Below are positions 1 to 64,000 of a stretch of DNA of 64,000 nt, in pieces (the stretch's first letter is position 1; the number at the start of each line of letters is the position of its first letter). The position numbers and the translations under genes are program-made. The notes beneath the pieces were generated by a model. The model searched no databases. It saw only the letters and a program-made list of their open reading frames with translations, and had not been told where the DNA came from. This DNA is from Levilactobacillus zymae (lineage in GTDB: Bacteria; Bacillota; Bacilli; Lactobacillales; Lactobacillaceae): NCBI RefSeq assembly GCF_032190635.1, contig NZ_JAVLAS010000001.1, positions 434,001 through 498,000 on the forward strand, in the 5' to 3' direction.

Positions 1-387
1 ACTCTGCAGGTTGCCGTCCAAAGTGATGTGGCCGTAAACGATGTACCAATTGCCACGTCGTTTGCCTACCTGGTCCGGATTCTCAGTCAGACCTTCATGT
101 CCTCGATTTACGGGGTTGTCTTGAGTAAGGCCTTGGCCGCGGGTGTGCAAGCTAATCACGGGCGGATCACCATGGGGATGCTCAATAAATTGACCAATTC
201 GCAAACGGCCAGTGGGCTCCCAGCCAAACTATTACCGGCCATGCGCACCATCCTGTATCAGGGGATGCACAACATTATGGTCTTGGCGTTGGGGCTGGTC
301 TTGGTGATTGTCGTACTGATCGGTTGGCTGTTATTCCGTCAACATCGCCACGCCTTAGTCCTGAAACGACAACGGCATACCGCTTAA
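1..387 (+). CDS. MFS multidrug efflux transporter, C-terminal part (5' end outside window)
   Basis: The reading frame is open from base 1, so the gene begins before the window and only its last 128 residues are seen. They hold part of a transmembrane region (FAYLVRILSQTFMSSIYGVV), a hydrophilic loop, a last hydrophobic helix (IMVLALGLVLVIVVLIGWLLF) and a basic tail. The pattern of an A-T-S-x-R-x-x-S/G-x-x-x-G-x-A helix is like the late helices of DHA2/EmrB-QacA drug:H+ antiporters of the major facilitator superfamily. An internal GTG at 28 is not a convincing start because it has no ribosome site. A strong terminator follows at once. The subfamily is inferred from a fragment; the substrate cannot be told. 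Confidence 0.7.
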   Translation, partial: TLQVAVQSDVAVNDVPIATSFAYLVRILSQTFMSSIYGVVLSKALAAGVQANHGRITMGMLNKLTNSQTASGLPAKLLPAMRTILYQGMHNIMVLALGLVLVIVVLIGWLLFRQHRHALVLKRQRHTA

Positions 388-390
388 TCG

Positions 391-425
391 AATGGTCACC
401 CAGTCGCGCTGGGTGACCATTTTTT
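391..425 (+). terminator. Rho-independent terminator of MFS gene
   Basis: A 13-bp stem (AATGGTCACCCAG paired with CTGGGTGACCATT) closes a short GC loop and runs into TTTTT, directly after the stop codon of the efflux gene. Confidence 0.9.
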
Positions 426-939
426 AGGTTCACGGGAACAAATCAAACGACCACGCGCAGTTTACCGACCGCAAGGGGGAGAAAAATGTCCCGGGAAATA
501 TTGCGGCTAGAGATGTCCCGGTGGGGCCCTAGGTCGTGACTGTCGTAGATTGCAGGAGTTACCGGCTCGTCGATGGTTAACCATGAATACCATGAACCAT
601 GAGCGATGGTTTGGATTTATGATGATTCTGAAGGGACATTATGAGTCGGCAGAGATGATTATCGGTGTTAAATAATATCACAAATAGTTGAATGTGTGGC
701 AACGGATTTAAAAGAACGTCGTTAGTGAATAACTTTTACGCTAATCCAGTGATATCAATGCTTTCAAACGATTTTGATTAAATTAAATAAAATAAAAACG
801 CCCTCAAAAGTTTCAGACTGTAGTTAATCCCCACAAATGATGTTATACTGGCCTCAATGAAACGATTACAGCATTTATATTCGGATTAAAATGGATAATT
901 TCAAGCCCATATGCTGCAAAACTTAAGGGGGAGACTGTT
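426..939. other. Intergenic region upstream of the LPXTG protein
   Basis: About 510 bp without a credible gene. The first half has normal composition with no recognisable element; from about 660 it turns AT-rich and leads into the extended -10 promoter near 841. No operator or riboswitch was recognised. Confidence 0.5.
841..849 (+). promoter_or_regulatory. Extended -10 promoter element for the LPXTG protein gene
   Basis: TGTTATACT is an extended -10 (TG, one base, TATACT). No good -35 is visible 16-18 bp upstream, which is typical of extended -10 promoters. The leader to the TTG start is about 85 nt and carries the ribosome site AAGGGGGAGA at 925-934. Confidence 0.55.
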
Positions 940-3612
940 TTGAATACGAAAAAATTGTTGACCGGAAAAACCCGACAAAATCGTTGGGTGTTAACTAGCG
1001 CAGCGGCAATGACGCTGGCGATGATGACTTTAGGCGGGCAAGTGGCCCATGCGGACGCCACCCCAGCCAAGGCAACTGCGGAAACCGAAACCACGGGGGC
1101 CGCGGCCCAGCAGCCTAAAGAGGTCGCCTTGACTTCGACGAAGACCACCTCGGCAGCAACGGCGTCGACAGCGGAAAACGACGCTCAAGAAACGGACCCG
1201 GCGCAGACCGCCACGAGTTCCACTGAAACGACCAAGAATGAGACCGCTTTACCGGAAACTGATCCGGCAACGACGGATACTACGACCACGGATCCAGCCA
1301 AGACACAATCGGCCTCGACGTCTGAGCCGACCACTCCAGCCACCGAATCAGCGGGGGCGCAGGCCCCGGCATCTAAGACCTCAACGCCTCAGGCGGCAAC
1401 GACGGCCAAGCCAACGGTTAAGCAGGCCGCGGCTAAGGTGGATGCCCAGCCGGAAGGTGTCACCCCGGCCCTGCGTTCGACTAAGAAGCTGGCCGAGGTT
1501 CAACCAATGACGACTAACGTTAAGTTACGCCATGTGGTGGCCCCGGTCGCCGAAACAACGGCATTGAGCGATGCCGACCAGACAATTGATCAGTGGATGC
1601 CCAATAAGAAGCTACAAAACCTAGTTTTCGCACAATTAAACCGGTTAAAACCGGACGGTAAGACATGGGCGAGTCCCTCAGATATTACTCAAAATGATAT
1701 GTTATTTTTAACATCACTATCTGATAGTAATACGTACAATGAAGATGGTTCTCAATATTCGTTGGAGGGTCTCCAATATGCAACCAACTTAACGAGCTTA
1801 TATTTAGTTTCTAATCTAGATACGGCCTATTATGGCAATATTACTGATATTTCTCCCTTGAAGAAATTAACTAAGTTAAAGAAATTAAGCCTATTTAGTA
1901 ATCGCATCCAAGACGTTACCCCCATTGCTGGCCTCAATAATCTAGATTTATTACAACTCCAATTTAACAGTATTTCGGATTTTTCTAGTCTGAAGGGAAA
2001 TCATTACGGTGATTTTCAATATAACAATCAATTTATTATGCTTGATGATATTGTAAAGATTGATCAAAACGCCCGTACTTATCACTTTACGCCGGAGTTT
2101 TACCTTCCGGACGGCTCGAAAGCGACGTTAATCCCAGCTCAGGGAGTTGGTTATCCGGTGAAAGCGTCGCCGTTAACGTACAGGCTGTACTATTCGGCTT
2201 CGGATGCAAATAATGTGACAGCGGATGGTCAAGGCGGTTTGCTATATACGAACATTCGTAATCAGATAACCCCGGGGATTGATTACTTTCCAGGCCAGGA
2301 GTGGGTTCAGGTTGACCAATTACCGGAAATGTTTTATTTAACCGGTTCAGCGGTGGATGCTAACGGAACGGCCGTTTTTTCAATTGTTCAGCGATATCAG
2401 CTGGGTGATTTAGCACAACCTGTGACGGTTAAGTATCAGACGCAAGATGGAACTGAACTTACTGGCGATCTGAAGTTAACAGGATTTGTCAATGACAAGT
2501 ATACAACCGTCGAGAAGACCTTTGATGGTTACCATTTAAAGGAAGTTCAAGGTGCAGCTACGGGGACATTTACCACTTCGCCGCAGACCGTTACTTATAT
2601 TTATGCAAAGGACCAAGGAACGGTGACGGTCAATTACGTGGATGAACAGGGTAAGACTATTCACGACCCCGTCACACTGACAGGGGACCAGGGCGCAGAA
2701 TACACGACCACACCGGAAGTCATTCAGTATTACACGTTGAAGACCACACCGGCGAACGCCACCGGGGTTTATGGCAAGGACGCCATCAACGTGACCTACG
2801 TTTATACCCGCGACCAAGGTAGCGTGACGGTCCACTACGTCGACGATCAAGGAAACGTTCTCCAGGATCCGGACATCTTAACTGGAAATCAGGGAGACAC
2901 TTACACCACCACGGCGGCCACGATTAACGGTTACACGTTAACCACGACGCCAGACAACGCTACCGGGACTTACGGCGCGGCTAACGTCGACGTGACCTAC
3001 GTGTACCGCAAGGACGCCACGACGCCCGTTGTCCCACCCGTGACGACCGGGACGGTGACGGTCCACTACGTCGATGACCAGGGGAACGTCATCCAAGCGC
3101 CAACGACCATGACGGGAACCGCGGGAGATGCTTACGCCACGACGCCAGCTACGATTAATGGCTACCAGTTAACCACGACGCCAGACAACGCTACCGGGAC
3201 CTACACCGCGGGGAACGTTGACGTGACCTACGTGTACGTGAAGACGACCCAAGGTGGTGGCGGGGATACCGTCGATCCCGACAAGCCGACGACACCAACC
3301 AAGCCAACCAAGCCAACCAAGCCAACTAAGCCCACTAAACCTACGGCAACCAAGCCGGACCAGGTAGTGACGGGGGGCGCTGCGGCGATCTCGACTACCA
3401 GCCGGCCCACCGCGTTAGGGACTAAGTCTGGCCAATCAGTGTCAAGAACGGTGGCCGCCACAACGCCTGCTACGGCTGCGGGGACGCCAACCACGACGAC
3501 ACAGTTACCACAAACTAACGAACAATCGCAACACAGCTGGTTCGTTGGGGGCCTGGGCCTACTGTTGAGCCTGTTAGGCTTAGCCGGTTGGCGGAAGAAG
3601 AAATCTGAATAA
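940..3612 (+). CDS. LPXTG-anchored MucBP/leucine-rich surface protein
   Basis: Predicted sortase-anchored adhesin of 890 residues that starts at TTG (ribosome site AAGGGGGAGA). In order: a signal peptide of about 39 residues ending AHADA; a Thr/Ala/Glu-rich low-complexity stretch to about 190; an internalin-like block with short leucine-rich repeats (about 275-355, for example LKKLKKLSLFSNRI-type units); four MucBP-like repeats of about 65 residues (roughly 495-770; each begins with V-T-V-x-Y and ends in Y-V-Y or Y-I-Y); a K-P-T repeat wall-spanning segment; then LPQTN at 856-860, a hydrophobic helix and a KKKSE tail. MucBP domains are associated with binding mucin or host glycans, so an adhesion role is inferred. 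The leucine-rich part is visibly AT-richer than the rest. The gene is monocistronic. Confidence 0.92.
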   Translation: MNTKKLLTGKTRQNRWVLTSAAAMTLAMMTLGGQVAHADATPAKATAETETTGAAAQQPKEVALTSTKTTSAATASTAENDAQETDPAQTATSSTETTKNETALPETDPATTDTTTTDPAKTQSASTSEPTTPATESAGAQAPASKTSTPQAATTAKPTVKQAAAKVDAQPEGVTPALRSTKKLAEVQPMTTNVKLRHVVAPVAETTALSDADQTIDQWMPNKKLQNLVFAQLNRLKPDGKTWASPSDITQNDMLFLTSLSDSNTYNEDGSQYSLEGLQYATNLTSLYLVSNLDTAYYGNITDISPLKKLTKLKKLSLFSNRIQDVTPIAGLNNLDLLQLQFNSISDFSSLKGNHYGDFQYNNQFIMLDDIVKIDQNARTYHFTPEFYLPDGSKATLIPAQGVGYPVKASPLTYRLYYSASDANNVTADGQGGLLYTNIRNQITPGIDYFPGQEWVQVDQLPEMFYLTGSAVDANGTAVFSIVQRYQLGDLAQPVTVKYQTQDGTELTGDLKLTGFVNDKYTTVEKTFDGYHLKEVQGAATGTFTTSPQTVTYIYAKDQGTVTVNYVDEQGKTIHDPVTLTGDQGAEYTTTPEVIQYYTLKTTPANATGVYGKDAINVTYVYTRDQGSVTVHYVDDQGNVLQDPDILTGNQGDTYTTTAATINGYTLTTTPDNATGTYGAANVDVTYVYRKDATTPVVPPVTTGTVTVHYVDDQGNVIQAPTTMTGTAGDAYATTPATINGYQLTTTPDNATGTYTAGNVDVTYVYVKTTQGGGGDTVDPDKPTTPTKPTKPTKPTKPTKPTATKPDQVVTGGAAAISTTSRPTALGTKSGQSVSRTVAATTPATAAGTPTTTTQLPQTNEQSQHSWFVGGLGLLLSLLGLAGWRKKKSE
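2422..3240 (+). repeat. Tandem MucBP-type repeats in the surface protein gene
   Basis: Four in-frame units of about 195 bp begin near 2422, 2617, 2818 and 3049. The last two are nearly identical at DNA level (both contain GTGACGGTCCACTACGTCGA-like and ACGCCAGACAACGCTACCGG segments), which indicates recent duplication or conversion; the first is the most diverged. Confidence 0.8.
3294..3353 (+). repeat. K-P-T wall-spanning repeat
   Basis: A 9-bp unit (CCAACCAAG with silent variation) is repeated about six times and encodes Pro-Thr-Lys triplets between the MucBP repeats and the sorting signal. Such tracts can change length by slippage. Confidence 0.8.
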
Positions 3613-3630
3613 CGGCTGTTTAATCGCCTA

Positions 3631-3667
3631 AAAGACGCCCAACGGAAATTTCCCGTTGGGCGTCTTT
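3631..3667. terminator. Bidirectional terminator between the LPXTG gene and the hydrolase gene
   Basis: The stem AAAGACGCCCAACGG / CCGTTGGGCGTCTTT has A and T runs on its two sides, so it can stop transcription from both convergent genes. Confidence 0.85.
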
Positions 3668-3680
3668 GACTGAGTTGAAC

Positions 3681-4682
3681 CTAATCGGAAACGGCATCGG
3701 GCGTCAGTTCCTGTACGTGGACCTGATGGCTGATGGGGTATTCTTGTGGTTCGGTTAAATTTTCCAGCAAGTCGTCGGTTAACGCGACCCGTTGGAGAAC
3801 GAGATTATCGTAGGGCTCCATGTAATAGGCCCGTTCGTCGAGACTCATGTAGCCCCGGTATTCGGTGTAATCACTGTCACCATTGTCCTTGAGCTTGACG
3901 CCCTTGGGAATCGTGACCGAATTTAAGATGTGCTGCAGAAGGTTCAATGACTCGCGCACGGTGCTGGTGTGCGCGGCATAATTCTTGAGGAAGGTAGTTC
4001 GGACGAACCGCGATGGTGACGTGAAATCACCGGGTAACCCCAGGGCACCGGTGCCGGGCCCTTGGGTGGCGAGCGTGTGGCCCATCAGCGGCGTTAACGG
4101 CCGTTCCTGGTTGGTCAGGGTGCCATAGGTGCTGAGGTTTTGGAGTTGCCAGGCCAGGTCGGGCGAGTTGGTCATCACGCCGACGGGATCGTCAATTAAA
4201 TGTAGTTCCCCGCCCTGTGGTTCCAGCAACATGGTCTTGCCGGTGGTGTCACTGATGATGAAGTGCAGGGGTGGAACCGCCCCGATGAAGTCGGCGGCCT
4301 TGTTAATCAAAGCAACCTGTTCAACCTTTTCGGCTAAGTCGTCCACGCTGGCGGCGTTACCCAGCGCCCAGGCCACGAAGTCTTGGGGGGCAATCCCCAA
4401 CTTATCGGCCGGAGTGTCGTCGAAATAGTAGACATTTCCTGGGAAATATAACGTGGCGACCCCGACCCCACATTCGTTGACCCCGTCGGTGTACATCTCG
4501 TGGTCGAGTAAGCGACCGGCCCCGACGAACCCGTACTGGGTGGTGTATTCCCCGGCATCGCCAGCAACGGTACGATTGCGGGGCATTACCATAATTCGAG
4601 CCCCAAAATCGATATCAAAGTCCATGGTCCGGGCCAAGAAATGATCCCCGCGACTGTTTTCATAGGTTAAACTGGTACACAT
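3681..4682 (-). CDS. Choloylglycine hydrolase family protein (bile salt hydrolase / penicillin V acylase)
   Basis: Ntn-hydrolase of 333 residues that cuts an amide bond, either in conjugated bile salts or penicillin-type/N-acyl substrates. I place the start at the ATG at 4682 rather than upstream ATGs because the catalytic Cys must become the N-terminal residue: this start gives Met-Cys2. The other family residues then fall where expected: Arg18 and Asp21 in LARTMDFD, Asn69 in VNECGVG, Asn172 in VMTNSPD and Arg225 in SPSRFVR. No signal peptide is visible, so the enzyme is cytosolic. It is monocistronic, convergent with the LPXTG gene. The family is clear; the choice between bile salt hydrolase and acylase specificity is not settled by sequence reading. 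Confidence 0.9.
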   Translation of the reverse strand: MCTSLTYENSRGDHFLARTMDFDIDFGARIMVMPRNRTVAGDAGEYTTQYGFVGAGRLLDHEMYTDGVNECGVGVATLYFPGNVYYFDDTPADKLGIAPQDFVAWALGNAASVDDLAEKVEQVALINKAADFIGAVPPLHFIISDTTGKTMLLEPQGGELHLIDDPVGVMTNSPDLAWQLQNLSTYGTLTNQERPLTPLMGHTLATQGPGTGALGLPGDFTSPSRFVRTTFLKNYAAHTSTVRESLNLLQHILNSVTIPKGVKLKDNGDSDYTEYRGYMSLDERAYYMEPYDNLVLQRVALTDDLLENLTEPQEYPISHQVHVQELTPDAVSD

Positions 4683-4718
4683 CAAAACCATCTCATTTCT
4701 TTTAGTAGTTGCCCCCAT

Positions 4719-5169
4719 TCTAAGGCCTGACCGGCAAAATGATGATTGATTGGCTAATTAATTGCGTCAATAGTAAGTCGATTATTTGAACTGGTGGGGT
4801 TAGTCGCTGTTGTGGGGCCGAAAGGTTATGCGACCGGGGGGCGGTTCCGGAGGGGGATTGGTTAAGTCACCAGCACAACGCCAAGGTGGCCGGACTACTG
4901 AAGTCACCTCTGACGGGCGCTGATGATTAAGAAGACGTTGCCGTGTCAGAAGTGAAGCGGCAATTGTTGGTGAGTATAGCTGAAAATCAATAACTCCCAA
5001 TTTAGCGAGAACGTTGACGCACAAGCGGTAAGTCATGTCAGCTATACAGCGCCTAAGACAGCTCTCTAGTCAACTACATGTAAAACTAATGAAGCTCCCG
5101 ACAATCGTTAGACGTATCTGTCCAATCGTTGTTGGGAGCTTTGTGGTTCATTTTAGATGCTTGTATTAA
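4719..5169. other. Intergenic region with an inverted repeat before the IS30 copy
   Basis: About 450 bp with no credible coding frame. The only clear structure is an imperfect long hairpin at 5092-5142 (AAGCTCCCGACAATCG against CAATCGTTGTTGGGAGCTT). It lacks a good T run, so it may be a relic terminator of a gene lost next to the insertion. Confidence 0.4.
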
Positions 5170-5193
5170 GGTAGATTGCAAATTTAATCCGAA
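5170..5193 (+). repeat. IS30 left inverted repeat
   Basis: 24-bp terminal repeat, GGTAGATTGCAAATTTAATC followed by CGAA. It matches the reverse complement of the right end at 22 of 24 positions. Confidence 0.9.
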
Positions 5194-6113
5194 TTTTTGG
5201 ACAAATTGGTCAGCATAACCTGATACGGTGTTTGCCAGTCGAGTATTTTAAGCGGTCGCTGGTTAATTTGGAGTAACGTCGTCGTTAAATCTTGAGCACT
5301 AATGTGCTCAAAACGAGTCCCCTTAGGATAAAAATAACGTAAATTCCGATTAAAGCGTTCATTACTACCACGTTCAGCTGGCGTATAAGCATGACAGTAA
5401 TAGGTCTTAATACCATATTGTGATTCAAATGATACTAGCCCACTAAACTCAGTACCACGGTCCACAGTAAAACTGTGCACCGGTCCATTAAAAGTTGTTA
5501 GGAACTTAGTCAGTGCTTCATTAACACTCGCTGTCGTTCGATCTTTTAACCGGTATGCCCAAAGGAACCGTGATTTTCGATCGATTAAAGTTAATAAAAC
5601 TGCCTTACTATGCCCACGAGGACCAACGACTGTATCTAGTTCAAAATCGCCGATGCGATTACGTTGATTAATCATCATGGGACGCTGTTCAATTGATCGC
5701 CCCAAAGATTGATTATATTTGGATCGTTGGTCAACGTTACGCCGTTGGCGTACGCCATGTTCAGGTAGATCATTCAAGGAGAAATCAATTCTCCCCTGAT
5801 TTAGCCAATTATAAATAGATTTAGTAGCTAGTTTAAATTCGTGAGCAATCATTCCTGGTGACCAGCTTAGACGTAAATGGTTGAGAATTTTTTGCTTTAA
5901 CTCATCGCTCAGCTTAGTTTTCCGACCACATCGTGATCGCTTGTATTCGGCATCTGTTTGTGCTAATTCAGCCTGATAAGGTTGACATCGAGATAATTCA
6001 TAAGAAATTGTTGACGGTGATCGGTTCAGCCGAACGCCCATTTGGATATTGGACAGCCCTAGTTCACAAAAGGTTTCGATTTTAATTCGTTCGGAATAGG
6101 TTATACTAGACAA
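5184..6113 (-). CDS. IS30-family transposase
   Basis: 309-residue DDE transposase. The N-terminal part (about 1-60) holds two helix-turn-helix segments typical of IS30 (YSERIKIETFCELGLS and IQMGVRLNRSPSTISYELSR). The catalytic core has D in FELDTVVGPRGHSKAVLLTL, D in FTVDRGTEFSG, and E in RGSNERFNRNLRYFYPKG, the usual D-D-E arrangement. Length is full for the family and there is no frameshift, so the element may still move. The gene reads leftward and ends within the left inverted repeat. Confidence 0.95.
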   Translation of the reverse strand: MSSITYSERIKIETFCELGLSNIQMGVRLNRSPSTISYELSRCQPYQAELAQTDAEYKRSRCGRKTKLSDELKQKILNHLRLSWSPGMIAHEFKLATKSIYNWLNQGRIDFSLNDLPEHGVRQRRNVDQRSKYNQSLGRSIEQRPMMINQRNRIGDFELDTVVGPRGHSKAVLLTLIDRKSRFLWAYRLKDRTTASVNEALTKFLTTFNGPVHSFTVDRGTEFSGLVSFESQYGIKTYYCHAYTPAERGSNERFNRNLRYFYPKGTRFEHISAQDLTTTLLQINQRPLKILDWQTPYQVMLTNLSKNSD

Positions 6114-6188
6114 AAGATCAGCTCCTAAAAGATGGGTTTGTGGTAAACACCATTTTAAAGGAAGCTGATCTTTTTTGTCCGAACAGCG

Positions 6189-6212
6189 TTCGGATTAATT
6201 TTACAATCTACC
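6189..6212 (-). repeat. IS30 right inverted repeat
   Basis: 24-bp terminal repeat whose reverse complement starts GGTAGATTGTAAAATTAATC; it lies 75 bp upstream of the transposase start and is followed by TTAA. Confidence 0.9.
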
Positions 6213-6236
6213 TTAAGCTATGATTTCTGAAATAGA

Positions 6237-6502
6237 CTAGACCCAATTCTCGTTTGGATAACCCGCTACGAGTCTTGTCCAACCACTTAATTTGGGATGT
6301 GTCTGATTGTTAACGTACAGAAAACTATCATGTTCTCTAGTTCGGATGACTGATTTCACAACCGTTAATTTGTCAGTTGGGTAGTCATAGGCCTGTGCAA
6401 TGAGTTTTGCTTTGTATTGGGTGTATTGTGGTGCGTTCCAGAAACTTTTAAATGGATAGACGATATCTGTCCCAAATCAAAACGTTCATCCAGTTTATCC
6501 AT
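6237..6502 (-). pseudogene. Frameshifted and truncated relic of a small secreted-protein gene, homologous to the gene at 6701
   Basis: Read leftward, a strong ribosome site (GGAGGCGG, 6518-6509) precedes ATG at 6502 and codes MDKLDERF; after that the frame breaks. The next frame, cut off from this start by a TGA, continues as DIVYPFKSFWNAPQYTQY... to TAG at 6237. That stretch matches the C-terminal part of the protein encoded at 6701-7453 (its LWNVVPYTQYPTKK... and KAAKRTRE... and ...YAGWVKSSYI segments). So this is a decayed paralogue with a frameshift and no signal peptide, lying directly beside the IS30 insertion. The homology is my own reading and is moderate. Confidence 0.65.
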
Positions 6503-6644
6503 TTAAACCGCCTCCAGTTGGTTTTAAATAGAACTTTAGAAAACAAGATAACCATAAAACAGGAAGCTTAACATCAACTAAATGTATCAATTGATATATT
6601 TAACGTTTAAGAATATTTTAAGGTATAAAATTATTGTTTTTGTA

Positions 6645-6657
6645 ATGTAATTTACAT
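6645..6657. promoter_or_regulatory. Possible operator: perfect 13-bp palindrome before the secreted protein gene
   Basis: ATGTAATTTACAT is an inverted repeat of six bases around one T, located just upstream of a TATACT -10 (6669-6674). This is a suitable place for a repressor or activator to bind. No family can be assigned. Confidence 0.35.
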
Positions 6658-6700
6658 ATGATTGGCGTTATACTTAACACCATCAAAGGAGGTTTGCCCA

Positions 6701-7453
6701 ATGAAACCAGTTACCAAGCACTTACTACTATCGTCGATGCTCATACTGGGTACTTTAGGTATGACATTAGAATCTCAGCAAAAAGTACATGCCGCCACCA
6801 TAAAGACTGGTTATACCACGCTTAAAACAGCCGCTTCAAAACGCAATGTCGCCACAACTGGAAAATACGCTTTATATACTAAGCCAGGTACGATCAAAGG
6901 TGCTAAGTTAGTTGCTTCCAAATCCCTAATGAAAAAGTTTGGCACCTATACAACTAAAGACGCCCAAACTTATGCTGATACCACTAAAAACCCAGCCTAT
7001 AAGGGATCAACCTACTATTTCCGAGCTTACGGTTATAAAGTGACTAATACCGGTTCGGTTTACTATCGCGTGGTTTCCATGAATAAAAAATATCGGGGCT
7101 ACGTATACGGTGGTAAAAAGATCAATAAATTTGCTGGTGGTCTCAGAACTGCCAAAACTACTTCTACCGTTACGAGCTATAATCATGCAAATGAATCTGT
7201 TGGGATTGCCGTTCCAGGCATATTATGGAATGTTGTCCCTTACACCCAATATCCCACTAAGAAATTAGGCCAAATGAAAGAAACCGTCGCAACTTCATTA
7301 CCACACGCCGCAAAGTTTAAGATTGTCAAGGCCGCTAAACGAACTCGCGAGGGTGACGTCTTTGATTACATCGTCTCAACCGACCAATATCACTACGCTG
7401 GTTGGGTCAAATCTTCTTATATTCGTTCCTACACAGATATCGATACCGAATAA
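6701..7453 (+). CDS. Secreted protein of unknown function
   Basis: 250 residues. The start is the ATG at 6701, eight bases after AAAGGAGG; an upstream in-frame start would lack a ribosome site. Residues 1-32 form a signal peptide (KHLLLSSMLILGTLGMTLE..., cleavage probably after VHA). The mature part is basic and rich in Tyr, Thr and Lys, with repeated short beta-like motifs (YTTLKTAASK, YYFRAYGYKV, YRVVSMNKKYRGYVYGGK, YHYAGWVKSSYI) like the SH3/GW-type wall-binding modules of many Lactobacillus surface proteins. No anchor or catalytic motif was seen. A -10 TATACT lies at 6669-6674 and a strong terminator follows. A decayed paralogue lies upstream at 6237-6502. Confidence 0.8.
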   Translation: MKPVTKHLLLSSMLILGTLGMTLESQQKVHAATIKTGYTTLKTAASKRNVATTGKYALYTKPGTIKGAKLVASKSLMKKFGTYTTKDAQTYADTTKNPAYKGSTYYFRAYGYKVTNTGSVYYRVVSMNKKYRGYVYGGKKINKFAGGLRTAKTTSTVTSYNHANESVGIAVPGILWNVVPYTQYPTKKLGQMKETVATSLPHAAKFKIVKAAKRTREGDVFDYIVSTDQYHYAGWVKSSYIRSYTDIDTE

Positions 7454-7488
7454 TAGATACACAGAGGTCAACAATTTAATCAACACTT

Positions 7489-7536
7489 AATGACGTACTT
7501 TAGGCTGAGTCATTAGCCTAAAGTACGTCATTTTTA
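7489..7536 (+). terminator. Strong terminator after the secreted protein gene
   Basis: An almost perfect 17-bp stem (AATGACGTACTTTAGGCT / AGCCTAAAGTACGTCATT) closes an eight-base loop and is followed by TTT. Confidence 0.9.
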
Positions 7537-7548
7537 ATAAGGTGGGCC

Positions 7549-8649
7549 TTACTTCAACTGAAAGTACGTGGTCAAGAAGGGCCGTGTCTTCTGGTAGACC
7601 TGGGTTTGTGAATAGGTCTTCTTTCCGTCGCCCCAGATAGAAATGGCTGAGCCGATGTTCTTAGTGCTGGTGGCTAAATTCTGATGGCTGGTCTTGTCCC
7701 AGACCTGGACCGTCCAGTTACGGGTCAGATCTTGTTGCCAATAGGTCACGTTGGCGGGGACGAAGGTCTTGGGCCGGGTGATGACGTAGAGGTACCAAAG
7801 GTTGGCGTTGATGGTTTGAAACCCGGCCGCGTTGAGCTGGGGCAACGTCGCCCGAATCTGCCGGTGGGTTTGGATCAGCTTGGCGTCGTTGGTTTCCCCG
7901 TCGTAGCTCCAGTAGGTGACCAGAATATTGTGGTCGAGCTTGGGTAAATCAGCGCGCATCAACCCGTCGTTCCACATACTGGTCTTGAGCCCCTTGCGGT
8001 TGAGGTAGCGGTTTAACCCGTTGGTATAGCTGACCGCCGTGGGCTGGGTGGCCTTGGTGGTACTGCTGTACTCGTCGCCACCGATGGCCAGGTGTTGGCC
8101 CCGGTAGAGGAGGCCGGTGTATTCACCCAATAGTGATTTGACGAAGCGCTGGGTTTGACTGACGTGGAGGTTCAGTTCGTTGCCGTGGGCGATTTGCTGC
8201 GCCAGCTTGCGGTTCGCCTTGCTCGACGTTTTGAGGAGCTTGATCAGCGCGGTCGTGTGCCCGGGCGTATCAATCTCCGGGATCACTTCGACGTGGCGTT
8301 GGTGCCCGTAGACCACTAAGGCCCGCAACTGTTTCTTGCTCAAGAAGGCTAGCTTGGTTTTCCGGTTGTAGTAGACGTCGCCCTTCTTTTTCGCGGCCTT
8401 GACGGTCTGGCCGAGCTTAGCGCTTTCCACGCCGTAGCGGCTGTCGTCGGTCAGGTGGAGCTGTAAAAAGGTGCCGCCGCCCGCGTGAATCTCGCGAATA
8501 AATTTCTTGATGGTGGTCACGGAATAGTACTGCCGCGCGTTGTCCAGGATCAACCCCTTGGACTTAGTGGCGGCCTGAGCGGTCGGAACACCCAGACTAA
8601 GCGTGAGGGCTAGGGTGATGAGCCCCAGCCAAATGTGCCAATGACGCAT
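7549..8649 (-). CDS. Secreted glycoside hydrolase family 20 (beta-N-acetylhexosaminidase-like)
   Basis: 366 residues with a signal peptide (1-26, cut near AQAAT). It matches the GH20 catalytic barrel: LILDNARQYYS at the first strand, LQLHLTDDS (63-70), VEVIPEIDTPGHTTA (120-134) and the catalytic Asp-Glu pair in HLAIGGDEYSS (Asp192-Glu193), followed by the conserved Trp/Asn segments SMWNDGL and VTYWSYDG. The family releases terminal N-acetylglucosamine or N-acetylgalactosamine by substrate-assisted catalysis. There is no LPXTG or wall-binding repeat, so it is probably released. Substrates such as chitin oligomers, peptidoglycan fragments or host glycans are possible. It is monocistronic with start ATG after GAGGGGA. 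Confidence 0.9.
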   Translation of the reverse strand: MRHWHIWLGLITLALTLSLGVPTAQAATKSKGLILDNARQYYSVTTIKKFIREIHAGGGTFLQLHLTDDSRYGVESAKLGQTVKAAKKKGDVYYNRKTKLAFLSKKQLRALVVYGHQRHVEVIPEIDTPGHTTALIKLLKTSSKANRKLAQQIAHGNELNLHVSQTQRFVKSLLGEYTGLLYRGQHLAIGGDEYSSTTKATQPTAVSYTNGLNRYLNRKGLKTSMWNDGLMRADLPKLDHNILVTYWSYDGETNDAKLIQTHRQIRATLPQLNAAGFQTINANLWYLYVITRPKTFVPANVTYWQQDLTRNWTVQVWDKTSHQNLATSTKNIGSAISIWGDGKKTYSQTQVYQKTRPFLTTYFQLK

Positions 8650-8821
8650 TCCAATCCCCTCGTTTCATAGTGTTTACCATTAATATACGAGTTTCCAGGT
8701 GGTTTGACCACGCATTAGCTCACGGGACGCAAAAGTGGCCGGTTGTGGGATTAGAAACATCAGTGGCCTAGCGCCAAAACCGGCCCATCAGGTGTCATCT
8801 GACGGGCCGGTTTTAATGAAA

Positions 8822-9853
8822 TTATTTGACGATGCCCAGGTCGATCATGGACTGGGCCGTGGCGAGGATGGCGGTCTTGGCGGAGCGGGGGTGCCAGTTG
8901 AGCAGCGTCTGGGCCTTGTGGTTGCTGGTGCCGGCGTACTGACCCACGATGGACGCAATCATCCGCAGTTGCGGGTTGGCAACGGCCGCAGCTTTGACGG
9001 CTAAGTTGGGGATGGTCTTGGTCGGTAAGTTGGCCGCGTATTGCGGGAAGGCGTCCCGTAAAAGATTGGCGACGTCGAGCATCGATAAGGTCTCGCCGGT
9101 CGTGGCCAGGAAACGTTGCCCGTTGGCCTGGGGACTAGTCATGGCCAGCAGGTGCAGGCTGGCGACGTCGCGCACGTCCACGTAACCGGAATCGACGTGC
9201 GGGACGGCCTTAACCTGACCTTCGAGGAGCTGTTGAATTTGCACGTTGGAATGCGAGTACTTGGCCGATAAGACGGGACCCATCACGCCGACCGGGTTCA
9301 CGGCGGCGAGTTCGAGGCCCTGGCCTTCTTCGCGGATGAATTGCCAAGCGGCTCGTTCGGCTAACGTCTTGGATTTTTGGTAGGGGTGAATGTTCTTGGC
9401 GGACAGGTCGGACCAGTCTTCTTCGGTATAGGGGGTGGTCCGGTGCGGGTGGCCGGCGAAAATGGCACCGTAGGCCGAGGTCAGCACCACGCGCTTGACC
9501 CCGGCGTCGCGGGCGGCCCGAAGTACGCGGCGGACGCCGTCGACGGCCGGGCGAATCATCTCGTCTTCATGCTTGAAATTCAGCTTTGGGGTGGGCGAGG
9601 CCACGTGAATCGCGTAGGTGGCACCGGCCATGACCTGGTCCCAGTTCGCGTCACTACCCAGGTCGGCGGCAACGACGTCGAGGTTGCTGAAGTCGGTGAT
9701 GCCGCCGTTGGTCAGCATGTCTTCGATAACGGCACGTTTGGCCAGGTTCCGGACCGTGGCCCGGACCGCGTAACCTTGTTGCAGGAGTTGTAAGATGATG
9801 TGAATGGCGATGAAGCCGCTGCCGCCGGTAACGCTCACGAGTTGTTTTTGTAT
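8822..9853 (-). CDS. NAD(P)-dependent epimerase / dihydroflavonol reductase-like protein, apparent AUA start
   Basis: Rossmann-fold extended SDR of about 343 residues. Seen: VTGGSGFIAIHIILQLLQQG (nucleotide-binding G-x-x-G-x-x-A type), VVLTSAYGAIFAGHP and the active-site Y-x-x-x-K in PYQKSKTLAE. These place it with dihydroflavonol-4-reductase/cinnamoyl-CoA reductase-like enzymes, which reduce aldehydes or ketones; substrate unknown. The start is odd. The ribosome site TTGGAGGAATT is followed four bases later by ATA (9853-9851), exactly where at least four other genes in this window with the same site (at 30536, 34793, 37476 and 45494) have ATG. No ATG, GTG or TTG lies at that spacing. It is divergent from a TetR gene that probably controls it. 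Confidence 0.85.
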   Translation of the reverse strand: MQKQLVSVTGGSGFIAIHIILQLLQQGYAVRATVRNLAKRAVIEDMLTNGGITDFSNLDVVAADLGSDANWDQVMAGATYAIHVASPTPKLNFKHEDEMIRPAVDGVRRVLRAARDAGVKRVVLTSAYGAIFAGHPHRTTPYTEEDWSDLSAKNIHPYQKSKTLAERAAWQFIREEGQGLELAAVNPVGVMGPVLSAKYSHSNVQIQQLLEGQVKAVPHVDSGYVDVRDVASLHLLAMTSPQANGQRFLATTGETLSMLDVANLLRDAFPQYAANLPTKTIPNLAVKAAAVANPQLRMIASIVGQYAGTSNHKAQTLLNWHPRSAKTAILATAQSMIDLGIVK

Positions 9854-9896
9854 GAAAAATTCCTCCAATTTTCAGTTAAATCGAATTTAGTTTTGC

Positions 9897-9919
9897 GTGA
9901 CACTTGTAACATCTGTGAC
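9897..9919. promoter_or_regulatory. Probable TetR operator between the epimerase and tetR genes
   Basis: A 23-bp imperfect palindrome of the form GTnACA nn TGTnACA nn TGTnAC lies in the divergent intergenic space, just before a TATACA -10 (9925-9930) for the tetR gene. The half CATCTGTGAC recurs exactly at 9964-9973. Position and symmetry suit binding by the adjacent TetR protein (inference). Confidence 0.55.
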
Positions 9920-9990
9920 CAGACTATACAATGGACTTAGCCCGAAAACAAGCGACTACCGGGCATCTGTGACAGAACGGAGGAATTGTT

Positions 9991-10548
9991 ATGGCAGCGA
10001 CCCAACATGCTCAACAACTGAAACAGGACTCGCAAACGTACCTGACCACGGCGCTTTTGCAGTTATTGGAAACGCACGACTTGAACACCATCAGCGTCAC
10101 CCAGGTGGTCAAACGCGCGGGGGTCAGTCGAATGGCCTTTTACCGCAACTTTGAAACGCTCGACGATCTCTTAGCGGCGTACTTTCGGCCCAAACTGACC
10201 GCGCGCTTCAACGACGTGGTCAACGGCGTTCCACAAGCCGAAAAACTAGCGGCGATGGGCCAATTTTTCCAGGAGTTGGCGCCGACCCTGCAGCTGGCCA
10301 CCCAACGGGGATTTGAGGAGATCATTCGGCAGGTGTTTAACCAGAATATGGAGGCTTTTTACCAGACCACTTTGGCGGAGACGCTCCTAACGCCGGTGCA
10401 GCGGCGCTACTGGACTAAGTTCATGAGTGCCGGGGTCTACGCGATTTGGCGCAAGTGGCTGTTGACCGGTCAACGCGAGTCGTTAACCACGATCCACGGG
10501 TTGATTGCGGGGTTTCAGACGCAGACTATGGCGAGTCTACGGGCCTAG
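9991..10548 (+). CDS. TetR family transcriptional regulator
   Basis: 185 residues. The N-terminal DNA-binding domain is typical: LTTALLQLLETHDLNTISVTQVVKRAGVSRMAFYRNFETLDDLLAAYF, with the recognition helix around VSRMAFYRNF. The rest is the variable ligand-binding and dimer domain. Start ATG follows CGGAGGAATTGTT. It is divergent from the epimerase at 8822-9853, with a palindromic operator between them, so self-regulation and control of the epimerase are the likely roles. The ligand is unknown. An ABC exporter operon follows on the same strand about 105 bp later with its own promoter. Confidence 0.9.
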   Translation: MAATQHAQQLKQDSQTYLTTALLQLLETHDLNTISVTQVVKRAGVSRMAFYRNFETLDDLLAAYFRPKLTARFNDVVNGVPQAEKLAAMGQFFQELAPTLQLATQRGFEEIIRQVFNQNMEAFYQTTLAETLLTPVQRRYWTKFMSAGVYAIWRKWLLTGQRESLTTIHGLIAGFQTQTMASLRA

Positions 10549-10606
10549 GAGCGGTCCCCGGTTACTGGTCGGCAATGATATCGGCCGGCAGGTTTACGGG
10601 GGAACG

Positions 10607-10615
10607 TGCTAAAAT
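10607..10615 (+). promoter_or_regulatory. Extended -10 promoter for the ABC/FtsX operon
   Basis: TGCTAAAAT is an extended -10 about 40 bp upstream of the ATPase start; the ribosome site AAAGGAGG lies at 10638-10645. Confidence 0.5.
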
Positions 10616-10653
10616 GAATCTATGTAACCGGATACACAAAAGGAGGTAGGCAC

Positions 10654-11355
10654 ATGGCCTATATCGAAGTCCAACACGCGACCCGCGAGTTTCGCAGCGG
10701 CGACCAGACCACGGTGGCCAACCGCGACATCTCGTTTACCGTGGACCAGGGCGCCGTGGTGACCATTCTGGGACCCAGCGGCGCCGGGAAATCCACGCTA
10801 CTCAACATTCTTGGGGGGATGGACTCACCCACCAGCGGTCGCGTCTTGATCGACGGGGTGGACATCGCCCAGTTTTCCCCAAAACAACTCACGACCTACC
10901 GGCGCCAAGCCGTCGGGTTCGTGTTTCAATTCTATAATCTAATTCCCAACCTGACCGCCCGCGAGAACGTCGAACTGGCCTCCCAGATCACCCAGGACGC
11001 CAGAGACGTCGACGACACGCTGGCGTTGGTGGGGCTCCAGGACCGCGCGCAAAACTTTCCCGCCCAGTTGTCTGGTGGGGAGCAACAACGCGTGGCCATC
11101 GCCCGCGCCGTCGCCAAGAACCCGAAACTCTTGCTGTGCGACGAACCCACGGGGGCGCTAGATTACCAGACCGGTAAGCAGGTCTTGCAGGTGATCCAAG
11201 ACGCCGCTAAACAGACCGCGACCACGGTGATCATCGTGACCCACAACAGCGCCATCGCGCAGATGGGTGACCTGGTGATTCGAATCAACGACGCGCAGAT
11301 TCAGTCGATCACGCCCAACGCGCACCCGACGCCGCTGGCCGAGATTGAATGGTAG
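10654..11355 (+). CDS. ABC transporter ATP-binding protein (MacB/LolD type)
   Basis: 233-residue ATPase. Walker A is GPSGAGKST at 40-48, the signature is [16 protein letters not shown] and Walker [29 protein letters not shown] around the Q loop is typical of the MacB/LolD/SalX group. It is encoded 10 bp upstream of an FtsX-family permease and surely works with it. Such pairs export or extract peptides, lipoproteins or antimicrobial compounds, or transmit mechanical force; which applies here is not visible. The coding sequence is GC-rich. No two-component system is adjacent, unlike the bacitracin-sensing relatives. Confidence 0.93.
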
Positions 11356-11365
11356 GTGATGGAGA

Positions 11366-13939
11366 ATGACACCAGCCTATTTTAAAACCATTTTGCGGGA
11401 AATTTGGCGCTCGAAGGCCCGTTTCTGCTCGATTCTGATTATTATTTTTCTGGGCGTGGCCTTCTACACCGGTATCCGGGCGACTGGACCGGACATGTCC
11501 CAAGCCGCCACCCGCTACTACCGGACTCAGCGCCTGGCGACCAACAGCGTGCAATCGACCCTGGGCCTGACCACCGCCGACCTAAAAGCCGTGAACCAAC
11601 ACGCCGGGGTGACCGCGCAGGCCGTACGGTACCTGGATCTCACCCAACTGAACAATAACCGGGTGGTGCGGGTGACCGAGTTACCGACCACCCAGAAACT
11701 CGACCGCTTGACGGTGACTAGCGGGCGCCTGCCACGGCGGGCCAACGAAATCGTGTTGGACGCCCAGGCCCGGCGCCTGCAGCCGCAACTTAAGGTGGGC
11801 GGAACTTACCGTATCGCCAGCACGGCCGCTCAGAACCGCCAGTTGACCCGGCGGACGTTTACCATCGTGGGGTTCGTCAATTCGCCGCGCTACGTGGAAA
11901 ACGTGGACCGGGGCGTCACCACGGTGGGCAAGGGGACCCTGGATTACCTGGCCTACGTGCGGCCGGGCACGTTGAAGTCGCGGGTGATTACCCGCTTGGA
12001 CGTCAACTTCCAGAACCTGCGCCACGTCACGCCGTATTCGGCGCGCTATAAAAAGCTTAACCGGGCCAACACGCAGCGGCTAAAGACCTGGTTGGCCCCG
12101 CAAGCCCGCCAACGCCAGGGCCAGCTACAAACGCAGGCCACCGCGAAATTAGCGCCGCTGAAACGGCAGGTGGCCGCGTTGAGCCAACAACTGCCGGCGA
12201 CCAGCCCGGTTCTCACCAAACTAACGGCCAAGCTCCGGGCCGCTCAGGCGCAGGTCACCGCGATTCCGCGGCCGACCTACCTGTACACGGACCGGACCGA
12301 TAATCCGGGATACACCGAATATCACGAAAACACGCAACGGGTGGTGGCCTTAGCGACCGTGTTCCCGCTATTCTTCATCGCGATTGCCGCGTTGATCTGT
12401 CTGACCACCATGACCCGGATGGTCGAGGAACTGCGCCTACAAATGGGAACGCTCAAGGCCCTGGGGTACGGCAACGCCGCGGTCGGCAGCGAGTTCATGC
12501 TGTACGGTGGTTTGGCCGCATTGTTGGGAACCGGTTTGGGCGTGCTGTTTGGCGTCAACTTCTTCCCCCGGTTCATCGCCCAGGCGTACGGCAGTATGTA
12601 CAATCTGCCCGCGATTCAGGTCCAGTACCTCTGGGGCGACATTGGGGTCGCCCTGGCAATTGCGCTGGCCTGCACGTTGGGTAGCGCGTGGGTGGTCCTG
12701 CGCGTCGACCTGCGCAGCCTGCCGACGCAACTTCTCCAGCCCAAGGCGCCCAAGGCCGGCAAGACCCTCTGGCTGGAACGCTGGACCGGTCTATGGCGGC
12801 GGTTGAGTTTTAACCACAAGATCACGCTACGCAACCTCTTACGCTACAAGCAACGCCTGTTCATGACGGTGCTGGGTATCGCTGGCTGCATGGCCATGAT
12901 GATCACCGGTTTTGGCCTGAAGGACTCCATCGGCGACATCAGCACCAAGCAGTTCAACGACCTGTGGCACTACGACGCCATCGTGACCCGGAGCGGGGCG
13001 GAAACGGCTGGTCAGCGACAAGCCCTGCGTCAACCGGCCAACTACCGGCGCAGCCTGACGCTGAAATCCAGTCAGGTGACGGTCAAGCAGGCCGGGGTAG
13101 CGGAACAAACCGTCACCCTGGGGGTCCCGCAGACGCCACGCCAGCTGAACCGGTTCGTGACCTTACGCGACCGGCAAACGCAGCGCAACTACCGCTTGAC
13201 CGATCACGGCGCCATCATCGACGAGAAGTTGGCCAAGCTGACCCACGTGAAGGTGGGCGACACCCTGGCCTTGAAGGCGGCGGGGCAGACCACCCGGCAC
13301 GTGAAGGTCGCCGCCATCGCCGAAAACTATATCAACCACTTCGTGTACCTGAGTCCGCGTTACTACCGCCAGGTGTTTCATACCGCACCGACCTATAATA
13401 GTAATTTCGTGCAACTCAACCATTCTGGTGAAGCGGCCGGCAACGCCTACGCCAACCGACTGTTGAAACAGGCGGGCATAGTCAACGTGACGTTGATGCA
13501 GACCGAACGCCAGACCAATTTCAAGATGTTCGACAGTATGAATCTCGTGGTCCTGATCTTCGTGATCTCGGCGGGCGCCTTGGCGCTGGTGGTGCTCTAC
13601 AACCTGACCAACATCAACGTATCCGAGCGGATTCGCGAGTTGTCGACCATCAAGGTGCTGGGCTTTTACGACAACGAAGTCACCCTCTACATCTTCAGAG
13701 AAAACCTGATTCTAACGGTGCTGGGGATTCTGGTGGGCTGCCTGCTGGGGGATGGGCTCCACGCCTACATTCTCCAAACGGCGGAAACCAACGCGTTAAT
13801 GTTCTCGCCGGGGATTCATCCGGTCAGCTATCTGTACGCGGCGGCGTTGACCCTGGTCTTTAGCCTGCTCGTGATGGGCATCATGCACGTCAAGCTGAAG
13901 CAGGTCAACATGTTAGACGCGTTAAAATCAGTCGATTAA
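11366..13939 (+). CDS. ABC transporter permease, FtsX/MacB family, large form
   Basis: 857 residues. Layout: N-terminal helix (ARFCSILIIIFLGVAFYTGI), a large extracellular domain (about 45-310), three helices (about 320-455), a cytoplasmic linker, a second N-terminal-like helix (FMTVLGIAGCMAMMITGFGL, about 500), a second extracellular domain, and three final helices (about 715-850). This is the duplicated FtsX layout of the large YknZ-unlike permeases common in lactobacilli. The extracellular part includes a Gln/Ala-rich coiled-coil-like stretch (about 245-305). It forms a two-gene operon with the ATPase at 10654. The substrate is unknown. Confidence 0.9.
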   Translation: MTPAYFKTILREIWRSKARFCSILIIIFLGVAFYTGIRATGPDMSQAATRYYRTQRLATNSVQSTLGLTTADLKAVNQHAGVTAQAVRYLDLTQLNNNRVVRVTELPTTQKLDRLTVTSGRLPRRANEIVLDAQARRLQPQLKVGGTYRIASTAAQNRQLTRRTFTIVGFVNSPRYVENVDRGVTTVGKGTLDYLAYVRPGTLKSRVITRLDVNFQNLRHVTPYSARYKKLNRANTQRLKTWLAPQARQRQGQLQTQATAKLAPLKRQVAALSQQLPATSPVLTKLTAKLRAAQAQVTAIPRPTYLYTDRTDNPGYTEYHENTQRVVALATVFPLFFIAIAALICLTTMTRMVEELRLQMGTLKALGYGNAAVGSEFMLYGGLAALLGTGLGVLFGVNFFPRFIAQAYGSMYNLPAIQVQYLWGDIGVALAIALACTLGSAWVVLRVDLRSLPTQLLQPKAPKAGKTLWLERWTGLWRRLSFNHKITLRNLLRYKQRLFMTVLGIAGCMAMMITGFGLKDSIGDISTKQFNDLWHYDAIVTRSGAETAGQRQALRQPANYRRSLTLKSSQVTVKQAGVAEQTVTLGVPQTPRQLNRFVTLRDRQTQRNYRLTDHGAIIDEKLAKLTHVKVGDTLALKAAGQTTRHVKVAAIAENYINHFVYLSPRYYRQVFHTAPTYNSNFVQLNHSGEAAGNAYANRLLKQAGIVNVTLMQTERQTNFKMFDSMNLVVLIFVISAGALALVVLYNLTNINVSERIRELSTIKVLGFYDNEVTLYIFRENLILTVLGILVGCLLGDGLHAYILQTAETNALMFSPGIHPVSYLYAAALTLVFSLLVMGIMHVKLKQVNMLDALKSVD

Positions 13940-13944
13940 ATCGC

Positions 13945-13975
13945 TTGACTTAGAGGCGGCTCTAACTTGTACACT
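13945..13975 (+). promoter_or_regulatory. MerR-type promoter (19-bp spacer with dyad) of the aldo/keto reductase gene
   Basis: -35 TTGACT and -10 TACACT are separated by 19 bp, TAGAGGCGGCTCTAACTTG, which contains the inverted repeat TTAGAG / CTCTAA (with the last T of the -35). An over-long spacer carrying a dyad is the mark of promoters activated by DNA-twisting MerR-family proteins. The same layout occurs at 16642-16672 and 50578-50608. Confidence 0.75.
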
Positions 13976-14046
13976 AGGGTCAATCAATTAGATGACGGTT
14001 TAAATAAATAGAACAATTAACTTTAAGCATGAAGGGAAGAAAATAC

Positions 14047-15024
14047 ATGGAATACCGACAATTTGGGAAGACCGGCTTCAATATTAGCGAAGTGTCGTTA
14101 GGCACCTGGCAACTCGGGGGCAAATGGGGCGCCGAATTTAGCGAAAAGGATGCCTTGGATACCCTAGCCGAAGCCTACGACCGCGGCGTGAACTTCTTTG
14201 ACACCGCTGATGGCTATCAGGGTGGGTTGAGTGAAAAAGCCGTGGGGACGTTCATCAAGACGCACCCCGACGTCCACTTCACCACCAAGCTGGGCCGCAA
14301 GGAAGAACCACTATCCTTGGAACACTTTAACCCGGCTCACGTGGACCGCTACGTGGACGAGTCGCTGCAAAACATGGGCGTCGATGCGCTGGACATGGTC
14401 CTGTTACACTGCCCACCGACCGACATCTACTACACGCCGGAAACCTTCTTCGAGTTGGATAAACTGAAAAAGGCCGGTAAGATCCGTAACTACGGGGTCA
14501 GCGTTGAAAAGGTCGAACAGGCCATCAAAGCCATGGACTACGACATTTCCGCGGTAGAAATCATCTTTAACATGTTCCGGTTGCGGCCGGCCAACCTGTT
14601 CTTCGATTTAGCGAAGCAAAATAACATTGGTGTCTTAGCCCGTGTGCCGTTGGCCAGTGGTCTGTTGACCGGGAAGTTTACCGCCGACACCAAGTTCTCC
14701 ACGGCCGACCACCGGAACAACAACCGGGACGGCCAACACTTCGACAAAGGGGAAACCTTCTCCGGCGTGGATTACCTGACCGGAGTCAAGGCGGCGGCCG
14801 AACTCAAGGAACGGTTGGGCACGGATAACTTGGCGGCCACGGCGCTACGGTACATCTTGATGTACGATGCCGTTTCCGCGGTGATTCCGGGTGCCAGCAA
14901 CCCGACGCAGATCGAACGCAACACCAGTGCGGCCGAGTTACCGGCACTGAGCGAGGCGCAGATGGCCATCGTGCGTGACGTTTACGACCAATACATTAAG
15001 AACCCCGTGGACTACCTCTGGTAA
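14047..15024 (+). CDS. Aldo/keto reductase
   Basis: 325 residues. Start is the ATG at 14047, preceded by GAAGGGAAG; an upstream in-frame ATG would overlap that site. The NAD(P)H-dependent fold and tetrad are visible: Asp in NFFDTADGYQGG with its Tyr, Lys in HFTTKLGRK and His in MVLLHCPP; C-terminal cofactor loop VIPGASNPTQIERN. The family reduces aldehydes and ketones in the cytosol. It is monocistronic, controlled by a MerR-type promoter, which suggests induction by aldehydes or other electrophiles (inference). A second aldo/keto reductase with the same promoter type lies at 49574-50527. Confidence 0.93.
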   Translation: MEYRQFGKTGFNISEVSLGTWQLGGKWGAEFSEKDALDTLAEAYDRGVNFFDTADGYQGGLSEKAVGTFIKTHPDVHFTTKLGRKEEPLSLEHFNPAHVDRYVDESLQNMGVDALDMVLLHCPPTDIYYTPETFFELDKLKKAGKIRNYGVSVEKVEQAIKAMDYDISAVEIIFNMFRLRPANLFFDLAKQNNIGVLARVPLASGLLTGKFTADTKFSTADHRNNNRDGQHFDKGETFSGVDYLTGVKAAAELKERLGTDNLAATALRYILMYDAVSAVIPGASNPTQIERNTSAAELPALSEAQMAIVRDVYDQYIKNPVDYLW

Positions 15025-15039
15025 CCGACGGGACGACAA

Positions 15040-15079
15040 AACCGGCGTTGCTCTTCTAGCGAGCAGCGCCGATTTTTTT
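15040..15079. terminator. Terminator between the aldo/keto reductase and map genes
   Basis: Stem CCGGCGTTGCTC / GAGCAGCGCCG with a seven-base loop and a T7 run; the A-rich left side may also serve the convergent map gene. Confidence 0.85.
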
Positions 15080-15092
15080 GCAGTTAAATAAC

Positions 15093-15887
15093 TTATTTCA
15101 ACAGGTACTTGGCATCGAATTCGGGATCTTGGGACGTCAAAATCTTGGGACCGTCCTTGGTGATGGCCAGGGTGTGTTCGTATTGGCACGACAGGGAACC
15201 GTCGGCGGACACGTAGTATTCCCAGTTGTCCTTGTCGAGCTTGTCGGTCAGTTCGAAGGTGCCCAGGTTGACCATGGGTTCGATGGTGATGACCATGCCT
15301 TCGCGTAACCGAATGCCGTGGCCGGCTTCCCCGTAGGCGGGAACGTCGGGTTCTTCGTGCATTTCGGTACCGATGCCGTGGCCAATCAGGTCGCGGACGT
15401 CGCCCATGTGGTTCTGGGTTTCGACGTAGTCCTGGATGGCCGCGCCGATGTCCCCGATGCGGTTACCGATGACGGATTGGTCGATGCCCAGGTACAGGGC
15501 CTTCTTGGTGACGTCCATGATGTGTTTGACGTCGTCGCTCACGTCACCGACCGCGTAAGCCCAGCAGGAGTCGGCTTGGTAGCCGTCTAAGGAAACGGTC
15601 ATGTCGACTTTGACCAAATCGCCGTTCTTTAACAGGCGGCCCTTTTGTGGGGCCATGTGGGCAACTTCATCGTTGATGCTGATGCAGGTGGCGTAGTGGT
15701 AACCGTCGACGTCTTTTTCGGACGGGATGGCGCCGTGGTCGGCACAGTATTGCGTGGTAAACTTTTCAATTTCCCAGCTGTCGATGCCCGGTTTGATCAA
15801 ATCGCGCAGGCCGATGTGGATGTTGGCTAGCAGGGTCCCCGCTTCGTTCATTTTTTCAATTTCACGTGGTGACTTAATGGTAATCAA
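15093..15887 (-). CDS. map: Methionine aminopeptidase, type I
   Basis: 264-residue metalloprotease that removes the N-terminal Met of new proteins. Metal ligands are visible in DLVKVDMTVSLDGYQADSCW (two Asp), DLIGHGIGTEMHEEP (His), MVITIEPMV (Glu) and CQYEHTLAI (Glu), and the substrate-side His lies in GYHYATCISIND. Start is TTG at 15887 after GGGAGG, giving MITIKSPREIEKM as in relatives. It is a standalone copy outside the ribosomal protein cluster, as is usual in lactobacilli. Confidence 0.95.
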   Translation of the reverse strand: MITIKSPREIEKMNEAGTLLANIHIGLRDLIKPGIDSWEIEKFTTQYCADHGAIPSEKDVDGYHYATCISINDEVAHMAPQKGRLLKNGDLVKVDMTVSLDGYQADSCWAYAVGDVSDDVKHIMDVTKKALYLGIDQSVIGNRIGDIGAAIQDYVETQNHMGDVRDLIGHGIGTEMHEEPDVPAYGEAGHGIRLREGMVITIEPMVNLGTFELTDKLDKDNWEYYVSADGSLSCQYEHTLAITKDGPKILTSQDPEFDAKYLLK

Positions 15888-16014
15888 TGGAAAACCTCCC
15901 TAAAATATTCTCTACGAGTTCAAATGTACACTACTTGGGGCCCGATATCCAGATAATGGCCGGACAAAAACGGCGGCGTGTGAGGAAAGCAGCAAGTGTT
16001 TCGGGGGGTGAGCT

Positions 16015-16036
16015 GTCCACTTTGGCAAAAGTGGAC
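16015..16036. other. Short perfect hairpin upstream of the small membrane-anchored protein
   Basis: GTCCACTTT and AAAGTGGAC form a 9-bp stem around GGCA. There is no T run, so it is more likely an operator or mRNA structure than a terminator. No function assigned. Confidence 0.3.
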
Positions 16037-16116
16037 GTTGTCGACCCTAGTTGAAGGGGATAAACTTAGGCAACTGACCCATAATGTCGCGTTTGCAATT
16101 TAGGAGAAAAATCTGA

Positions 16117-16398
16117 ATGAAAAGAATCATAGAGTATGCGTTAGTCTTAACGGTGATGTTGGGCGTCCTGGTGTTTATGGTTCAAGGTAAATCGACGGGG
16201 TCCTCGTCATCCTCGAGCTTAACGGCGCAGACCAACCCTAATATTAGTAACTACTCACCCGATAAGACGTATCACCGGGGAGATTTAGTGGTTTCCAGCG
16301 GGACGGTCTACCGGGTTTTGACCAAGATTGGTCCCGATAATGTCCAAAAGAACTTGAATCGCTTGGACCCGCACTATTTTCAGAAATTAAAGGATTAA
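16117..16398 (+). CDS. Small membrane-anchored or secreted protein with carbohydrate-binding-like motif
   Basis: 93 residues, start ATG after AGGAGAAAAATCTGA. An N-terminal hydrophobic helix (YALVLTVMLGVLVFMVQG, 7-24) acts as membrane anchor or uncleaved signal. A Ser-rich linker follows, then a compact C-terminal module: YSPDKTYHRGDLVVSSGTVY with the Y-x-x-G-D-x-V...G-x-x-Y pattern of carbohydrate-binding modules of families 5/12. A wall- or chitin-binding role is only a suggestion from that pattern. It is monocistronic with a weak terminator after it. Confidence 0.7.
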   Translation: MKRIIEYALVLTVMLGVLVFMVQGKSTGSSSSSSLTAQTNPNISNYSPDKTYHRGDLVVSSGTVYRVLTKIGPDNVQKNLNRLDPHYFQKLKD

Positions 16399-16403
16399 CG
16401 ACC

Positions 16404-16434
16404 GGTCGTTCTTGAGAGGAACGGCTTTTTTGTT
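16404..16434 (+). terminator. Weak terminator after the small protein gene
   Basis: Imperfect stem around GTCGTTC / GAACGGC followed by TTTTTT. Confidence 0.6.
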
Positions 16435-16516
16435 ATCAAGATAGATTAACGGTGGAACGGTGCTGAACGGATTGGTAACTTGCAAATGCAACTAACGCCA
16501 GCAACCCAGAATTGAG

Positions 16517-16532
16517 TGTTTCACGTGAAACA
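16517..16532. promoter_or_regulatory. parS: parS chromosome-partitioning site
   Basis: TGTTTCACGTGAAACA is a perfect 16-bp palindrome identical to the consensus parS bound by ParB/Spo0J in Firmicutes. It lies in an intergenic space. Such sites cluster around the replication origin, so the window is probably origin-proximal. A one-mismatch copy lies at 29250-29265. Confidence 0.9.
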
Positions 16533-16608
16533 ACGGTGCGTTAGGTTGCGTTCTGATTACGCATCACCCCGATAACGATTGGCAAAATTAATTAGGTCAC
16601 TGAGCGGG

Positions 16609-16640
16609 TCTGGCTTTTTTCAGAAAAGTCAGGCCTTTTA
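16609..16640 (+). other. Hairpin upstream of the SDR promoter
   Basis: CTGGCTTTT / AAAAGTCAG forms a 9-bp stem followed by GCCTTTT. It looks like a terminator-type structure that separates the parS region from the SDR promoter. Confidence 0.4.
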
Positions 16641-16641
16641 G

Positions 16642-16672
16642 TTGACCTCGAGTGGACTATAGGTTGTAAGCT
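16642..16672 (+). promoter_or_regulatory. MerR-type promoter (19-bp spacer with dyad) of the SDR gene
   Basis: -35 TTGACC, 19-bp spacer TCGAGTGGACTATAGGTTG with a degenerate dyad (GAGT / ACTA), -10 TAAGCT. It has the same geometry as the promoters of the two aldo/keto reductase genes. Confidence 0.6.
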
Positions 16673-16707
16673 GGTCAGTGGATTAAAGAATAGGAGTGTG
16701 CAAATCT

Positions 16708-17550
16708 ATGACAAAAACTTGGTTAATTACGGGAACTTCGACGGGCTTTGGCAAGTCCTTAGCCACTTTCTTGGCCCAAAAGGATGACGTGAACCTGGTC
16801 GCTACGGCGCGGCACACCGACCAACTGGGCTACCTGGACCAATACGATCACGGGCAAATCCTGAAGGCCACGTTGGACGTCACCAACCGCGACGAAATCG
16901 CCGCCGTGGTCAAAGCCACGACCGACAAGTTCCACGGCATCGACGTGTTGATCAATAATGCCGGTCTGGGTTACTTCGGGACCTTCGAAGAAAGCGACCG
17001 GGATGCCGTTCGGTACATGTTTGACGTGAACGTCTGGGGCCTAATCGACATGACCCGGGCGGTCTTACCCACCATGCGGGCGCAAAAGCGCGGTATCGTG
17101 GTCAACTTCTCGTCCATCGCCGGGCTGGCTTCCTTCCCAACGCTATCCTTCTACAATAGTAGTAAGTACGCGGTCGAAGGGGTCACCGAAGCCGCGGCAC
17201 AGGAAGTGGCCGGTTTGGGCATCAAGTTCATGTTGATCGAACCCAGCGGCTTCCGGACCGACTGGGCAGGGCGTTCGTCCCAAAAGACCATGCCGAAGTT
17301 GGCGGATTACCAACAATTCGCCAGCCGCATCGAAGGCAGTGAAGAGGGGGCCCACCACGAGGCTGGCGATCCCGACAAGGCCGCGGCCATCATTTACGAC
17401 CAAGTCACCAACCACGCGGCGGACTTGCCGTTGCGTTTGCCACTAGGCCAGTGGTCGACGGATACGGCCATCGACAAGTACACCAAGACCTTGGCGAACT
17501 TCAAGGCCTTGCATGACCTGTCTGCATCGGCGGACCAACCGGAAAAGTAA
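16708..17550 (+). CDS. Short-chain dehydrogenase/reductase
   Basis: 280 residues. I start at the ATG at 16708 (MTKTWLITGTSTGFG), 11 bases after AGGAG. Motifs of classical SDRs: TGTSTGFG cofactor loop, DVLINNAGLGYFG (NNAG), Ser in VVNFSSIAGLAS and YNSSKYAVEG with the Tyr-x-x-x-Lys pair. Cytosolic NAD(P)-dependent oxidoreductase, substrate unknown; the C-terminal extension beyond 250 residues resembles the group annotated as retinol dehydrogenase-like SDRs. It is monocistronic with a MerR-type promoter. Confidence 0.92.
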   Translation: MTKTWLITGTSTGFGKSLATFLAQKDDVNLVATARHTDQLGYLDQYDHGQILKATLDVTNRDEIAAVVKATTDKFHGIDVLINNAGLGYFGTFEESDRDAVRYMFDVNVWGLIDMTRAVLPTMRAQKRGIVVNFSSIAGLASFPTLSFYNSSKYAVEGVTEAAAQEVAGLGIKFMLIEPSGFRTDWAGRSSQKTMPKLADYQQFASRIEGSEEGAHHEAGDPDKAAAIIYDQVTNHAADLPLRLPLGQWSTDTAIDKYTKTLANFKALHDLSASADQPEK

Positions 17551-17573
17551 CGGTTAACTTCAATTTTGATTAT

Positions 17574-17615
17574 AAAATCCGTCACGGGGCAGAGGTGCCG
17601 CGTGACGGATTTTTG
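17574..17615 (+). terminator. Terminator of the SDR gene
   Basis: Stem AAAATCCGTCACG / CGTGACGGATTTTT with a GC-rich loop. It ends only 35 bases before the first possible start of the next gene. Confidence 0.85.
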
Positions 17616-17649
17616 GTGATCAGCATTCAATTTATTTTTAGCGTCACTT

Positions 17650-18153
17650 TTGGCCGTCGCAACGTTTGGGGTGGTGGGCGTCATCGCAACGCCAACCAGC
17701 ACGGCGCAGGCGCAAACCAAAATGAGCATGAAAAGCATTCCAAAGGCCTATCGGGGGACTTGGTATCAAGGGGTGAAGGGAGCCCCGACTTCGTACATGG
17801 CCGTTAGAGTTTCCGCAAAATCGTATACCTGGTTCACCATCAATATCAAGTATCAAGTACCAACTAAGTATCGAATTCATCAACTCAATTTGAACCGCTC
17901 CAAGGCCGCCAAACTAACTGCTAAGAATAGCGATTGGAACGCTGCTTTTATGAACCGACATCAATTGGTCCTCGCTAGTTGGCCCGATTACACGAAGACA
18001 ACCTGGCGCAAAAACTATAGTGAGATGATGAAAATTACCACCATTAAATATAAGGGGAAGCGGGTTAAGGTCCTTGCTTCTCGCATAGATTTGCAAAAAC
18101 ATCCAGACTATTATTTCAAGACCAAGACCATGGCTAAACATTTTCCATATTAA
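17650..18153 (+). CDS. Small secreted protein, unknown function, with a damaged or unusual 5' end
   Basis: Up to 167 residues. The only usable start in frame is TTG at 17650, which has no ribosome site and gives a signal peptide without a charged n-region (AVATFGVVGVIATPTSTAQA). In-frame coding-like sequence continues upstream (AFNLFLASLL) back to a stop at 17617, inside the preceding terminator region, but without a start codon. The mature part (IPKAYRGTWYQG...) resembles the convergent neighbour (PAVLRGTWHTVY...), so both may belong to one family of small secreted proteins. The gene may have lost its promoter and start by a deletion; it is then a pseudogene. The downstream coding part itself is intact. 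Confidence 0.5.
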   Translation: MAVATFGVVGVIATPTSTAQAQTKMSMKSIPKAYRGTWYQGVKGAPTSYMAVRVSAKSYTWFTINIKYQVPTKYRIHQLNLNRSKAAKLTAKNSDWNAAFMNRHQLVLASWPDYTKTTWRKNYSEMMKITTIKYKGKRVKVLASRIDLQKHPDYYFKTKTMAKHFPY

Positions 18154-18156
18154 CGA

Positions 18157-18192
18157 AAAGCCCAACGAAATTTTAATTTCGTTGGGCTTTTA
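18157..18192. terminator. Bidirectional terminator between two convergent secreted-protein genes
   Basis: AAAAGCCCAACGAAATT / AATTTCGTTGGGCTTTT, almost perfect 16-bp stem with T runs in both directions. Confidence 0.9.
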
Positions 18193-18193
18193 G

Positions 18194-18667
18194 CTACTTA
18201 TCGCGATAAAAGGTCCCGTAAGAATAATAAGGCGTAAATGTCACGCTGGTCGAATGCAACAGAATCATCTTGTGGTTGTGTTGTGAAAAATCGGCGACCT
18301 GGTATTCGGTTTTGCCCCGGGCGTTCTTACCATACAGGAAGACGCCGTTGTCCACCAACGGCGCGTAGTGAACCCGCCGGACGATGCCACTAGTCTGGTG
18401 GCTCGTAGTGAAATGCTTTTGCCGGGTATAGTCCAAGCGGTTGACCCGCGATTGCCCGGCGACCTTAGTGGTGTAGCGCACCCGCCAATAGTAGTGGCGC
18501 GCCGTGGGGTGGGCGTAGCGGTGATAAACAGTGTGCCAGGTCCCCCGCAGTACCGCGGGCGTCCCAACGTGGGTGGCCGCGTGCGCCGGGGTGACGGTCC
18601 CCAGACCGAGGAGCCCCCCCAGTGTCAGGGCGGTGAGCCCCAGACCAATCCTTTTAATTAACCTCAA
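18194..18667 (-). CDS. Small secreted protein of unknown function
   Basis: 157 residues, start TTG at 18667 nine bases after GAAGGAGG. Signal peptide 1-31 (RIGLGLTALTLGGLLGLGTV, cut after AHA). The mature protein has many Tyr, His and Arg residues and begins PAVLRGTWHTVYH, which recalls the convergent gene product (IPKAYRGTWYQG). No catalytic motif or anchor. A TATACT -10 lies about 25 bp upstream of the ribosome site (18694-18699). Function unknown. Confidence 0.8.
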   Translation of the reverse strand: MRLIKRIGLGLTALTLGGLLGLGTVTPAHAATHVGTPAVLRGTWHTVYHRYAHPTARHYYWRVRYTTKVAGQSRVNRLDYTRQKHFTTSHQTSGIVRRVHYAPLVDNGVFLYGKNARGKTEYQVADFSQHNHKMILLHSTSVTFTPYYSYGTFYRDK

Positions 18668-18721
18668 AATACGCCGCCTCCTTCAGGTCTCCAGTATACC
18701 GCAGGACCGCCGACACCACGC

Positions 18722-18750
18722 AAAAACGCCACCGCAACGGGTGACGTTTT
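18722..18750 (-). terminator. Terminator of murI
   Basis: AAAACGCCACCG / CGGGTGACGTTTT stem; on the minus strand it ends in TTTTTG. Confidence 0.75.
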
Positions 18751-18755
18751 TTGTC

Positions 18756-19538
18756 TTATTTGGCAATACCGTGTTCGTAAAGGTGCTGGTACAGGGCCAA
18801 CTCGGCCGGGGTATCGCGGCTACTATAGAATTCAATTTGCCGGTTAGCATTTTCCGGGCGCAACAACCCCTGCTGCTTAAGGTGGGTGGCGAGGTTGTTC
18901 GCCAAGCCCTCGTAGCCGGTGTAGACGGTCACGGGGTGGTCGTACTCGCGCCGAATCATGTCGGCGATGAATGGGTAGTGCGTGCAGCCCAAGACGATTG
19001 CGTCAATCGGATCGTCGAGGACCGGGGCCATCAATTGATCTACCAGTGCCTGGGTCTGGTCGATGCCGGCGTAGCCCTTTTCAATATGGTCCGCTAAACC
19101 GGGACAGGGCAACGACTCGATGTGGGTCCGCTCCTGAAAACGCGCCACCTGGGCGTTGTACTTGGGTAGGCCGATGGTCAGCGGCGTGGCCATCACCAAG
19201 ATGTGTTGCTTACCGGCGTCGACCGCCTGCTTCAGGGCCGGCTCGATGCCTAAGATGGTCATCTCGGGATTGGCCGCCATGAGGTCGCGTTTGGCCGCGC
19301 TGGTCGCCGTGTTGCAGGCGATGACCACCGCCTTGACCTGGTGCAGTTTAAGTTGCGCCATGACGTTGGCGGCCAGGTGTCGGACCGCCGTGGAACTTTT
19401 TTCACCGTATGGGGCGTTGGCGGAATCCCCGTAAAACACAAAGTCTTCGTTTGGGAGCACTTTTGCGAGCGTCCGCAAGGTGCTGATGCCCCCGACGCCA
19501 GAATCGAACACGCCGATGGGTGCTTGTTGCTTTGACAT
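18756..19538 (-). CDS. murI: Glutamate racemase
   Basis: 260 residues. Converts L- to D-glutamate for peptidoglycan. Two catalytic Cys are seen, Cys75 in VIACNTATS and Cys184 in VLGCTHYPF, along with IGVFDSGVGG and FYGDSANAPYG substrate motifs. Length is normal. Start ATG follows TAGGAGG. In many lactobacilli murI is followed by rdgB/yfcE genes; here it stands alone, with its own terminator. Confidence 0.97.
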   Translation of the reverse strand: MSKQQAPIGVFDSGVGGISTLRTLAKVLPNEDFVFYGDSANAPYGEKSSTAVRHLAANVMAQLKLHQVKAVVIACNTATSAAKRDLMAANPEMTILGIEPALKQAVDAGKQHILVMATPLTIGLPKYNAQVARFQERTHIESLPCPGLADHIEKGYAGIDQTQALVDQLMAPVLDDPIDAIVLGCTHYPFIADMIRREYDHPVTVYTGYEGLANNLATHLKQQGLLRPENANRQIEFYSSRDTPAELALYQHLYEHGIAK

Positions 19539-19641
19539 AACGAAACGCCTCCTAAGCTTCCATTAAAGTCCCTTTTGGCGTTTTCTGCAAGACCTGAGTT
19601 TGCGAAAACGTCCAGAAAAATTAACCGGAAGGCGGGGACCG

Positions 19642-20082
19642 CTAACGGGAACGGTGGGCGCGCCGCCACCAGATCACGCTGGCGAGGAGTGGGGCTAAGA
19701 GAATCAGGAGGATGCGGACCAATTGCCGGCAGACGAAGTTCAAGAGGTCGGCCAACGGGTTGTCGTCGAAGGGCAGTAGCGTGGCCTTGGTATGGGCGAC
19801 ACGCCACAGGGACCCCCGATCGGCGTTCACGATATCGGCACCGTGCAACCGAGTGACCAGCTGGCGGGGCGTTTGGTTGGCAAGGTGAGTCGTGTACCGT
19901 TTCTCCAGGGGCGCCACGACCGGGTAAAAGCCCAGAACAGCAATCAAAAAGTAGGTATCAAAGCCCGTCCAGTCGAGATGAACGGCCAGCCCCACCGTGC
20001 GCGCCGTAAACAACAGGATGAGACTTAGGGGAAAGAGACCCTTGAGGTAGGCTTTGAGTAGAGACGTTAACTTTGCGAGCAT
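19642..20082 (-). CDS. Small membrane protein, related to the divergent gene at 20418
   Basis: 146 residues from the ATG at 20082 (ribosome site AGGTG; an upstream ATG lacks one). Two N-terminal helices (LFPLSLILLFTARTVGLAV and YFLIAVLGFYPVVAPLE), a polar segment of about 55 residues, then one helix (VRILLILLAPLLASVIWW) and a basic tail RRAHRSR. The gene on the other strand at 20418 encodes a protein of the same length and layout with weak similarity, so they look like diverged duplicates. Function unknown. Confidence 0.7.
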   Translation of the reverse strand: MLAKLTSLLKAYLKGLFPLSLILLFTARTVGLAVHLDWTGFDTYFLIAVLGFYPVVAPLEKRYTTHLANQTPRQLVTRLHGADIVNADRGSLWRVAHTKATLLPFDDNPLADLLNFVCRQLVRILLILLAPLLASVIWWRRAHRSR

Positions 20083-20417
20083 TCGAATCACCTGGTTAGA
20101 GTGAACTGGATTTTCGTGGGGCAAGTGGGCCCCGTGGATTGACCCTATTATTAGGCGGTCGGGGGGGGAGCGGCAAAACTAAAGTCCGTTTAGTTGGGAC
20201 TTAATAAAGTCAATTGTGCTTGGGGCCGTACGCTGGTGACGGTTAGCAAAACGGGCGAAGCGACTGATGGATCGGCACTACCGGCTTAAGCCATTAAACT
20301 GATTAGTGGCTATTTTCGTAGATAATTACCCAACCACTCGCGGCGAATGAGCACCAGCTAGTCGTTGCGCTAAGCCGGCCTATACTAGGGCTAATTTTCG
20401 AGGCAGGTGAGGATAAC
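20083..20417. other. Divergent intergenic region with an eight-G tract
   Basis: About 335 bp between two related membrane protein genes. It contains a run of eight G at 20161-20168 and no clear operator. Promoters in both directions must lie here but none is convincing. Confidence 0.4.
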
Positions 20418-20882
20418 TTGAAACGGTTGAAGAAGTTTCTGAATACGCCGGTGCGGGTCAGTCCCGACTTTCACCGGCTCACCAATTATCTCGTGGTCTA
20501 CTGCCTGGGATTGCCCGGCTACCTAGTGCTGATCGTCCTTAATTGTCGGTTTATTCGGGGCACGTTCATTTTTAACTGGGATTGGGCGTCGTGGTACGTG
20601 ACGGGCTGCTACTTACTGCTACCGGTGGAACGAATTTTTGGCGCGGTTTTGAACCGGTCCGGGCGTTCTCCGGCCGCCGTACGACGCCATGCCCCCACTG
20701 ATCAGCCCGATACCGTTGCCCGGACGTCAACTCTGCTGCGCCAACTGCCGCTTAACTTGCGGCTGCTCGGGCCCGGCGACGTGCCGTTGATTCGACTGGT
20801 TCTTCTCGTTTTAGGGTTGATTTTTACGCCGTTCGTTTTGCTGGGGATGCTCCTACTTTACGGGTGGCGCAAGCGATTGTGA
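20418..20882 (+). CDS. Small membrane protein, related to the divergent gene at 19642
   Basis: 154 residues, start TTG after GTGAGGA. Two helices at about 24-45 and 55-75 (VVYCLGLPGYLVLIVLN and WYVTGCYLLLPVERIF), a polar linker with many Arg, and a last helix (LIRLVLLVLGLIFTPFVLLGMLL) before GWRKRL. Same architecture as the product of 19642-20082. No known family recognised. Confidence 0.7.
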   Translation: MKRLKKFLNTPVRVSPDFHRLTNYLVVYCLGLPGYLVLIVLNCRFIRGTFIFNWDWASWYVTGCYLLLPVERIFGAVLNRSGRSPAAVRRHAPTDQPDTVARTSTLLRQLPLNLRLLGPGDVPLIRLVLLVLGLIFTPFVLLGMLLLYGWRKRL

Positions 20883-20896
20883 AGATTAGTGGCCAA

Positions 20897-20937
20897 AAAC
20901 GCCCCCGGCACCATGATTTGATGACGGGGGCGTTTCG
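20897..20937 (-). terminator. Terminator of brnQ (may also act on the convergent gene)
   Basis: AAACGCCCCCG / CGGGGGCGTTT stem. On the minus strand it ends in TTTTTGG. Confidence 0.8.
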
Positions 20938-20958
20938 GGTTGGCGCCTATTTCTTAGA

Positions 20959-22320
20959 TCAATCGGCGGCGGGCGTCCGGCGTTTCAGCAACGCGGTTAG
21001 GGCCCAACTCCCGCCCAGTCCAACCAGGACGAACGGGAAGAAATCTAAGCCCACGTTGAACAGGGGAATCGTGTTGCCCGCCCAGGCGTCGATGGTTTTA
21101 AAGAACGTCAGGTTGGCGAAGAACGGGGGCAGGTTGTGGATGGCGTCCAGGATGGCCGGAATCAAGGTGAAGGCCACCGTGGTTTTGTAGATGAGCGGGT
21201 TTTGCCCAATCAGGGGATGCAGCACGCCCAAGAAGATCAGCGCCATGGCAAACGGGTAGATGAAACTCAATAGCGGCGTGGAGTAGAGGATGATCTGCGT
21301 CAGGCCGAAGTTAGCGATGATAAAGGCGCCCAGGCAACTGATGGTCAAGAAGAAGTGGTAGCCTAACTTAGGGAACCGTTCGCCCCAGTCCTGCGACAGG
21401 GCGGCCATCATGCCGATACACGAGGTGATACAGGCCAGAAAGGTAACGGCGCCCAGGATGGCGGTGCCGGCCAGGCCGGTGTAGTGGGTCATAATTTGGG
21501 TAAAGGCGGTGCCGCCTTCCGCGGAAAGGTGCAGGTAGCTGAGACTAGACGCCCCCAGGGCAATCAAGAAGATGTAGATTAACGCCTCGAGACTCATACT
21601 GATGGCGCCGACCTTCGCAACGGCACGGGACCGTTGACGGCTATCGGTCAGCCCAAACAATTTGAGTGCGGCGATGATGGTGACCCCAAAGCCCAGACCA
21701 GCCAGAGCGTCCATGGTGTTGTAACCCTGCAAGAACCCGTTGATTAGGTTACTCCCGGCACCGGTCGAGGTGGGGAAAAGGTTGATGTGGCGCAGGTCGC
21801 CCTTGATGACGAAGGCCATGAAGAAGATGAAGGCCAATAAGGCTAGCAGGATGGGGTTTAAGAATTTGCCCACGTAATCAGCAATTTTATTTTGATTGTA
21901 GGCCATCAGGTAGGCGATGCCGAAGAACAATGCGGAGAAAATCAACAGGCCGAGATGGTCGTAGCGCTGGGGCAAGAAGGGCTGAATCCCGATGGCAAAG
22001 GTCGTGGTCGCGGTCCGGGGGGAAGCGACTAAGATCCCCAGCGTCAGGTGAATCAAGATTAGGAAGAAGAGCGCAAACTTTTTACCGGCGGGCGCGGCCA
22101 GGTCGTAGGCGCTATTGCTGCGCGTCAGGCTGATGGCCAGGATGGACAAGAGGGGCAACAGAATGGCCGTCAGTAGAAAGCCGATGGTGGCTGGTCCCCA
22201 GTTGCCGGCGCTGAGTTGGCCCAGGTGAATCGGAAAAATCAGGTTGCCGGCCCCGAAAAAAAGACCGAAGAGTAAGGACCCTAAGATTAAGTATTGCCGT
22301 TTGGTTAATGGTTTATTCAT
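20959..22320 (-). CDS. brnQ: Branched-chain amino acid transport carrier
   Basis: 453 residues, about 12 hydrophobic helices, LIVCS family. N-terminus [32 protein letters not shown]-like is diagnostic (GNLIFP). Na+ or H+ coupled uptake of Leu, Ile and Val. Start ATG follows AGGAGGTCATTTTT. Upstream is a T-box leader, so expression rises when a branched-chain aminoacyl-tRNA is uncharged. Monocistronic. Confidence 0.96.
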   Translation of the reverse strand: [453 protein letters not shown]

Positions 22321-22349
22321 AAAAATGACCTCCTGTGTAGGTGCGGTGG

Positions 22350-22656
22350 GACGAAAAAAACGCCCTTAGCAAGAATTGCTAAGGACGTGACTGAACGTGT
22401 ACCACCTTAATTTCTGACCACCTCACGATGATCAGCTCGACAAGTACCACCACCGCCTGCGCAGACCGGTGATGAGACTTCATTGCTGTAATGGGCGCAT
22501 TCCCAGTGACCACTTCGGCTGAGCCGTCGCGGCCACGACTTGTAGATTACTTTCGTGTGGTGTGGTGATGGCCCCGTTGCACTGACCCGGAGCTCCCTGA
22601 GCATCGTGACACCGACTACTCTTCTACGCATTGTCGTTAAAAATTATTTAACTATG
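22350..22656 (-). ncRNA. T-box riboswitch upstream of brnQ
   Basis: Read leftward: a leader of about 300 nt with a Stem I that closes with GTAGA / TCTAC; the specifier-side strand contains CACGAAAGTAATCTAC. Then come the T-box AAGGTGGTACACG (22408-22396) and a terminator ACGTCCTTAGCAA...TTGCTAAGGGCG followed by T7 (22387-22354). The bases of the T-box would pair to form the antiterminator. The most plausible specifier is GTA (Val), followed by A, in the loop strand; ATC (Ile) is the alternative. Both fit a branched-chain carrier. Confidence 0.9.
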
Positions 22657-22662
22657 CTGTTT

Positions 22663-22690
22663 ATCATAGTCGGATTTTTCGAGAAGTCAA
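22663..22690 (-). promoter_or_regulatory. Promoter of the brnQ leader
   Basis: -35 TTGACT (22690-22685), 16-bp spacer, -10 TATGAT (22668-22663) on the minus strand. Confidence 0.75.
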
Positions 22691-22841
22691 TAGGGAATAT
22701 GAGGAAATTCTAATTTTAATTAGGAGCGACAATTGCCGAATCAACCTATCTTTTAGACTGGAATCGCTGGTATAACAATGATTTGGTGATGGCGGTTGAC
22801 TACGGCTAAACTAGGGAAATACGATATCTGTTAATTTGATG

Positions 22842-22878
22842 AGAAAATGCGATCTGCCCAGCGGCGGATCGCATTTGG
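22842..22878 (-). terminator. Terminator after the 3-hydroxyacyl-CoA dehydrogenase gene
   Basis: Stem AAATGCGATCTGCC / GGCGGATCGCATTT type; on the minus strand it ends in TTTTCTC. It lies about 115 bp past the stop codon. Confidence 0.7.
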
Positions 22879-22992
22879 TGCAAGTTAATCGTAAATGGTT
22901 GGGTGGCGGGAGACCACGGCGAGCATGACCGCCACCCCTCAACGCATGGAGGGACTGATTGGTACGAGGATTAATGGCGGAGAAAAATTATT

Positions 22993-23937
22993 TTAATGAG
23001 ACTGATCAGCCTTCAGTAAGTTCAGCAGGTCGCGGTCGCGTTGGGCCACGACCTCTTGGCCAGCCGTCCCGGTCCAGTTGTAGAAACCCTGGCCGGTTTT
23101 GAGCCCCAGCTGATGAGCCGCGACCTTCTTGGCTAGCGCGGGGTCGGTCCCGGTATCGTTGGCTAAGTCGGCGTAGAGGTAGGCACTGATATTGTTGAAC
23201 ACGTCTAGGCCACCGAGATCGGCACTGGCCACGGGACCCACCAGACTCCAACGTCGGCCCAGACTGTACTTGATGATGTCGTCGACCGCTTCGGGCGTGG
23301 CGATGCCGTCATCGATGATGTGCAGAGCTTCGCGCAAGACGGCCAGTTGAATCCGGTTGCCCACGAAGCCCAGTGCTTCCTTTTGCAACGGAACCGCGTG
23401 TTTGCCGATGTGGGTCATTAGCGCCACGGTGGTGGTGACGGTGGCCGCGTCAGTCTGTTCGCCAGGCACCACCTCGACCAGTGGCATCAGTTGCGCGGGG
23501 TTCCAGAAGTGGGCGACCACGAAGCGTTCGGGATGCGTCAACGTCTGTTGAATGGCGGTGGGGCTGAGGCCGGAGGTGTTGGTGGCGAGGATGGTCTGAT
23601 CGGAAACGTATTTTTCAGCTTCTTGCCAAACCAGGCGCTTAACGTCTAATTTTTCCACAACGGATTCAATTACAAAGTCGGCGGCAGTCAGTGCCTCTTG
23701 ATAATTGGTAGTGGGGTGAATTCTGCTCAAAATAGTCTGGGGGGTGTCGGATAGAATTCCCGCTTGTTCAAACGTTTCAAGGTCATGTTTGATGCCAGCC
23801 ATTCCGTTGTTTAAGGCGTCGTCGCTGGTGTCTAATAAGTTGACGGTGTAGCCATGCATGGCGAATTGTAATGCAGTGGCATGACCCATAGTACCAGCAC
23901 CGATATTGCCAATAACTTTAAATTTTGATAAGTCCAT
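22993..23937 (-). CDS. 3-hydroxyacyl-CoA dehydrogenase family protein
   Basis: 314 residues. NAD-binding Rossmann domain: VIGNIGAGTMGHATALQFA (G-x-G-x-M-G) at 8-26; catalytic His and Asn in VVAHFWNPAQLMPLVEV; GFVGNRIQLAVLREALHI at the domain hinge, then the helical dimer domain. Known members oxidise 3-hydroxyacyl-CoA (for example 3-hydroxybutyryl-CoA) or, in the crystallin-like branch, free hydroxy acids. It follows the MFS carrier gene by 24 bp and forms an operon with it, downstream of a cre site. No thiolase, crotonase or CoA ligase is nearby, so a complete beta-oxidation route is not encoded here; the substrate may be a free or differently activated hydroxy acid. Confidence 0.9.
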   Translation of the reverse strand: MDLSKFKVIGNIGAGTMGHATALQFAMHGYTVNLLDTSDDALNNGMAGIKHDLETFEQAGILSDTPQTILSRIHPTTNYQEALTAADFVIESVVEKLDVKRLVWQEAEKYVSDQTILATNTSGLSPTAIQQTLTHPERFVVAHFWNPAQLMPLVEVVPGEQTDAATVTTTVALMTHIGKHAVPLQKEALGFVGNRIQLAVLREALHIIDDGIATPEAVDDIIKYSLGRRWSLVGPVASADLGGLDVFNNISAYLYADLANDTGTDPALAKKVAAHQLGLKTGQGFYNWTGTAGQEVVAQRDRDLLNLLKADQSH

Positions 23938-23961
23938 GATGTAATAGATCCTTTCTGTTCT

Positions 23962-25212
23962 TTAAGCAACAGCTTTTTTGGCTGATTTTTGCTTTAAATA
24001 GTGATGGGAGAGTGTGATTGAGATGACCACAGCTGCGCCACCTAGGGCGTACAGAACACCATTAGTCGTGATAGGTAGACTATATGAGCCGGTGATATCG
24101 AAGATCTTACCATCCACCGAAACGGCGATGGCGGTGGCAAAATTACCAAACATAGAAATGATAGACAGGATATTGTTATAATCCTTGGGACCAAATTGTT
24201 TGCGAATAAAGTAGGGCAACGAAACTAGCATAATTCCTTGGCCCAACCCCAAAACGAAACCGGAACCAACTAATAAGGAGGTGTCCCTGAAAATCAGTAA
24301 GCTCAACCAACCAACAATGCCAAAAACAGCGTACATAATAATGACGACTTGATTATTGAAGTGGTCCAGGAACCATCCGATGCTGACCTTACCAGCGGCG
24401 GCCCCTAGCATAATCCCGGAAACGACGGTTGCACCGATCGTTAAGGGAAGATGGATGCTTACAATATAGGGGGAAACGTGTTGAACAAGACCGGCGACCC
24501 ATTGTAAGGCAATCATAGCGAAGGTGATGAGGTAAAACATCGGCGTCTTAAGGGCTTGTTTGAATGACAAGCCTTGCCAGTCTGCCTCGCTAGTTTCGGT
24601 GGTTGTCACTTCTTGGTAGCCAAAGGGTTTAGTTTGTCCAGTGGGCTTGTATCGAATGACGAAGAGCGTAAACGGTAATATGGCAATTAAGGTGATGGCT
24701 CCCTCAACAATCCAACCAGAGCGCCAACCAAAATTAGTGATAACAGAACTAACGATGGGATTAAATAATGATCCACCAATTGCTGACAATCCTAAAGCAA
24801 TGCCTAAAACGGTTCCGAGATACTTTTGAAACCAATTTCCTAGCAAGACGGGAATGGACAGAGTTAAGGCGAAGGGCTGCATAATACCAATGATGGTCCA
24901 AACAACGTAAAACTGAACGATGCTGTGTGCGAAGCCCAAACTAATAAAACCTAAACCAATGATGGTAAAGCAGATGGTTAGTAATAAGCGGATATTAATC
25001 TTTTCCATGAGTTTACCGGCAAAAAGTAACGTAATGGCACAAGCGATATTCTGGAATGTGACCATAAGGGATACCCCAGCACGAGTAATCCCGAAGGAAG
25101 CGCTAACGGGTTCGAAGAATAGCCCAATAGTATCAACGACCATCCCAAAACCAACTAATGAGATAACACAGGTACTTAGAAAGATCCACCAGCCATAATG
25201 AATTTTATGCAC
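23962..25212 (-). CDS. MFS transporter, oxalate/formate or monocarboxylate type
   Basis: 416 residues with 12 hydrophobic helices. The opening HYGWWIFLSTCVISLVGFGM and LGNWFQKYLGTVLGIALGLSAIG (the W-F-x-K...G-x-A-x-G loop) are typical of the OFA/monocarboxylate porter branch of the MFS, which carries small organic acids. Start GTG at 25212 follows AGGAGATGATGAATC. First gene of an operon with the 3-hydroxyacyl-CoA dehydrogenase. A cre site (25246-25259) lies just upstream, so glucose repression is likely. The DNA is AT-richer than flanking genes. Confidence 0.88.
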   Translation of the reverse strand: MHKIHYGWWIFLSTCVISLVGFGMVVDTIGLFFEPVSASFGITRAGVSLMVTFQNIACAITLLFAGKLMEKINIRLLLTICFTIIGLGFISLGFAHSIVQFYVVWTIIGIMQPFALTLSIPVLLGNWFQKYLGTVLGIALGLSAIGGSLFNPIVSSVITNFGWRSGWIVEGAITLIAILPFTLFVIRYKPTGQTKPFGYQEVTTTETSEADWQGLSFKQALKTPMFYLITFAMIALQWVAGLVQHVSPYIVSIHLPLTIGATVVSGIMLGAAAGKVSIGWFLDHFNNQVVIIMYAVFGIVGWLSLLIFRDTSLLVGSGFVLGLGQGIMLVSLPYFIRKQFGPKDYNNILSIISMFGNFATAIAVSVDGKIFDITGSYSLPITTNGVLYALGGAAVVISITLSHHYLKQKSAKKAVA

Positions 25213-25245
25213 GATTCATCATCTCCTAAATAGAGTATCAATAAC

Positions 25246-25259
25246 GGTAAGCGCTTACT
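25246..25259. promoter_or_regulatory. cre site (CcpA) upstream of the MFS/dehydrogenase operon
   Basis: GGTAAGCGCTTACT contains the perfect palindrome GTAAGCGCTTAC, matching the cre consensus except for its outermost bases. It lies 34 bp upstream of the MFS start. Confidence 0.75.
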
Positions 25260-25444
25260 TATTTCTGTACAATCAAAAGCATAGCGGGTCTATTAGGAAA
25301 AGACAATATGTGAAAAAAATATCAAAATGTAAAACTGATAGTTGTTTAGGAAAATATCTGAAGAATATTGGTTGAGAGTAGCATTTATTATTGCTTTTTA
25401 TATGATTTTTATTCATATAAAATATTAGGAAATAATATAATGAC

Positions 25445-26326
25445 TTACGCTTGGGAACTAACCGCCTGATCAAAAATTCGACGAACCTGCGCTACTAGTG
25501 GATCTGTGTTTTTCTTGGACACTGCTGATAAGAGTTCCCAACTTAATTGAGGAAAGGGAACGACACTGAGGTCGTTGATTTGGTAACCTTTAAGGATGTT
25601 ACGCGGCAGCACGGTAACTAGCGGTTGAGTTCGACAAGCATTCAATAGAAAGCTCTCAGATGATGAGGACATGACGATATTGGGCGCTTCTTTTTCGTAG
25701 CCAAAGAGTGTATATAATTGCTCACGAATCGTGAACGAACGGTTTAATAAAATTAAGGGTAATCTGGAAAGTGCCGCTATGGTAATGTCGGGGGTGACTT
25801 TAATCAGCTTGGGGTTGAAGACAAGGGCACCACTATCGCGAATTAAGCTTTTCTTTTCCAGGGAATCGTACTTTAAGGGAGCGACGACGTAGGCAAGGTC
25901 GACTTTCTCTAAGAGTAATTTCTGTTGAAGGCTTTCACCGCCGTCGTCATCAATTTCAATTCGAATATCCGGGTGCTCTAGAATGAACTCTGGAAGGATT
26001 TGGGCGAAATGGGAGACCAGTACGGCCGAAGCAATTCCCAGGCGAATTTTACCTGAAAATTGTTGTCGCTGGTGAACGTTAGTGATCATGTGGTTGTAGT
26101 CACGGACCACCTTTTTGGCGTCACGATAGAATCGTTTGCCTTCGTTAGTTAGCCCAATAAGTCGTTTACCATGGCGAGCAAATAATTTAACTTGTTCGGT
26201 TTCCTCAAAGTTAAGCACAGATTTACTCATGGTTGATTGGGAAACGTGGACTTTCTCTGCAGCTAGGCTGATGTTGAAGTCGGAAGAAACAATTTCGATA
26301 AAATAAATAAGCTGGACGATGTTCAA
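25445..26326 (-). CDS. LysR family transcriptional regulator
   Basis: 293 residues. N-terminal winged helix: LIYFIEIVSSDFNISLAAEKVHVSQSTMSKSVLNFEE (recognition helix VSQSTMSKSVLNFE), followed by the periplasmic-binding-like effector domain (GKIRLGIASAVLVSHFAQIL onward). Divergent from the AtuA operon and directly upstream of the MFS operon. A 28-bp inverted repeat lies just before its start, in the shared control region. It probably senses the substrate or an intermediate of this cluster. Effector unknown. Confidence 0.92.
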   Translation of the reverse strand: MNIVQLIYFIEIVSSDFNISLAAEKVHVSQSTMSKSVLNFEETEQVKLFARHGKRLIGLTNEGKRFYRDAKKVVRDYNHMITNVHQRQQFSGKIRLGIASAVLVSHFAQILPEFILEHPDIRIEIDDDGGESLQQKLLLEKVDLAYVVAPLKYDSLEKKSLIRDSGALVFNPKLIKVTPDITIAALSRLPLILLNRSFTIREQLYTLFGYEKEAPNIVMSSSSESFLLNACRTQPLVTVLPRNILKGYQINDLSVVPFPQLSWELLSAVSKKNTDPLVAQVRRIFDQAVSSQA

Positions 26327-26352
26327 TAGAGTGACCTCCTCGTATAGCTTTA

Positions 26353-26380
26353 ATTCTGATTTTATATGAATTATCAGAAT
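26353..26380. promoter_or_regulatory. LysR-type operator between lysR and the AtuA operon
   Basis: ATTCTGAT and ATCAGAAT form perfect 8-bp arms separated by 12 bp (TTTATATGAATT). It is 26 bp upstream of the lysR start; long spaced dyads of this kind are typical LysR recognition sites. Confidence 0.65.
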
Positions 26381-26474
26381 ATGTAAACTACTCGGAGCAT
26401 TGTAATGATAATATATTCACAAAGATAAAACGATAACGACTTTAAAATTTTCATTTTGGTAAAATAATTGGGCA

Positions 26475-26504
26475 TTGTAATTTGTTGGGAGCGCTTTTTA
26501 TAAT
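26475..26504 (+). promoter_or_regulatory. Promoter of the AtuA operon with a cre-like sequence in the spacer
   Basis: -35 TTGTAA (26475-26480), 18-bp spacer, -10 TATAAT (26499-26504). The spacer holds TTGGGAGCGCTTTTT (26485-26499), which resembles a cre core (GAGCGCTTT) though its ends deviate. Confidence 0.6.
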
Positions 26505-26545
26505 GGCACCAGAAACGCGAATTGAAATTGTAGGAGGTCAAACCC

Positions 26546-27886
26546 ATGAAAAAGATTCGAATAGGTTCTGGTGCCGGCTATGCAGATGATCGGATTGAAC
26601 CGGCGATTGATTTAATTAATCGCGGAAATCTTGATTATATTGGCTTCGAATGCTTAGCGGAACGAACGATTGCCATTGCTCAAAATCAAAAGCAGGCGGA
26701 TCCAACCAAAGGTTACAATGACTTGTTAGAATATAGGTTTAGTAAAATCTTACCGGCCATTAAAGCACATCCCACTAAGGTCATCACGAATATGGGCGCT
26801 GCGAACCCCCAAGCAGCTACCGCCAAGGTTGTGGAGATGGCGCAAAAGGCGGGATTGTCGCATCTAAAAGTGGCGACGGTAACGGGCGATGATGTAACGC
26901 ATAAGATTAGTCAATTCGGACAACAACCGATGATGGAAAATCACCAAGCGTTATCGACGTTGAACCGACACGTTATTTCTGCCAATGCTTATCTGGGGGC
27001 TCAGCCAATTGTCGAAGCGCTAGACCAGGGTGCTGACATTGTTATCACGGGGCGGGTAGCCGATCCGTCATTATTTATTGCTCCCTTAGTCCACGAATTT
27101 GGGTGGTCGTTTGAGGATTATGATAAGTTAGGCAAAGGAACCTTACTGGGGCATTTGCTGGAATGTGCGGGACAAGTTAGCGGTGGCTATTTTGCCGATC
27201 CGGGCTATAAGGATGTCGACAACTTGTGGGAATTAGGATTTCCGTACGCAGATGTTCAAGCTGATGGCGATATTGTCTTACATAAATTGCCAAATACTGG
27301 TGGTTTGTTGAACGAGGACACCGTCAAGGAACAGCTAATTTATGAAATTCAAGATCCGACGAAGTACTATACGCCAGACGTTGTTGCTGACTTTTCCAAC
27401 GTTGAGGTCCACGCGGTTACAAGTGGTATTCATGTTTCTGGAGCGACCGGGACGGCTAAGACCAAAAAGCTAAAGGTTAGTGTGGGTTATGAAGATGGGT
27501 ATATCACAGAAGGTGGGATTAATTACGGTGGCCACAATGCCTTTAACAAGGCAAAATTAGCGAATGAAATTGTCCAAAAGCGTTTGGAATTATTAAAAAT
27601 TCCCGTCGATGCCTTTCAGGCGGATTACATTGGCGTCGATAGTTTGTATCATGGGGTACTACCAGCACCAGCGCAAATTAGCGAAGTTCGAGCGAGAATT
27701 GCGGCCCGAACCAGTACAGCTGCTGCAGCTCACGAAATTGTCCGTGAGGGGAAGTCCCTCTATACAAATGGCCCATCAGCTGGTGGTGGCGTCCGTACGA
27801 TTACGCAAAAAATCGTGGCAATTGCTTCGATTACAATTCCGGAAGACGAAACGCAGCCGCAAATTAACTATACGGAGGTAAACTGA
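26546..27886 (+). CDS. AtuA-family (DUF1446, PF07287-type) protein, N-terminal domain only
   Basis: 446 residues, start ATG after GTAGGAGGTCAAACCC. Diagnostic motifs: IRIGSGAGYADDRIEPAIDL at the start, YIGFECLAERTIAIAQ, VITNMGAANPQAATAK, ADIVITGRVADPSLF and GHLLECAGQVSGGYFADPG. The family is named for AtuA of the Pseudomonas acyclic-terpene (citronellol) pathway, where the enzyme role is unsettled. In that protein this domain is fused to a C-terminal module; here the module is the next gene. It starts an operon of two genes divergent from lysR. Lactobacilli are not known to break down terpenes, so the true substrate is open; its neighbours suggest an imported hydroxy- or oxo-acid. Confidence 0.88.
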   Translation: MKKIRIGSGAGYADDRIEPAIDLINRGNLDYIGFECLAERTIAIAQNQKQADPTKGYNDLLEYRFSKILPAIKAHPTKVITNMGAANPQAATAKVVEMAQKAGLSHLKVATVTGDDVTHKISQFGQQPMMENHQALSTLNRHVISANAYLGAQPIVEALDQGADIVITGRVADPSLFIAPLVHEFGWSFEDYDKLGKGTLLGHLLECAGQVSGGYFADPGYKDVDNLWELGFPYADVQADGDIVLHKLPNTGGLLNEDTVKEQLIYEIQDPTKYYTPDVVADFSNVEVHAVTSGIHVSGATGTAKTKKLKVSVGYEDGYITEGGINYGGHNAFNKAKLANEIVQKRLELLKIPVDAFQADYIGVDSLYHGVLPAPAQISEVRARIAARTSTAAAAHEIVREGKSLYTNGPSAGGGVRTITQKIVAIASITIPEDETQPQINYTEVN

Positions 27887-27887
27887 A

Positions 27888-28196
27888 ATGAAACTTTATG
27901 ACATTGCACATTCCAGAACGGGTGATAAGGGGAACACGTCCACGATTTCGTTAATTCCGTATCGGGCAGAAGATTTTGCGTTAATTAAAAAATATGTGAC
28001 TGAGGATAGTGTGACTAAATGGTTTCAGAAGTTAGGGGCAATTAACGTCACCCGATACGAATTTCATAAGGTTCCAGCACTTAACTTTGTCATCGAAAAT
28101 GCTTTAGGCGGTGGTGTTACGCACTCCTTGAACATTGATCGTCATGGTAAATCGTACAGTAGTGCTCTGTTGGAAATGACCATTCCAGATAAATAA
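27888..28196 (+). CDS. AtuA-like ferredoxin-fold protein (the C-terminal domain of AtuA as a separate gene)
   Basis: 102 residues; the ATG is one base past the stop codon of the AtuA gene, with ribosome site GGAGG inside its end, so translation is coupled. Sequence hallmarks: KLYDIAHSRTGDKGNTSTIS at the N-terminus (the RTGDKGN motif), KVPALNFVIENALGGGVTHS and LNIDRHGKSYSSALLEM. These match the short C-terminal module of AtuA-type proteins (a small alpha/beta fold). It probably binds the larger protein to make one enzyme. A bidirectional terminator follows. Confidence 0.88.
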   Translation: MKLYDIAHSRTGDKGNTSTISLIPYRAEDFALIKKYVTEDSVTKWFQKLGAINVTRYEFHKVPALNFVIENALGGGVTHSLNIDRHGKSYSSALLEMTIPDK

Positions 28197-28198
28197 TA

Positions 28199-28238
28199 AA
28201 AATGACACTCTCGATTGGTGGTCGAGAGTGTCATTTTG
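28199..28238. terminator. Bidirectional terminator after the AtuA operon
   Basis: AAAATGACACTCTCGA / TCGAGAGTGTCATTTT, 16-bp stem with T runs both ways. Confidence 0.92.
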
Positions 28239-28277
28239 GTATGAATACTGAATAGTTTGAAACAATGTTCTTAGGGT

Positions 28278-29168
28278 TTAATTGCTCGCCCCATCGAACC
28301 CAATGAAGGTGTAGTACGGCACGCCGCTAACTAGGTAGAGACTGTCGAAGGTGCCGGCCACGCCCTTGAGGGAGTTACCCAAGATATGCTGTGGTTGGTG
28401 TAGGTTTTCGATGGTTAATTTGTACTGCTGTTTTCCGGTCCGGTTAACCCGCTGGAGGTTGAAGCCACGGAGGTCGTGAGCGAAATACAGATCGCGGTAC
28501 GGGTCGTGAAAGTTGGTCCGGGTGATCTTAGCCTGCGTATCCGGTCGTTGGTAGAAGCCGAGATTCGCGTTGGCGTTGGCGTCGTAACTGAGCAGTTCGA
28601 CAACCCCATCCGGCGTGATGCGTAAGCTGGTCTCGGTGGGCTCGGCGGGACTTAGTGCCGCCGCAGCGCCACCTGAGTACAGGTCGCCGTGACTGTAAGC
28701 CACCATGTACTTGGGACAGGGAACTCGTTTAAAGGCGGTGAGCTGAGATCCACTAATGACCGTAGGCGTGGCGTCCGTGTCGGCAATCGGATCGACCGTG
28801 TACCCCTTGGGTTGGACCTGACTTAATAACGCGTAGCTTAACCGTGAACTGTAAATAAGTAGCGCCTGTTGTAGGTGAGTGCCGACCTTTTGGGTGGTCA
28901 GGTACCCGGCCACCGTGGTGCCCCGCGGCAACGTCAATTGACGCTGCTTAGTTCGTCCGCCGTGGTAAGTCGGCCGGTATTGGACCGTGACTTTTGTCTG
29001 GCGGGTGGTCTGGTAATACTCGCTGAGGTTGAGGTAGTCGGTGCTGGCCGTGTAGTGGCCGACCTTGACCAAGGACCCCGGGATCTCGGTTTGGGCGTTC
29101 GCCGTGGCCCCTCCGCCGAGCATCGTCCCCAGAAGTAGGGCCAAGCCCCATTTGATAATTGTTCGCAT
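28278..29168 (-). CDS. Secreted protein of unknown function
   Basis: 296 residues from the ATG at 29168, which follows GAGGAGG at good spacing; an upstream in-frame start is less likely. Signal peptide 1-26 (TIIKWGLALLLGTMLGGGAT, cut after ANA). The mature part contains several Tyr-rich beta-like segments (VKVGHYTASTDYLNLSEYYQ, YLVSGVPYYTFIGFD) but no family motif that I recognise. It has no anchor. A TATAAT -10 lies 35 bp upstream (29206-29201, minus). The parS-like site sits about 80 bp upstream. Confidence 0.75.
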   Translation of the reverse strand: MRTIIKWGLALLLGTMLGGGATANAQTEIPGSLVKVGHYTASTDYLNLSEYYQTTRQTKVTVQYRPTYHGGRTKQRQLTLPRGTTVAGYLTTQKVGTHLQQALLIYSSRLSYALLSQVQPKGYTVDPIADTDATPTVISGSQLTAFKRVPCPKYMVAYSHGDLYSGGAAAALSPAEPTETSLRITPDGVVELLSYDANANANLGFYQRPDTQAKITRTNFHDPYRDLYFAHDLRGFNLQRVNRTGKQQYKLTIENLHQPQHILGNSLKGVAGTFDSLYLVSGVPYYTFIGFDGASN

Positions 29169-29249
29169 GCCGTTACTGGCCTCCTCGATAACACTAATAG
29201 CGTTATTATACGTCAAATCGGGTGAGGGGAGTATGGCCGAGCCACAGAT

Positions 29250-29265
29250 TGTTTCACGTGGAACA
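29250..29265. promoter_or_regulatory. parS: Second parS-like site, one mismatch
   Basis: TGTTTCACGTGGAACA differs from the parS consensus at one position (A to G in the right half). It is intergenic, 12.7 kb from the perfect site. Confidence 0.75.
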
Positions 29266-29291
29266 AAAACGCCCGTTGCGATTAACGGGCG
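29263..29291 (-). terminator. Terminator of the MFS symporter gene
   Basis: ACGCCCGTT / AACGGGCGT stem; on the minus strand it ends in TTTTTGTT. It abuts the parS-like site. Confidence 0.8.
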
Positions 29292-29306
29292 TGATCAAGT
29301 GTTTAA

Positions 29307-30536
29307 TTAACGAGGCGTTGGCGCTAAACGGCGCAGGGCGGGGATGGTCAGCATGACGGTCAGGCTGAAGAGGTACAGCAGAGACAGGAAGCCCATAACC
29401 ACCAGTAAGCTGTAGTGGTCCATCAAGAAGCCGATAACTACCGACGAGAAGCCCCCCACGGCGCGGCCCACGTTGACGATGAGGTTGTTGGCCGTTGAGC
29501 GAATCTCAGTGGGATACAGGCGGCTGATGACCGCGCCGTATCCGCCGAACATCCCGTTAGAAAAGAAGCCTAGTACGGCCCCGGCTAGGAGTAAGGTGAC
29601 CTGGTTGACCGCCAGGGTGATGCCGAAGACGGCGAGAGCGGCGGCGAACAGGAAAAGCCCGAACGCCCGCCGGGGACCGAAATAGTCCAGAATACTGCCG
29701 AAGGTCATCATTCCCAGACTCATGCCCAGAATCGTGGCGATCATCCAGACGGACGATCCGGCCACGCTGAGACCCAGTTTCTGTTGCATGATCGACGGCA
29801 ACCAGTTCATCAGACCGAAGTACCCGGCAATTTGCACGACCACCATCACCATGAGGGCCACCGTTTGGTAGGCTAAGCGTGGCGTGTGAAACAGGGCGCC
29901 TAAGCGAATGGGCTGGCGGTTGGGCCGCTGCCGGGCGCTGAGAAATTCGGCGCTTTCGTGGAGGTGCCGGCGGATAAAGTAGGTCAGACCCACGGGTACC
30001 AACCCAAAGACAAACAGGGCCTGCCAACCCAACGTCGGAATGATCAGCGCCGCGGCAATCGCGGCTAAGACGGCGCCCAGCTGCCCACCGATTGCGGCCA
30101 GCGAGGTCATCTTCCCAATCTTGTCGTGGTCAAAGCTTTCGGCAATCAGCGTGATCCCCACGCCATACTCGCCCCCGGCACCGACGCCGGCTAGGAAGCG
30201 GAAGATGTAGACGGCCGTGAGACTGTGGGCGAACGCCATGGCCGCCGTGGCCAGTGCGAAGATGAAGACGGTGTGCGAGAAGACCTTGACGCGGCCGAAC
30301 CGGTCGGCTAACAGGCCAAACAAAAGGCCACCCGCTAACATGCCCAGGTTGGTGACGGAAGCAATCAAGCCGGCTTGGGTCCCGCTGAGGTGTAAATCGG
30401 CGGTGATCGACGACAACGCGAAGGAGAGGAACATGACGTCCATGTTCTCCAAGGCGAAGCCGGCCGAGGTTGAGGCAATCGTCCATTTCTGGGGTGTTGT
30501 TAGCGCGTGGCGCGCAGGGGTAGTGCTAGTTTCCAT
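29307..30536 (-). CDS. MFS transporter, sugar/aromatic acid:H+ symporter type
   Basis: 409 residues; the ATG at 30536 lies four bases after TTGGAGGAATT. 12 hydrophobic helices. LENMDVMFLSFALSSI with the Asp in helix 1, GLLADRFGRVKVF (G-x-x-x-D-R-x-G-R-R/K loop) and FRFLAGVGAGGEYGVGITLI are typical of the metabolite:H+ / AAHS branch that imports organic and aromatic acids. The substrate is unknown. It is monocistronic. Confidence 0.88.
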   Translation of the reverse strand: METSTTPARHALTTPQKWTIASTSAGFALENMDVMFLSFALSSITADLHLSGTQAGLIASVTNLGMLAGGLLFGLLADRFGRVKVFSHTVFIFALATAAMAFAHSLTAVYIFRFLAGVGAGGEYGVGITLIAESFDHDKIGKMTSLAAIGGQLGAVLAAIAAALIIPTLGWQALFVFGLVPVGLTYFIRRHLHESAEFLSARQRPNRQPIRLGALFHTPRLAYQTVALMVMVVVQIAGYFGLMNWLPSIMQQKLGLSVAGSSVWMIATILGMSLGMMTFGSILDYFGPRRAFGLFLFAAALAVFGITLAVNQVTLLLAGAVLGFFSNGMFGGYGAVISRLYPTEIRSTANNLIVNVGRAVGGFSSVVIGFLMDHYSLLVVMGFLSLLYLFSLTVMLTIPALRRLAPTPR

Positions 30537-30640
30537 TGCGAATTCCTCCAAAATTGGTGCTCACGGGCACCGGTTATTTTGTTGCATTGCTCATTATTCT
30601 GCCACGAATCTTGCAGGGACGCAAGGGGAAAATTTACGGG

Positions 30641-30669
30641 TTGACGCCCGCCAGTTTTCCGCGTAAACT
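30641..30669 (+). promoter_or_regulatory. Promoter of the pyrFE leader
   Basis: -35 TTGACG, 17-bp spacer, -10 TAAACT (30664-30669). Transcription would begin about 15 bp before the PyrR-binding sequence. Confidence 0.8.
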
Positions 30670-30689
30670 CAACGGCAATCAAACTTTAA

Positions 30690-30780
30690 ACTAGTCCTGT
30701 GAGGCTAATAAGGGGATCGGTGACCCGTTTTTTGACGGGCGAAGACCGCTTAGCCACGGGGCTGGGCGGTCTTTTTTTGG
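30690..30780 (+). promoter_or_regulatory. PyrR-dependent transcription attenuator
   Basis: The leader has the PyrR-binding loop AGTCCTGTGAGGCTAATAAG then G (30692-30713), which matches the known A-G-U-C-C-N-G-N-G-A-G-G-C-U pattern, followed by a terminator AAGACCGCTTAGCC...GGGCGGTCTT with T7 (30742-30778). With UMP, PyrR stabilises the first hairpin and lets the terminator form. Confidence 0.92.
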
Positions 30781-30798
30781 ACCAGAAAGGGGCGCACC

Positions 30799-31509
30799 AT
30801 GCGACCAGTTATCATCGCACTCGATTTTCCCAGTCAGGCTACGGCACTGGATTTTTTGACGCCGTTTGCCCAGACCCCCAACCTATTCGTTAAGGTGGGG
30901 ATGGAGTTATTTTACACGGCGGGGCCCCAGATTCTAACGGCGTTACGGGCGCGCGGCATCCAGGTGTTCTTGGATCTGAAGTGTTACGACATTCCCCACA
31001 CGGTCGAGCAGACCATGGTCCAGCTGGGGCGGCAAGGCGTGGCGTTGGTCACGATTCACGCGGCGGGCGGCGCGGCCATGATTGCCGCGGCGAAACGCGG
31101 TTTGGTGGCGGGCGCCCACGCGGCAGGGGTGGCCCCAGCGAAATTGTTGGCGGTCACCCAGTTGACCTCCACCACGGAATCCCAGATGCAGGCCGAACAA
31201 CTGGTCAGCGCGGACTTACCTACGACGGTCCGTCACCTAGCGCGTCTGGCGTGGCAAAATGGGGCGGACGGGGTGATTGCCGCGGCGCCGGAAGACCCGG
31301 TGATTCACGCGGCTACGGCCCCGGATTTTCTGTGCATCAACCCGGGCATTCGCCTGGCCGAAGACGCGACTGACGACCAACAACGGGTGGTGACGCCCAG
31401 TCGGGCCGCCGCACTGGGCAGTAATGGTCTGGTCGTCGGGCGATCGATCACCCGCGCGGCGGACCCACTGGCGGCTTATCAACGGATTTTAAAGGAATGG
31501 GGAGAATAA
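30799..31509 (+). CDS. pyrF: Orotidine 5'-phosphate decarboxylase
   Basis: 236 residues. Makes UMP from OMP. The catalytic Asp59-x-Lys61-x-x-Asp64 is seen in FLDLKCYDIPHT, Asp9 in IIALDFP and Lys32 in VKVGMELF; C-terminal phosphate site NPGIRLA and NGLVVGRSIT. Ribosome site AAAGGGGCGC before the ATG. First gene of a two-gene operon with pyrE behind a PyrR attenuator. The earlier pathway genes (pyrB, pyrC, carAB, pyrD) are not upstream here. Confidence 0.97.
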   Translation: MRPVIIALDFPSQATALDFLTPFAQTPNLFVKVGMELFYTAGPQILTALRARGIQVFLDLKCYDIPHTVEQTMVQLGRQGVALVTIHAAGGAAMIAAAKRGLVAGAHAAGVAPAKLLAVTQLTSTTESQMQAEQLVSADLPTTVRHLARLAWQNGADGVIAAAPEDPVIHAATAPDFLCINPGIRLAEDATDDQQRVVTPSRAAALGSNGLVVGRSITRAADPLAAYQRILKEWGE

Positions 31510-31512
31510 AAT

Positions 31513-32154
31513 ATGACGACGCGAGCAGCACAGATTGCAACGGACTTATTGCAGATTCAGGCGGTGACGTTACGGCCCAGCCAGCCTTTCTTGTGGGCCA
31601 GCGGAATGCAGGCACCCATTTACACGGATAACCGGCGGACCATTGCCTTTCCGACCGTGCGGACCCACATCGCGGACGGCTTAACGGCGTTGATTCGGGA
31701 CTTGTACCCCGACGCGACGGTGGTTGGCGGCGTGGCGACCGCGGGAATTCCCCACGCGGCACTGGTGGCCGACCGGCTGGACCTGCCGATGAACTACGTA
31801 CGTTCCAAACCCAAGGACCACGGCACAGGCAAACAAATCGAAGGGGAACTGGCGACTAACGACCGGGTGGTTCTGATCGACGACCTGATTTCGACCGGGG
31901 GTAGCGTGTTGAGTGCCGCCAAGGCCGTGCAGGCGGCCGGGGCCACGGTCCTGGGCATCGTGGCCATCTTCTCGTACGAGTTGCCCGATAGTACGGCTAA
32001 CTTTGCGGCGGCCGGCTTGACGTTACACACCCTGACTACCTACAGCGCGCTGATTACGGCGGCTGAGGCGGCCGGTGACGTGACCCCCGCCGAAAAGGCG
32101 TCCTTGCAGGCGTGGCGGCAGGATCCGTGGCATTGGCAGGGGACTCAACATTAA
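31513..32154 (+). CDS. pyrE: Orotate phosphoribosyltransferase
   Basis: 213 residues, three bases after pyrF. Forms OMP from orotate and PRPP. PRPP-binding loop VVLIDDLISTGGSVLSAAKA and YVRSKPKDHGTGKQIEG (the flexible catalytic loop) are plain. Followed by a bidirectional terminator, so the operon is only pyrFE. Confidence 0.97.
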   Translation: MTTRAAQIATDLLQIQAVTLRPSQPFLWASGMQAPIYTDNRRTIAFPTVRTHIADGLTALIRDLYPDATVVGGVATAGIPHAALVADRLDLPMNYVRSKPKDHGTGKQIEGELATNDRVVLIDDLISTGGSVLSAAKAVQAAGATVLGIVAIFSYELPDSTANFAAAGLTLHTLTTYSALITAAEAAGDVTPAEKASLQAWRQDPWHWQGTQH

Positions 32155-32175
32155 TTATCAATGATTATTAATAAC

Positions 32176-32214
32176 AAAAAGCCACCGATTTAATTAAATC
32201 GGTGGCTTTTTTTG
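32176..32214. terminator. Bidirectional terminator after pyrE
   Basis: AAAAAGCCACCGATTTAA / TTAAATCGGTGGCTTTTT, near perfect stem with T7. Confidence 0.93.
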
Positions 32215-32242
32215 ACGATTAAATTGAATGAACAAGCCCGCT

Positions 32243-33022
32243 CTAGAAGTGGTCCCACGGGTCGTGGTCGCCGCCCATCCAGCGCCCCCACAGGTAACCA
32301 CTGAGCATGTCGGCACCGGCGTGAGGATCGTCCACAAACGTGGGGTGACGTAAGGCCTTGAGCACCTTGATTAGGATCCACAGAAGGAACGGGGAGCAGA
32401 TCCAGAAACTGACCCAGGCCCAACTTAACCCGGGTTTTATTTTGGCGGGTTTGGCGATGTGCTTGGTGATGAATTTTTGGTAACGATTGAAGAAGGTCAT
32501 GGCGGACTGGGCCGTCCCCTGCTTAGTGGGGAGGCGGCGCGTCAACGTCCATTTCTGAAAGTCGGAGATTCCGCTGGTCAGGTTATCGGACGGGGCGATC
32601 ACGGTGTGCCAGCCGTTGTCGGGATAGACGACGATGACCGAAACCTTATCGTGAAGCCGTTTGGTCGCCTGAGCCGCGGCGTATTCCTGGTCTCCCGTCG
32701 AGGCGGTCGGGTCCACCGCTTGTTGGCCCAGTTGCTGGAAGCGTTGGTCCATGAGGTCGTTGCCCGGCGTACCGAAGGGGTTACTGTAATCGAAACCCAA
32801 AAGCGCGGAATCTGGCAGTTTGGCGTAGGTGTACACCCACAGCTGCGGCCGGTTGCGCGTGCGTTGCCATTGCTGGTTAGTCTGAATGATTTGTTGGCGC
32901 TGTTGGGCCGAGAGAATCCCCAGTTGGTCGTGGATGTAGGGCGACGCGTGGGCGGTCAACGATAGCCCGAGACTGCTGATAAGGATGGTTCCGATGACGA
33001 GTAGCAGGTTTTTCCAACGCAT
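32243..33022 (-). CDS. TPM-domain membrane protein (YgcG-like)
   Basis: 259 residues from the ATG at 33022 (ribosome site AAGGGAG). Signal peptide 1-25 (NLLLVIGTILISSLGLSLTAHA), then a TPM domain at about 27-170 (YIHDQLGILSAQQRQQI and VIVVYPDNGWHTVIAPS), a linker and one transmembrane helix (FWICSPFLLWILIKVL, about 210-226), with a His/Asp-rich end DHDPWDHF. TPM proteins have been linked to membrane-protein repair and acid phosphatase-like folds; the role here is unknown. Monocistronic. Confidence 0.8.
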   Translation of the reverse strand: MRWKNLLLVIGTILISSLGLSLTAHASPYIHDQLGILSAQQRQQIIQTNQQWQRTRNRPQLWVYTYAKLPDSALLGFDYSNPFGTPGNDLMDQRFQQLGQQAVDPTASTGDQEYAAAQATKRLHDKVSVIVVYPDNGWHTVIAPSDNLTSGISDFQKWTLTRRLPTKQGTAQSAMTFFNRYQKFITKHIAKPAKIKPGLSWAWVSFWICSPFLLWILIKVLKALRHPTFVDDPHAGADMLSGYLWGRWMGGDHDPWDHF

Positions 33023-33093
33023 GAGCAAGGCTCCCTTCACTGGCGAGGTGGTGCGGTTACCTCCATTATACTAAAGTCGTGATGGGGTGAATC

Positions 33094-33136
33094 AGAAAAA
33101 AGCCGATCCCCGAAATGGACGAGGATCGGCTGAGTT
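33094..33136 (-). terminator. Terminator of the OppA-like gene
   Basis: AGCCGATCCCCG / CGAGGATCGGCT type stem; on the minus strand it ends in TTTTTTCTG. Confidence 0.85.
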
Positions 33137-33155
33137 TTAAATTGAATGGCGATTC

Positions 33156-34793
33156 CTATTTCACGTAAGCCGTCCGGTAATCGGCAGCCCCGTCAAATTG
33201 GTTGTAAACGACACCTTTGATCTTGGGGTTAACCAAGATGTTGGTCCGAGCATCGTAGAGTGGCGTGACGGCTTGGTCGGTCATGGCCGTTTGGGCGGCC
33301 TTGACCAGGTCTTGGTAGCGTTGAGCGGGTTTCAAGGCATCCTTGCCTTCCGCAGCAGCTAAGGCGTTATCGTAGGTCTTACTGGCGTAGTGGCCCATGT
33401 TGGAGTTGTTGGTCGATCCCAGAATCTGTAAGGATTCAATCGGGTCGGCGTAATCCATACTCCAGCCGGTCAGGTTCATCTGGAAGTTGCCCTTCGAGAC
33501 GGCACTTAACATGGATGGGAATGGTACGGCCTTAACGTTGATGTTTAGGCCCTTGAGCTGACTGTTCAACGTGCTTTGGATGTATTCGGCCAATTGCTTG
33601 GTGGTGTCATCGTCGGCACAAATCATGGTGATGTTTAGCTTTGATTGATGCAGCTGCTTCAGTGCGGACTGGAACAACTTCTTGGCCTTAGCCGGGTCGT
33701 AGTTGGCGGTGTCGGCGACCGTGGTGTCCTTAGTGAAGTCGGCCTTAGTCTGTGGGTTCTTCTTCATGTGCCGAACGGCGAAGGTCGTTGCGGGGAGTGA
33801 CCCGTTCTTCAACACTTTCTTAGTTAACTGTTCCCGGTTGATGGCCAGCGATAAGGCGGTCCGTAAATCGCGGTTGGCGGTCGTGGCGTCCTTTTCGTTG
33901 TATTGGATGAAGCCGATGCGCCCGGAAGCTAAGGTCTTCAAATTAGCGTTGTTCTTGTTCTGCTGGGTCTGTTCGCCGTCTAGGGTTACCGCGTCGAGCT
34001 TCTTGGATTGATACAAGTTGTAGGACGTGGCGGTGGACTTGACGACCCGGTAGTTGATGTGTTGAAGCTTGATGGCTTGGTGATCGCGGTAGGTTGGGTT
34101 CTTCTTTAACGTCCAGCTATCACTGGTCCCGTTCCACTTGGTCAGGGTGTAAGGCCCGTTGTAGACCGTGGTGCTGGCCGAGGAACCGTACTTGCTGCCG
34201 TACTTTTGGACGGCTTTTTGGTTCAGTGGGAAGAAGGTCGGGCTGGCGAGAACGACCTTGAAGTACGAGGTCGGTTGAGCCAACTTAATCTGTAATTGAT
34301 ACTTGCCCGTGGCCTTGACCCCTAACTTGCTGGGGGCGAGCTTGCCGGCCGCGACCGCGTTAGCGTTCTTGATTTTAGCAAATTGGTAGGTGAATTCGGA
34401 CTTGGACTTAGGGTTTAACGTCCGTTCCCAGGAATATACAAAGTCTTGGGCGGTCACCGGATCGCCGTTGCTCCATTTACCGTCGTGATGTAAATCGATT
34501 GTGTAGACGGACCCGTCCTTGGAAACGGTGGTCTTCTGGGCCAGGGCGTTGACGGCTTCGCTCTTGGCGTTGAGCCGGAACAGACCTTCGCCGACCTGAC
34601 TCAGTTGGCTACTGGAAACACTGTCGGTAATCTTGGCGACGTCCATGCTGGTGATGGGTGAGGTCTCGGCTAAATTAAGGTTTTGGGCGACGGCGGCCGT
34701 AGTGGTCTTTGAGTGGGCCTTAACGGCGAAGACACCGCCGAGTACGACGACAATGCCGCATAGTAATAACGTGGTTTTCTTGTTTAAAATGCT
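33156..34793 (-). CDS. Oligopeptide ABC transporter substrate-binding protein, without a standard lipobox
   Basis: 545 residues. SBP family 5: EGLFRLNAKSEAVNALA, YTIDLHHDGKWSNGDPVTAQDFVYSWERTLNPKS and NGPYTLTKWNGTSDSWTLKKNP are classic OppA signatures. The start is the second ATG (34793), four bases after TTGGAGGAATT. The N-terminus is MSILNKKTTLLLCGIVVVLG...AHSKTTT: the only Cys (13) comes before the hydrophobic core rather than after it, so normal lipidation is doubtful and the protein may stay tethered by its signal helix. There are no permease or ATPase genes next to it; it must use a distant Opp system. A T-box leader controls it, tying uptake to an uncharged tRNA. Confidence 0.9.
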   Translation of the reverse strand, partial: SILNKKTTLLLCGIVVVLGGVFAVKAHSKTTTAAVAQNLNLAETSPITSMDVAKITDSVSSSQLSQVGEGLFRLNAKSEAVNALAQKTTVSKDGSVYTIDLHHDGKWSNGDPVTAQDFVYSWERTLNPKSKSEFTYQFAKIKNANAVAAGKLAPSKLGVKATGKYQLQIKLAQPTSYFKVVLASPTFFPLNQKAVQKYGSKYGSSASTTVYNGPYTLTKWNGTSDSWTLKKNPTYRDHQAIKLQHINYRVVKSTATSYNLYQSKKLDAVTLDGEQTQQNKNNANLKTLASGRIGFIQYNEKDATTANRDLRTALSLAINREQLTKKVLKNGSLPATTFAVRHMKKNPQTKADFTKDTTVADTANYDPAKAKKLFQSALKQLHQSKLNITMICADDDTTKQLAEYIQSTLNSQLKGLNINVKAVPFPSMLSAVSKGNFQMNLTGWSMDYADPIESLQILGSTNNSNMGHYASKTYDNALAAAEGKDALKPAQRYQDLVKAAQTAMTDQAVTPLYDARTNILVNPKIKGVVYNQFDGAADYRTAYVK

Positions 34794-34872
34794 CATCATG
34801 AATTCCTCCAAATAGGTGATTAGTCGTTGGGGTTGTCAACATGTCTGAGCTTTGCCATCGAATCAACATCAT
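34720..34872 (-). CDS. Possible short leader ORF overlapping the oppA-like start
   Basis: 50 codons in a different frame from the OppA-like gene, which starts inside it. It has a better ribosome site than most genes here (GAGGAGGAATTTC then ATGATG), nearly a copy of the site used by the downstream gene (TTGGAGGAATTC then ATGATG). The peptide (start MMLIRWQSSDMLTTPTT) resembles nothing known. It may set translation of the downstream gene or be a relic of duplication of the initiation region. Confidence 0.4.
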   Translation of the reverse strand: MMLIRWQSSDMLTTPTTNHLFGGIHDEHFKQENHVITMRHCRRTRRCLRR

Positions 34873-34898
34873 GAAATTCCTCCTCGGTTAATTGCAAA

Positions 34899-35195
34899 CA
34901 AAAACCGTCCTTAACAGCCAATGCGTTAAGGACGGTCAAATTAACCGCGGTACCACCTTAATTGGACGCGGACCTCAAAAGAAGTCACGGCGCCCCCCTC
35001 ACAGGAGACCAACATCTCCCTGACAACTGACGTATGTCGCACGTCTTTCCGTACTCGCTAACTTTCGGGAAAGCCCTCGGTGGTCCATTTACTTACCTGC
35101 GTTCGGCCGTACTCTCAGCAACGACGGCTCTCTTGACGGGCACGATAAGCTTGATCTCCACTTCAATGGTTTGTTTCGGACGATTCTTGAATTGA
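34899..35195 (-). ncRNA. T-box riboswitch upstream of the OppA-like gene
   Basis: Leader of about 300 nt. On the minus strand the T-box AAGGTGGTACCGCGG (34959-34945) matches the consensus, followed by the terminator GACCGTCCTTAACGC...GTTAAGGACGG with TTTTTG (34937-34899). The upper Stem I with AGAGAGCCGTCGTTGCTGAG and its partner TACGGC is also seen near 35133-35100. The specifier codon could not be fixed: the loop strand reads AAATGGACCACCGAGG, so TGG (Trp) or ACC (Thr) are candidates. Confidence 0.9.
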
Positions 35196-35199
35196 GACT

Positions 35200-35228
35200 A
35201 GTGTACGTCCGGTTACGGGGGATGTCAA
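35200..35228 (-). promoter_or_regulatory. Promoter of the OppA-like gene leader
   Basis: On the minus strand: -35 TTGACA (35228-35223), 17-bp spacer, -10 TACACT (35205-35200). Confidence 0.85.
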
Positions 35229-35530
35229 CCAATAAAATTAAAAAGGGATGAGAAGGAAAGGGGGACTATATAGAAAGAAACCAATTTAAAAATTTTTTTG
35301 TGGTCGGTGGTGCTGGTCGATAACTAGATCGAGTGAATGGCGACTGGCAGTCGAACGTCTGAACAACTAGTTAACGAATCATAATTACTGGTTTGTGTTC
35401 GAGAACTTACGATGGCGAATAATTAGTGAATTCTGCAAGGAATCCAGCATTACCAATGGTTCAGCCGATTTAGTAGGCTTGGGTTAATTGATTATTAATT
35501 AACTTATTTAGTCGTTAGGAGGCTGTTGGT
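35229..35530. other. Intergenic region before the NlpC/P60 gene
   Basis: About 300 bp, AT-rich with an A/T tract around 35285-35300. No gene, terminator or operator recognised. The ribosome site of the next gene is TTAGGAGG. Confidence 0.4.
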
Positions 35531-36535
35531 ATGCGACCACAAAAATGGTTGATCGCGATGGTTAGTTTGGTCGGTGTGCTGCTCTTGGGGGGGAATGTGC
35601 CGGCACAGGCGAGGGCCGCTACTCAGGCGAACCAGCTGCAGTATAATCGCAGTTATCGGGTCACCCGGCGCCTGTACCATCCCAAGTATAATTTTTACAA
35701 GCAACCGTACCGGACGGGGATGAAACGGTTGAGTTCTGCGCGCGGCAGCTACGAAAAGCCCTTCAAGGTGACGCGAGTGGCTCAAAACGGTCACGGAATT
35801 TTCTGGAAGACCCAGCGGGGGTGGATTAACCGGGACGCCTTCTACAAGTGGATTCGTTACCAGGGCGGTTTGAAGTACACCATGAAAGTCAACAAGGCCC
35901 ATGTCCTGCTCTACAATAAGCCCTGGGGCCTCAAGGGGGCTAAGGTGACGGGGAGTACCAGTACCAAGCACCTGACCCATCACTGGTATCCGGTTGATCG
36001 GCGCGCCGAATTAAATACTAGTCACAGTGGTTATTACCGCCTGAACGTTCAGGGGAAACACTACTGGATTAAGGGACAATACTTAGCGTTTAACACCAAG
36101 GCGTTGGTGGGGAACATCAAACGGGTCGAAAAGGCCATCAAGACGGGGTCCAAGTACGTGGGTAAGTCCAAGTATGATTGGGGTGGTGGCCGCACGCCGG
36201 CCAGCATCCGGGCCCACCGGTTCGACTGTTCATCGTTTATCCATTACATCTACGCCAAGTCCGGCGTGCGTTTAGGCCCGGCCTCGACGTGTACGACCTA
36301 TACGCTGATTAACATGGGGCGCAAGGTCAAGGCTAGTCACATGAAGCGTGGGGACATCTTCTTCTTTAACGACAAGGATGAGGGGCGTAACTGTCACGTG
36401 GCAATTTACTTAGGCAACCACCTCTTCTTGCACGATTCTCCGAGTGCCGATACCGGGGGTGTGGGAATTTCAAGTCTCAAGGATCCTCACTGGCAGACCC
36501 GCTTTAACGGCAACGTTCGGCGGATTGTGGGTTAG
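35531..36535 (+). CDS. Secreted NlpC/P60 peptidoglycan endopeptidase with SH3-like modules
   Basis: 334 residues. Signal peptide 1-29 (KWLIAMVSLVGVLLLGGNVP, cut after ARA). Residues about 38-190 form two GW/SH3-like wall-binding modules (SYRVTRRLYHPKYNFYKQPY and the KAHVLLYNKPWG unit). The catalytic domain is C-terminal: Cys233 in HRFDCSSFIHYIYAKSG, His289 in GRNCHVAIYLGN and a third polar residue near HDS at 301. It cleaves stem-peptide bonds in cell-wall turnover. Its stop codon overlaps that of the convergent WYL regulator gene, so no terminator separates them. Confidence 0.92.
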   Translation: MRPQKWLIAMVSLVGVLLLGGNVPAQARAATQANQLQYNRSYRVTRRLYHPKYNFYKQPYRTGMKRLSSARGSYEKPFKVTRVAQNGHGIFWKTQRGWINRDAFYKWIRYQGGLKYTMKVNKAHVLLYNKPWGLKGAKVTGSTSTKHLTHHWYPVDRRAELNTSHSGYYRLNVQGKHYWIKGQYLAFNTKALVGNIKRVEKAIKTGSKYVGKSKYDWGGGRTPASIRAHRFDCSSFIHYIYAKSGVRLGPASTCTTYTLINMGRKVKASHMKRGDIFFFNDKDEGRNCHVAIYLGNHLFLHDSPSADTGGVGISSLKDPHWQTRFNGNVRRIVG

Positions 36536-37476
36536 TAGTGGGCCATCATCTGGGCCAACTCGGCCCGAAAGGCCGTCACGAAACTAGCGGGGCTGAGGAC
36601 CTTGACCAGGGTCCCCTGACTTAACAGCCACATCTTGGCCCCGACATCGTAAGCCTGAATTTCAATTAGCGTCCCGTGCGTTTGCGTACGGGGCGCTTTT
36701 ACTGTGTGCCGGGGAAAACGGTCTAGCGCGGCTTCGACGACGCCCCAAAATTCGAAGGTGATGGTGGTCAGCTGACCCGGTTGCATGTAGTGTAAGACTC
36801 GGCGCAGTTGGCCGTCAGCAACACTCCGGCGGGGGTTAGGCAGGGCCTGTGGGGCGCGTTGGCAGGTGGCGATGCGGTCCACGCGAAAGAAGCGCGCGCC
36901 GGTAAACGTATTGCCGAATGCAATCACGTAAAAGTAGTATTCCGAAAAGATCAGGGCTGCCGGCAGAATTGTTTGGTCGCGGTAGGTGTGATCGGCGCGT
37001 TGATAATGCAGGCGCAGGGTCGCATGCTGGGTAATGGCGTTGCTCAGTTGCCACAGGCGACCCAGGAGGGGCTTACGGTGAGCTACGGGCACGTAGTCAC
37101 GCTTTTCGTTATTAATCAGCCGCTTGATTTTTTGAGCGTCGGCCGAGGGCATCAGGTCGAGCAAGCTGTCAACGGATTGCGTCAGTTCGGTGGGATTCAG
37201 CGCGCGGCTGCTTAAGAGGATCTTGATGAGGACCAAGACCGCCGTTTGGGAGAGACGACTCTGATCGAGGTGTAGCGTGTAGCCGCCCAGTTGAGGCTGA
37301 TAGGTCAGTTGGTACAGGACGTCTTCGTCACTTAGAAATTGACGCAGGTCGCTGAAGTCGCGCTGCACGGCTCGCGCGGAGACCTGAAAATGATCGACCA
37401 GTTCGGCCTTGGTGACCACGGGTTGGTGCAGTAATTTCTGCAAAAGGTACAGCTGACGGTACGCGGTAGTTGCCAT
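36532..37476 (-). CDS. WYL-domain transcriptional regulator (YafY-like)
   Basis: 314 residues from the ATG at 37476, four bases after TTGGAGGAATT. N-terminal winged helix (YLLQKLLHQPVVTKAELVDHFQVSARAVQRDFSDLRQFL) followed by a WYL ligand-sensing domain (about 135-220; LRLHYQRADHTYRDQTILPA and YFYVIAFGNTFTGARFFRVD) and the WCX-like tail. WYL proteins bind nucleic acids or ligands and control stress, DNA damage or defence genes. It is divergent from a small Mor-like DNA-binding protein gene, and its 3' end overlaps the NlpC gene by four bases. Confidence 0.9.
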   Translation of the reverse strand: MATTAYRQLYLLQKLLHQPVVTKAELVDHFQVSARAVQRDFSDLRQFLSDEDVLYQLTYQPQLGGYTLHLDQSRLSQTAVLVLIKILLSSRALNPTELTQSVDSLLDLMPSADAQKIKRLINNEKRDYVPVAHRKPLLGRLWQLSNAITQHATLRLHYQRADHTYRDQTILPAALIFSEYYFYVIAFGNTFTGARFFRVDRIATCQRAPQALPNPRRSVADGQLRRVLHYMQPGQLTTITFEFWGVVEAALDRFPRHTVKAPRTQTHGTLIEIQAYDVGAKMWLLSQGTLVKVLSPASFVTAFRAELAQMMAHY

Positions 37477-37569
37477 GACAAATTCCTCCAATTTGGCCGG
37501 GGTAGACAATATTTGACTCCCCCCAAGCATATACTGAAGGCAATCAATCAGCAAGGGATGGGATAGACC

Positions 37570-37830
37570 ATGAACGACAGTCAAAATTGGCAGGCCATTT
37601 ATCGGGAGCTCGCCGGGGTAATTGGACCGACCGCGACGCAAAAATTACAAGCGTATTTAGGGGGGATGCAGGTCAGTTTTCCGCGGCGCTTGTTGGCGCC
37701 CGCTAAAGAAGCCGCTTTAATCTATCAAGGGCATCAGGCCGGGTGCACGCTGGTGCAATTGGCCCGCCAACACGATTATTCGGAACGAAATATTCGGCGT
37801 ATCTTAGCTCGCTATCGGGGTAAAGGGTAA
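37570..37830 (+). CDS. Small Mor-like helix-turn-helix protein
   Basis: 86 residues. WQAIYRELAGVIGPTATQKLQAYLGGMQVSFPRRLL and LVQLARQHDYSERNIRRILARYRG follow the pattern of the Mor/C activator family of phage Mu (Y-R-G-x-Q-I-S-F-P segment and a C-terminal helix-turn-helix). The next gene encodes a clearer member. The whole protein is just the Mor domain; no phage genes are near. Divergent from the WYL regulator gene. Confidence 0.75.
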   Translation: MNDSQNWQAIYRELAGVIGPTATQKLQAYLGGMQVSFPRRLLAPAKEAALIYQGHQAGCTLVQLARQHDYSERNIRRILARYRGKG

Positions 37831-37840
37831 AAAGTAAGGC

Positions 37841-37880
37841 AGACTGCAAGGAAATCCGCATTTTTATGCTCCTGCAGTTT
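37841..37880 (+). other. Dyad between the two Mor-like genes
   Basis: ACTGCAAGGA and TCCTGCAGT form an imperfect stem; a TATAAG sequence and a ribosome site GAAAGGGGG follow before the next gene. It could be a weak terminator or operator. Confidence 0.35.
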
Positions 37881-37924
37881 CTGATACTTTATAAGGGTAA
37901 TCAATTAGAAAGGGGGTTACCCGA

Positions 37925-38179
37925 ATGTGGGTAAATCTATTACAGGAATCTTACGCACAATTGTATGAATTATTAGGTGAAGATCTCACCAAGCAAGTCT
38001 ACGACCTTTATCGGGGCCGCCAAATTTCTTTTCCTATGCGTCTTTACGATCACAAAAAGGTCGCGGCTCAAATTGTTGAAGAATATAACGGTCATAATTT
38101 ACCGGAGCTCACGCGCAAGTACGGTTATTCGCAGCGTTGGGTTCGCCAGATTCTACAACAGGCGAAGCAGAAAAAGTAG
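37925..38179 (+). CDS. Mor transcription activator family protein
   Basis: 84 residues, start ATG after AAAGGGGGTTACCCGA. YELLGEDLTKQVYDLYRGRQISFPMRLYD is the Mor dimer segment; LPELTRKYGYSQRWVRQILQQA is the helix-turn-helix with recognition helix YSQRWVRQIL. Phage Mu Mor activates middle transcription; chromosomal stand-alone copies in lactobacilli have no assigned targets. About 95 bp downstream of a paralogue, with its own likely promoter. It may have been captured from a phage. Confidence 0.85.
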   Translation: MWVNLLQESYAQLYELLGEDLTKQVYDLYRGRQISFPMRLYDHKKVAAQIVEEYNGHNLPELTRKYGYSQRWVRQILQQAKQKK

Positions 38180-38289
38180 AAATGAAACGCCGGTCACGAG
38201 CATTCAAATGCTTGTTGGCCGGCGTTCTTGCTATAATGAAAACGTGAGTAATAACCGACGAATTGCCGGTTAAGAAGAAGGGTGAAAGT

Positions 38290-39414
38290 ATGCAAGTTTG
38301 TCCACACTGCGGCCACTCGGTTCCGACGACCGCCAAGATTTGTCCGGTTTGTGGTCGGCCGTTACCGGTCACCACCCAAACGACCGCTTCTGATGCCAAG
38401 GCTAAGCCACGGCGACGGCAGTCGTTATACGATGACGCCACGGCTCGGTTAAACCGCTATACCGGTGAAGAGGGGGCTGTTAAGGTTAATCTTAAGGATC
38501 TCTTTTCGGCGGTGTTTCAGCACCACACTAAGGCGGAGGCCGAGTCGGTGTTCATCGCCGGAACGGAGGACACCACCCCCGCGCTGGATTCGTTGTCCGA
38601 TGCGTGGGTCAAGCCCTGGTTGTTCTCCCGCATTTTGGTGGGCTTTTTACTGGCCTTCATGGCGCTTTTATTCATGGCAGTGGAGTTCCAAAATCCTAAC
38701 GCCATTCCGGGCCTGATTCTGGTGGGGGCGTTCGCGGTGCCCGTTTCTGGGCTGGTCTTTTTCTTCGAAGCGAACGCCTTTCAAGACATCAGTCTGTACG
38801 AGGTCATGCGCGTTTTCTTCATTGGGGGCATCTTTGCGCTGATTGCGACGCTGTTTTTGTACCAGTTCATTAGCTTTAGTCAGACCAGTCAGATGACGGG
38901 AATGCTGACCCTGGGCGATTCGTTGTCGATCGGGGTAGTTGAAGAAGTGGGGAAGTTGCTGATTACCTGCTACTTCATTAACCAATTACACATTAAGCAC
39001 ATCTTGGGTGGCATGTTGATTGGAGCCGCAGTGGGCGCGGGTTTTGCCGCTTTTGAAACGGCAGGGTACATTTACCGTGCCGGTAACTTGCTGGTCGAAG
39101 TGGCCATCTTACGGGGCTGGTCGGCGATTGGGGGCCACCTGGTCTGGGCCGCCATCGCGGGCGGTGCCGTGATGGTGGTCAAGCGTGCCAAGCCGTTACG
39201 CCTGACACATTTGTTTGATACCCGCTTTTTAGTGTTCTTCGGGATAGCAATCCTGTTGCACGCCGCTTGGGACTGGGACATTGGCATCATCGGGCCGTAC
39301 TTTAAATTGCTGTTATTAATCATTGCGGCTTGGGTGGTCGTGTTTGTGTTGATGAATGCGGGACTCAAGGAAGTTTCTCACCTGCAGCAACGGGCGCTAG
39401 AGCACAACGATTAA
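38290..39414 (+). CDS. PrsW-family intramembrane metalloprotease with N-terminal zinc ribbon
   Basis: 374 residues from the ATG at 38290 (ribosome site AGGGTG). The first 25 residues hold CPHCGHSVPTTAKICPVCG, a zinc ribbon; a disordered basic linker follows to about 95. From about 112 there are eight or so helices. The glutamate motif VVEEVGKLLI, the conserved AGFAAFETAGYIY and two His motifs (IGGHLVWAAIAGG and ILLHAAWDWD) are those of the PrsW/CAAX-protease group. PrsW of Bacillus cleaves anti-sigma factor RsiW; no sigma factor lies here, so the target is unknown. Monocistronic. Confidence 0.88.
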   Translation: MQVCPHCGHSVPTTAKICPVCGRPLPVTTQTTASDAKAKPRRRQSLYDDATARLNRYTGEEGAVKVNLKDLFSAVFQHHTKAEAESVFIAGTEDTTPALDSLSDAWVKPWLFSRILVGFLLAFMALLFMAVEFQNPNAIPGLILVGAFAVPVSGLVFFFEANAFQDISLYEVMRVFFIGGIFALIATLFLYQFISFSQTSQMTGMLTLGDSLSIGVVEEVGKLLITCYFINQLHIKHILGGMLIGAAVGAGFAAFETAGYIYRAGNLLVEVAILRGWSAIGGHLVWAAIAGGAVMVVKRAKPLRLTHLFDTRFLVFFGIAILLHAAWDWDIGIIGPYFKLLLLIIAAWVVVFVLMNAGLKEVSHLQQRALEHND

Positions 39415-39429
39415 GCGAGACTTAATGAT

Positions 39430-39474
39430 TAAACGGCCACTGTTTCTGAATTGGAAATAGTGGCCGTTTTTGTC
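39430..39474 (+). terminator. Terminator of the PrsW-like gene
   Basis: AAACGGCCACTGTTTC / GGAAATAGTGGCCGTTT stem followed by TTG. Confidence 0.85.
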
Positions 39475-39584
39475 GTGGAACCGGTTGGTGATTTTTTTAG
39501 CGTTAGGTTTATGGGTAACGGCTTCAATGGTGGGATGATTTGAGCATAGCGGATTAAAGTAGTCACGGTCAGTCATGAAACACG

Positions 39585-39625
39585 TAAAAAGCCCCGCCAT
39601 CAGTCCCAAGCGGGCCGGCGGGGCA
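39585..39625 (-). terminator. Terminator of the phn operon
   Basis: GCCCCGCC / GGCGGGGC stem; on the minus strand it ends in TTTTTACG, just past the nucleotidase stop. Confidence 0.85.
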
Positions 39626-39634
39626 AGCGTCACG

Positions 39635-41179
39635 TTACGCATGAATGGTGAGGTTGGTGGGTGTCATTCCGGTGACGACGGGATGGGTCTGTAAATAGTC
39701 TTGAATCAGGGATGCCATGTCCTGATTGACCTCCCGGATAATCTTGCTGGGGCGAAACATCGGGTATTCGCCGCCACCGTTTCCCCGGTATTGGTTCATG
39801 GCCACTTGCAATTTTTGATCGGGACGTACGGGGGCATCGTGGTAGAGCAAGCGGACTAGGCGCTGGCCTACCGGTTGGCTGAGATCAAAGGTGTAGTCGA
39901 TGCCGCTGTAAACGTCGTAGTTGAAGAGTTGGGTTTTGGTCGGCGCCGGGCCGATTTGACCAGTAGCCGTGACCGTAAAAAAGCTGGCACATTGTTCGAG
40001 GGCGGCCCTGAGATCCACGCCGGTGATTTCCTCAACCACCAAAGTGTTGGGGTAGGCGTAACTGTTCAAGACTTGGCGCCGGGTGACGGTTGGTTGCAGG
40101 CCTAACACGTCGTCGTTAAACAGGGCCGTGGCGGCAATGTCGGTTTGTCCCGCGGCCATCTCCACCTGGTTAATGAAGGCCAGATAGGGATGGTGGTGCT
40201 GGCGCGCGGCAAAGGGATCGGTAATGGCCATACTGGCACCGGTTAGTTGACCGACTGGGTGATCAAGCCAGCGTTGCACTTGGGTCTCCAGGGACTGGGT
40301 CTGGGCGACTAACGTCGGGTCTAACGCGACGTTGGCCGTGGGTAACAGCGTGGCGGCGTGATCAACCACTTGATGCTGGGTGTCTAAGGTGAGGTCGATG
40401 AGTCCGACGGCCACCGCCTTATCCCCGGGTTGGGTGACAGGGACTTGTTGATAAATCCCCGCAATCTGCCGGTGTTGGTGTCCCGTAACCAGCGCATCGA
40501 TTCCCGGAACCTGGGAGAGTAACCGGTAACCTTCGTTTTCGTTGGTAAGTGGTTCGGTAGGGTATCCCGTGGTCAAGTCGGCTTCAAAGCCACCGTGGTA
40601 GGCGACCACCACGACATCGGCCAGCTGGTGCAATTTCGGGACCCACTCCTGGGCCGTGGCCAAGGCCGAACGGAACGTGAGACCGGTAATGTGCCGGGCA
40701 GCTTCCCAACTGGGAACGTGGGCGGTGGTTAACCCCAAAACGGCAATTTTGACGCCCTGTTTCTCGATAATCTGGTAGGGCGCATCGCTGATGGCCTGGG
40801 CCTGTGCCCCTTCGATGTTGGCGCTCAGTAACGGGTAGTGCCTTGCGGCTTGGGCGGTCCGCAGGTAGTCCAACCCGTAATTGAATTCGTGATTACCGAG
40901 AACGCCCACGTCGTAATGAGCGGCGTTGAGCAGTTGGGAAAAGAGGGGGGCTTGTTGGGGAGCTTGCGTCGCTAAGTAACTGGCTAAAGCCGAACCCTGA
41001 ATCCAGTCCCCGTTGTCGATGGTGAGGGTGATGTCGTTAGCGTCCGCCCGCTGTAATTGGCGTAAGAGCGTGGCGGCGCGCAACCACCCGTAGTCGCGCA
41101 GATCATGGCGGTGACTGTAATTGGTGGGATAGAGGTAGCCGTGGACATCGCTGGTCGAGACGATTTTGAGATGTTGCAT
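39635..41179 (-). CDS. Cytosolic 5'-nucleotidase / metallophosphoesterase (YunD/UshA-like), last gene of the phn operon
   Basis: 514 residues without a signal peptide. Metal-binding motifs of the UshA-type phosphatase domain are complete: STSDVHGYLYP, TIDNGDWIQGS, GVLGNHEFNYGLDY, VVVAYHGG and VTGHQHRQIAG; the C-terminal substrate domain follows from about 330 (KTQLFNYDVYSGIDYTFDL). Its start overlaps the stop of the second permease gene (TAATG), so it is translated with the transporter. It likely removes phosphate from a compound taken up by the transporter. A secreted relative is encoded at 53899. Confidence 0.9.
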   Translation of the reverse strand: MQHLKIVSTSDVHGYLYPTNYSHRHDLRDYGWLRAATLLRQLQRADANDITLTIDNGDWIQGSALASYLATQAPQQAPLFSQLLNAAHYDVGVLGNHEFNYGLDYLRTAQAARHYPLLSANIEGAQAQAISDAPYQIIEKQGVKIAVLGLTTAHVPSWEAARHITGLTFRSALATAQEWVPKLHQLADVVVVAYHGGFEADLTTGYPTEPLTNENEGYRLLSQVPGIDALVTGHQHRQIAGIYQQVPVTQPGDKAVAVGLIDLTLDTQHQVVDHAATLLPTANVALDPTLVAQTQSLETQVQRWLDHPVGQLTGASMAITDPFAARQHHHPYLAFINQVEMAAGQTDIAATALFNDDVLGLQPTVTRRQVLNSYAYPNTLVVEEITGVDLRAALEQCASFFTVTATGQIGPAPTKTQLFNYDVYSGIDYTFDLSQPVGQRLVRLLYHDAPVRPDQKLQVAMNQYRGNGGGEYPMFRPSKIIREVNQDMASLIQDYLQTHPVVTGMTPTNLTIHA

Positions 41180-41991
41180 TAAACCAACTTCTTTCGTAGT
41201 TGTTCCGATAACGAATCGATGAGCAGCACCATTAACACGATGCCTAAGAGAATGATCCCGACGCGGGGCCAGTTACGCGTCTGAATGGCGAAAATCATGG
41301 GGGCCCCAATCCCGCCGGCACCGACCATCCCTAAGATCGACGCGGAACGCACCGTAATTTCGAAACAGTAAAGGGTGTATGAAATAAACTCGGGCATAAT
41401 CGTGGGAATCGTTGCTAACATAAAGATTTCGGGACGCGTACCGCCGACACTTAAAATGGCCTCTTCCGCGCCCCGGTCCATGTTCTCTAGCGACTCACTA
41501 AATAGCTTGCCTAACATCCCAACCGAATGGATGCTGACGGCTAAAACCCCCGCGTAGGAGCCGGGACCTACGGCTTTGATAAACATGATGGCCAGGACGA
41601 TTTCGGGAAATGTCCGGATCAACGTCAACACGACTTTCCCACTACCGGACCGAAGATGGTAGTGTTCTTGGGTCGTGCGTGCCGCCCAGAAGGCAAACGG
41701 CACGCTGATAAAGGCCGAGACGAAGGTGCCTAAAAAGGCAATTGCCAGGGTCTGCAAGATTAATGAGGACAGGTCTTCGCCACTGCCGTTATAGACGTAG
41801 GCCCAATCGGGATGCAATAAGCCATTAATGATGGAACGAGAGACGTCGGCCGCGGAGTCTTTGATGCCCGCGAATTGCAGGCCCCCCACGGCCCAGCTAT
41901 AGACGCCGGCTACCAAGATGAGCCAGACGAGCCATTGCCAGCGCCGCCAAAAGGGATGGGGGACGAGTTGCTTCGATAATGTCGTTTGCAT
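41179..41991 (-). CDS. phnE: Phosphonate-type ABC transporter permease 2
   Basis: 270 residues, six hydrophobic helices. Permease signature region VRSASILGMVGAGGIGAPMIFAI with the EAA-type loop (E-x-A-x-x-x-x-G-A-x-x-x-E) at ESLENMDRGAEEAILSVGGT. The start overlaps the stop of the preceding permease gene (TAATG). It pairs with the product of 41991-42785 to form the membrane channel. Confidence 0.93.
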   Translation of the reverse strand: MQTTLSKQLVPHPFWRRWQWLVWLILVAGVYSWAVGGLQFAGIKDSAADVSRSIINGLLHPDWAYVYNGSGEDLSSLILQTLAIAFLGTFVSAFISVPFAFWAARTTQEHYHLRSGSGKVVLTLIRTFPEIVLAIMFIKAVGPGSYAGVLAVSIHSVGMLGKLFSESLENMDRGAEEAILSVGGTRPEIFMLATIPTIMPEFISYTLYCFEITVRSASILGMVGAGGIGAPMIFAIQTRNWPRVGIILLGIVLMVLLIDSLSEQLRKKLV

Positions 41992-42785
41992 TAGAGTAGG
42001 ACCCTCCTTAGGTGATTACTGATCCCATCGATGAGTAGGACGACGACTAACATGGCCAACACGATAATGGCAGTGTTGTCATAATTTAGTTCGCCCAGTG
42101 AGCGTTGTAGAAAGACCCCGATTCCCCCGGCCCCTAGGTACCCCAGGACGGTTGAAGCCCGGACGTTGATTTCGAGGGTGTAGAGGAAGTAACTGACGAA
42201 CTGGTTGAGAATCTGGGGTAAGACGGCGTACCAAATGATGGTAATCTTGCTAGCTCCCACCGATTTCATGGCCTCTAAGGGTCCCATGTCGATGGTTTCG
42301 ATGACTTCGTAAAACAGCTTGGACACCACCCCAAAGGAGAAAATGCTCAAAGTAATGACCCCGGCGGTGGAGCCAATCCCGAAGATAGCCACCAGCATGG
42401 CGGCTAAGAGCAGGTCGGGTAAGGTTCTCACTAGGTCCAAGAAGAAACGAATTAAATTGTGTAAAAGCGCGTTCGTAACCAGGTTACTGGCCGCCAGCAG
42501 GGAGAAGGGGACGGCTAAAAGGGTCCCAATAGTTGTTCCGAGGATGGCCATCTGAATGGTTTCGTAAAGGGGCTGCAGAATCAAATGCAGGTAGCCCCAG
42601 TTAGGATGAGACATCTGTAATAGGAGTGAGAGGAACTGGTCGAAATTACTTAGAAACATTCCGGGGTCAACGTTGGTCATGTTGGCGGACACGATTAATA
42701 ACACAAATAGTAAGCCCGTCCACCCGATGGCGGCGACGTGGTATCGTTGCCACCAAGTGCGGTGGGGCATCTCAGAATCGGACAT
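41991..42785 (-). CDS. phnE: Phosphonate-type ABC transporter permease 1
   Basis: 264 residues, six helices; VRASTVLGYLGAGGIGVFLQ and EVIETIDMGPLEAMKSVGAS give the permease signature and EAA loop. Start ATG follows TAGGAGGTTATC nine bases after phnC. Second half of a heterodimeric permease. Confidence 0.93.
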   Translation of the reverse strand: MSDSEMPHRTWWQRYHVAAIGWTGLLFVLLIVSANMTNVDPGMFLSNFDQFLSLLLQMSHPNWGYLHLILQPLYETIQMAILGTTIGTLLAVPFSLLAASNLVTNALLHNLIRFFLDLVRTLPDLLLAAMLVAIFGIGSTAGVITLSIFSFGVVSKLFYEVIETIDMGPLEAMKSVGASKITIIWYAVLPQILNQFVSYFLYTLEINVRASTVLGYLGAGGIGVFLQRSLGELNYDNTAIIVLAMLVVVLLIDGISNHLRRVLL

Positions 42786-42794
42786 GATAACCTC

Positions 42795-43553
42795 CTAGTT
42801 GGTTTGGTAAATCTGGTTGAGCGCTGTTGGCGTCACGCGACTAATGGGTTCATCGTAAACGAGTTGACCGGCGCGTAACCCGATAATCCGATCGGCGTAT
42901 TTCTGGGCCAGAGCGACCGAATGTAGATTTACGATAACCGTGATGCCATCCTCACGGTTCAATTGTTGTAAGGTGTCCATCACGTCTTGGGTCGTCCGGG
43001 GATCCAGCGAGGCCACCGGTTCATCGGCCAGGATAATCTTGGGGTCCTGCATTAAGGTCCGGGCAATGGCGACTCGCTGTTGTTGTCCACCAGAGAGTTG
43101 GTCGGCCCGGGCGTAAAGCTTTTGGGTCAGGCTCACCCGTTTCAGGGCTTGAATGGCGCGTTGTTTGTCCGGCGTGCTGAATAAACCGAGGATGCACCGC
43201 CAAGTGGGATAGACGCCTGCCAGACCAGAGAGCACGTTTTTTTCCACGCTCGACCGGTTCACCAGGTTAAAGTTTTGGAAAATCATGCCGATGTGACAGC
43301 GTAATTGGCGTAGAGCTTTTCCTTTGTAGGCCTGGATGGGTTCTTGGTCGATCTTAATTTCACCGGACGAAATTTCGTGCATCCGGTTGATTGTCCGCAG
43401 CAGGGTGCTCTTACCCGCGCCAGATAACCCCACGACGACTAAAAATTGACCACGAGGAATCTCGAACGTGATGTCTTTGAGACCCACGGTACCGTCCTCG
43501 TAAACTTTATTAACGTTGCGAAATGAAATGATGGGATCGGTAGTTGCTTCCAT
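42795..43553 (-). CDS. phnC: Phosphonate-type ABC transporter ATP-binding protein
   Basis: 252 residues. Walker [29 protein letters not shown], signature [14 protein letters not shown] and Walker [12 protein letters not shown] are plain; the [20 protein letters not shown]-loop is typical of PhnC. Lies in phnDCEE-nucleotidase order. A hairpin between phnD and phnC probably lowers expression of phnC and the genes after it relative to the binding protein. Confidence 0.95.
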
Positions 43554-43589
43554 AAGTTATTTTCTCCTTTAAAAGGTGGCTCCTCGTAA

Positions 43590-43633
43590 AAAAGTAGCCA
43601 AGGAACGGAACTCAGCCTTCGCTACTTTTTTAT
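43590..43633 (-). terminator. Intercistronic hairpin between phnD and phnC
   Basis: AAAAAAGTAGC and GCTACTTTTTT form the arms with an inner AAGG / CCTT pairing. On the minus strand a T6 run follows. As it lies inside the operon it would act as a partial terminator or 3' stabiliser that gives more binding protein than ATPase and permease. Confidence 0.7.
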
Positions 43634-43642
43634 GCGTAAACG

Positions 43643-44599
43643 CTACTTGTTTAAAGCGGCGACTTTCTTGTTGTAATCCCGGGCACCGTCGAAGTTACTG
43701 TCTTTCGAATCAGCGTAACCTTCGTGGGTGTACATGGTTGAGATGATGGCGTGACCTTCCTTGGACTTGGCGATGGTCTTAAAGGCCGTAGCAATCTTTT
43801 TTTGCCATTTGGCACTCATGTCTCCCCGTACCGTAATGGTATCGTTAGGAATCTTACCCTTAGTGGTGTAAATTGGGACCACCTTTTGCATGATATCCTT
43901 CTCGTCTTTCTTCACGATGTTGCGGGCACCTTGGAAGACAAAGGCGGCGTCGGTATCCTTGTTGTAAACGGATAAGACCCCTTGGTCGTGGCCCTTAACT
44001 TGGATGGTCTTAATGCCATCTTTGTTCACGTTGATGCCGTGTTCCATCAGCTCGACGGCCGGGTAGATCCAACCCGCCGTGGAAATGGTGTCTTGGACGG
44101 CGATCTTCTTACCTTTCAGGTCTTGGATGGATTTGATGCCGCTATCCTTGCGGACCAAAATTTGGGCGCGGAAGAAATCGACTAACTGGTGGGTGAATTG
44201 GTCGTTGGGTTCCTTTAACCCGTAACGCTGCGCTTGCAGAATGACCTTAGAATGGTATTCCTTGTGCGCTAAAATGTAAGCTGCAGGCGGCAGAAAACCA
44301 ACGTCGATGCGCTTAGCGCCCAGGGCCTCCACGATGGTGTTACCATCGGTGGACACGTTAACCTTGACCGGGATGCCTAACTGCTTTTGCAGCAATCCGG
44401 CTAACGGCTTAGCTTTGGCTTCAATCGTTCCCGCGTTGGTGGACGGGACAAATTGCACCGTGAGTTGTTTAGGGGCGTACCCGGCAGAACTGGAAGAACT
44501 GGTTGAACTCGTCGCTTTACCACACCCGATTAGGGTTAGGGGTAAGGCGAGTAGCGCGAGTCCCAGGACTAGGCGCTTGGCCGTACCTTGAAAATGCAT
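43643..44599 (-). CDS. phnD: Phosphonate-type ABC transporter substrate-binding lipoprotein
   Basis: 318 residues from the ATG at 44599, eight bases after GAGGAG. Lipobox LTLIGC with lipidated Cys26; Ser-rich linker; then the periplasmic-binding fold with PhnD motifs (LTVQFVPSTNAGTIEAKAKP, VGFLPPAAYILAH, IKSIQDLKGKKIAVQDTIST). PhnD proteins bind phosphonates, phosphite or, in some lineages, other phosphorylated small molecules. First gene of the operon. Confidence 0.94.
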   Translation of the reverse strand: MHFQGTAKRLVLGLALLALPLTLIGCGKATSSTSSSSSAGYAPKQLTVQFVPSTNAGTIEAKAKPLAGLLQKQLGIPVKVNVSTDGNTIVEALGAKRIDVGFLPPAAYILAHKEYHSKVILQAQRYGLKEPNDQFTHQLVDFFRAQILVRKDSGIKSIQDLKGKKIAVQDTISTAGWIYPAVELMEHGINVNKDGIKTIQVKGHDQGVLSVYNKDTDAAFVFQGARNIVKKDEKDIMQKVVPIYTTKGKIPNDTITVRGDMSAKWQKKIATAFKTIAKSKEGHAIISTMYTHEGYADSKDSNFDGARDYNKKVAALNK

Positions 44600-44648
44600 A
44601 ACATTCACTCCTCAGAATATGTAATGTGATGAAACTTGATTCTCGTTC

Positions 44649-44676
44649 ATTCTAGCAAAAAGACGAACTTTTACAA
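44649..44676 (-). promoter_or_regulatory. Promoter of the phn operon
   Basis: On the minus strand: -35 TTGTAA (44676-44671), 16-bp spacer, -10 TAGAAT (44654-44649). No Pho box was recognised. Confidence 0.65.
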
Positions 44677-44796
44677 TGATTAAAACTTATAAATTTCGGT
44701 ATTTATTTAATTATAATTAGTTAATTTCCGATATAGACATATGTAAAACGTAAAACCGAACTTAAAAACAATCGCTTGCAAAACATAATTAATAAT

Positions 44797-44833
44797 CAAA
44801 AAGCGTGTCAGTCCGTGAAGACTAGACACGCTG
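44797..44833 (-). terminator. Terminator of the degenerate SDR gene
   Basis: AGCGTGTC / GACACGCT stem with a 13-base loop; on the minus strand it ends in TTTTTG. Confidence 0.75.
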
Positions 44834-44837
44834 CGGG

Positions 44838-45494
44838 TTAATCCGTGGGAATCACAAAGGCACTTCCCGTTGGACTCATTGGATGGTTGGTGGCCAGGTA
44901 ACGAATGGTTTGCTGTAAAGGTTTGGTCCGGGCAATCGTGGAATCTTGGGTTGCGGAGCGCGGACTCAGATGGGCTTGAATCGTGTTGATGCGAACGTCG
45001 TTGCCGGCGAGATCGCGCGCAAGGGTCTGCGTCCAATTATGCAGTAAGGTAACGAGCTGCTGGTTTGGCGCGGTTGGCTGGGCCGTTAACACGTTGACAA
45101 TGCTACCGTGATATTGGTGACGCATGATGGCTGCCGCCGCGGTAGATCCCCAGATGACGCGCTGCTGGGTTCGTTCGAAGTAGGCGAGATACTCGGCCGA
45201 GCGGTGGTGCCAATCTTGCGGTTGATCGGTAACGTTGGGAATGTTAATGAGGACGTCGAGGTGGCCATACGTTGCCATAATCTGGCGGATAACGCGCCGC
45301 CAATCGGCTTGGCGGGTCACATCGAGCTCAAGGTAATGAACGTTTTCGCCTAACGCCTGGGCAATGGCGGGGCCCCGACTGACTTCTAGATCGGCAATGA
45401 TCACCGTGGCGCCCTGAGCACAAAAGTCGGCGGCACACACGCTCCCTATTCCGCGAGTGCCGTTGGTAATTAAAATAACGGGTTGATGCTGCAT
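44838..45494 (-). CDS. SDR-like protein lacking the catalytic Tyr-Lys pair
   Basis: 218 residues. The N-terminal cofactor loop is kept (VILITNGTRGIGSVCAADF, and LELDVTRQADW), but the NNAG segment reads LINIPNVTD and no Tyr-x-x-x-Lys is found where expected (the stretch after VNVLTAQPTAP has none). About 30 residues shorter than classical SDRs. It may bind NAD(P) without catalysis, have changed function or be decaying. Start ATG follows GGAGGAATTTACG. Divergent from the MerR gene that has been interrupted by a TnpB element; such MerR genes often sit beside the oxidoreductase gene they control. Confidence 0.75.
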   Translation of the reverse strand: MQHQPVILITNGTRGIGSVCAADFCAQGATVIIADLEVSRGPAIAQALGENVHYLELDVTRQADWRRVIRQIMATYGHLDVLINIPNVTDQPQDWHHRSAEYLAYFERTQQRVIWGSTAAAAIMRHQYHGSIVNVLTAQPTAPNQQLVTLLHNWTQTLARDLAGNDVRINTIQAHLSPRSATQDSTIARTKPLQQTIRYLATNHPMSPTGSAFVIPTD

Positions 45495-45669
45495 CGTAAA
45501 TTCCTCCCCCCAGAAATCGGTGCTTTAATAAGTCTAGTTTAGCGGGACCGGTTCACCATCACAAAAGATGTTACTTCGGCAGAGTTAGTTAATTAATGTT
45601 ATGATAGATAAACTATTTAAGTCATAAAGGAGAGGTGGCACATGGTCTATTGATATTTGGGCGAGAAGA

Positions 45670-45689
45670 CACGTTCTTTTAAGGACGTG
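45670..45689 (+). repeat. Left-end subterminal hairpin of the TnpB element
   Basis: CACGTTCTTTTAAGGACGTG folds as a 7-bp imperfect stem (one T-G pair). It starts 20 bases inside the left end, where TnpA-type recognition hairpins lie. Confidence 0.65.
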
Positions 45690-45811
45690 ATGAATCACCT
45701 TAACCTTTTCGTGTATTTGTAAACCGTATTACTAGTAAAGCGGCTGTATACTGACATTGGAATAGTTACTTGAACAACTCTGAGATAGGTTCCACGAAAG
45801 GTGGTGATCCG

Positions 45812-46978
45812 ATGCTGAAAGGCATCAAGCTTCGTTTGTACCCGACTCGAACTCAAGAAGGCCAGCTATGGCAATTGTTTGGCAATAATCGCTTTGTCTG
45901 GAATCAAATGTTAGCGATGGCCAAGGCCCGGTATAAAAACAACCCGGGTAGTCGATTCATCAACGAATATGGTATGAATAACTTACTTAAAGCGCTTAAA
46001 ATAGAATACCCCTTTCTTAAATTGAGTGATTCGACAAGCTTGCAAGTAGTGAACCATCATTTGGCGCAAGCCTTTTCAATGTTGTTCAAGCATCGCGGTG
46101 GTCAACCACATTTTAAATCGCGCCGGTCATCTAAACAAGCTTACACCGGTCGTTTTCCTGCCAGTGCACAGCTAGTGGTGGCTAAACGTCGCGTCAAATT
46201 ACCGAAACTTGGTAGTATCAAGACTAGTAAAACGGGTCAGCTGGTTGATGGTCAAATTAAGCGCTACACCGTCAGTCACGACGCTACGGGACGTTACTAT
46301 TTGAGTTTACAAGTTGAATTTCCGGAGCCTAAGCCACTTCCTAAAACCGGTGCCCAAATAGGTATTGACCTAGGTGTAGCTGACTTAGCGATTACCTCTA
46401 ACGGTCGAAAATATCCTAAATTCCAGGCGCCCTGGGAGGAACAACAAGGAATTACGTGGCAACGAAAGTTTGACCGTCGTAAACATCAAGCCAAGGTTAA
46501 CGTGGCTCAGTGGAACCATGATAAAAATCACTTGATTAAGTTGGAACTCAACGACTACCAGAATTGGCAGCGAGCTAAACAAATCAAGGCGCGCTACCAG
46601 CGTAAACTCGCTAATCGACGCAAAGACTACTTGAGCAAGCTGACAACCCAGTTGGTCAAAGTCTACGATGTGATCGTGATTGAGGATTTAAAAATCAAGA
46701 ATCTAATGCACAATCATCACCTGGCCAAGTCAATTGCCAATGCCAGTTGGTACCAGTTTCGAACCATGCTAGATTATAAGTGTAAGTGGTACGGCAAAAA
46801 ACTCATTGTGGTGAACCCCAACTATACTAGTCAGCAATGTTCTAGCTGTGGGTTTCAAAGTGGTCAGAAACCGCTTGAGATTCGCGAATGGATTTGTCCC
46901 CACTGTGGGACGCATCATGATCGTGATATTAATGCAGCCGTTAATATCCTACATAGAGGACTAAAAACGGTCCAATAA
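45812..46978 (+). CDS. tnpB: RNA-guided nuclease TnpB (OrfB family)
   Basis: 388 residues from the ATG at 45812 (ribosome site AAAGGTGGTG). N-terminal helix-rich domain (LKGIKLRLYPTRTQEGQLWQ, NNRFVWNQMLAMAKARY); RuvC-like nuclease motifs with Asp in IGIDLGVADLAITSNG, Glu in VIVIEDLKIKNLM and Asp in HHDRDINAAVNIL; a zinc finger with CSSCGFQSG and CPHCG between the last two. All three acidic residues and four Cys are kept, so the nuclease should be active. TnpB cuts DNA guided by an RNA from the element's right end and helps keep the element at its site. Confidence 0.95.
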   Translation: MLKGIKLRLYPTRTQEGQLWQLFGNNRFVWNQMLAMAKARYKNNPGSRFINEYGMNNLLKALKIEYPFLKLSDSTSLQVVNHHLAQAFSMLFKHRGGQPHFKSRRSSKQAYTGRFPASAQLVVAKRRVKLPKLGSIKTSKTGQLVDGQIKRYTVSHDATGRYYLSLQVEFPEPKPLPKTGAQIGIDLGVADLAITSNGRKYPKFQAPWEEQQGITWQRKFDRRKHQAKVNVAQWNHDKNHLIKLELNDYQNWQRAKQIKARYQRKLANRRKDYLSKLTTQLVKVYDVIVIEDLKIKNLMHNHHLAKSIANASWYQFRTMLDYKCKWYGKKLIVVNPNYTSQQCSSCGFQSGQKPLEIREWICPHCGTHHDRDINAAVNILHRGLKTVQ

Positions 46979-47112
46979 GAACCATGAGGCTAGGGACTTG
47001 CCTTGGTAAGAGAATTGAGTTCTGTGAGTTAGGTACTCGGAATACCGACATAACAGCCCAAACACTCCTCAATGTTCCCAGAAGCTCGGTCGTTTACGGC
47101 CGGGTAGTTCAC
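46979..47112 (+). ncRNA. Predicted omega RNA (TnpB guide scaffold) at the right end of the element
   Basis: The 134 bp from the tnpB stop to the right boundary have the position of the omega RNA of IS605-type elements, which usually also covers the end of tnpB. The terminal part carries a hairpin (CGGTC / GGCCG, 47087-47102). The guide would be the flanking bases from 47113, TTAATTGGACAGGTTGCGGA, that is, the interrupted merR gene itself. Length of the RNA is not determinable here. Confidence 0.55.
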
Positions 47113-47570
47113 TTAATTGGACAGGTTGCGGAGAAGACGGGACTGAGTTGTTACACGTTGCGGTATTATGATCGCGAAGGGTTAATGCCGTTTGTCCACC
47201 GCAATGCGGCGGGACGCCGGGAGTTTTCCGAAGGTGATCTGGACCTCGTCGATTTGATCACGTGTTTGAAGGGCACGGGGATGGCGCTAAAAGAGATCCG
47301 GCACTTCGTTGAACTATCGATGGAAGGTGACGCTTCGTTAGCCGAACGGCTGCAGGTCTACCGCCAACAACGAGCCAGCGTCGATCGCCAGATTGCCCAG
47401 TTACAGGCGTACCGCCCAAAAGTTAAATTACAAGGTGCGGTACTTTGAGGCCGCGTGTGAGGCCGGAACGGAAGCGGCCGTTACGGGCGTTTGTGACCTT
47501 CCCGAAACCGTAAAAATCAATGGTGAGTTGCGCGTCAAACCCGCCCATCAGCAATCCGCCAGTTAAATGG

Positions 47571-47606
47571 AAAAAGGAGCTGCTTAAAACGCAGCTCCTT
47601 TTTATT
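47571..47606. terminator. Bidirectional terminator between the merR pseudogene and deoR
   Basis: AAAAAGGAGCTGC / GCAGCTCCTTTTT with a seven-base loop. Confidence 0.9.
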
Positions 47607-47623
47607 ATTAATAATACTATCAA

Positions 47624-48565
47624 TTATAACTTTAATAATTGTTTGGCAACGACCTGATCGACAATGAGAACGTTGGCGTAACCACCGAGCAACGCAGCGT
47701 GGATGGCTCGTAATTTCGGTTCACCCCCGGCAATTAGCACCGCGTATTTTTGTTGTCCGAGGTCACTGAGGGGGAGCGCCACGGTCCGTTGGTCCAGCTG
47801 AGGATCCGCGACGGCACCGGTGGGCGTAATGAAGTGCGACAGAACGTCACCGACCGCTGTTTGCCGCAGGTGGGCAATCTGGTCGGTTGCGAGGTACCCG
47901 GAGCGAAAAAGCAGCGCGTCGGCGCGGGTCGTCCCGACGGTAAATAGCGCCACGTCGGCGTTACGGCCGATTTGAGTGACCCGGCGAATAAAGGGATCTT
48001 GCAGGGCGGCGTCCTTAACCTGAACGTCGTCGAAGACCAGCGGCAGGGGTAAGAGGCTGGCCTGAGTGTGGAAGGCTTGGTTGAATTGTTGGGTAATCTC
48101 GGCGGAATAGTTGGTTTCGGCCGAGTTAGTGAGGTTGCCCTTGAGCTGAACCAGTTGGACGTTTTGTGCCTGACTGGCGTGCAGGTGTTGCGCAACGGCG
48201 AGCATAGTGTGGCCCCAGTTCAGGCCAATCGTCATGCCGTCGGTTACGATGGTGTCAAGGTAGGTTGCCGCTGCGGCTCCCAGGTGATCGCGGATGCTAG
48301 CCTCGTCATGGTTCACTTGTTGGGCCACCACCACGTCCTTGAGCTGGTAACGCTCCCGTAAGGCTTGTTGCAGTTGGGCGCCGTCGGTAAAGGGATCGTT
48401 AATCTGAACCGTCACGATGCCGGTTTCTCTGGCGAGTTGCAGGGATTTAGCCACCGTGGGGCGGGAGAGATTCATTTTCTTAGCAATTTCGACTTGGCTG
48501 AGATTGTCTTGATAGTAGTAGCGACTAACCGTCAGTAGTCGTTCCGTTTGTTTTTGAGAGAGCAT
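47624..48565 (-). CDS. deoR: SorC/DeoR-family (sugar-binding) transcriptional regulator, probably DeoR
   Basis: 313 residues from the ATG at 48565 (ribosome site GGAGGAACCACGCG). N-terminal helix-turn-helix (YYYQDNLSQVEIAKKMNLSRPTVAKSLQLARE) and a C-terminal effector domain of the SorC type (TIGLNWGHTMLAVAQHL, VALFTVGTTRADALLFRSGY, VLIAGGEPKLRAIHAALLGG). Same architecture as Bacillus DeoR, which binds deoxyribose-5-phosphate. It is divergent from deoC, so control of deoxynucleoside use is the likely role. Confidence 0.88.
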   Translation of the reverse strand: MLSQKQTERLLTVSRYYYQDNLSQVEIAKKMNLSRPTVAKSLQLARETGIVTVQINDPFTDGAQLQQALRERYQLKDVVVAQQVNHDEASIRDHLGAAAATYLDTIVTDGMTIGLNWGHTMLAVAQHLHASQAQNVQLVQLKGNLTNSAETNYSAEITQQFNQAFHTQASLLPLPLVFDDVQVKDAALQDPFIRRVTQIGRNADVALFTVGTTRADALLFRSGYLATDQIAHLRQTAVGDVLSHFITPTGAVADPQLDQRTVALPLSDLGQQKYAVLIAGGEPKLRAIHAALLGGYANVLIVDQVVAKQLLKL

Positions 48566-48625
48566 CGCGTGGTTCCTCCGTTTGTGAGTTGTCATAAGTT
48601 TAACACAAAATCGCATTTTTACATT

Positions 48626-48669
48626 TGCTATTTTTATATATTTGCATTTGTTAAAATACGTGTTAAATT
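48626..48669. promoter_or_regulatory. deoR-deoC control region with repeated ATTTGC
   Basis: A promoter TTGCAT (48642-48647), 16-bp spacer, TAAATT (48664-48669) faces deoC. The hexamer ATTTGC occurs twice (around 48623 and 48639) and could be the DeoR operator. Confidence 0.5.
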
Positions 48670-48712
48670 AAGGCTGTCGACAAACACAACCTAACGAAAA
48701 GGGGACTTACCA

Positions 48713-49363
48713 ATGTCTTTAAACCAATACATCGATCATACTTTATTAGCACCCGAAGCCACGCAAGCTGATGTGGATCAGATCATCCGCGAGGCCCGAG
48801 AAAATCACTTCTGCTCCGTTATGTTGAACCCGTACTGGGTCCGCTACGCTCACGAACAATTACGGGATACCGGCGTTAACACCGACACGGTGATTGGTTT
48901 CCCACTGGGGGCCAATACCACGGCCATCAAGGTTGCCGAGGCGACGCAGGCCATTGCCGATGGAGTGGATGAGCTGGATGTGGTCATGAACATCGGTGAA
49001 TTCAAGGCAGGACACGACGATCAAGTTCGCCAAGACCTAGTGGCCGTCATTAACGTGGGCCACCAACACCATAAACTGGTCAAGGTCATTATTGAAACGG
49101 CCTTATTAACGGACCCAGAAATCATGCGGGCCTCCGAATTGGTGGCCGCTGCAGGCGCTGAATTCGTCAAGACGTCAACCGGTTTTTCGACGCGCGGCGC
49201 TCAGGTTAACGATGTCGTGTTGATGAAGCGGGCCGTAGGGGATCGTATCAAGGTCAAGGCGTCCGGTGGGGTGCACACTAAGGAAGAAGCCGAAGCCATG
49301 ATCGCGGCTGGTGCCTCCCGATTAGGAACTAGTTCGGGGATGCGGGTGATTGGGAAAGTCTAA
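48713..49363 (+). CDS. deoC: Deoxyribose-phosphate aldolase
   Basis: 216 residues. Splits 2-deoxyribose-5-phosphate into glyceraldehyde-3-phosphate and acetaldehyde. Schiff-base Lys153 in [11 protein letters not shown], second Lys182 in [10 protein letters not shown], Asp in [10 protein letters not shown]. It is standalone: no deoB, deoD or pdp follows, and a terminator closes the unit. The acetaldehyde made could be handled by oxidoreductases such as those elsewhere in the window (inference). Confidence 0.97.
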
Positions 49364-49425
49364 CTTGGCTGGCGTTGCTCGTCAGCTACCGTTAGCCGAC
49401 CACTGAGCACCGTCTATTCGCAGAG

Positions 49426-49461
49426 GCGAAAAAGGTCGTGACGTTGGTCACGGCCTTTTAG
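49426..49461 (+). terminator. Terminator of deoC
   Basis: AAAAAGGTCGTGAC / GTCACGGCCTTTT stem around GTTG. Confidence 0.88.
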
Positions 49462-49573
49462 TGCGGTCAAAATGTGGGGTGACCGCAGTTGGGGTGGGTC
49501 CGCCTGATTGGGGAACGGACCCGATAGACGCGGTGTCGGGAGTGGGCCGACAGCGGTCTGGTGGTGTTTAGAA

Positions 49574-50527
49574 TTAAGGAAGATCGTTTCCTGCGGCCAG
49601 ATAAACGTCGTACCATTCTTGTCTGGTCAGGGTCAGGTCACTGCCGGCAATGCTTTCCTGGAGGTGTTGCGGGTTCATCGAACCCAAGATAACCTGCATA
49701 TTGGCTGGGTGACGCAGGATCCAAGCCGTCGCGATGGCGTTCTTGGTGACCCCGTATTGATCCGCCAGCTTCTGCAGCTGTTGGTTGAGTTGCGGGAACT
49801 TGGGGTTGTCGATAAAGGTGCCGGCGAACAAACCGTATTGGTAAGGTGACCAAGCTTGAATGGTCATCTGATGCAACCGGGAATAATCGATGATGCCCCC
49901 GTCGTGATTGACGCTGGCGGCGTCGGTCATGTTGGTGTGCAGGCCGAATTGAATGGGACCGGTATGCATGACGCCAAATTGCAATTGGTTGGCCATTAGT
50001 TTTTGCGATGTGGCGGCCTGAACCAACTCAACCTGTTGGGGGTTGAAGTTGGAAACGCCGAAGTAGCGAACCTTACCGCTTCGATGCAGTTCATCAAACG
50101 CAGCGGCGATTTCTTCGGGTTCCATCAAGGCGTCGGGCCGGTGGAGCAGGAAGGCGTCCAGGTAGTCGAGTTGCATTCGTTGTAAGATGCCGTCGACTGA
50201 GTCTAACAGATGTTGTTTCGAGAAATCGTAACGTTGGCCTAAAACCACGTCACCAGAGCTCTTCTCGGGATCAGGAACGATACCGCCCTTGGATTGGATG
50301 AAGAGGTCTTCGCGGCGAATCGTGGACTTCTTTAAGGCCTCACCGAAGATGGTTTCGGATTGACCCACCCCGTAGATGTCGGCGGAGTCGATGTGGGTGA
50401 CGCCCATGGCCTGCACCTCGTTTAAGACGTTGGCGGCTTGGTCGCTAGTGAGATTTAACATCCGCATGATGCCTAAAGCGACGGCGGATGTACGGATTTG
50501 GGTACTACCCCATTTAAGTTGTTTCAT
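49574..50527 (-). CDS. Aldo/keto reductase (YdhF-like)
   Basis: 317 residues from the ATG at 50527 (ribosome site AAGGGAG). Asp and Tyr in THIDSADIYGVGQSE, Lys in LFIQSKGG, His in DAFLLHRPDALMEPEEIA, cofactor loop VILGSMNPQHLQESI. Resembles the YdhF/oxidoreductase branch. Reduces aldehydes or ketones with NAD(P)H, true substrate unknown. Its promoter is of the MerR type with a 19-bp spacer, like the aldo/keto reductase at 14047, so both may respond to the same signal. Confidence 0.93.
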   Translation of the reverse strand: MKQLKWGSTQIRTSAVALGIMRMLNLTSDQAANVLNEVQAMGVTHIDSADIYGVGQSETIFGEALKKSTIRREDLFIQSKGGIVPDPEKSSGDVVLGQRYDFSKQHLLDSVDGILQRMQLDYLDAFLLHRPDALMEPEEIAAAFDELHRSGKVRYFGVSNFNPQQVELVQAATSQKLMANQLQFGVMHTGPIQFGLHTNMTDAASVNHDGGIIDYSRLHQMTIQAWSPYQYGLFAGTFIDNPKFPQLNQQLQKLADQYGVTKNAIATAWILRHPANMQVILGSMNPQHLQESIAGSDLTLTRQEWYDVYLAAGNDLP

Positions 50528-50577
50528 CAGTATAACTACTCCCTTCGTGGTTGGTGGGTCATGACCTAACAACCAGA

Positions 50578-50608
50578 AGTATAGGAGTTAGAGTATACTC
50601 CAGGTCAA
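50578..50608 (-). promoter_or_regulatory. MerR-type promoter (19-bp spacer with dyad) of the second aldo/keto reductase gene
   Basis: On the minus strand: -35 TTGACC (50608-50603), 19-bp spacer TGGAGTATACTCTAACTCC, -10 TATACT (50583-50578). The spacer dyad GGAGT-AT-ACTCT is close to the known sites of NmlR/AdhR-type MerR activators. Confidence 0.8.
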
Positions 50609-50704
50609 GGGAAAATCGAAAAAAGTTTTAGAAAATAAGTTGGGGTAATGGTTCATCCGAAGAGACGCCTAGCGAGAACGGGGATGGCGATGATCGGCAG
50701 AATA

Positions 50705-50743
50705 GTAAAAACCACCCGAACCGGTTAGCGATCCGGGTGGCTG
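50705..50743 (-). terminator. Terminator of the SDR gene at 50766
   Basis: ACCACCCG / CGGGTGGC-type stem; on the minus strand it ends in TTTTTACT. Confidence 0.75.
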
Positions 50744-50765
50744 TGTTTGATTGGCGTCGTCTAAG

Positions 50766-51506
50766 TTAATTCTGTTGCACCGTGGGCCGAATTAGAATCT
50801 CGTCGATTCCCACGTCTTCGGGTTGGTCAATGGCGTAACAGACGGCGTTGGCAATATCTACCGGGCGTAACCCAATCGCCTGTTCGCGCTGATGGATTTG
50901 GGCTTTTAGCTCGGCGGTTCCAGCCGATTGCCACAGGTTGGTCTTGACGTTACCGGGTGAGATCATGGTTGAACGGATTCCGTGAGGCCCTTCCTCTTGC
51001 CGCAGGGCATCCATGATGGCGCGTAAGGCAAACTTGGTTCCGGCGTAGACCCCTGCGTTGGGATTGACCACGTGGCCGGCGTTCGAATCAGTAGCGATAA
51101 ATTGACCGAATCCTTGTTCTTGCATGAGGGGCAGGGCGGCGGCAATGCCGTAAAGGACACCGAGGACGTTGACCTGAAAGGCGGCTTCCCAATCGGCAAC
51201 CCGCAAGTCCCTAAAGGGGGCGTTGGGCATGATACCGGCGTTGTTGTACAACACGTCGATGCGTCCGTAGCGGGTCCGGGCGGCCGTGATGAACCGGGTT
51301 ACGGCCGCTTGGTCGGTCACGTCGACGATCTGGTAGGCGGCCGTGCCGCCCGCGGCTCGGATAGTGTGGACAAGCTCCTGTAAGGGGGCTTCTCGCCGGG
51401 CCCCCACGAAGAGGTGTGCCCCCTTAGCGGCTAAGGTTTTAGCGGTAGCGGCACCGATGCCCGCAGATGCGCCGGTAATGACGACGACTTTTCCACGAAT
51501 CGTCAT
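50766..51506 (-). CDS. Short-chain dehydrogenase/reductase
   Basis: 246 residues, classical SDR. VVITGASAGIGAATAKTLAA cofactor loop, DVLYNNAGIMPNAPF (NNAG), Ser in FIATDSNAGH and VYAGTKFALRAIM with the Tyr-x-x-x-Lys pair. C-terminal half is regular. Probably a NADP-dependent oxidoreductase of the clavulanate/serine dehydrogenase-like group; substrate unknown. Start ATG follows AAAGGAGG. No 19-bp spacer promoter was found upstream of this one. Confidence 0.93.
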   Translation of the reverse strand: MTIRGKVVVITGASAGIGAATAKTLAAKGAHLFVGARREAPLQELVHTIRAAGGTAAYQIVDVTDQAAVTRFITAARTRYGRIDVLYNNAGIMPNAPFRDLRVADWEAAFQVNVLGVLYGIAAALPLMQEQGFGQFIATDSNAGHVVNPNAGVYAGTKFALRAIMDALRQEEGPHGIRSTMISPGNVKTNLWQSAGTAELKAQIHQREQAIGLRPVDIANAVCYAIDQPEDVGIDEILIRPTVQQN

Positions 51507-51670
51507 GGTTAAGTTCCTCCTTTAATTTATCGAGAGACGACACACTGGCTTTTAGTTGACACTATGATATCGTGGAAGGGAACTTGGCGGGGGCATCGCG
51601 GTTTGATCCGGGATAATTAAGCCAATGACTTAGCCCACGTTAAGAGTTGAACGAATAAGGGAGTCTTTTT

Positions 51671-52189
51671 GTGACGCAAACCATCACCACCATTTACGAT
51701 GACCAGCGACCAACCCTGCTATTGGCATTGCATCCCGATGCGACCACGGCGGTGTTGTCCGGCCACAAGATTTTAGAATTCCGCAAACGATTCTTTACCC
51801 AGCCGTTCCAGGCCTTCGTCTACACCACGGGGCGGGGGATTCAGTTCTTCATGCGCTGTGGCGCGGCCTATCAAGGCCCATCGTCGACCATTGCCAAGTT
51901 AGGCACCCTGGTGCAACACAGTGATTTTGCGGCCACCATGGCCTACTTGACGCCTAACGCGACCGGGGTGGCCGTGCCCATTCAGGCGACTTACCGGCTG
52001 ACCAATACCGTCACGTTGGCCGATTTACGGGCGGTGACCCCGCAAGTGGCGATTCCACAGACCTACACCTTTTTGGATCAGCCCCAGCGCGCCAAGCTAC
52101 TGGCCTACTTGACCCGTCAGACCTATGACCTGTCCCGTCAAGTGGATTGGCACCGGCGGCAACCCATGGTGCGGACCTTGTTCCCCTAG
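51671..52189 (+). CDS. ASCH/PUA-like domain protein
   Basis: 172 residues, start GTG seven bases after AAGGGAG. LLLALHPDATTAVLSGHKILEFRKRFFTQ matches the opening of ASCH-type domains (I-L-L-S-I-x-P-x-Y-A-x-x-I-x-S-G-x-K-x-x-E-F-R-K-R), which adopt a PUA-like fold and are thought to bind RNA or modified nucleotides. FQAFVYTTGRGIQFFM is the next strand pair. The C-terminal half (tail RTLFP) is unassigned. It is monocistronic, with no toxin-antitoxin partner visible. Confidence 0.72.
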   Translation: MTQTITTIYDDQRPTLLLALHPDATTAVLSGHKILEFRKRFFTQPFQAFVYTTGRGIQFFMRCGAAYQGPSSTIAKLGTLVQHSDFAATMAYLTPNATGVAVPIQATYRLTNTVTLADLRAVTPQVAIPQTYTFLDQPQRAKLLAYLTRQTYDLSRQVDWHRRQPMVRTLFP

Positions 52190-52282
52190 ACCGTCATGAA
52201 ACGGCTTGCAATTTAACGGCGAATGCGTTATTCTTAATTTGTCAGTTAAGAATCATTCTAAACTAGAGGAGGCTTTTGTTCG

Positions 52283-53659
52283 ATGTCAAAAGAACGAATC
52301 GTAATTGTTGGGGCTTCACATGGGGGTCACCAATCAATTTTAGAATTATTGAGTCGCTACAACGATGTTGATATTACGTTGTTTGAAGCGGGGGATTTCA
52401 TTTCCTTCATGTCTTGTGGGATGGAATTATACCTGGAAAACAGCGTCACCGATGTCAACGACGTGCGCAATTTCAGCGCTGATGATTTTCCACAACCCAA
52501 CGTCCACATCCTGGATCGCCACGAGGTCACCAAGATTAATGCCGATGCCAAGACCGTGACGGTGGTGGATCACGCCACTAACCAAACGACGGACCAACCG
52601 TACGATAAGTTGATTCTGAGTTCTGGCGTGACGCCGAAGTCCTTACCCGTGCCCGGCGCCGATCTGGACAACGTGTTCCTGATGCGGGGCAAGGATTGGG
52701 CGTTGAAGATTAAGGAAAAGCTCGCCGACCCGGCCGTTAAGCACATGACCATTATCGGGGCCGGCTACATCGGAATCGAAGCGGCCGAAGCCAGTCGCAA
52801 AGCCGGCAAGGAGGTCACCCTGCTCGACGTGATCGACCGGCCATTAGGCACGTACCTGGATAGCGAATTGACCGATATCCTGGCAAAGAAGTTGACGGCT
52901 GAAGGCATCAACGTTCAAATGAACGCCAAGATCACCGCCTATACCGGCGATCAAGCCGTCAAGGCCGTTAAGACCACTGACGCCGAATATCCGAGTGACG
53001 TGGTCATTCAGGCCGCTGGCGTTCAACCGAACACCGACTGGTTGAAGGGGACCGTGGACTTGGACGACCGGGGCTGGATCAAGGTCGACAACTACCTGCG
53101 GACCAACCTGCCCGACGTTTACGCCATTGGGGATGCCACGTTGGCCTACTCCATTCCGGCCCAGACTAAGGTGCCAATCGCCTTAGCGACGGTTGCCCGG
53201 CGCGAAGCCCGTTACGTGGTTAAGCACCTCTTTGAAACCCACCCAGCCGAACCGTTCCAGGGCTTGGTCGGGTCTTCAGCTCTGAGTGTTTTTGACGAAC
53301 ACTTTGCGCAGAGTGGCTTGAACTCCTTTACTGCTAAACGCGCTGGCGTCACGGTGGCTAAGGACTTCTACCACACCACCTTGCGGCCGAAGTACGTGCC
53401 CAGCGACAAGGGCAACCCGGACGTGTACGTTCAGTTGTTCTTTAACCCGACGACCCATGTCTTATTGGGTGGCGCGGTCTTGTCGACCTACGACGTGACG
53501 GCGCAGGGCAACGTGTTAGCTCTGGCGATCCAACATGGGTTGCGGCTTGAAGACTTAGCCGAAGCCGACTTCTTCTTCCAGCCCGGCTTTGACCGGCAAT
53601 GGAGCCTGTTGAACCTGGCCGCACAACACGCCTTGGGCGAAGAACCATTCACTTACTAA
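52283..53659 (+). CDS. nox: NADH oxidase, CoA-disulfide reductase family (water-forming type)
   Basis: 458 residues. FAD site IVIVGASHGGHQSILELL, redox Cys45 in FISFMSCGMELYLEN, NAD site MTIIGAGYIGIEAAEASRKAGK, second FAD motif LPDVYAIGDATLAY, and the dimer domain from about 330. Lactobacillus members reduce O2 to water using NADH, which regenerates NAD+ and protects from oxygen. Start ATG follows GAGGAGG-type sequence AGAGGAGG. Monocistronic with terminator. Confidence 0.94.
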   Translation: MSKERIVIVGASHGGHQSILELLSRYNDVDITLFEAGDFISFMSCGMELYLENSVTDVNDVRNFSADDFPQPNVHILDRHEVTKINADAKTVTVVDHATNQTTDQPYDKLILSSGVTPKSLPVPGADLDNVFLMRGKDWALKIKEKLADPAVKHMTIIGAGYIGIEAAEASRKAGKEVTLLDVIDRPLGTYLDSELTDILAKKLTAEGINVQMNAKITAYTGDQAVKAVKTTDAEYPSDVVIQAAGVQPNTDWLKGTVDLDDRGWIKVDNYLRTNLPDVYAIGDATLAYSIPAQTKVPIALATVARREARYVVKHLFETHPAEPFQGLVGSSALSVFDEHFAQSGLNSFTAKRAGVTVAKDFYHTTLRPKYVPSDKGNPDVYVQLFFNPTTHVLLGGAVLSTYDVTAQGNVLALAIQHGLRLEDLAEADFFFQPGFDRQWSLLNLAAQHALGEEPFTY

Positions 53660-53683
53660 ACCTAAAATTAAGCTAAATTGGTT

Positions 53684-53733
53684 TAAAAAAGCGGGCGTCA
53701 TCAGTCTTTATGGCTGGTGGCGCCCGCTTTTGG
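53684..53733 (+). terminator. Terminator of nox
   Basis: AAAAGCGGGCGTCATCAG / CTGGTGGCGCCCGCTTTT stem. Confidence 0.88.
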
Positions 53734-53831
53734 CGTTGATTTTTATCGATTTCTGTGGGGGGATTGTAAGGCGGGAACCTTTCAATCCTGATCTCGCGGA
53801 TTGCAAACTTAGCTTAGATTTACTTCGTGAC

Positions 53832-53845
53832 GGCAAACGCTTTCA
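53832..53845. promoter_or_regulatory. cre site (CcpA) upstream of the secreted 5'-nucleotidase gene
   Basis: GGCAAACGCTTTCA matches the cre consensus at all but its first base. It lies 53 bp before the start codon. Confidence 0.7.
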
Positions 53846-53898
53846 TTGGTATGCTAGGGACGTATTGGATTACATATTCTTGAGGAGGACTTGTCATC

Positions 53899-55794
53899 AT
53901 GACCATGGCTCATCATCATAAATTACTTTATAGTTTATTAGTGCCCTTACTAGTTGCCGGCAGTGCGACAGCGTTACCGGGATTAGGGGATCACGCGGTT
54001 CACGCGGCGCAAAAGGTGACCACGCAGACCGATAAGTACAGTACCCCGACCAGCCAACCGGGATTTAAGAAGCTGGCTAAGAAGTATAAGACCGCTATTC
54101 CGATTCAGGTTTTAGGCATTAACGACCTGCACGGGGGTCTGGAAACCACGGGTACCGTCACCATCGGCGGTAAGACTTACAGCGACGTCGGGACTGTCGC
54201 GCGGTTAGGGGGCTCGTTAGATCAGGCTCAAAACCAGTTTAAGAAGAGCCAACATGCCAAGGCCGCCAACACCTTTCGGGTAGAGGCGGGGGACATGGTC
54301 GGGGCCTCGCCGGCTAATTCAACCCTGTTGGCCCATGAATCGACCATGCACACCTTGCGGGCCATGAAGTTTCAGATTGGGACGCTGGGGAACCACGAAT
54401 TTGACCACGGCTTGGGCGAATACAACCGGATCTTGAAGGGGAAAAAGCCCGCTGCCAGTGCCGATTCACTGGTCAAGGCTTACCCGCACCAATCCTCCAA
54501 GATTAACTTGGTTGTGGCGAACGTGGTGAAGAAGTTCAACAACAAGATTCCTTACGGCTACAAGCCTTACACCATCAAAACGGTCAAGGCCCACGGCAAG
54601 ACCGCTAAAGTTGGGTTTATCGGGATTGAAACTACTGATCTCCCCCACTTGACCTTGCTGAAGAACTACCAAAACTACAAGATTTTAGACGAAGCCAAGA
54701 CCATCGCCAAGTACGACAAGATCTTGAACAAGAAGGGCGTTAAGGCCGTGGTCGTCATGGCCCACACCGGGATTGCCTCGCAGGATGGCAAGACGGCCGG
54801 CAGCGCGGTTGATATTTTGAACAAGGTGAATAAGCTCGACAAGAAGAACAACGTCGGCTTATACGTAGCCGGACACTCGCACCAGTACGCCAACGCCACG
54901 GTCGGCAAGACCCACGTGGTTCAAGCCGTCTATACTGGGAAGGCTTACAACGACACACAGGGGTACATCAACCCGAAGACCGGGAAATTCATGCACCTCG
55001 AATCTCACGTGTACCCCGTCTTACCGGCCAAGACCAACCCTAAGGCTAAGACCAACGCCAAGGTGGCCGCCATCGTGAAGGACGCCGACAAACGTGTGGC
55101 TCCCAAGGTGAACGCCGTGATTGGTAAGGCCGCCACCAACGAACCAATTACCGGGCGGAATAATAATAGTAAAACTATGGAAAACGCCGCGGGTGAATTG
55201 GTAGTGGATGCGCAACGTTACGAAGCTCAAAAGGCCGGCACTAATCCTGACTTTGCCATGACCAACAACGGGGGGATTCGGTCGGACTTAGCCGTGGCCA
55301 ATAACGGCGATATCACCTGGGGTGCGGCCGTGGCCGTTCAGCCATTCGGGAACATCCTCCAGGTGGTCGAAATGACCGGGCAGCAGATCAAGGATGCGCT
55401 GAACCAACAGTATGACGAAAACCAAGCCTTCTACCTGCAAATTTCCGGGCTGAAATACACTTACACGGACAATAACGATGCTAAGCAGCCGTACAAGGTG
55501 GTCGACATCAAGAAGGACGACGGCACACCGGTCAGCATGACGGCGACCTATCGCGTGGTGATCAACGACTTCCTCCACGGAGCCGGGGATAACTTCTACG
55601 CCTTCAAGGACACGCCAATCAAGGCGTCCATTGGGTCGGATACCGACGTCTTCGTACAATACTTCAAGGACATGGCCGCCGCAAACACGCCGGTCAAGGC
55701 CCCAACACTGGACCGCAAAGTCTATCAGCCTGCTGGGAGCGTGGTTGCCACGAGTACCCAACCCGTGACCCAGGTTCAGGTGGCGCTGGGATAA
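53899..55794 (+). CDS. Secreted 5'-nucleotidase / 2',3'-cyclic phosphodiesterase
   Basis: 631 residues with ribosome site TTGAGGAGG. Signal peptide about 1-37 (LYSLLVPLLVAGSATALPGL, cut near HAAQ). Phosphatase domain: GINDLHGGLETTG, VEAGDMVGASPAN, GTLGNHEFDHGLGEY, VMAHTGIASQ and VAGHSHQYANA; C-terminal substrate domain with TNNGGIRSDLAV and FGNILQVVEMTGQQ. No LPXTG or repeats, so it is released or loosely wall-bound. It turns external nucleotides into nucleosides for salvage, in line with a cre site, deoC and ribokinase near it. Confidence 0.93.
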   Translation: MTMAHHHKLLYSLLVPLLVAGSATALPGLGDHAVHAAQKVTTQTDKYSTPTSQPGFKKLAKKYKTAIPIQVLGINDLHGGLETTGTVTIGGKTYSDVGTVARLGGSLDQAQNQFKKSQHAKAANTFRVEAGDMVGASPANSTLLAHESTMHTLRAMKFQIGTLGNHEFDHGLGEYNRILKGKKPAASADSLVKAYPHQSSKINLVVANVVKKFNNKIPYGYKPYTIKTVKAHGKTAKVGFIGIETTDLPHLTLLKNYQNYKILDEAKTIAKYDKILNKKGVKAVVVMAHTGIASQDGKTAGSAVDILNKVNKLDKKNNVGLYVAGHSHQYANATVGKTHVVQAVYTGKAYNDTQGYINPKTGKFMHLESHVYPVLPAKTNPKAKTNAKVAAIVKDADKRVAPKVNAVIGKAATNEPITGRNNNSKTMENAAGELVVDAQRYEAQKAGTNPDFAMTNNGGIRSDLAVANNGDITWGAAVAVQPFGNILQVVEMTGQQIKDALNQQYDENQAFYLQISGLKYTYTDNNDAKQPYKVVDIKKDDGTPVSMTATYRVVINDFLHGAGDNFYAFKDTPIKASIGSDTDVFVQYFKDMAAANTPVKAPTLDRKVYQPAGSVVATSTQPVTQVQVALG

Positions 55795-55885
55795 GCATTG
55801 AGTTGGCGCTTACGGATCAGTCAGAAATCTGCTGGCTAAAAGTGATTAGCGGTTTAACTAGGGACGACTGGCTGCTGTATAAAAC

Positions 55886-55926
55886 CAAAAATGAGGATTG
55901 CCGGGTCACGGCAATCCTCATTTTAT
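55886..55926. terminator. Bidirectional terminator between the nucleotidase and glpF
   Basis: AAAATGAGGATTGCCG / CGGCAATCCTCATTTT, 16-bp perfect stem. Confidence 0.93.
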
Positions 55927-55942
55927 ATGCAATCGTTATGGG

Positions 55943-56662
55943 TTAAAGAAACGCTTGGTACAACACCGTGGCCGCGATAGCACCGGCGATGGGGGCCACG
56001 ATCGGCACCCAACTGTATTCAAACTGCGAACTTCCCTTGTACTTGAACGGCCAGAGGGCGTGCAACAGCCGTGGACCAAGGTCTCGTGCGGGGTTCAGGG
56101 CCGGTCCGGTGGGGCCCCCGAAGGAGACGACCAGACACATCACCAGAAACCCGAGACCCAAGAAGTCGGCCCGCGGGTCTAACTTGTCGGCCGTCATGAA
56201 GACCGCACCCAAGACCAGGAGAAAGGTCCCGATAAATTCGTTCAAGAATCCGTTCAACTGGCTGTCGGCCGCGTCGATCGTGGAGAAGGTCCCCAAGATG
56301 GCTTCGGCGTCTGTGGTCTTGTCGTAGTACGGTTTGTAGGCCAGGACCACGGTTAATTGACCCACGATGGCGCCCAGGGTTTGGGCGATGACGTAGGGCA
56401 GGACTTCGGCCCAGGGGAAGTTACCGACGACGGCTTGGGCGATGGTCATGGCCGGGTTGATCTGCGCTCCGGAGATGGTGGCGAACATCAACGCGGGGAT
56501 CATGACCCCGATACCGTATCCGAACCCAATCAGGACCCAGCCCCCGTGGTACCCCTTGGTTCCCTTTAATTCGACGTTAGCGACGGAGCCGTTCCCTAAG
56601 GCCACCATGATGGCCGTCCCGATAAATTCCGCGAGACACCGGATGAACAAAGTATAATGCAT
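55943..56662 (-). CDS. glpF: Glycerol uptake facilitator / aquaglyceroporin
   Basis: 239 residues, MIP family. Six helices and both pore loops: GAQINPAMTIAQA (NPA at 69-71) and ALNPARDLGPRLLHA (second NPA plus the Asp-Arg typical of glycerol facilitators). Lets glycerol, water and perhaps other small solutes cross the membrane; lactobacillus members also pass dihydroxyacetone or lactic acid. Standalone, no glycerol kinase beside it. Confidence 0.95.
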   Translation of the reverse strand: MHYTLFIRCLAEFIGTAIMVALGNGSVANVELKGTKGYHGGWVLIGFGYGIGVMIPALMFATISGAQINPAMTIAQAVVGNFPWAEVLPYVIAQTLGAIVGQLTVVLAYKPYYDKTTDAEAILGTFSTIDAADSQLNGFLNEFIGTFLLVLGAVFMTADKLDPRADFLGLGFLVMCLVVSFGGPTGPALNPARDLGPRLLHALWPFKYKGSSQFEYSWVPIVAPIAGAIAATVLYQAFL

Positions 56663-56701
56663 TAAACTCTACCTCAAATATGTATTTTTTCGACCGCTGA
56701 C

Positions 56702-56717
56702 CCACGAGTATTCGTGG
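56702..56717. promoter_or_regulatory. Possible operator upstream of glpF
   Basis: CCACGAGTATTCGTGG is a 16-bp perfect inverted repeat (6-bp arms, GTAT centre) about 40 bp before the glpF start. Binding protein unknown. Confidence 0.35.
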
Positions 56718-56941
56718 AAACAGCAGCACTTATCATCATACGCTTACCGACATAAGTTTTCAGTAATATTTTCATCCTAAATAGCTTATTGAAAGAAACC
56801 GGCAAGGGTGGGGAAGCCATGGTCGCGGGAACGAAACCGGTTACAATGGTCAACAAGATTTACGGGTAAAATTTCGTGATAAATTGCGCCCAGAGATGAT
56901 CAACGGGGGACACCCTGTAGTACAATGATCCTGTGAACGAA

Positions 56942-56955
56942 TGTAAGCGGTTTAA
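56942..56955. promoter_or_regulatory. cre site (CcpA) upstream of lacL
   Basis: TGTAAGCGGTTTAA fits the cre core (TGTAA-N-CG). It lies 15 bp after the TACAAT -10, so repression by blocking transcription is likely. Confidence 0.7.
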
Positions 56956-56980
56956 CTAACATGAAAAGGAGGTCTTGCTG

Positions 56981-58873
56981 TTGCAAGCAGACTTAAAATG
57001 GCTGGACGATCCGCAGACGTTTCGGGTCAACCAATTGCCCGCGCATAGCGACCATCGGTATTACCGGACGGTTGCTGAGATGCAGGCGCACCAGAGTAGT
57101 TTCGTGCAAAGCCTAGACGGGACCTGGCAGTTCGCCTTTGCCCAGACGCCGCAGGAACGGCCCGTGGGCTTCGAACAACCGGACGCCGACCACCAGAACT
57201 TTGGAGAGATTCAGGTACCCGGCCACATCGAACTCGCCGGTTACGGCCAGCTCCACTACACCAACACCCTTTATCCGTGGGAAGGTAAGCTGTATCGGCG
57301 ACCGGCCTACGCGCTGGGGGACACCACCGGGATGCCGGGGATGTTTAGTGAAGGGTCCGACAACACGGTCGGCGCCTACCTGAAGACCTTTACCCTGAAC
57401 CCCGAACTGCGCGATCACCGCGTCGTGATCCAGTTCGACGGGGTCGAAGAGGCCATGTACCTGTGGCTCAACGGGCACTTCGTGGGGTACGCCGAGGACA
57501 GCTTCAGCCAGTCGGAATTCGACCTGACACCCTACCTGCAGGCTGGTGAAAACCTGCTGGCGGTCGAGGTCTTCAAACGCAGTACCGCGGCCTTCTTGGA
57601 GGACCAAGACTTCTTTCGGTTCTCCGGGATTTTCCGCAGTGTGCGGTTGGTGGCCCAACCGGCCGTGCATCTCAACGATCTGACGATTCGGGCCAACGTG
57701 CTGGACGACCTGACCACCGGGGACTTTAACCTGGGGTTGAGTCTGAACGACGACGCCGCGCAATCCGGGGCGCAGCTCAAGGTGACCCTGTGTGCCGGCG
57801 AACAGGTCGTGCTCGACCAAACGGTGCCGGCCCAAGCCGAGACGGCAATTCAGCACGTTCCCGTGCCCAACGTGCACCTCTGGGACCACCACGATCCGTA
57901 CCTGTATCGGCTTCAGATCGAAGTCCTCGACGCCAGTGGTCGATTGCTGGAAGTCGTCCCTTACGACGTCGGTTTCCGGCGGGTCGAACTTAAGGATAAG
58001 GTGATGTTACTGAACGGTCACCGGCTGATCTTAAACGGGGTTAACCGCCACGAATGGGACGCCAAGCGCGGCCGCAGCGTGACGCTGGCCGACATGCAAT
58101 ACGACCTGCAAGTCTTCAAGCAGCACCACATCAACGCGGTGCGGACCTGTCACTATCCCGATCAGATTGCCTGGTATTATCTGTGCGACCGCAACGGCAT
58201 CTACATGATGGCCGAAAATAACCTGGAAACCCACGGCACCTGGCAGAAGATGGGCGCCGTGGAACCCTCGTATAACGTACCCGGGTCGCTGCCGCAATGG
58301 CAGGGGGCCGTACTGGACCGCGCTCGCAGTAACTACCAGACGTTTAAGAATCACCCGGCCATCCTCTTCTGGTCGCTGGGTAACGAATCCTACGCCGGCG
58401 ACGATATCGCGGCCATGGACCAGTACTATCACGACCACGATGAGGGCCGGTTGACCCACTACGAAGGTGTTTGCCGCAACCGGGTCTACGCAGATCAGAT
58501 CTCCGACATGGAAAGTATGATGTATGATCCGCCCAAGGCCATCCGCGATTACCTGGACCACGACCCGCAAAAGCCGTTCGTCAACTGCGAATACATGCAC
58601 GACATGGGTAATTCGTTGGGCGGCATGAACAGCTATACGGATCTGATCGACCAGTACCCGATGTATCAAGGCGGGTTCATCTGGGACTACATCGATCAGG
58701 CCTTGTGGGTCAACGACGAGGTCACCGGTCAACCGGTCCTGCGCTACGGCGGAGACTTCGACGACCGGCATTCCGACTATGAATTTTCTGGCGACGGCCT
58801 GCTATTCGCGGACCGGACACCGAAACCCGCACTTCAGGAGGTGAGCTACTACTATGGCAAATACGACCGCTAA
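56981..58873 (+). CDS. lacL: Beta-galactosidase large subunit
   Basis: 630 residues. I use TTG at 56981 ([12 protein letters not shown]), eight bases after AAGGAGG; an upstream TTG is only two bases from that site. GH2 enzyme that splits lactose. Jelly-roll and Ig-like domains come first ([22 protein letters not shown]), then the barrel with acid/base Glu469 in [13 protein letters not shown] and nucleophile Glu537 in [15 protein letters not shown]. Its 3' end overlaps lacM by 20 bp. The active enzyme is the LacL-LacM pair. Confidence 0.97.
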
Positions 58874-59819
58874 ACTACACGTCGTTTACGGCGACGGAAC
58901 CTTGGGCCTGCACGGCGAGGGGTTCCAATACATCTTTAGTTACGACCGGGGCGGCCTGGAGTCGCTCAAACGCAATGGCAAGGAGTGGCTCTACCGCGTG
59001 CCCAAGCCCACGTTCTGGCGGGCGACGACCGATAACGACCGGGGCAACCACTTCTCCGAGCGGTCGGCGATGTGGCTGGGGGCCGACCTGTTCAGTCCCT
59101 GCACGCACATCGAGGTAGCCGTAAATGGTCAGGATATTACCTTGCCGATTGCGACGGAAAACAACCGCTATTCGGACCATGAGACCGCCGAGACCGTGAC
59201 GATCCGCTTCACCTATACCACGACCACGGTACCGGCGACCACCGTGGTGGTAAGCTACACCGTGGACGCCACGGGTGCTATTCGGGTCCACACCCATTTC
59301 ACCGGCCAGCCGGGGTTACCGGAATTACCCGCGCTGGGGTTGCGGTTCGTAATGCCCACGGCCGCACAAGGGTTCACCTACCACGGTTTGTCCGGAGAGA
59401 CCTACCCGGACCGAATGGCGGGCGGCCAACTAGGCGACTATCAGGTCACCGGGTTACCGGTCACGCCGTACATGGTCCCGCAGGAGTGCGGGATGCACAT
59501 GGCGACCGAACACGTCACGGTGACCCGGGCCATCACGTTGAACAACGCGGACCCGGACACCGAACCGTTCAGCCTGACGTTTACGCAGGCCGACCAGCCG
59601 TTTAATTTCAGCTGCTTACCGTACACGGCCGAGGAACTGGAAAACGCAACCCACATCGAAGAACTGCCACCGTTGCGGCGGACGGTCCTCACGGTCTTCG
59701 GCGCCGTCCGCGGTGTCGGTGGGATCGACAGTTGGGGCGCCGACGTGGAAGCTAAGTACCACCTGCCCGCCGACCGAGATTACGATTTTGAATTCGTGAT
59801 TGCGGGGACACAGGGGTAA
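58854..59819 (+). CDS. lacM: Beta-galactosidase small subunit
   Basis: 321 residues, equal to the C-terminal domain 5 of single-chain beta-galactosidases: [39 protein letters not shown], and [11 protein letters not shown] / [14 protein letters not shown]. Its ribosome site AGGAGGTGAG is inside lacL and translation is coupled. No lactose permease is near, so lactose must enter by a carrier elsewhere. Confidence 0.97.
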
Positions 59820-59847
59820 CGTGGTTTAATTTAAAATAGTGACGACA

Positions 59848-59886
59848 AAAAGTCCCGCACTTCAAAACCGGTGCGGGACTTTCGTT
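59848..59886. terminator. Bidirectional terminator after lacM
   Basis: AAAAAGTCCCGCAC / GTGCGGGACTTTCG stem with T/A runs on both sides. Confidence 0.9.
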
Positions 59887-59898
59887 TGGTCTAAAACG

Positions 59899-60822
59899 TT
59901 AACTCGGTTGATATGCCTGCGCGACCTCTTCGGCCGTGGGGTAGGACTTTTGCGTCCCACGCCGGGTGACCGTTAGAGCCGCGTAAGCGTTGGCGTGGTG
60001 CAGTGCGGTCGGTACGTCCTCGCCCTGAGCAAAGTAGTGGGCGAACGACCCGATAAACGAATCGCCGGCGCCGGTGGTGTCGACGGCCTGGACCTTGATA
60101 GCGTCGATTAGCTGGCAGTCGTTGGCGCAGACCCACAACACGCCCTTGGCGCCTAACGTGACCAGCAGGTTTTTGACGCCCAGGTCGATCAGGTGGTGGG
60201 CGGCGGCCTTGATTTCGGTTAGATTCGTGGTCGGCATGCTGGTCAGCGTCGCCAGTTCCGTTTCGTTCGGCGAGAAGAAGTCGACCCGACTGACGTGCGT
60301 TAAGTCCAGGTCGCGGTTCGCCGGTGCCGGGTTCAAGAGGACCGGCACGTGATACTGGTTGGCCAGGTCAATGGCGTGGTAGTTGGTGGCCAGCGGAATT
60401 TCCTGCTGCAGCACGATGAGCTTGGTGTGTTGAATCAGGTCGACGTGTTGGTCGAGGACCGCGGGCGTCAGTTCGCTGTTGGCCCCCTTAATAATCAGGA
60501 TGCGGTTATCCGAGGACGGGTCGACGAAAATCGGCGCCGCGCCACTATTCTTCTGGCCGACGCCCACGCCGGTCACGTCGATGTGGTTGGCCTTGAAGTT
60601 GGCGAGCTGTTGTTCCCCAAAGTTGTCGTGGCCGACCATGGAGATAAAGCTGACGCGCGACCCCAACCGGGCCGCCGCGACCGCCTGGTTGGCCCCTTTA
60701 CCGCCGAAACCCATGGCAAAGTCGGGCGCTTCGATGGTTTCGCCTTCGACCGGCATCCGGTCCACGTAGGTGATTAAATCGATCATGTTGGAACCAATAA
60801 CTAGAACATCACTATCTTGCAT
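59899..60822 (-). CDS. rbsK: Ribokinase
   Basis: 307 residues from the ATG at 60822, after GGGGTGTCAAAT. PfkB family: MGFGGKGANQAVAAARLG (GGKGANQ) near 45 and VDTTGAGDSFIGSFAHYF with the catalytic Asp; NPAPANRDL is typical of ribokinase. Phosphorylates ribose for the pentose phosphate route. There is no rbsD or transporter beside it. Two LacI-type sites lie upstream. Confidence 0.94.
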   Translation of the reverse strand: MQDSDVLVIGSNMIDLITYVDRMPVEGETIEAPDFAMGFGGKGANQAVAAARLGSRVSFISMVGHDNFGEQQLANFKANHIDVTGVGVGQKNSGAAPIFVDPSSDNRILIIKGANSELTPAVLDQHVDLIQHTKLIVLQQEIPLATNYHAIDLANQYHVPVLLNPAPANRDLDLTHVSRVDFFSPNETELATLTSMPTTNLTEIKAAAHHLIDLGVKNLLVTLGAKGVLWVCANDCQLIDAIKVQAVDTTGAGDSFIGSFAHYFAQGEDVPTALHHANAYAALTVTRRGTQKSYPTAEEVAQAYQPS

Positions 60823-60877
60823 ATTTGACACCCCTCGTTTCAATCTTCCCTTTTAACCTAGCACAAAATCGGGTATA

Positions 60878-60891
60878 TGTAAACGCTTACA
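60878..60891. promoter_or_regulatory. cre / LacI-family operator upstream of rbsK
   Basis: TGTAAACGCTTACA fits the cre consensus perfectly and is a near-perfect palindrome. A second LacI-type half-matched copy, GAAAACGATTACAA, follows directly at 60892-60905. The pair can serve CcpA and the local LacI regulator encoded at 61440. Confidence 0.85.
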
Positions 60892-60918
60892 GAAAACGAT
60901 TACAAAAAGTTGGCTCGC

Positions 60919-60958
60919 TGAAAAACCCACCACGACCTAGCTATCGTGGTGGGTGAGG
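60919..60958 (-). terminator. Terminator overlapping the 3' end of the HxlR gene
   Basis: AACCCACCACGA / TCGTGGTGGGT stem; on the minus strand it ends in TTTTTCAG. One arm lies inside the last codons of the gene. Confidence 0.85.
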
Positions 60959-61293
60959 GTGACCAGTTGATTTTCTCTTAAATAAACGCGTCCCCAACGG
61001 TTCAGCGCCAGAAGCAATGGTACCAGGGAACGGCCGGCGCGAGAAAGGGAGTAGGTGATTGCCGATGCGGAGTTGTGATCAGCGACTACTAGTTGGTCTT
61101 GCACCAACTGGGCGAGCTGACTGGCTAACGTCGCTTGGGGACAGGCCGCCAGGGTCCGGTGTAATTCGGTAAAACGGTAGTCATGATCCGTTAAGCGGTA
61201 GAGAATTAGGGACTTCCAAGGACTATCAAGTAAGCTTAACGCGGCGTTTAATGGGCGAAGTTCCGCAGGATAAGGCTTGGTGGTCGTCGTCAT
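60937..61293 (-). CDS. HxlR-type winged-helix regulator
   Basis: 118 residues. LNAALSLLDSPWKSLILYRLTDHDYRFTELHRTLAACPQATLASQLAQL matches the HxlR winged helix (S/G-x-K-W-x-x-x-I-L...R-F-x-E-L); the usual N-terminal redox Cys (CP) is missing, the Cys here being inside CPQATL. Such proteins control oxidoreductase genes in response to aldehydes, quinones or redox stress. Start ATG follows GAGGAGG. The target is not evident. Confidence 0.85.
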   Translation of the reverse strand: MTTTTKPYPAELRPLNAALSLLDSPWKSLILYRLTDHDYRFTELHRTLAACPQATLASQLAQLVQDQLVVADHNSASAITYSLSRAGRSLVPLLLALNRWGRVYLRENQLVTLTHHDS

Positions 61294-61407
61294 GGTTAGG
61301 ACCTCCTCATTGGGTTGTGGTCAGTGTATCATGAACGGCTGGTGGGTCGGGTGGAACACGCCTTCAAACGGGGCACTAAGGACGTTCGCTTGCTTCTCTT
61401 AGGTAGT

Positions 61408-61438
61408 AAAAAAGGGCCGCAGATGCCACGGTCCTTAA
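61408..61438 (-). terminator. Terminator of the LacI regulator gene
   Basis: Imperfect GGACCGTGG / CTGCGGCCC-type stem on the minus strand, then TTTTTTAC. Confidence 0.7.
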
Positions 61439-61439
61439 T

Positions 61440-62417
61440 TCAGTGCGTGATAATTTGTGCCGCCAATCGGAATTCCTCGGCGGGCAGGTCGGGTTGGTTG
61501 ATGCGCGCAATCAGGCGATCCACCGCCGTTTTACCAATCTGGGCGATGGGTTGCTTAGCCGTGACGACGGGTTGCGGTAAGAAGTCGAACCAGTCCTGAT
61601 CGTCGAAGCTCCCCAGTTGGAACGGGGGCAGGTCGAGCTCGGGCAACTTATGCAACACGGCATCCATGATGGTGTTGTCCGCCGCCAGTAAGCCGTCGCA
61701 GCGCTGATTGACCAGGAGTTGACGGGTCATCTGAGCGACGTTACTGTTATCGGTACGGGCGATGGCCTCGATGGCGGTATCGCGCGGTTGGCCGGCACTG
61801 GCTAGGGCCTGGTGGTACCCCTGCAGGCGTTCGGTAGCGGTTTTAGACACGGCACTATTAATAATGCCAATGCGCTGGGCGCCGCGATCGATTAACTGGG
61901 TCACCAGGTCGCGGGTTCCGCGCACGTTATCGACCAGGACACGGTCGTATTGCGTGGCGATGCCTCGAGGTGGCATCCGGTCGACGAAAACGGCGGGGGT
62001 GTTGCCTAGCTGAGCGGCGTAGTCGGTTGGACCGCCGGCACTGGTGATGATGACGCCGGCCGCCTGCTTCTCCAGCATCAGGTTGAGGGCGCTAACTTCC
62101 CGGTCATCCTGTTCGTCGGTGTTGACGATGAGGACGTCGTAACCCGCTTGGGTGGCGGCGTCTTCGATGGCCCGAACGATGTGGGTGAAGAAATTGTTGA
62201 GGATGTCGGGAATGATTACCCCGAGCGTGTTGGTCTTTTGCACCCGAATGCTGCGAGCTAGGCCGTTAGGGTGGTAGCCGAGTTCTTGAGCAAGCTGTTG
62301 AATTCGTTGCCGCGTGGTTGGCTTGACCTGGGGGCTATCGTTGAGCGCACGGGAAATGGTGGCTTCCGAGACCCCCGCTTTGGCGGCGACGTCTTTGATG
62401 GTAATTTTTCTTGGCAA
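61440..62417 (-). CDS. LacI family regulator, probably of ribose use (RbsR-like)
   Basis: 325 residues. Helix-turn-helix ITIKDVAAKAGVSEATISRALNDSPQVKPTTR and hinge HPNGLARSIRVQKTNTLGVIIPD, then the sugar-binding fold (PAVFVDRMPP, VLVDNVRGTRDLVTQLIDRG, DGLLAADNTIMDAVLHKLP). Lies close to ribokinase, whose upstream region has two LacI-type sites, so RbsR function is inferred. Effector not readable from the sequence. Confidence 0.87.
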   Translation of the reverse strand: MPRKITIKDVAAKAGVSEATISRALNDSPQVKPTTRQRIQQLAQELGYHPNGLARSIRVQKTNTLGVIIPDILNNFFTHIVRAIEDAATQAGYDVLIVNTDEQDDREVSALNLMLEKQAAGVIITSAGGPTDYAAQLGNTPAVFVDRMPPRGIATQYDRVLVDNVRGTRDLVTQLIDRGAQRIGIINSAVSKTATERLQGYHQALASAGQPRDTAIEAIARTDNSNVAQMTRQLLVNQRCDGLLAADNTIMDAVLHKLPELDLPPFQLGSFDDQDWFDFLPQPVVTAKQPIAQIGKTAVDRLIARINQPDLPAEEFRLAAQIITH

Positions 62418-62609
62418 ATTAGGTCACCTGTTTCTTATTAATTATAATTAATAATAGATTATGATTTATCGAAGCTCGTTTTAACTAAGTAGTGCTCTAT
62501 CTATCCTAGCGTTAAATTGGCGAGTCGGTCAACTAATTCGTGCAAGCAGCGCGGGTGGTACTGGTCCGGGTGCCCATCACCGTTAGCTAAAAAAATCGTA
62601 AAAAAGGGT

Positions 62610-62639
62610 TGCGTTCGTTGGGGGTTAAATGCTAAAATT
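62610..62639 (+). promoter_or_regulatory. Promoter of tRNA-Gln
   Basis: -35 TTGCGT (62610-62615), 18-bp spacer, -10 TAAAAT (62634-62639), about 30 bp before the tRNA. Confidence 0.7.
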
Positions 62640-62671
62640 ATATCCTGTTGAGTCAGTAATGACGCAATTAT

Positions 62672-62743
62672 TGGGCTATAGCCAAGTGGTAAGGCAACGG
62701 GTTTTGATCCCGTGATGCGCTGGTTCGAACCCAGCTAGCCCAA
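62672..62743 (+). tRNA. tRNA-Gln (anticodon TTG)
   Basis: Cloverleaf of 72 nt: acceptor TGGGCTA / TAGCCCA, D-arm AGCCAAGTGGTAAGGC, anticodon stem CGGG / CCCG with loop TTTTGAT (anticodon TTG, reads CAA/CAG), T-arm CTGGTTCGAACCCAG. Discriminator A; the CCA end is not encoded. A single-gene unit with promoter and terminator. Confidence 0.97.
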
Positions 62744-62752
62744 TCGAGATAG

Positions 62753-62786
62753 TCGTTGAAGCCGGGTGCTTCAGCGGCTTTTTTTG
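62753..62786 (+). terminator. Terminator of tRNA-Gln
   Basis: GTTGAAGC / GCTTCAGC stem, loop CGGGT, then GGC and T7. Confidence 0.9.
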
Positions 62787-62814
62787 TGTGACTACGAAAG
62801 GGAGACGAACAACG

Positions 62815-63159
62815 ATGAAGTCTGAAAGAATGGCAACCTGGGAATGGGTCGTGGCCGTCCTTATTCTGGGCGGTCCTTGGTGGGTGATTGGGGAAGGCAT
62901 TGCGGGGTTCTTGACCGGCGACCCGAATCATCCAGACGTAGTGGTGCTCTTGGGGAGTCTATCATTAGCGCTATTTAGTATTGTGGCGATCCTGAGTTAT
63001 CGAACCATGTGGAAACGCGCAACCCGACAAGTCCAACCGCGGGCCCGTCGGCGGTTATGGCAGATTTATTGGCTTAATTTTGTCCTGGGCGTGGGGCTGA
63101 CGTGGTTGATGAGTGATATTCCAGATTGGTTGTTACGCTTCATTGGCTATCAACATTAG
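62815..63159 (+). CDS. Small membrane protein, first of a tandem set
   Basis: 114 residues from the ATG at 62815 (ribosome site AAAGGGAG). Three to four helices: WVVAVLILGGPWWVIGEGIA, VVVLLGSLSLALFSIVAILS, LWQIYWLNFVLGVGLTWL. It ends DWLLRFIGYQH. The next gene encodes a relative (D-P/S-P-x-H-P-D-x-V-V-x-L-G motif shared and P-x-W-L-L-R-x-I-x-Y end). Function unknown. Confidence 0.75.
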   Translation: MKSERMATWEWVVAVLILGGPWWVIGEGIAGFLTGDPNHPDVVVLLGSLSLALFSIVAILSYRTMWKRATRQVQPRARRRLWQIYWLNFVLGVGLTWLMSDIPDWLLRFIGYQH

Positions 63160-63357
63160 GAAAGGAAAAGCGCCGGTGCAGCGACGATCACCTTTTGTTG
63201 GCCAGCTCCCCCTTGATTCTACTATTAAGGGTAGCTGTGGCATGTGAATGGTATCGTCCTGCCTATTTTTTAAACGGGATTTGGTAAAAATTGTGCCCAG
63301 CGGCGTTCGGGGCTTCGGTTTTGGTATTCTGAAGACACAAACGAGGGGGACGTTGAC

Positions 63358-63678
63358 GTGAAGAAATGGTTAATTTACTTAGAATGGGCCCTGAACGTGG
63401 GCGTGATTAGTTTACCGTTGGTGATTTTGGGGAGCGGTCTGCGGGGCATTATCGCCCAAAGTCCGCTCCATCCGGATGCCGCGGTGGTCCTGGGGGGCTT
63501 GGGCTTGGCCATCATCAGTTTAGGTGGCCTACTGGTTTACGGGACTCGCTCAACGCGGCAGGACCAGCGCTGGTTGCGGTGGGGGTATGGAACCCTGCTC
63601 GTCGTGGGTGTGGGGTTAGGGGGCCTAGCCCTCAATCCACCGGAGTGGCTACTACGCTTACTGATTCCGGGATATTAA
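63358..63678 (+). CDS. Small membrane protein, second of a tandem set
   Basis: 106 residues, GTG start after GAGGGGGACGTTGAC. Helices WALNVGVISLPLVILGSGLRG, AAVVLGGLGLAIISLGGLLVY, YGTLLVVGVGLGGLAL; ends PEWLLRLLIPGY. It shares the HPDAAVVLGGLGLA segment and the ending with the gene at 62815 (HPDVVVLLGSLSLA). A TATTCT -10 lies near 63327. Function unknown. Confidence 0.75.
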   Translation: MKKWLIYLEWALNVGVISLPLVILGSGLRGIIAQSPLHPDAAVVLGGLGLAIISLGGLLVYGTRSTRQDQRWLRWGYGTLLVVGVGLGGLALNPPEWLLRLLIPGY

Positions 63679-63778
63679 TTAATTAATCATAAGTTTCGTT
63701 AAATTAACTATTTAGCCTGTTCACCATCTCTTCCTTCGGGTATACTCAATGGACAGAAAGTTTTAGGGGAGGAACGAG

Positions 63779-64000
63779 ATGAAACGTATTCGCGAAAATG
63801 GCATTGATGGGGTTTGGGGGCTCATCATGTTTTATGGGCTAGGTATAGTCTGCCTGGTGATGTGGGTCGTCACCCGGTTTCAACAGGGGTGGTTGATCGC
63901 CACCGTGATTTACTTAGTCATGGGCAGCTGTTTTTTACATACGACGTTGGTGGGCAAGGAACTGATCTGGGATCGCGTCTTGCAAGACGTTTCACTGACT
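63779..64000 (+). CDS. Membrane protein, third of the run (3' end outside window)
   Basis: First 74 codons only; start ATG after AGGGGAGGAACG and a TATACT -10 at 63741-63746. One helix (GVWGLIMFYGLGIVCLVMWVV) and a second (WLIATVIYLVMGSCFLHTTL) are seen. It has little similarity with the two upstream genes apart from size class. The gene continues past the window. Confidence 0.6.
   Translation, partial: MKRIRENGIDGVWGLIMFYGLGIVCLVMWVVTRFQQGWLIATVIYLVMGSCFLHTTLVGKELIWDRVLQDVSLT

Follow-up and report, generated by a model that had tools for sequence, protein, structure and literature searches.

The stretch of Levilactobacillus zymae DNA analysed here (the window; 64,000 nucleotides, C1:434001-498000 of a 2.89-Mb genome) carries a five-gene cassette at 22993-28196, and all five genes named in the original prediction are present there with intact open reading frames. 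On the minus strand lie a 3-hydroxyacyl-CoA-dehydrogenase-type gene (22993-23937; PF02737, 201.9 bits; PF00725, 72.9 bits), a gene for an MFS carrier of the lactate/oxalate-formate type (23962-25212; PF07690, 128.9 bits) and a LysR-type regulator gene (25445-26326; PF00126 and PF03466). The plus strand holds AtuA (26546-27886; PF07287, 497.6 bits, cut-off 22.8), the large subunit of the lyase proposed below, and its small subunit, AtuA_ferredoxin (27888-28196; PF23544, 128.2 bits, cut-off 27); these two genes adjoin at a distance of 1 nt and both exceed their curated cut-offs. The MFS gene lies upstream of the dehydrogenase gene across a gap of 24 nt, another 232 nt separate the MFS gene from the LysR gene upstream of it, and 219 bp lie between the divergent LysR and AtuA genes. 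The carrier falls below all curated cut-offs, its top NCBIfam model being the SfMCT L-lactate MFS transporter (110.5 bits against a cut-off of 320). With a LysR regulator and an MFS carrier beside AtuA, the predicted regulator- and transporter-linked layout of an acid-utilisation cassette is borne out.

Instead of the one shared control region first proposed, the cassette has two (25213-25444 and 26327-26545), each containing one of the two occurrences of TATATGAAT in the 64-kb window. Before the MFS gene, this motif sits in a palindrome, TTTTATATGA-N7-TCATATAAAA (25396-25422), a possible LysR site whose 10-bp arms were reached in 3 of 300 shuffles; between LysR and AtuA, it sits in an imperfectly supported inverted repeat (26353-26380; 8-bp arms) that is not significant alone, being equalled in 28 of 300 shuffles. 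The copy between LysR and AtuA is kept in Levilactobacillus fujinensis (L021), Levilactobacillus enshiensis (L022) and contig L085, and the first two retain just TTATGAAC-like letters before the MFS gene. Judged by these motifs, LysR control of both transcripts appears likely. The region at 25213-25444 also holds a perfect 12-bp palindrome, GTAAGCGCTTAC, at 25247, which leaves room for a cre site there. Catabolite repression, originally argued from two cre-type sites, is unproven: the intergenic regions yield one match, within 25213-25444, with 2 mismatches to the cre consensus, at a level where the background is 103 matches in 64 kb (1.6 per kb), and the corresponding alignment position of neither L. 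fujinensis nor L. enshiensis has it. A terminator-like hairpin with a T tail on the minus strand, listed on that strand only, separates the convergent small-subunit and DUF genes (28199-28237; -25.6 kcal/mol, z -6.21, equalled in 0 of 200 shuffles).

The block is AT-richer than its surroundings, as first noted, with G+C contents of 0.44 (MFS), 0.44 (LysR), 0.46 (AtuA) and 0.40 (small gene) against 0.56, 0.57 and 0.60 for the neighbouring BrnQ, DUF and next MFS genes (the neighbour labels murI, brnQ, pyrF and pyrE were partly assigned by reading of sequences). Two comparison genomes, G346 and G790, have the matching neighbourhood without the MFS, LysR, AtuA and small genes, the dehydrogenase gene standing alone there. 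Identity to G346 is 94.1% in the flanks, compared over 4660 bp to the left and 3777 bp to the right, and 93.2% over 590 bp of the dehydrogenase gene up to 23592; at 23592/23593 it drops from 23/25 to 9/25, and the 5′ part of the gene gives 54-60% in four 90-column windows. The gene is a mosaic, comprising a resident part (22993-23592, minus strand; residues 116-314, 96.5% identical in protein) and an imported, diverged part (23593-23937, minus strand; residues 1-115, 59.1% identical). The N-terminal part is 55.7-73.0% identical to that of eight cassette-bearing relatives, seven of which exceed the 59.1% of G346 (P0174 lies below it), and 67.0% identical to that of G800, which is without the cassette. 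This break implies that the cassette arrived with part of the dehydrogenase gene, most simply, on the alignments, through recombination within it.

The cassette was thus acquired horizontally, with its left edge inside a gene. The originally suggested acquisition holds for the four genes missing from the locus in G346 and G790, but the dehydrogenase gene was imported only in its 5′ third. On the right, homology to G346 starts again at 28271, behind the hairpin; we withdrew a sharp edge at this position, as identity within the DUF gene amounts to only 72-86% per 100 nt (51/66 in the last 66 aligned columns) and about 94% is reached only from 29331 on, so that the replaced tract may end anywhere from 28238 to about 29330. 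The minimal imported AT-rich segment is 23593-28271, with a right edge possibly out to about 29330. The cassette of L. fujinensis and L. enshiensis occupies another locus, between the dehydrogenase gene and a hexosaminidase-like gene a few genes on; in G800 the hexosaminidase-like gene (labelled by sequence reading) adjoins the dehydrogenase gene.

The window's genome has a single AtuA gene. Of 35 genomes from the genus 3 carry it, as do 4 of 397 genomes sampled across the family. PF07287 matches occur in 12 of 395 sampled genomes of the order, with a best single-match score of 83 bits once the window's own is set aside; the two examined (L074 and L075) are CmlA-like, a DUF4387 gene adjoining the CmlA-like gene in L074 and L075 having a 66% identical small gene. 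A search for the same five-gene set had been suggested, and its outcome is split: the order is identical in L. fujinensis and L. enshiensis, giving dehydrogenase-AtuA linkage in 3/3 AtuA-bearing genomes of the genus, where the unlinked genes first named as a refutation were not encountered, but in L086, whose AtuA is 64% identical, neither an MFS nor a dehydrogenase gene adjoins AtuA. The L085 sequence starts 130 bases before the LysR gene end, placing the MFS/dehydrogenase region outside it.

How far the dehydrogenase belongs to the cassette has to be weighed separately. Orthologues of at least 68% identity occur in 19 of the 35 genus genomes, the window's included, against 3 of 35 for AtuA, and among the viewable dehydrogenase loci MFS, LysR and AtuA adjoin only in L. 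fujinensis and L. enshiensis (neighbours in L165-L168 lie wholly or partly outside this count); the enzyme, mostly present without AtuA, therefore has a role of its own. Together with its solitary presence at the corresponding locus of G346 and G790, its two-thirds resident sequence and its lack beside clade-A relatives elsewhere (below), this distribution favours an explanation that we find quite possible without expecting it, in which the dehydrogenase is a resident neighbour and landing site for recombination, and the functional import comprises the MFS, LysR, AtuA and small-subunit genes. Against it stand the mere 24 nt between the dehydrogenase and MFS genes, the donor, whose own dehydrogenase gene must also have adjoined the MFS gene because its 5′ third came along with the cassette, and the same pair at another place in L. 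fujinensis, L. enshiensis and, by inference, six further contigs, although these events are possibly not independent. The six derive from an indirect comparison of AtuA clusters P0002-P0011 with dehydrogenase clusters P0123-P0174 of 120 listed, in which 6 of the 10 AtuA clusters had a dehydrogenase cluster whose longest contig was of exactly equal length, and P0002, P0008 and P0011 had no match among those compared; in L. fujinensis, within P0006, the linkage is seen directly. The linkage is older than the window's genome; should the cassette be spreading through recombination at the dehydrogenase gene, its cases are not independent.

The enzyme has the two domains (PF02737 and PF00725) of an L-3-hydroxyacyl-CoA dehydrogenase. 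Its nearest solved chain is the free-acid enzyme 4om8 (1e-50), followed by CoA enzymes (4.1e-44 and on) and lambda-crystallin 3f3s (4.9e-41); its best NCBIfam scores, 224.9 and 222.7 bits, belong to one CoA and one free-acid model, neither above cut-off, and several orthologues bear UniRef names beginning L-gulona. These comparisons lean towards a free-acid substrate.

To place AtuA, we searched for its family (7999 candidates, all at E <= 0.001; given names nearly always AtuA family or DUF1446) and built a maximum-likelihood tree of 42 AtuA rows, which omits L024 and L025 and in which the fused proteins L026, L184 and L185 were trimmed to 460 residues. The window AtuA falls in a 29-row clade A (support 100/99), four PTA-linked rows fall in a 9-row clade B (99/96), and CmlA-like rows lie far outside both. 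Clade A also takes in all 20 annotated plasmid loci, made up of 17 of the 18 at 47-52% identity (L098, without annotation, was left out) and three at 41-42%, two of the loci being haloarchaeal and one from Bacteroidota. The AtuA pair is widespread, and we rejected for it the idea of a cassette private to lactobacilli. For these contexts, plasmid annotations replaced longest-ORF calls in L079-L084, and L065, L066, L068, L070 and L071 were left out of the counts, as longest-ORF frames are often wrong in G+C-rich loci; the PLSDB gene tables are described by their providers as not complete.

A small-protein gene (about 100-136 aa) follows AtuA in 20/20 of these loci, and a transporter adjoins in 19 (none in L092): a citrate:proton symporter in 10, TRAP-TAXI in 3, ABC in 4 and a TctC-type binding protein in 2. 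Regulators are LysR (13) or GntR (2), and in L061, a relative on the Bacillota side with 54% identity, CitMHS is the gene immediately preceding AtuA. Neither the 20 plasmid loci nor L086 have a dehydrogenase of the present kind next to AtuA. Across these loci the recurring unit is a transporter plus the putative lyase, mostly with no other enzyme, a pattern that uptake of a free acid and entry of its products into central metabolism would produce. In Azospirillum thermophilum the AtuA pair is followed by genes for 3-oxoacid CoA-transferase subunits A and B, which fits acetoacetate as a product; its near relative Azospirillum sp. B510 is without this addition. In Microvirga ossetica, a 3-hydroxybutyrate-oligomer hydrolase gene lies two genes beyond.

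Structure prediction relates both subunits to a single solved complex. The AtuA model (pLDDT 93.4) has 9evf_A as its best PDB match and the small-subunit model (pLDDT 87.0) has 9evf_B, so that the first matches are the two chains of CmlAB, a citramalate lyase whose structure contains ADP, according to its title, and pyruvate. A profile search of the PDB with AtuA reached CmlA at E 4.4e-7 (9qkx_A, a 221-residue chain at E 0.0026, and 2dka_A at E 0.034 were taken as chance or repeat matches), and the profile alignment has R170, D173, E206, C207, Y266 and E267 common to AtuA and CmlA-like proteins. As judged from the predicted models, AtuA and its small partner would form a citramalate-lyase-fold pair. 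The shared fold does not prove the reaction: identities are only 17% (CmlA) and 13% (CmlB), the two small subunits are assigned to separate Pfam families, and hhalign of the small subunit against DUF4387 found nothing, so that a lyase activity is a conjecture from fold and sequence. The original view that the AtuA conversion lacks precedent gives way, given a distant relative solved as citramalate lyase and a description of AtuA as an acetate lyase in the available portion of PMC4847356.

That portion, and the one available of PMC4097962, both describe acetate loss from a tertiary hydroxy acid ester, the latter giving the Pseudomonas step to LiuE, not AtuA, which counts against our explanation. 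The family name, and clade-B relatives in carboxylase clusters, would suit a Pseudomonas-like breakdown of the terpene or leucine type, acting on CoA esters. We consider this highly improbable here, as no carboxylase, hydratase or CoA ligase adjoins the cassette and the window AtuA lies in clade A, apart from the carboxylase-linked clade-B rows. A scan of the five genes and three neighbours did not find the set of Atu pathway partners (carboxylase, hydratase, dehydrogenase), agreeing with the predicted lack of terpene-pathway CoA ligase, carboxylase and hydratase, and the terpene pathway was rejected on the absence of partner genes from the locus.

The explanation we favour, and hold to be reasonably probable as a whole, is a horizontally acquired, LysR-linked acid-utilisation cassette with a two-subunit C-C lyase. 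The MFS carrier would import a free tertiary 3-hydroxy di- or tricarboxylic acid, and AtuA with its small subunit would cleave it, in retro-aldol fashion, to give an oxo acid and an acetyl unit, the latter leaving as acetate or, as we suspect, as acetyl phosphate at the cost of one ATP to be regained through acetate kinase. In Levilactobacillus the dehydrogenase would probably reduce the oxo acid, re-oxidising NADH, which would help a heterofermenter. Our favoured scheme runs from 3-hydroxy-3-methylglutarate through acetoacetate to 3-hydroxybutyrate; the window's genome contains no PF01144 CoA-transferase, and reduction would for that reason be a sensible fate of acetoacetate. Substrate, acetyl phosphate, dehydrogenase role and LysR induction are all inferred. 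Recombination at the dehydrogenase gene could account for the linkage without function, and that gene occurs without AtuA in most genus genomes carrying it; both points tell against the proposal.

A strict citramalate lyase, yielding pyruvate and an acetyl unit from citramalate, with pyruvate passing to lactate and the dehydrogenase uninvolved, would agree with the name of the solved relative and the pyruvate it holds, and with the lack of a further enzyme in most clade-A plasmid loci, which fits central-metabolism products. It seems unlikely to us, since it leaves the linked dehydrogenase without a task, A. thermophilum has a 3-oxoacid CoA-transferase instead and the window AtuA is far from the CmlA-like group in the tree. 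Citrate is a less likely reason for the cassette, because the genome carries a normal CitF (PF04223, single copy, at C1:151677-153071, outside the window and hence outside the cassette).

The acetyl-phosphate step draws on neighbours of AtuA in other lineages. Directly after the AtuA pair, five alphaproteobacterial contigs (L023, L024, L025, L027 and L028) carry a PTA_PTB gene (296-317 bits); that of L028 passes the NCBIfam phosphotransacetylase model (314.3 against a cut-off of 310), and its nearest plasmid-collection matches (44%) are, where annotated, pta genes of ethanolamine clusters. In Rhodococcus gordoniae, a PTA_PTB gene (268 bits; NCBIfam 263.5 bits against 310) overlaps the AtuA start by 4 nt, within a cluster that also holds carboxylase, acyl-CoA dehydrogenase and hydratase genes. 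In all six contigs the frames touch or overlap those of the AtuA pair; the annotated parts of the other five clade-B rows show no PTA beside AtuA. The Rhodococcus row diverges earlier than the point at which the alphaproteobacterial rows part from three fused, carboxylase-linked ones, implying either two gains of PTA or one gain and one loss. CmlA with bound ADP and the part of clade B with phosphate acetyltransferase bracket the window AtuA, and by analogy the family may phosphorylate a carboxylate, with acetyl phosphate leaving. We put forward, as a possibility we rather doubt, that AtuA-family enzymes, the window's included, are ATP-using C-C lyases acting via an acyl phosphate. Acyl-phosphate activation of the free carboxylate would replace a CoA or acyl-carrier thioester; in this lactobacillus the acetyl phosphate released would enter the heterofermentative acetyl-phosphate node, acetate kinase repaying the ATP, and the linked dehydrogenase would use the oxo acid as an external electron acceptor.

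Release of plain acetate, with the ADP of 9evf regulatory or incidental and the phosphate acetyltransferase neighbours serving another step, is an account to which we give nearly even chances. The available portions of PMC4847356 and PMC4097962 both speak of acetate, and AtuA has no phosphate acetyltransferase gene next to it in the window, nor is one listed next to it in the 20 annotated clade-A plasmid loci, but the PTA_PTB genes adjoining the pair in the five alphaproteobacterial contigs and R. gordoniae, and the ADP named in the 9evf title, speak against it. Within the open-licence literature, we found nothing joining AtuA to citramalate lyase, citramalate or acetyl phosphate, and nothing joining citramalate, acetate and pyruvate with DUF4387. 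Its citramalate lyase titles since 2018 were unrelated to AtuA, no titles concerned bacterial breakdown of 3-hydroxy-3-methylglutarate, and titles among the matches listed for AtuA with Lactobacillus were off-topic.

What the original prediction left as an unknown conversion has become a specific lyase reaction open to test. If true, the preferred explanation would give the large AtuA family a testable reaction type, point to free hydroxy acids and not terpenes as substrates of many transporter-linked members, and provide a thioester-free route for the cleavage of tertiary hydroxy acids; lactobacilli would gain a further acid-driven electron sink. Import with a left edge inside a gene is one route by which such cassettes spread.

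Four known systems invite comparison. Citrate lyase CitDEF, which likewise splits an acid into an acetyl unit and an oxo acid and so has a role like the proposed one, belongs to another protein family than the AtuA pair. The fused AtuA of Thauera (615 aa, one protein, in the available portion of PMC4847356) combines the same Pfam families, PF07287 and PF23544, but is of the other clade, whereas the cassette has two genes without an adjoining carboxylase, hydratase or ligase. CmlAB citramalate lyase (PDB 9erq and 9evf) is likewise of two subunits and its large-subunit fold is that predicted for AtuA, yet its small subunit is DUF4387 and that of the cassette PF23544. Comparable in layout are the transporter-linked AtuA modules of Proteobacteria, Bacteroidota, haloarchaea and Clostridium-side Bacillota, which also combine LysR, a transporter, AtuA and the small gene; they carry CitMHS, TRAP, ABC or TctC where the cassette has an MFS carrier and, unlike them, a dehydrogenase gene behind it.

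To the left of the cassette, a gene for a pyridoxal-phosphate-dependent enzyme (PALP match, 144 bits) separates brnQ from the dehydrogenase gene in G346 (L156 6638-7927), a same-genus genome with the same neighbourhood but without the MFS, LysR, AtuA and small-subunit genes, and clustering assigned a PALP gene to the same position in a second such genome, G790; this gene is absent from the corresponding interval of the window (22321-22992). Beyond the right-hand DUF gene, both genomes carry two MFS paralogues (L156 10102-11334 and 11710-12960 in G346), whereas the window carries one (29307-30551), whose best match is the second of the G346 pair. Perfect matches to the cre consensus were found at window positions 10622 and 60877, both outside the cassette.

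In another Lactobacillaceae genome (L086 8194-11631), what comes after the AtuA pair and LysR is not the MFS and dehydrogenase genes but a PepX/S15-type hydrolase gene, whose product might release the acid from an ester. G841 contains AtuA and lacks a full-length dehydrogenase match; two short stretches (L178, G841:C104:7438-7632, and G841:C98:99655-99849) match the dehydrogenase C-terminus (residues 249-313, 54%).

The suspicion that the AtuA pair yields acetyl phosphate stems from phosphate acetyltransferase genes that touch or overlap the AtuA-pair genes in alphaproteobacteria (L028 9730-10686) and Rhodococcus (L183 5955-7001). Plasmids of two Haladaptatus haloarchaea (L094 and L095) bear modules of CitMHS, AtuA and the small gene, and the module has therefore crossed domains.
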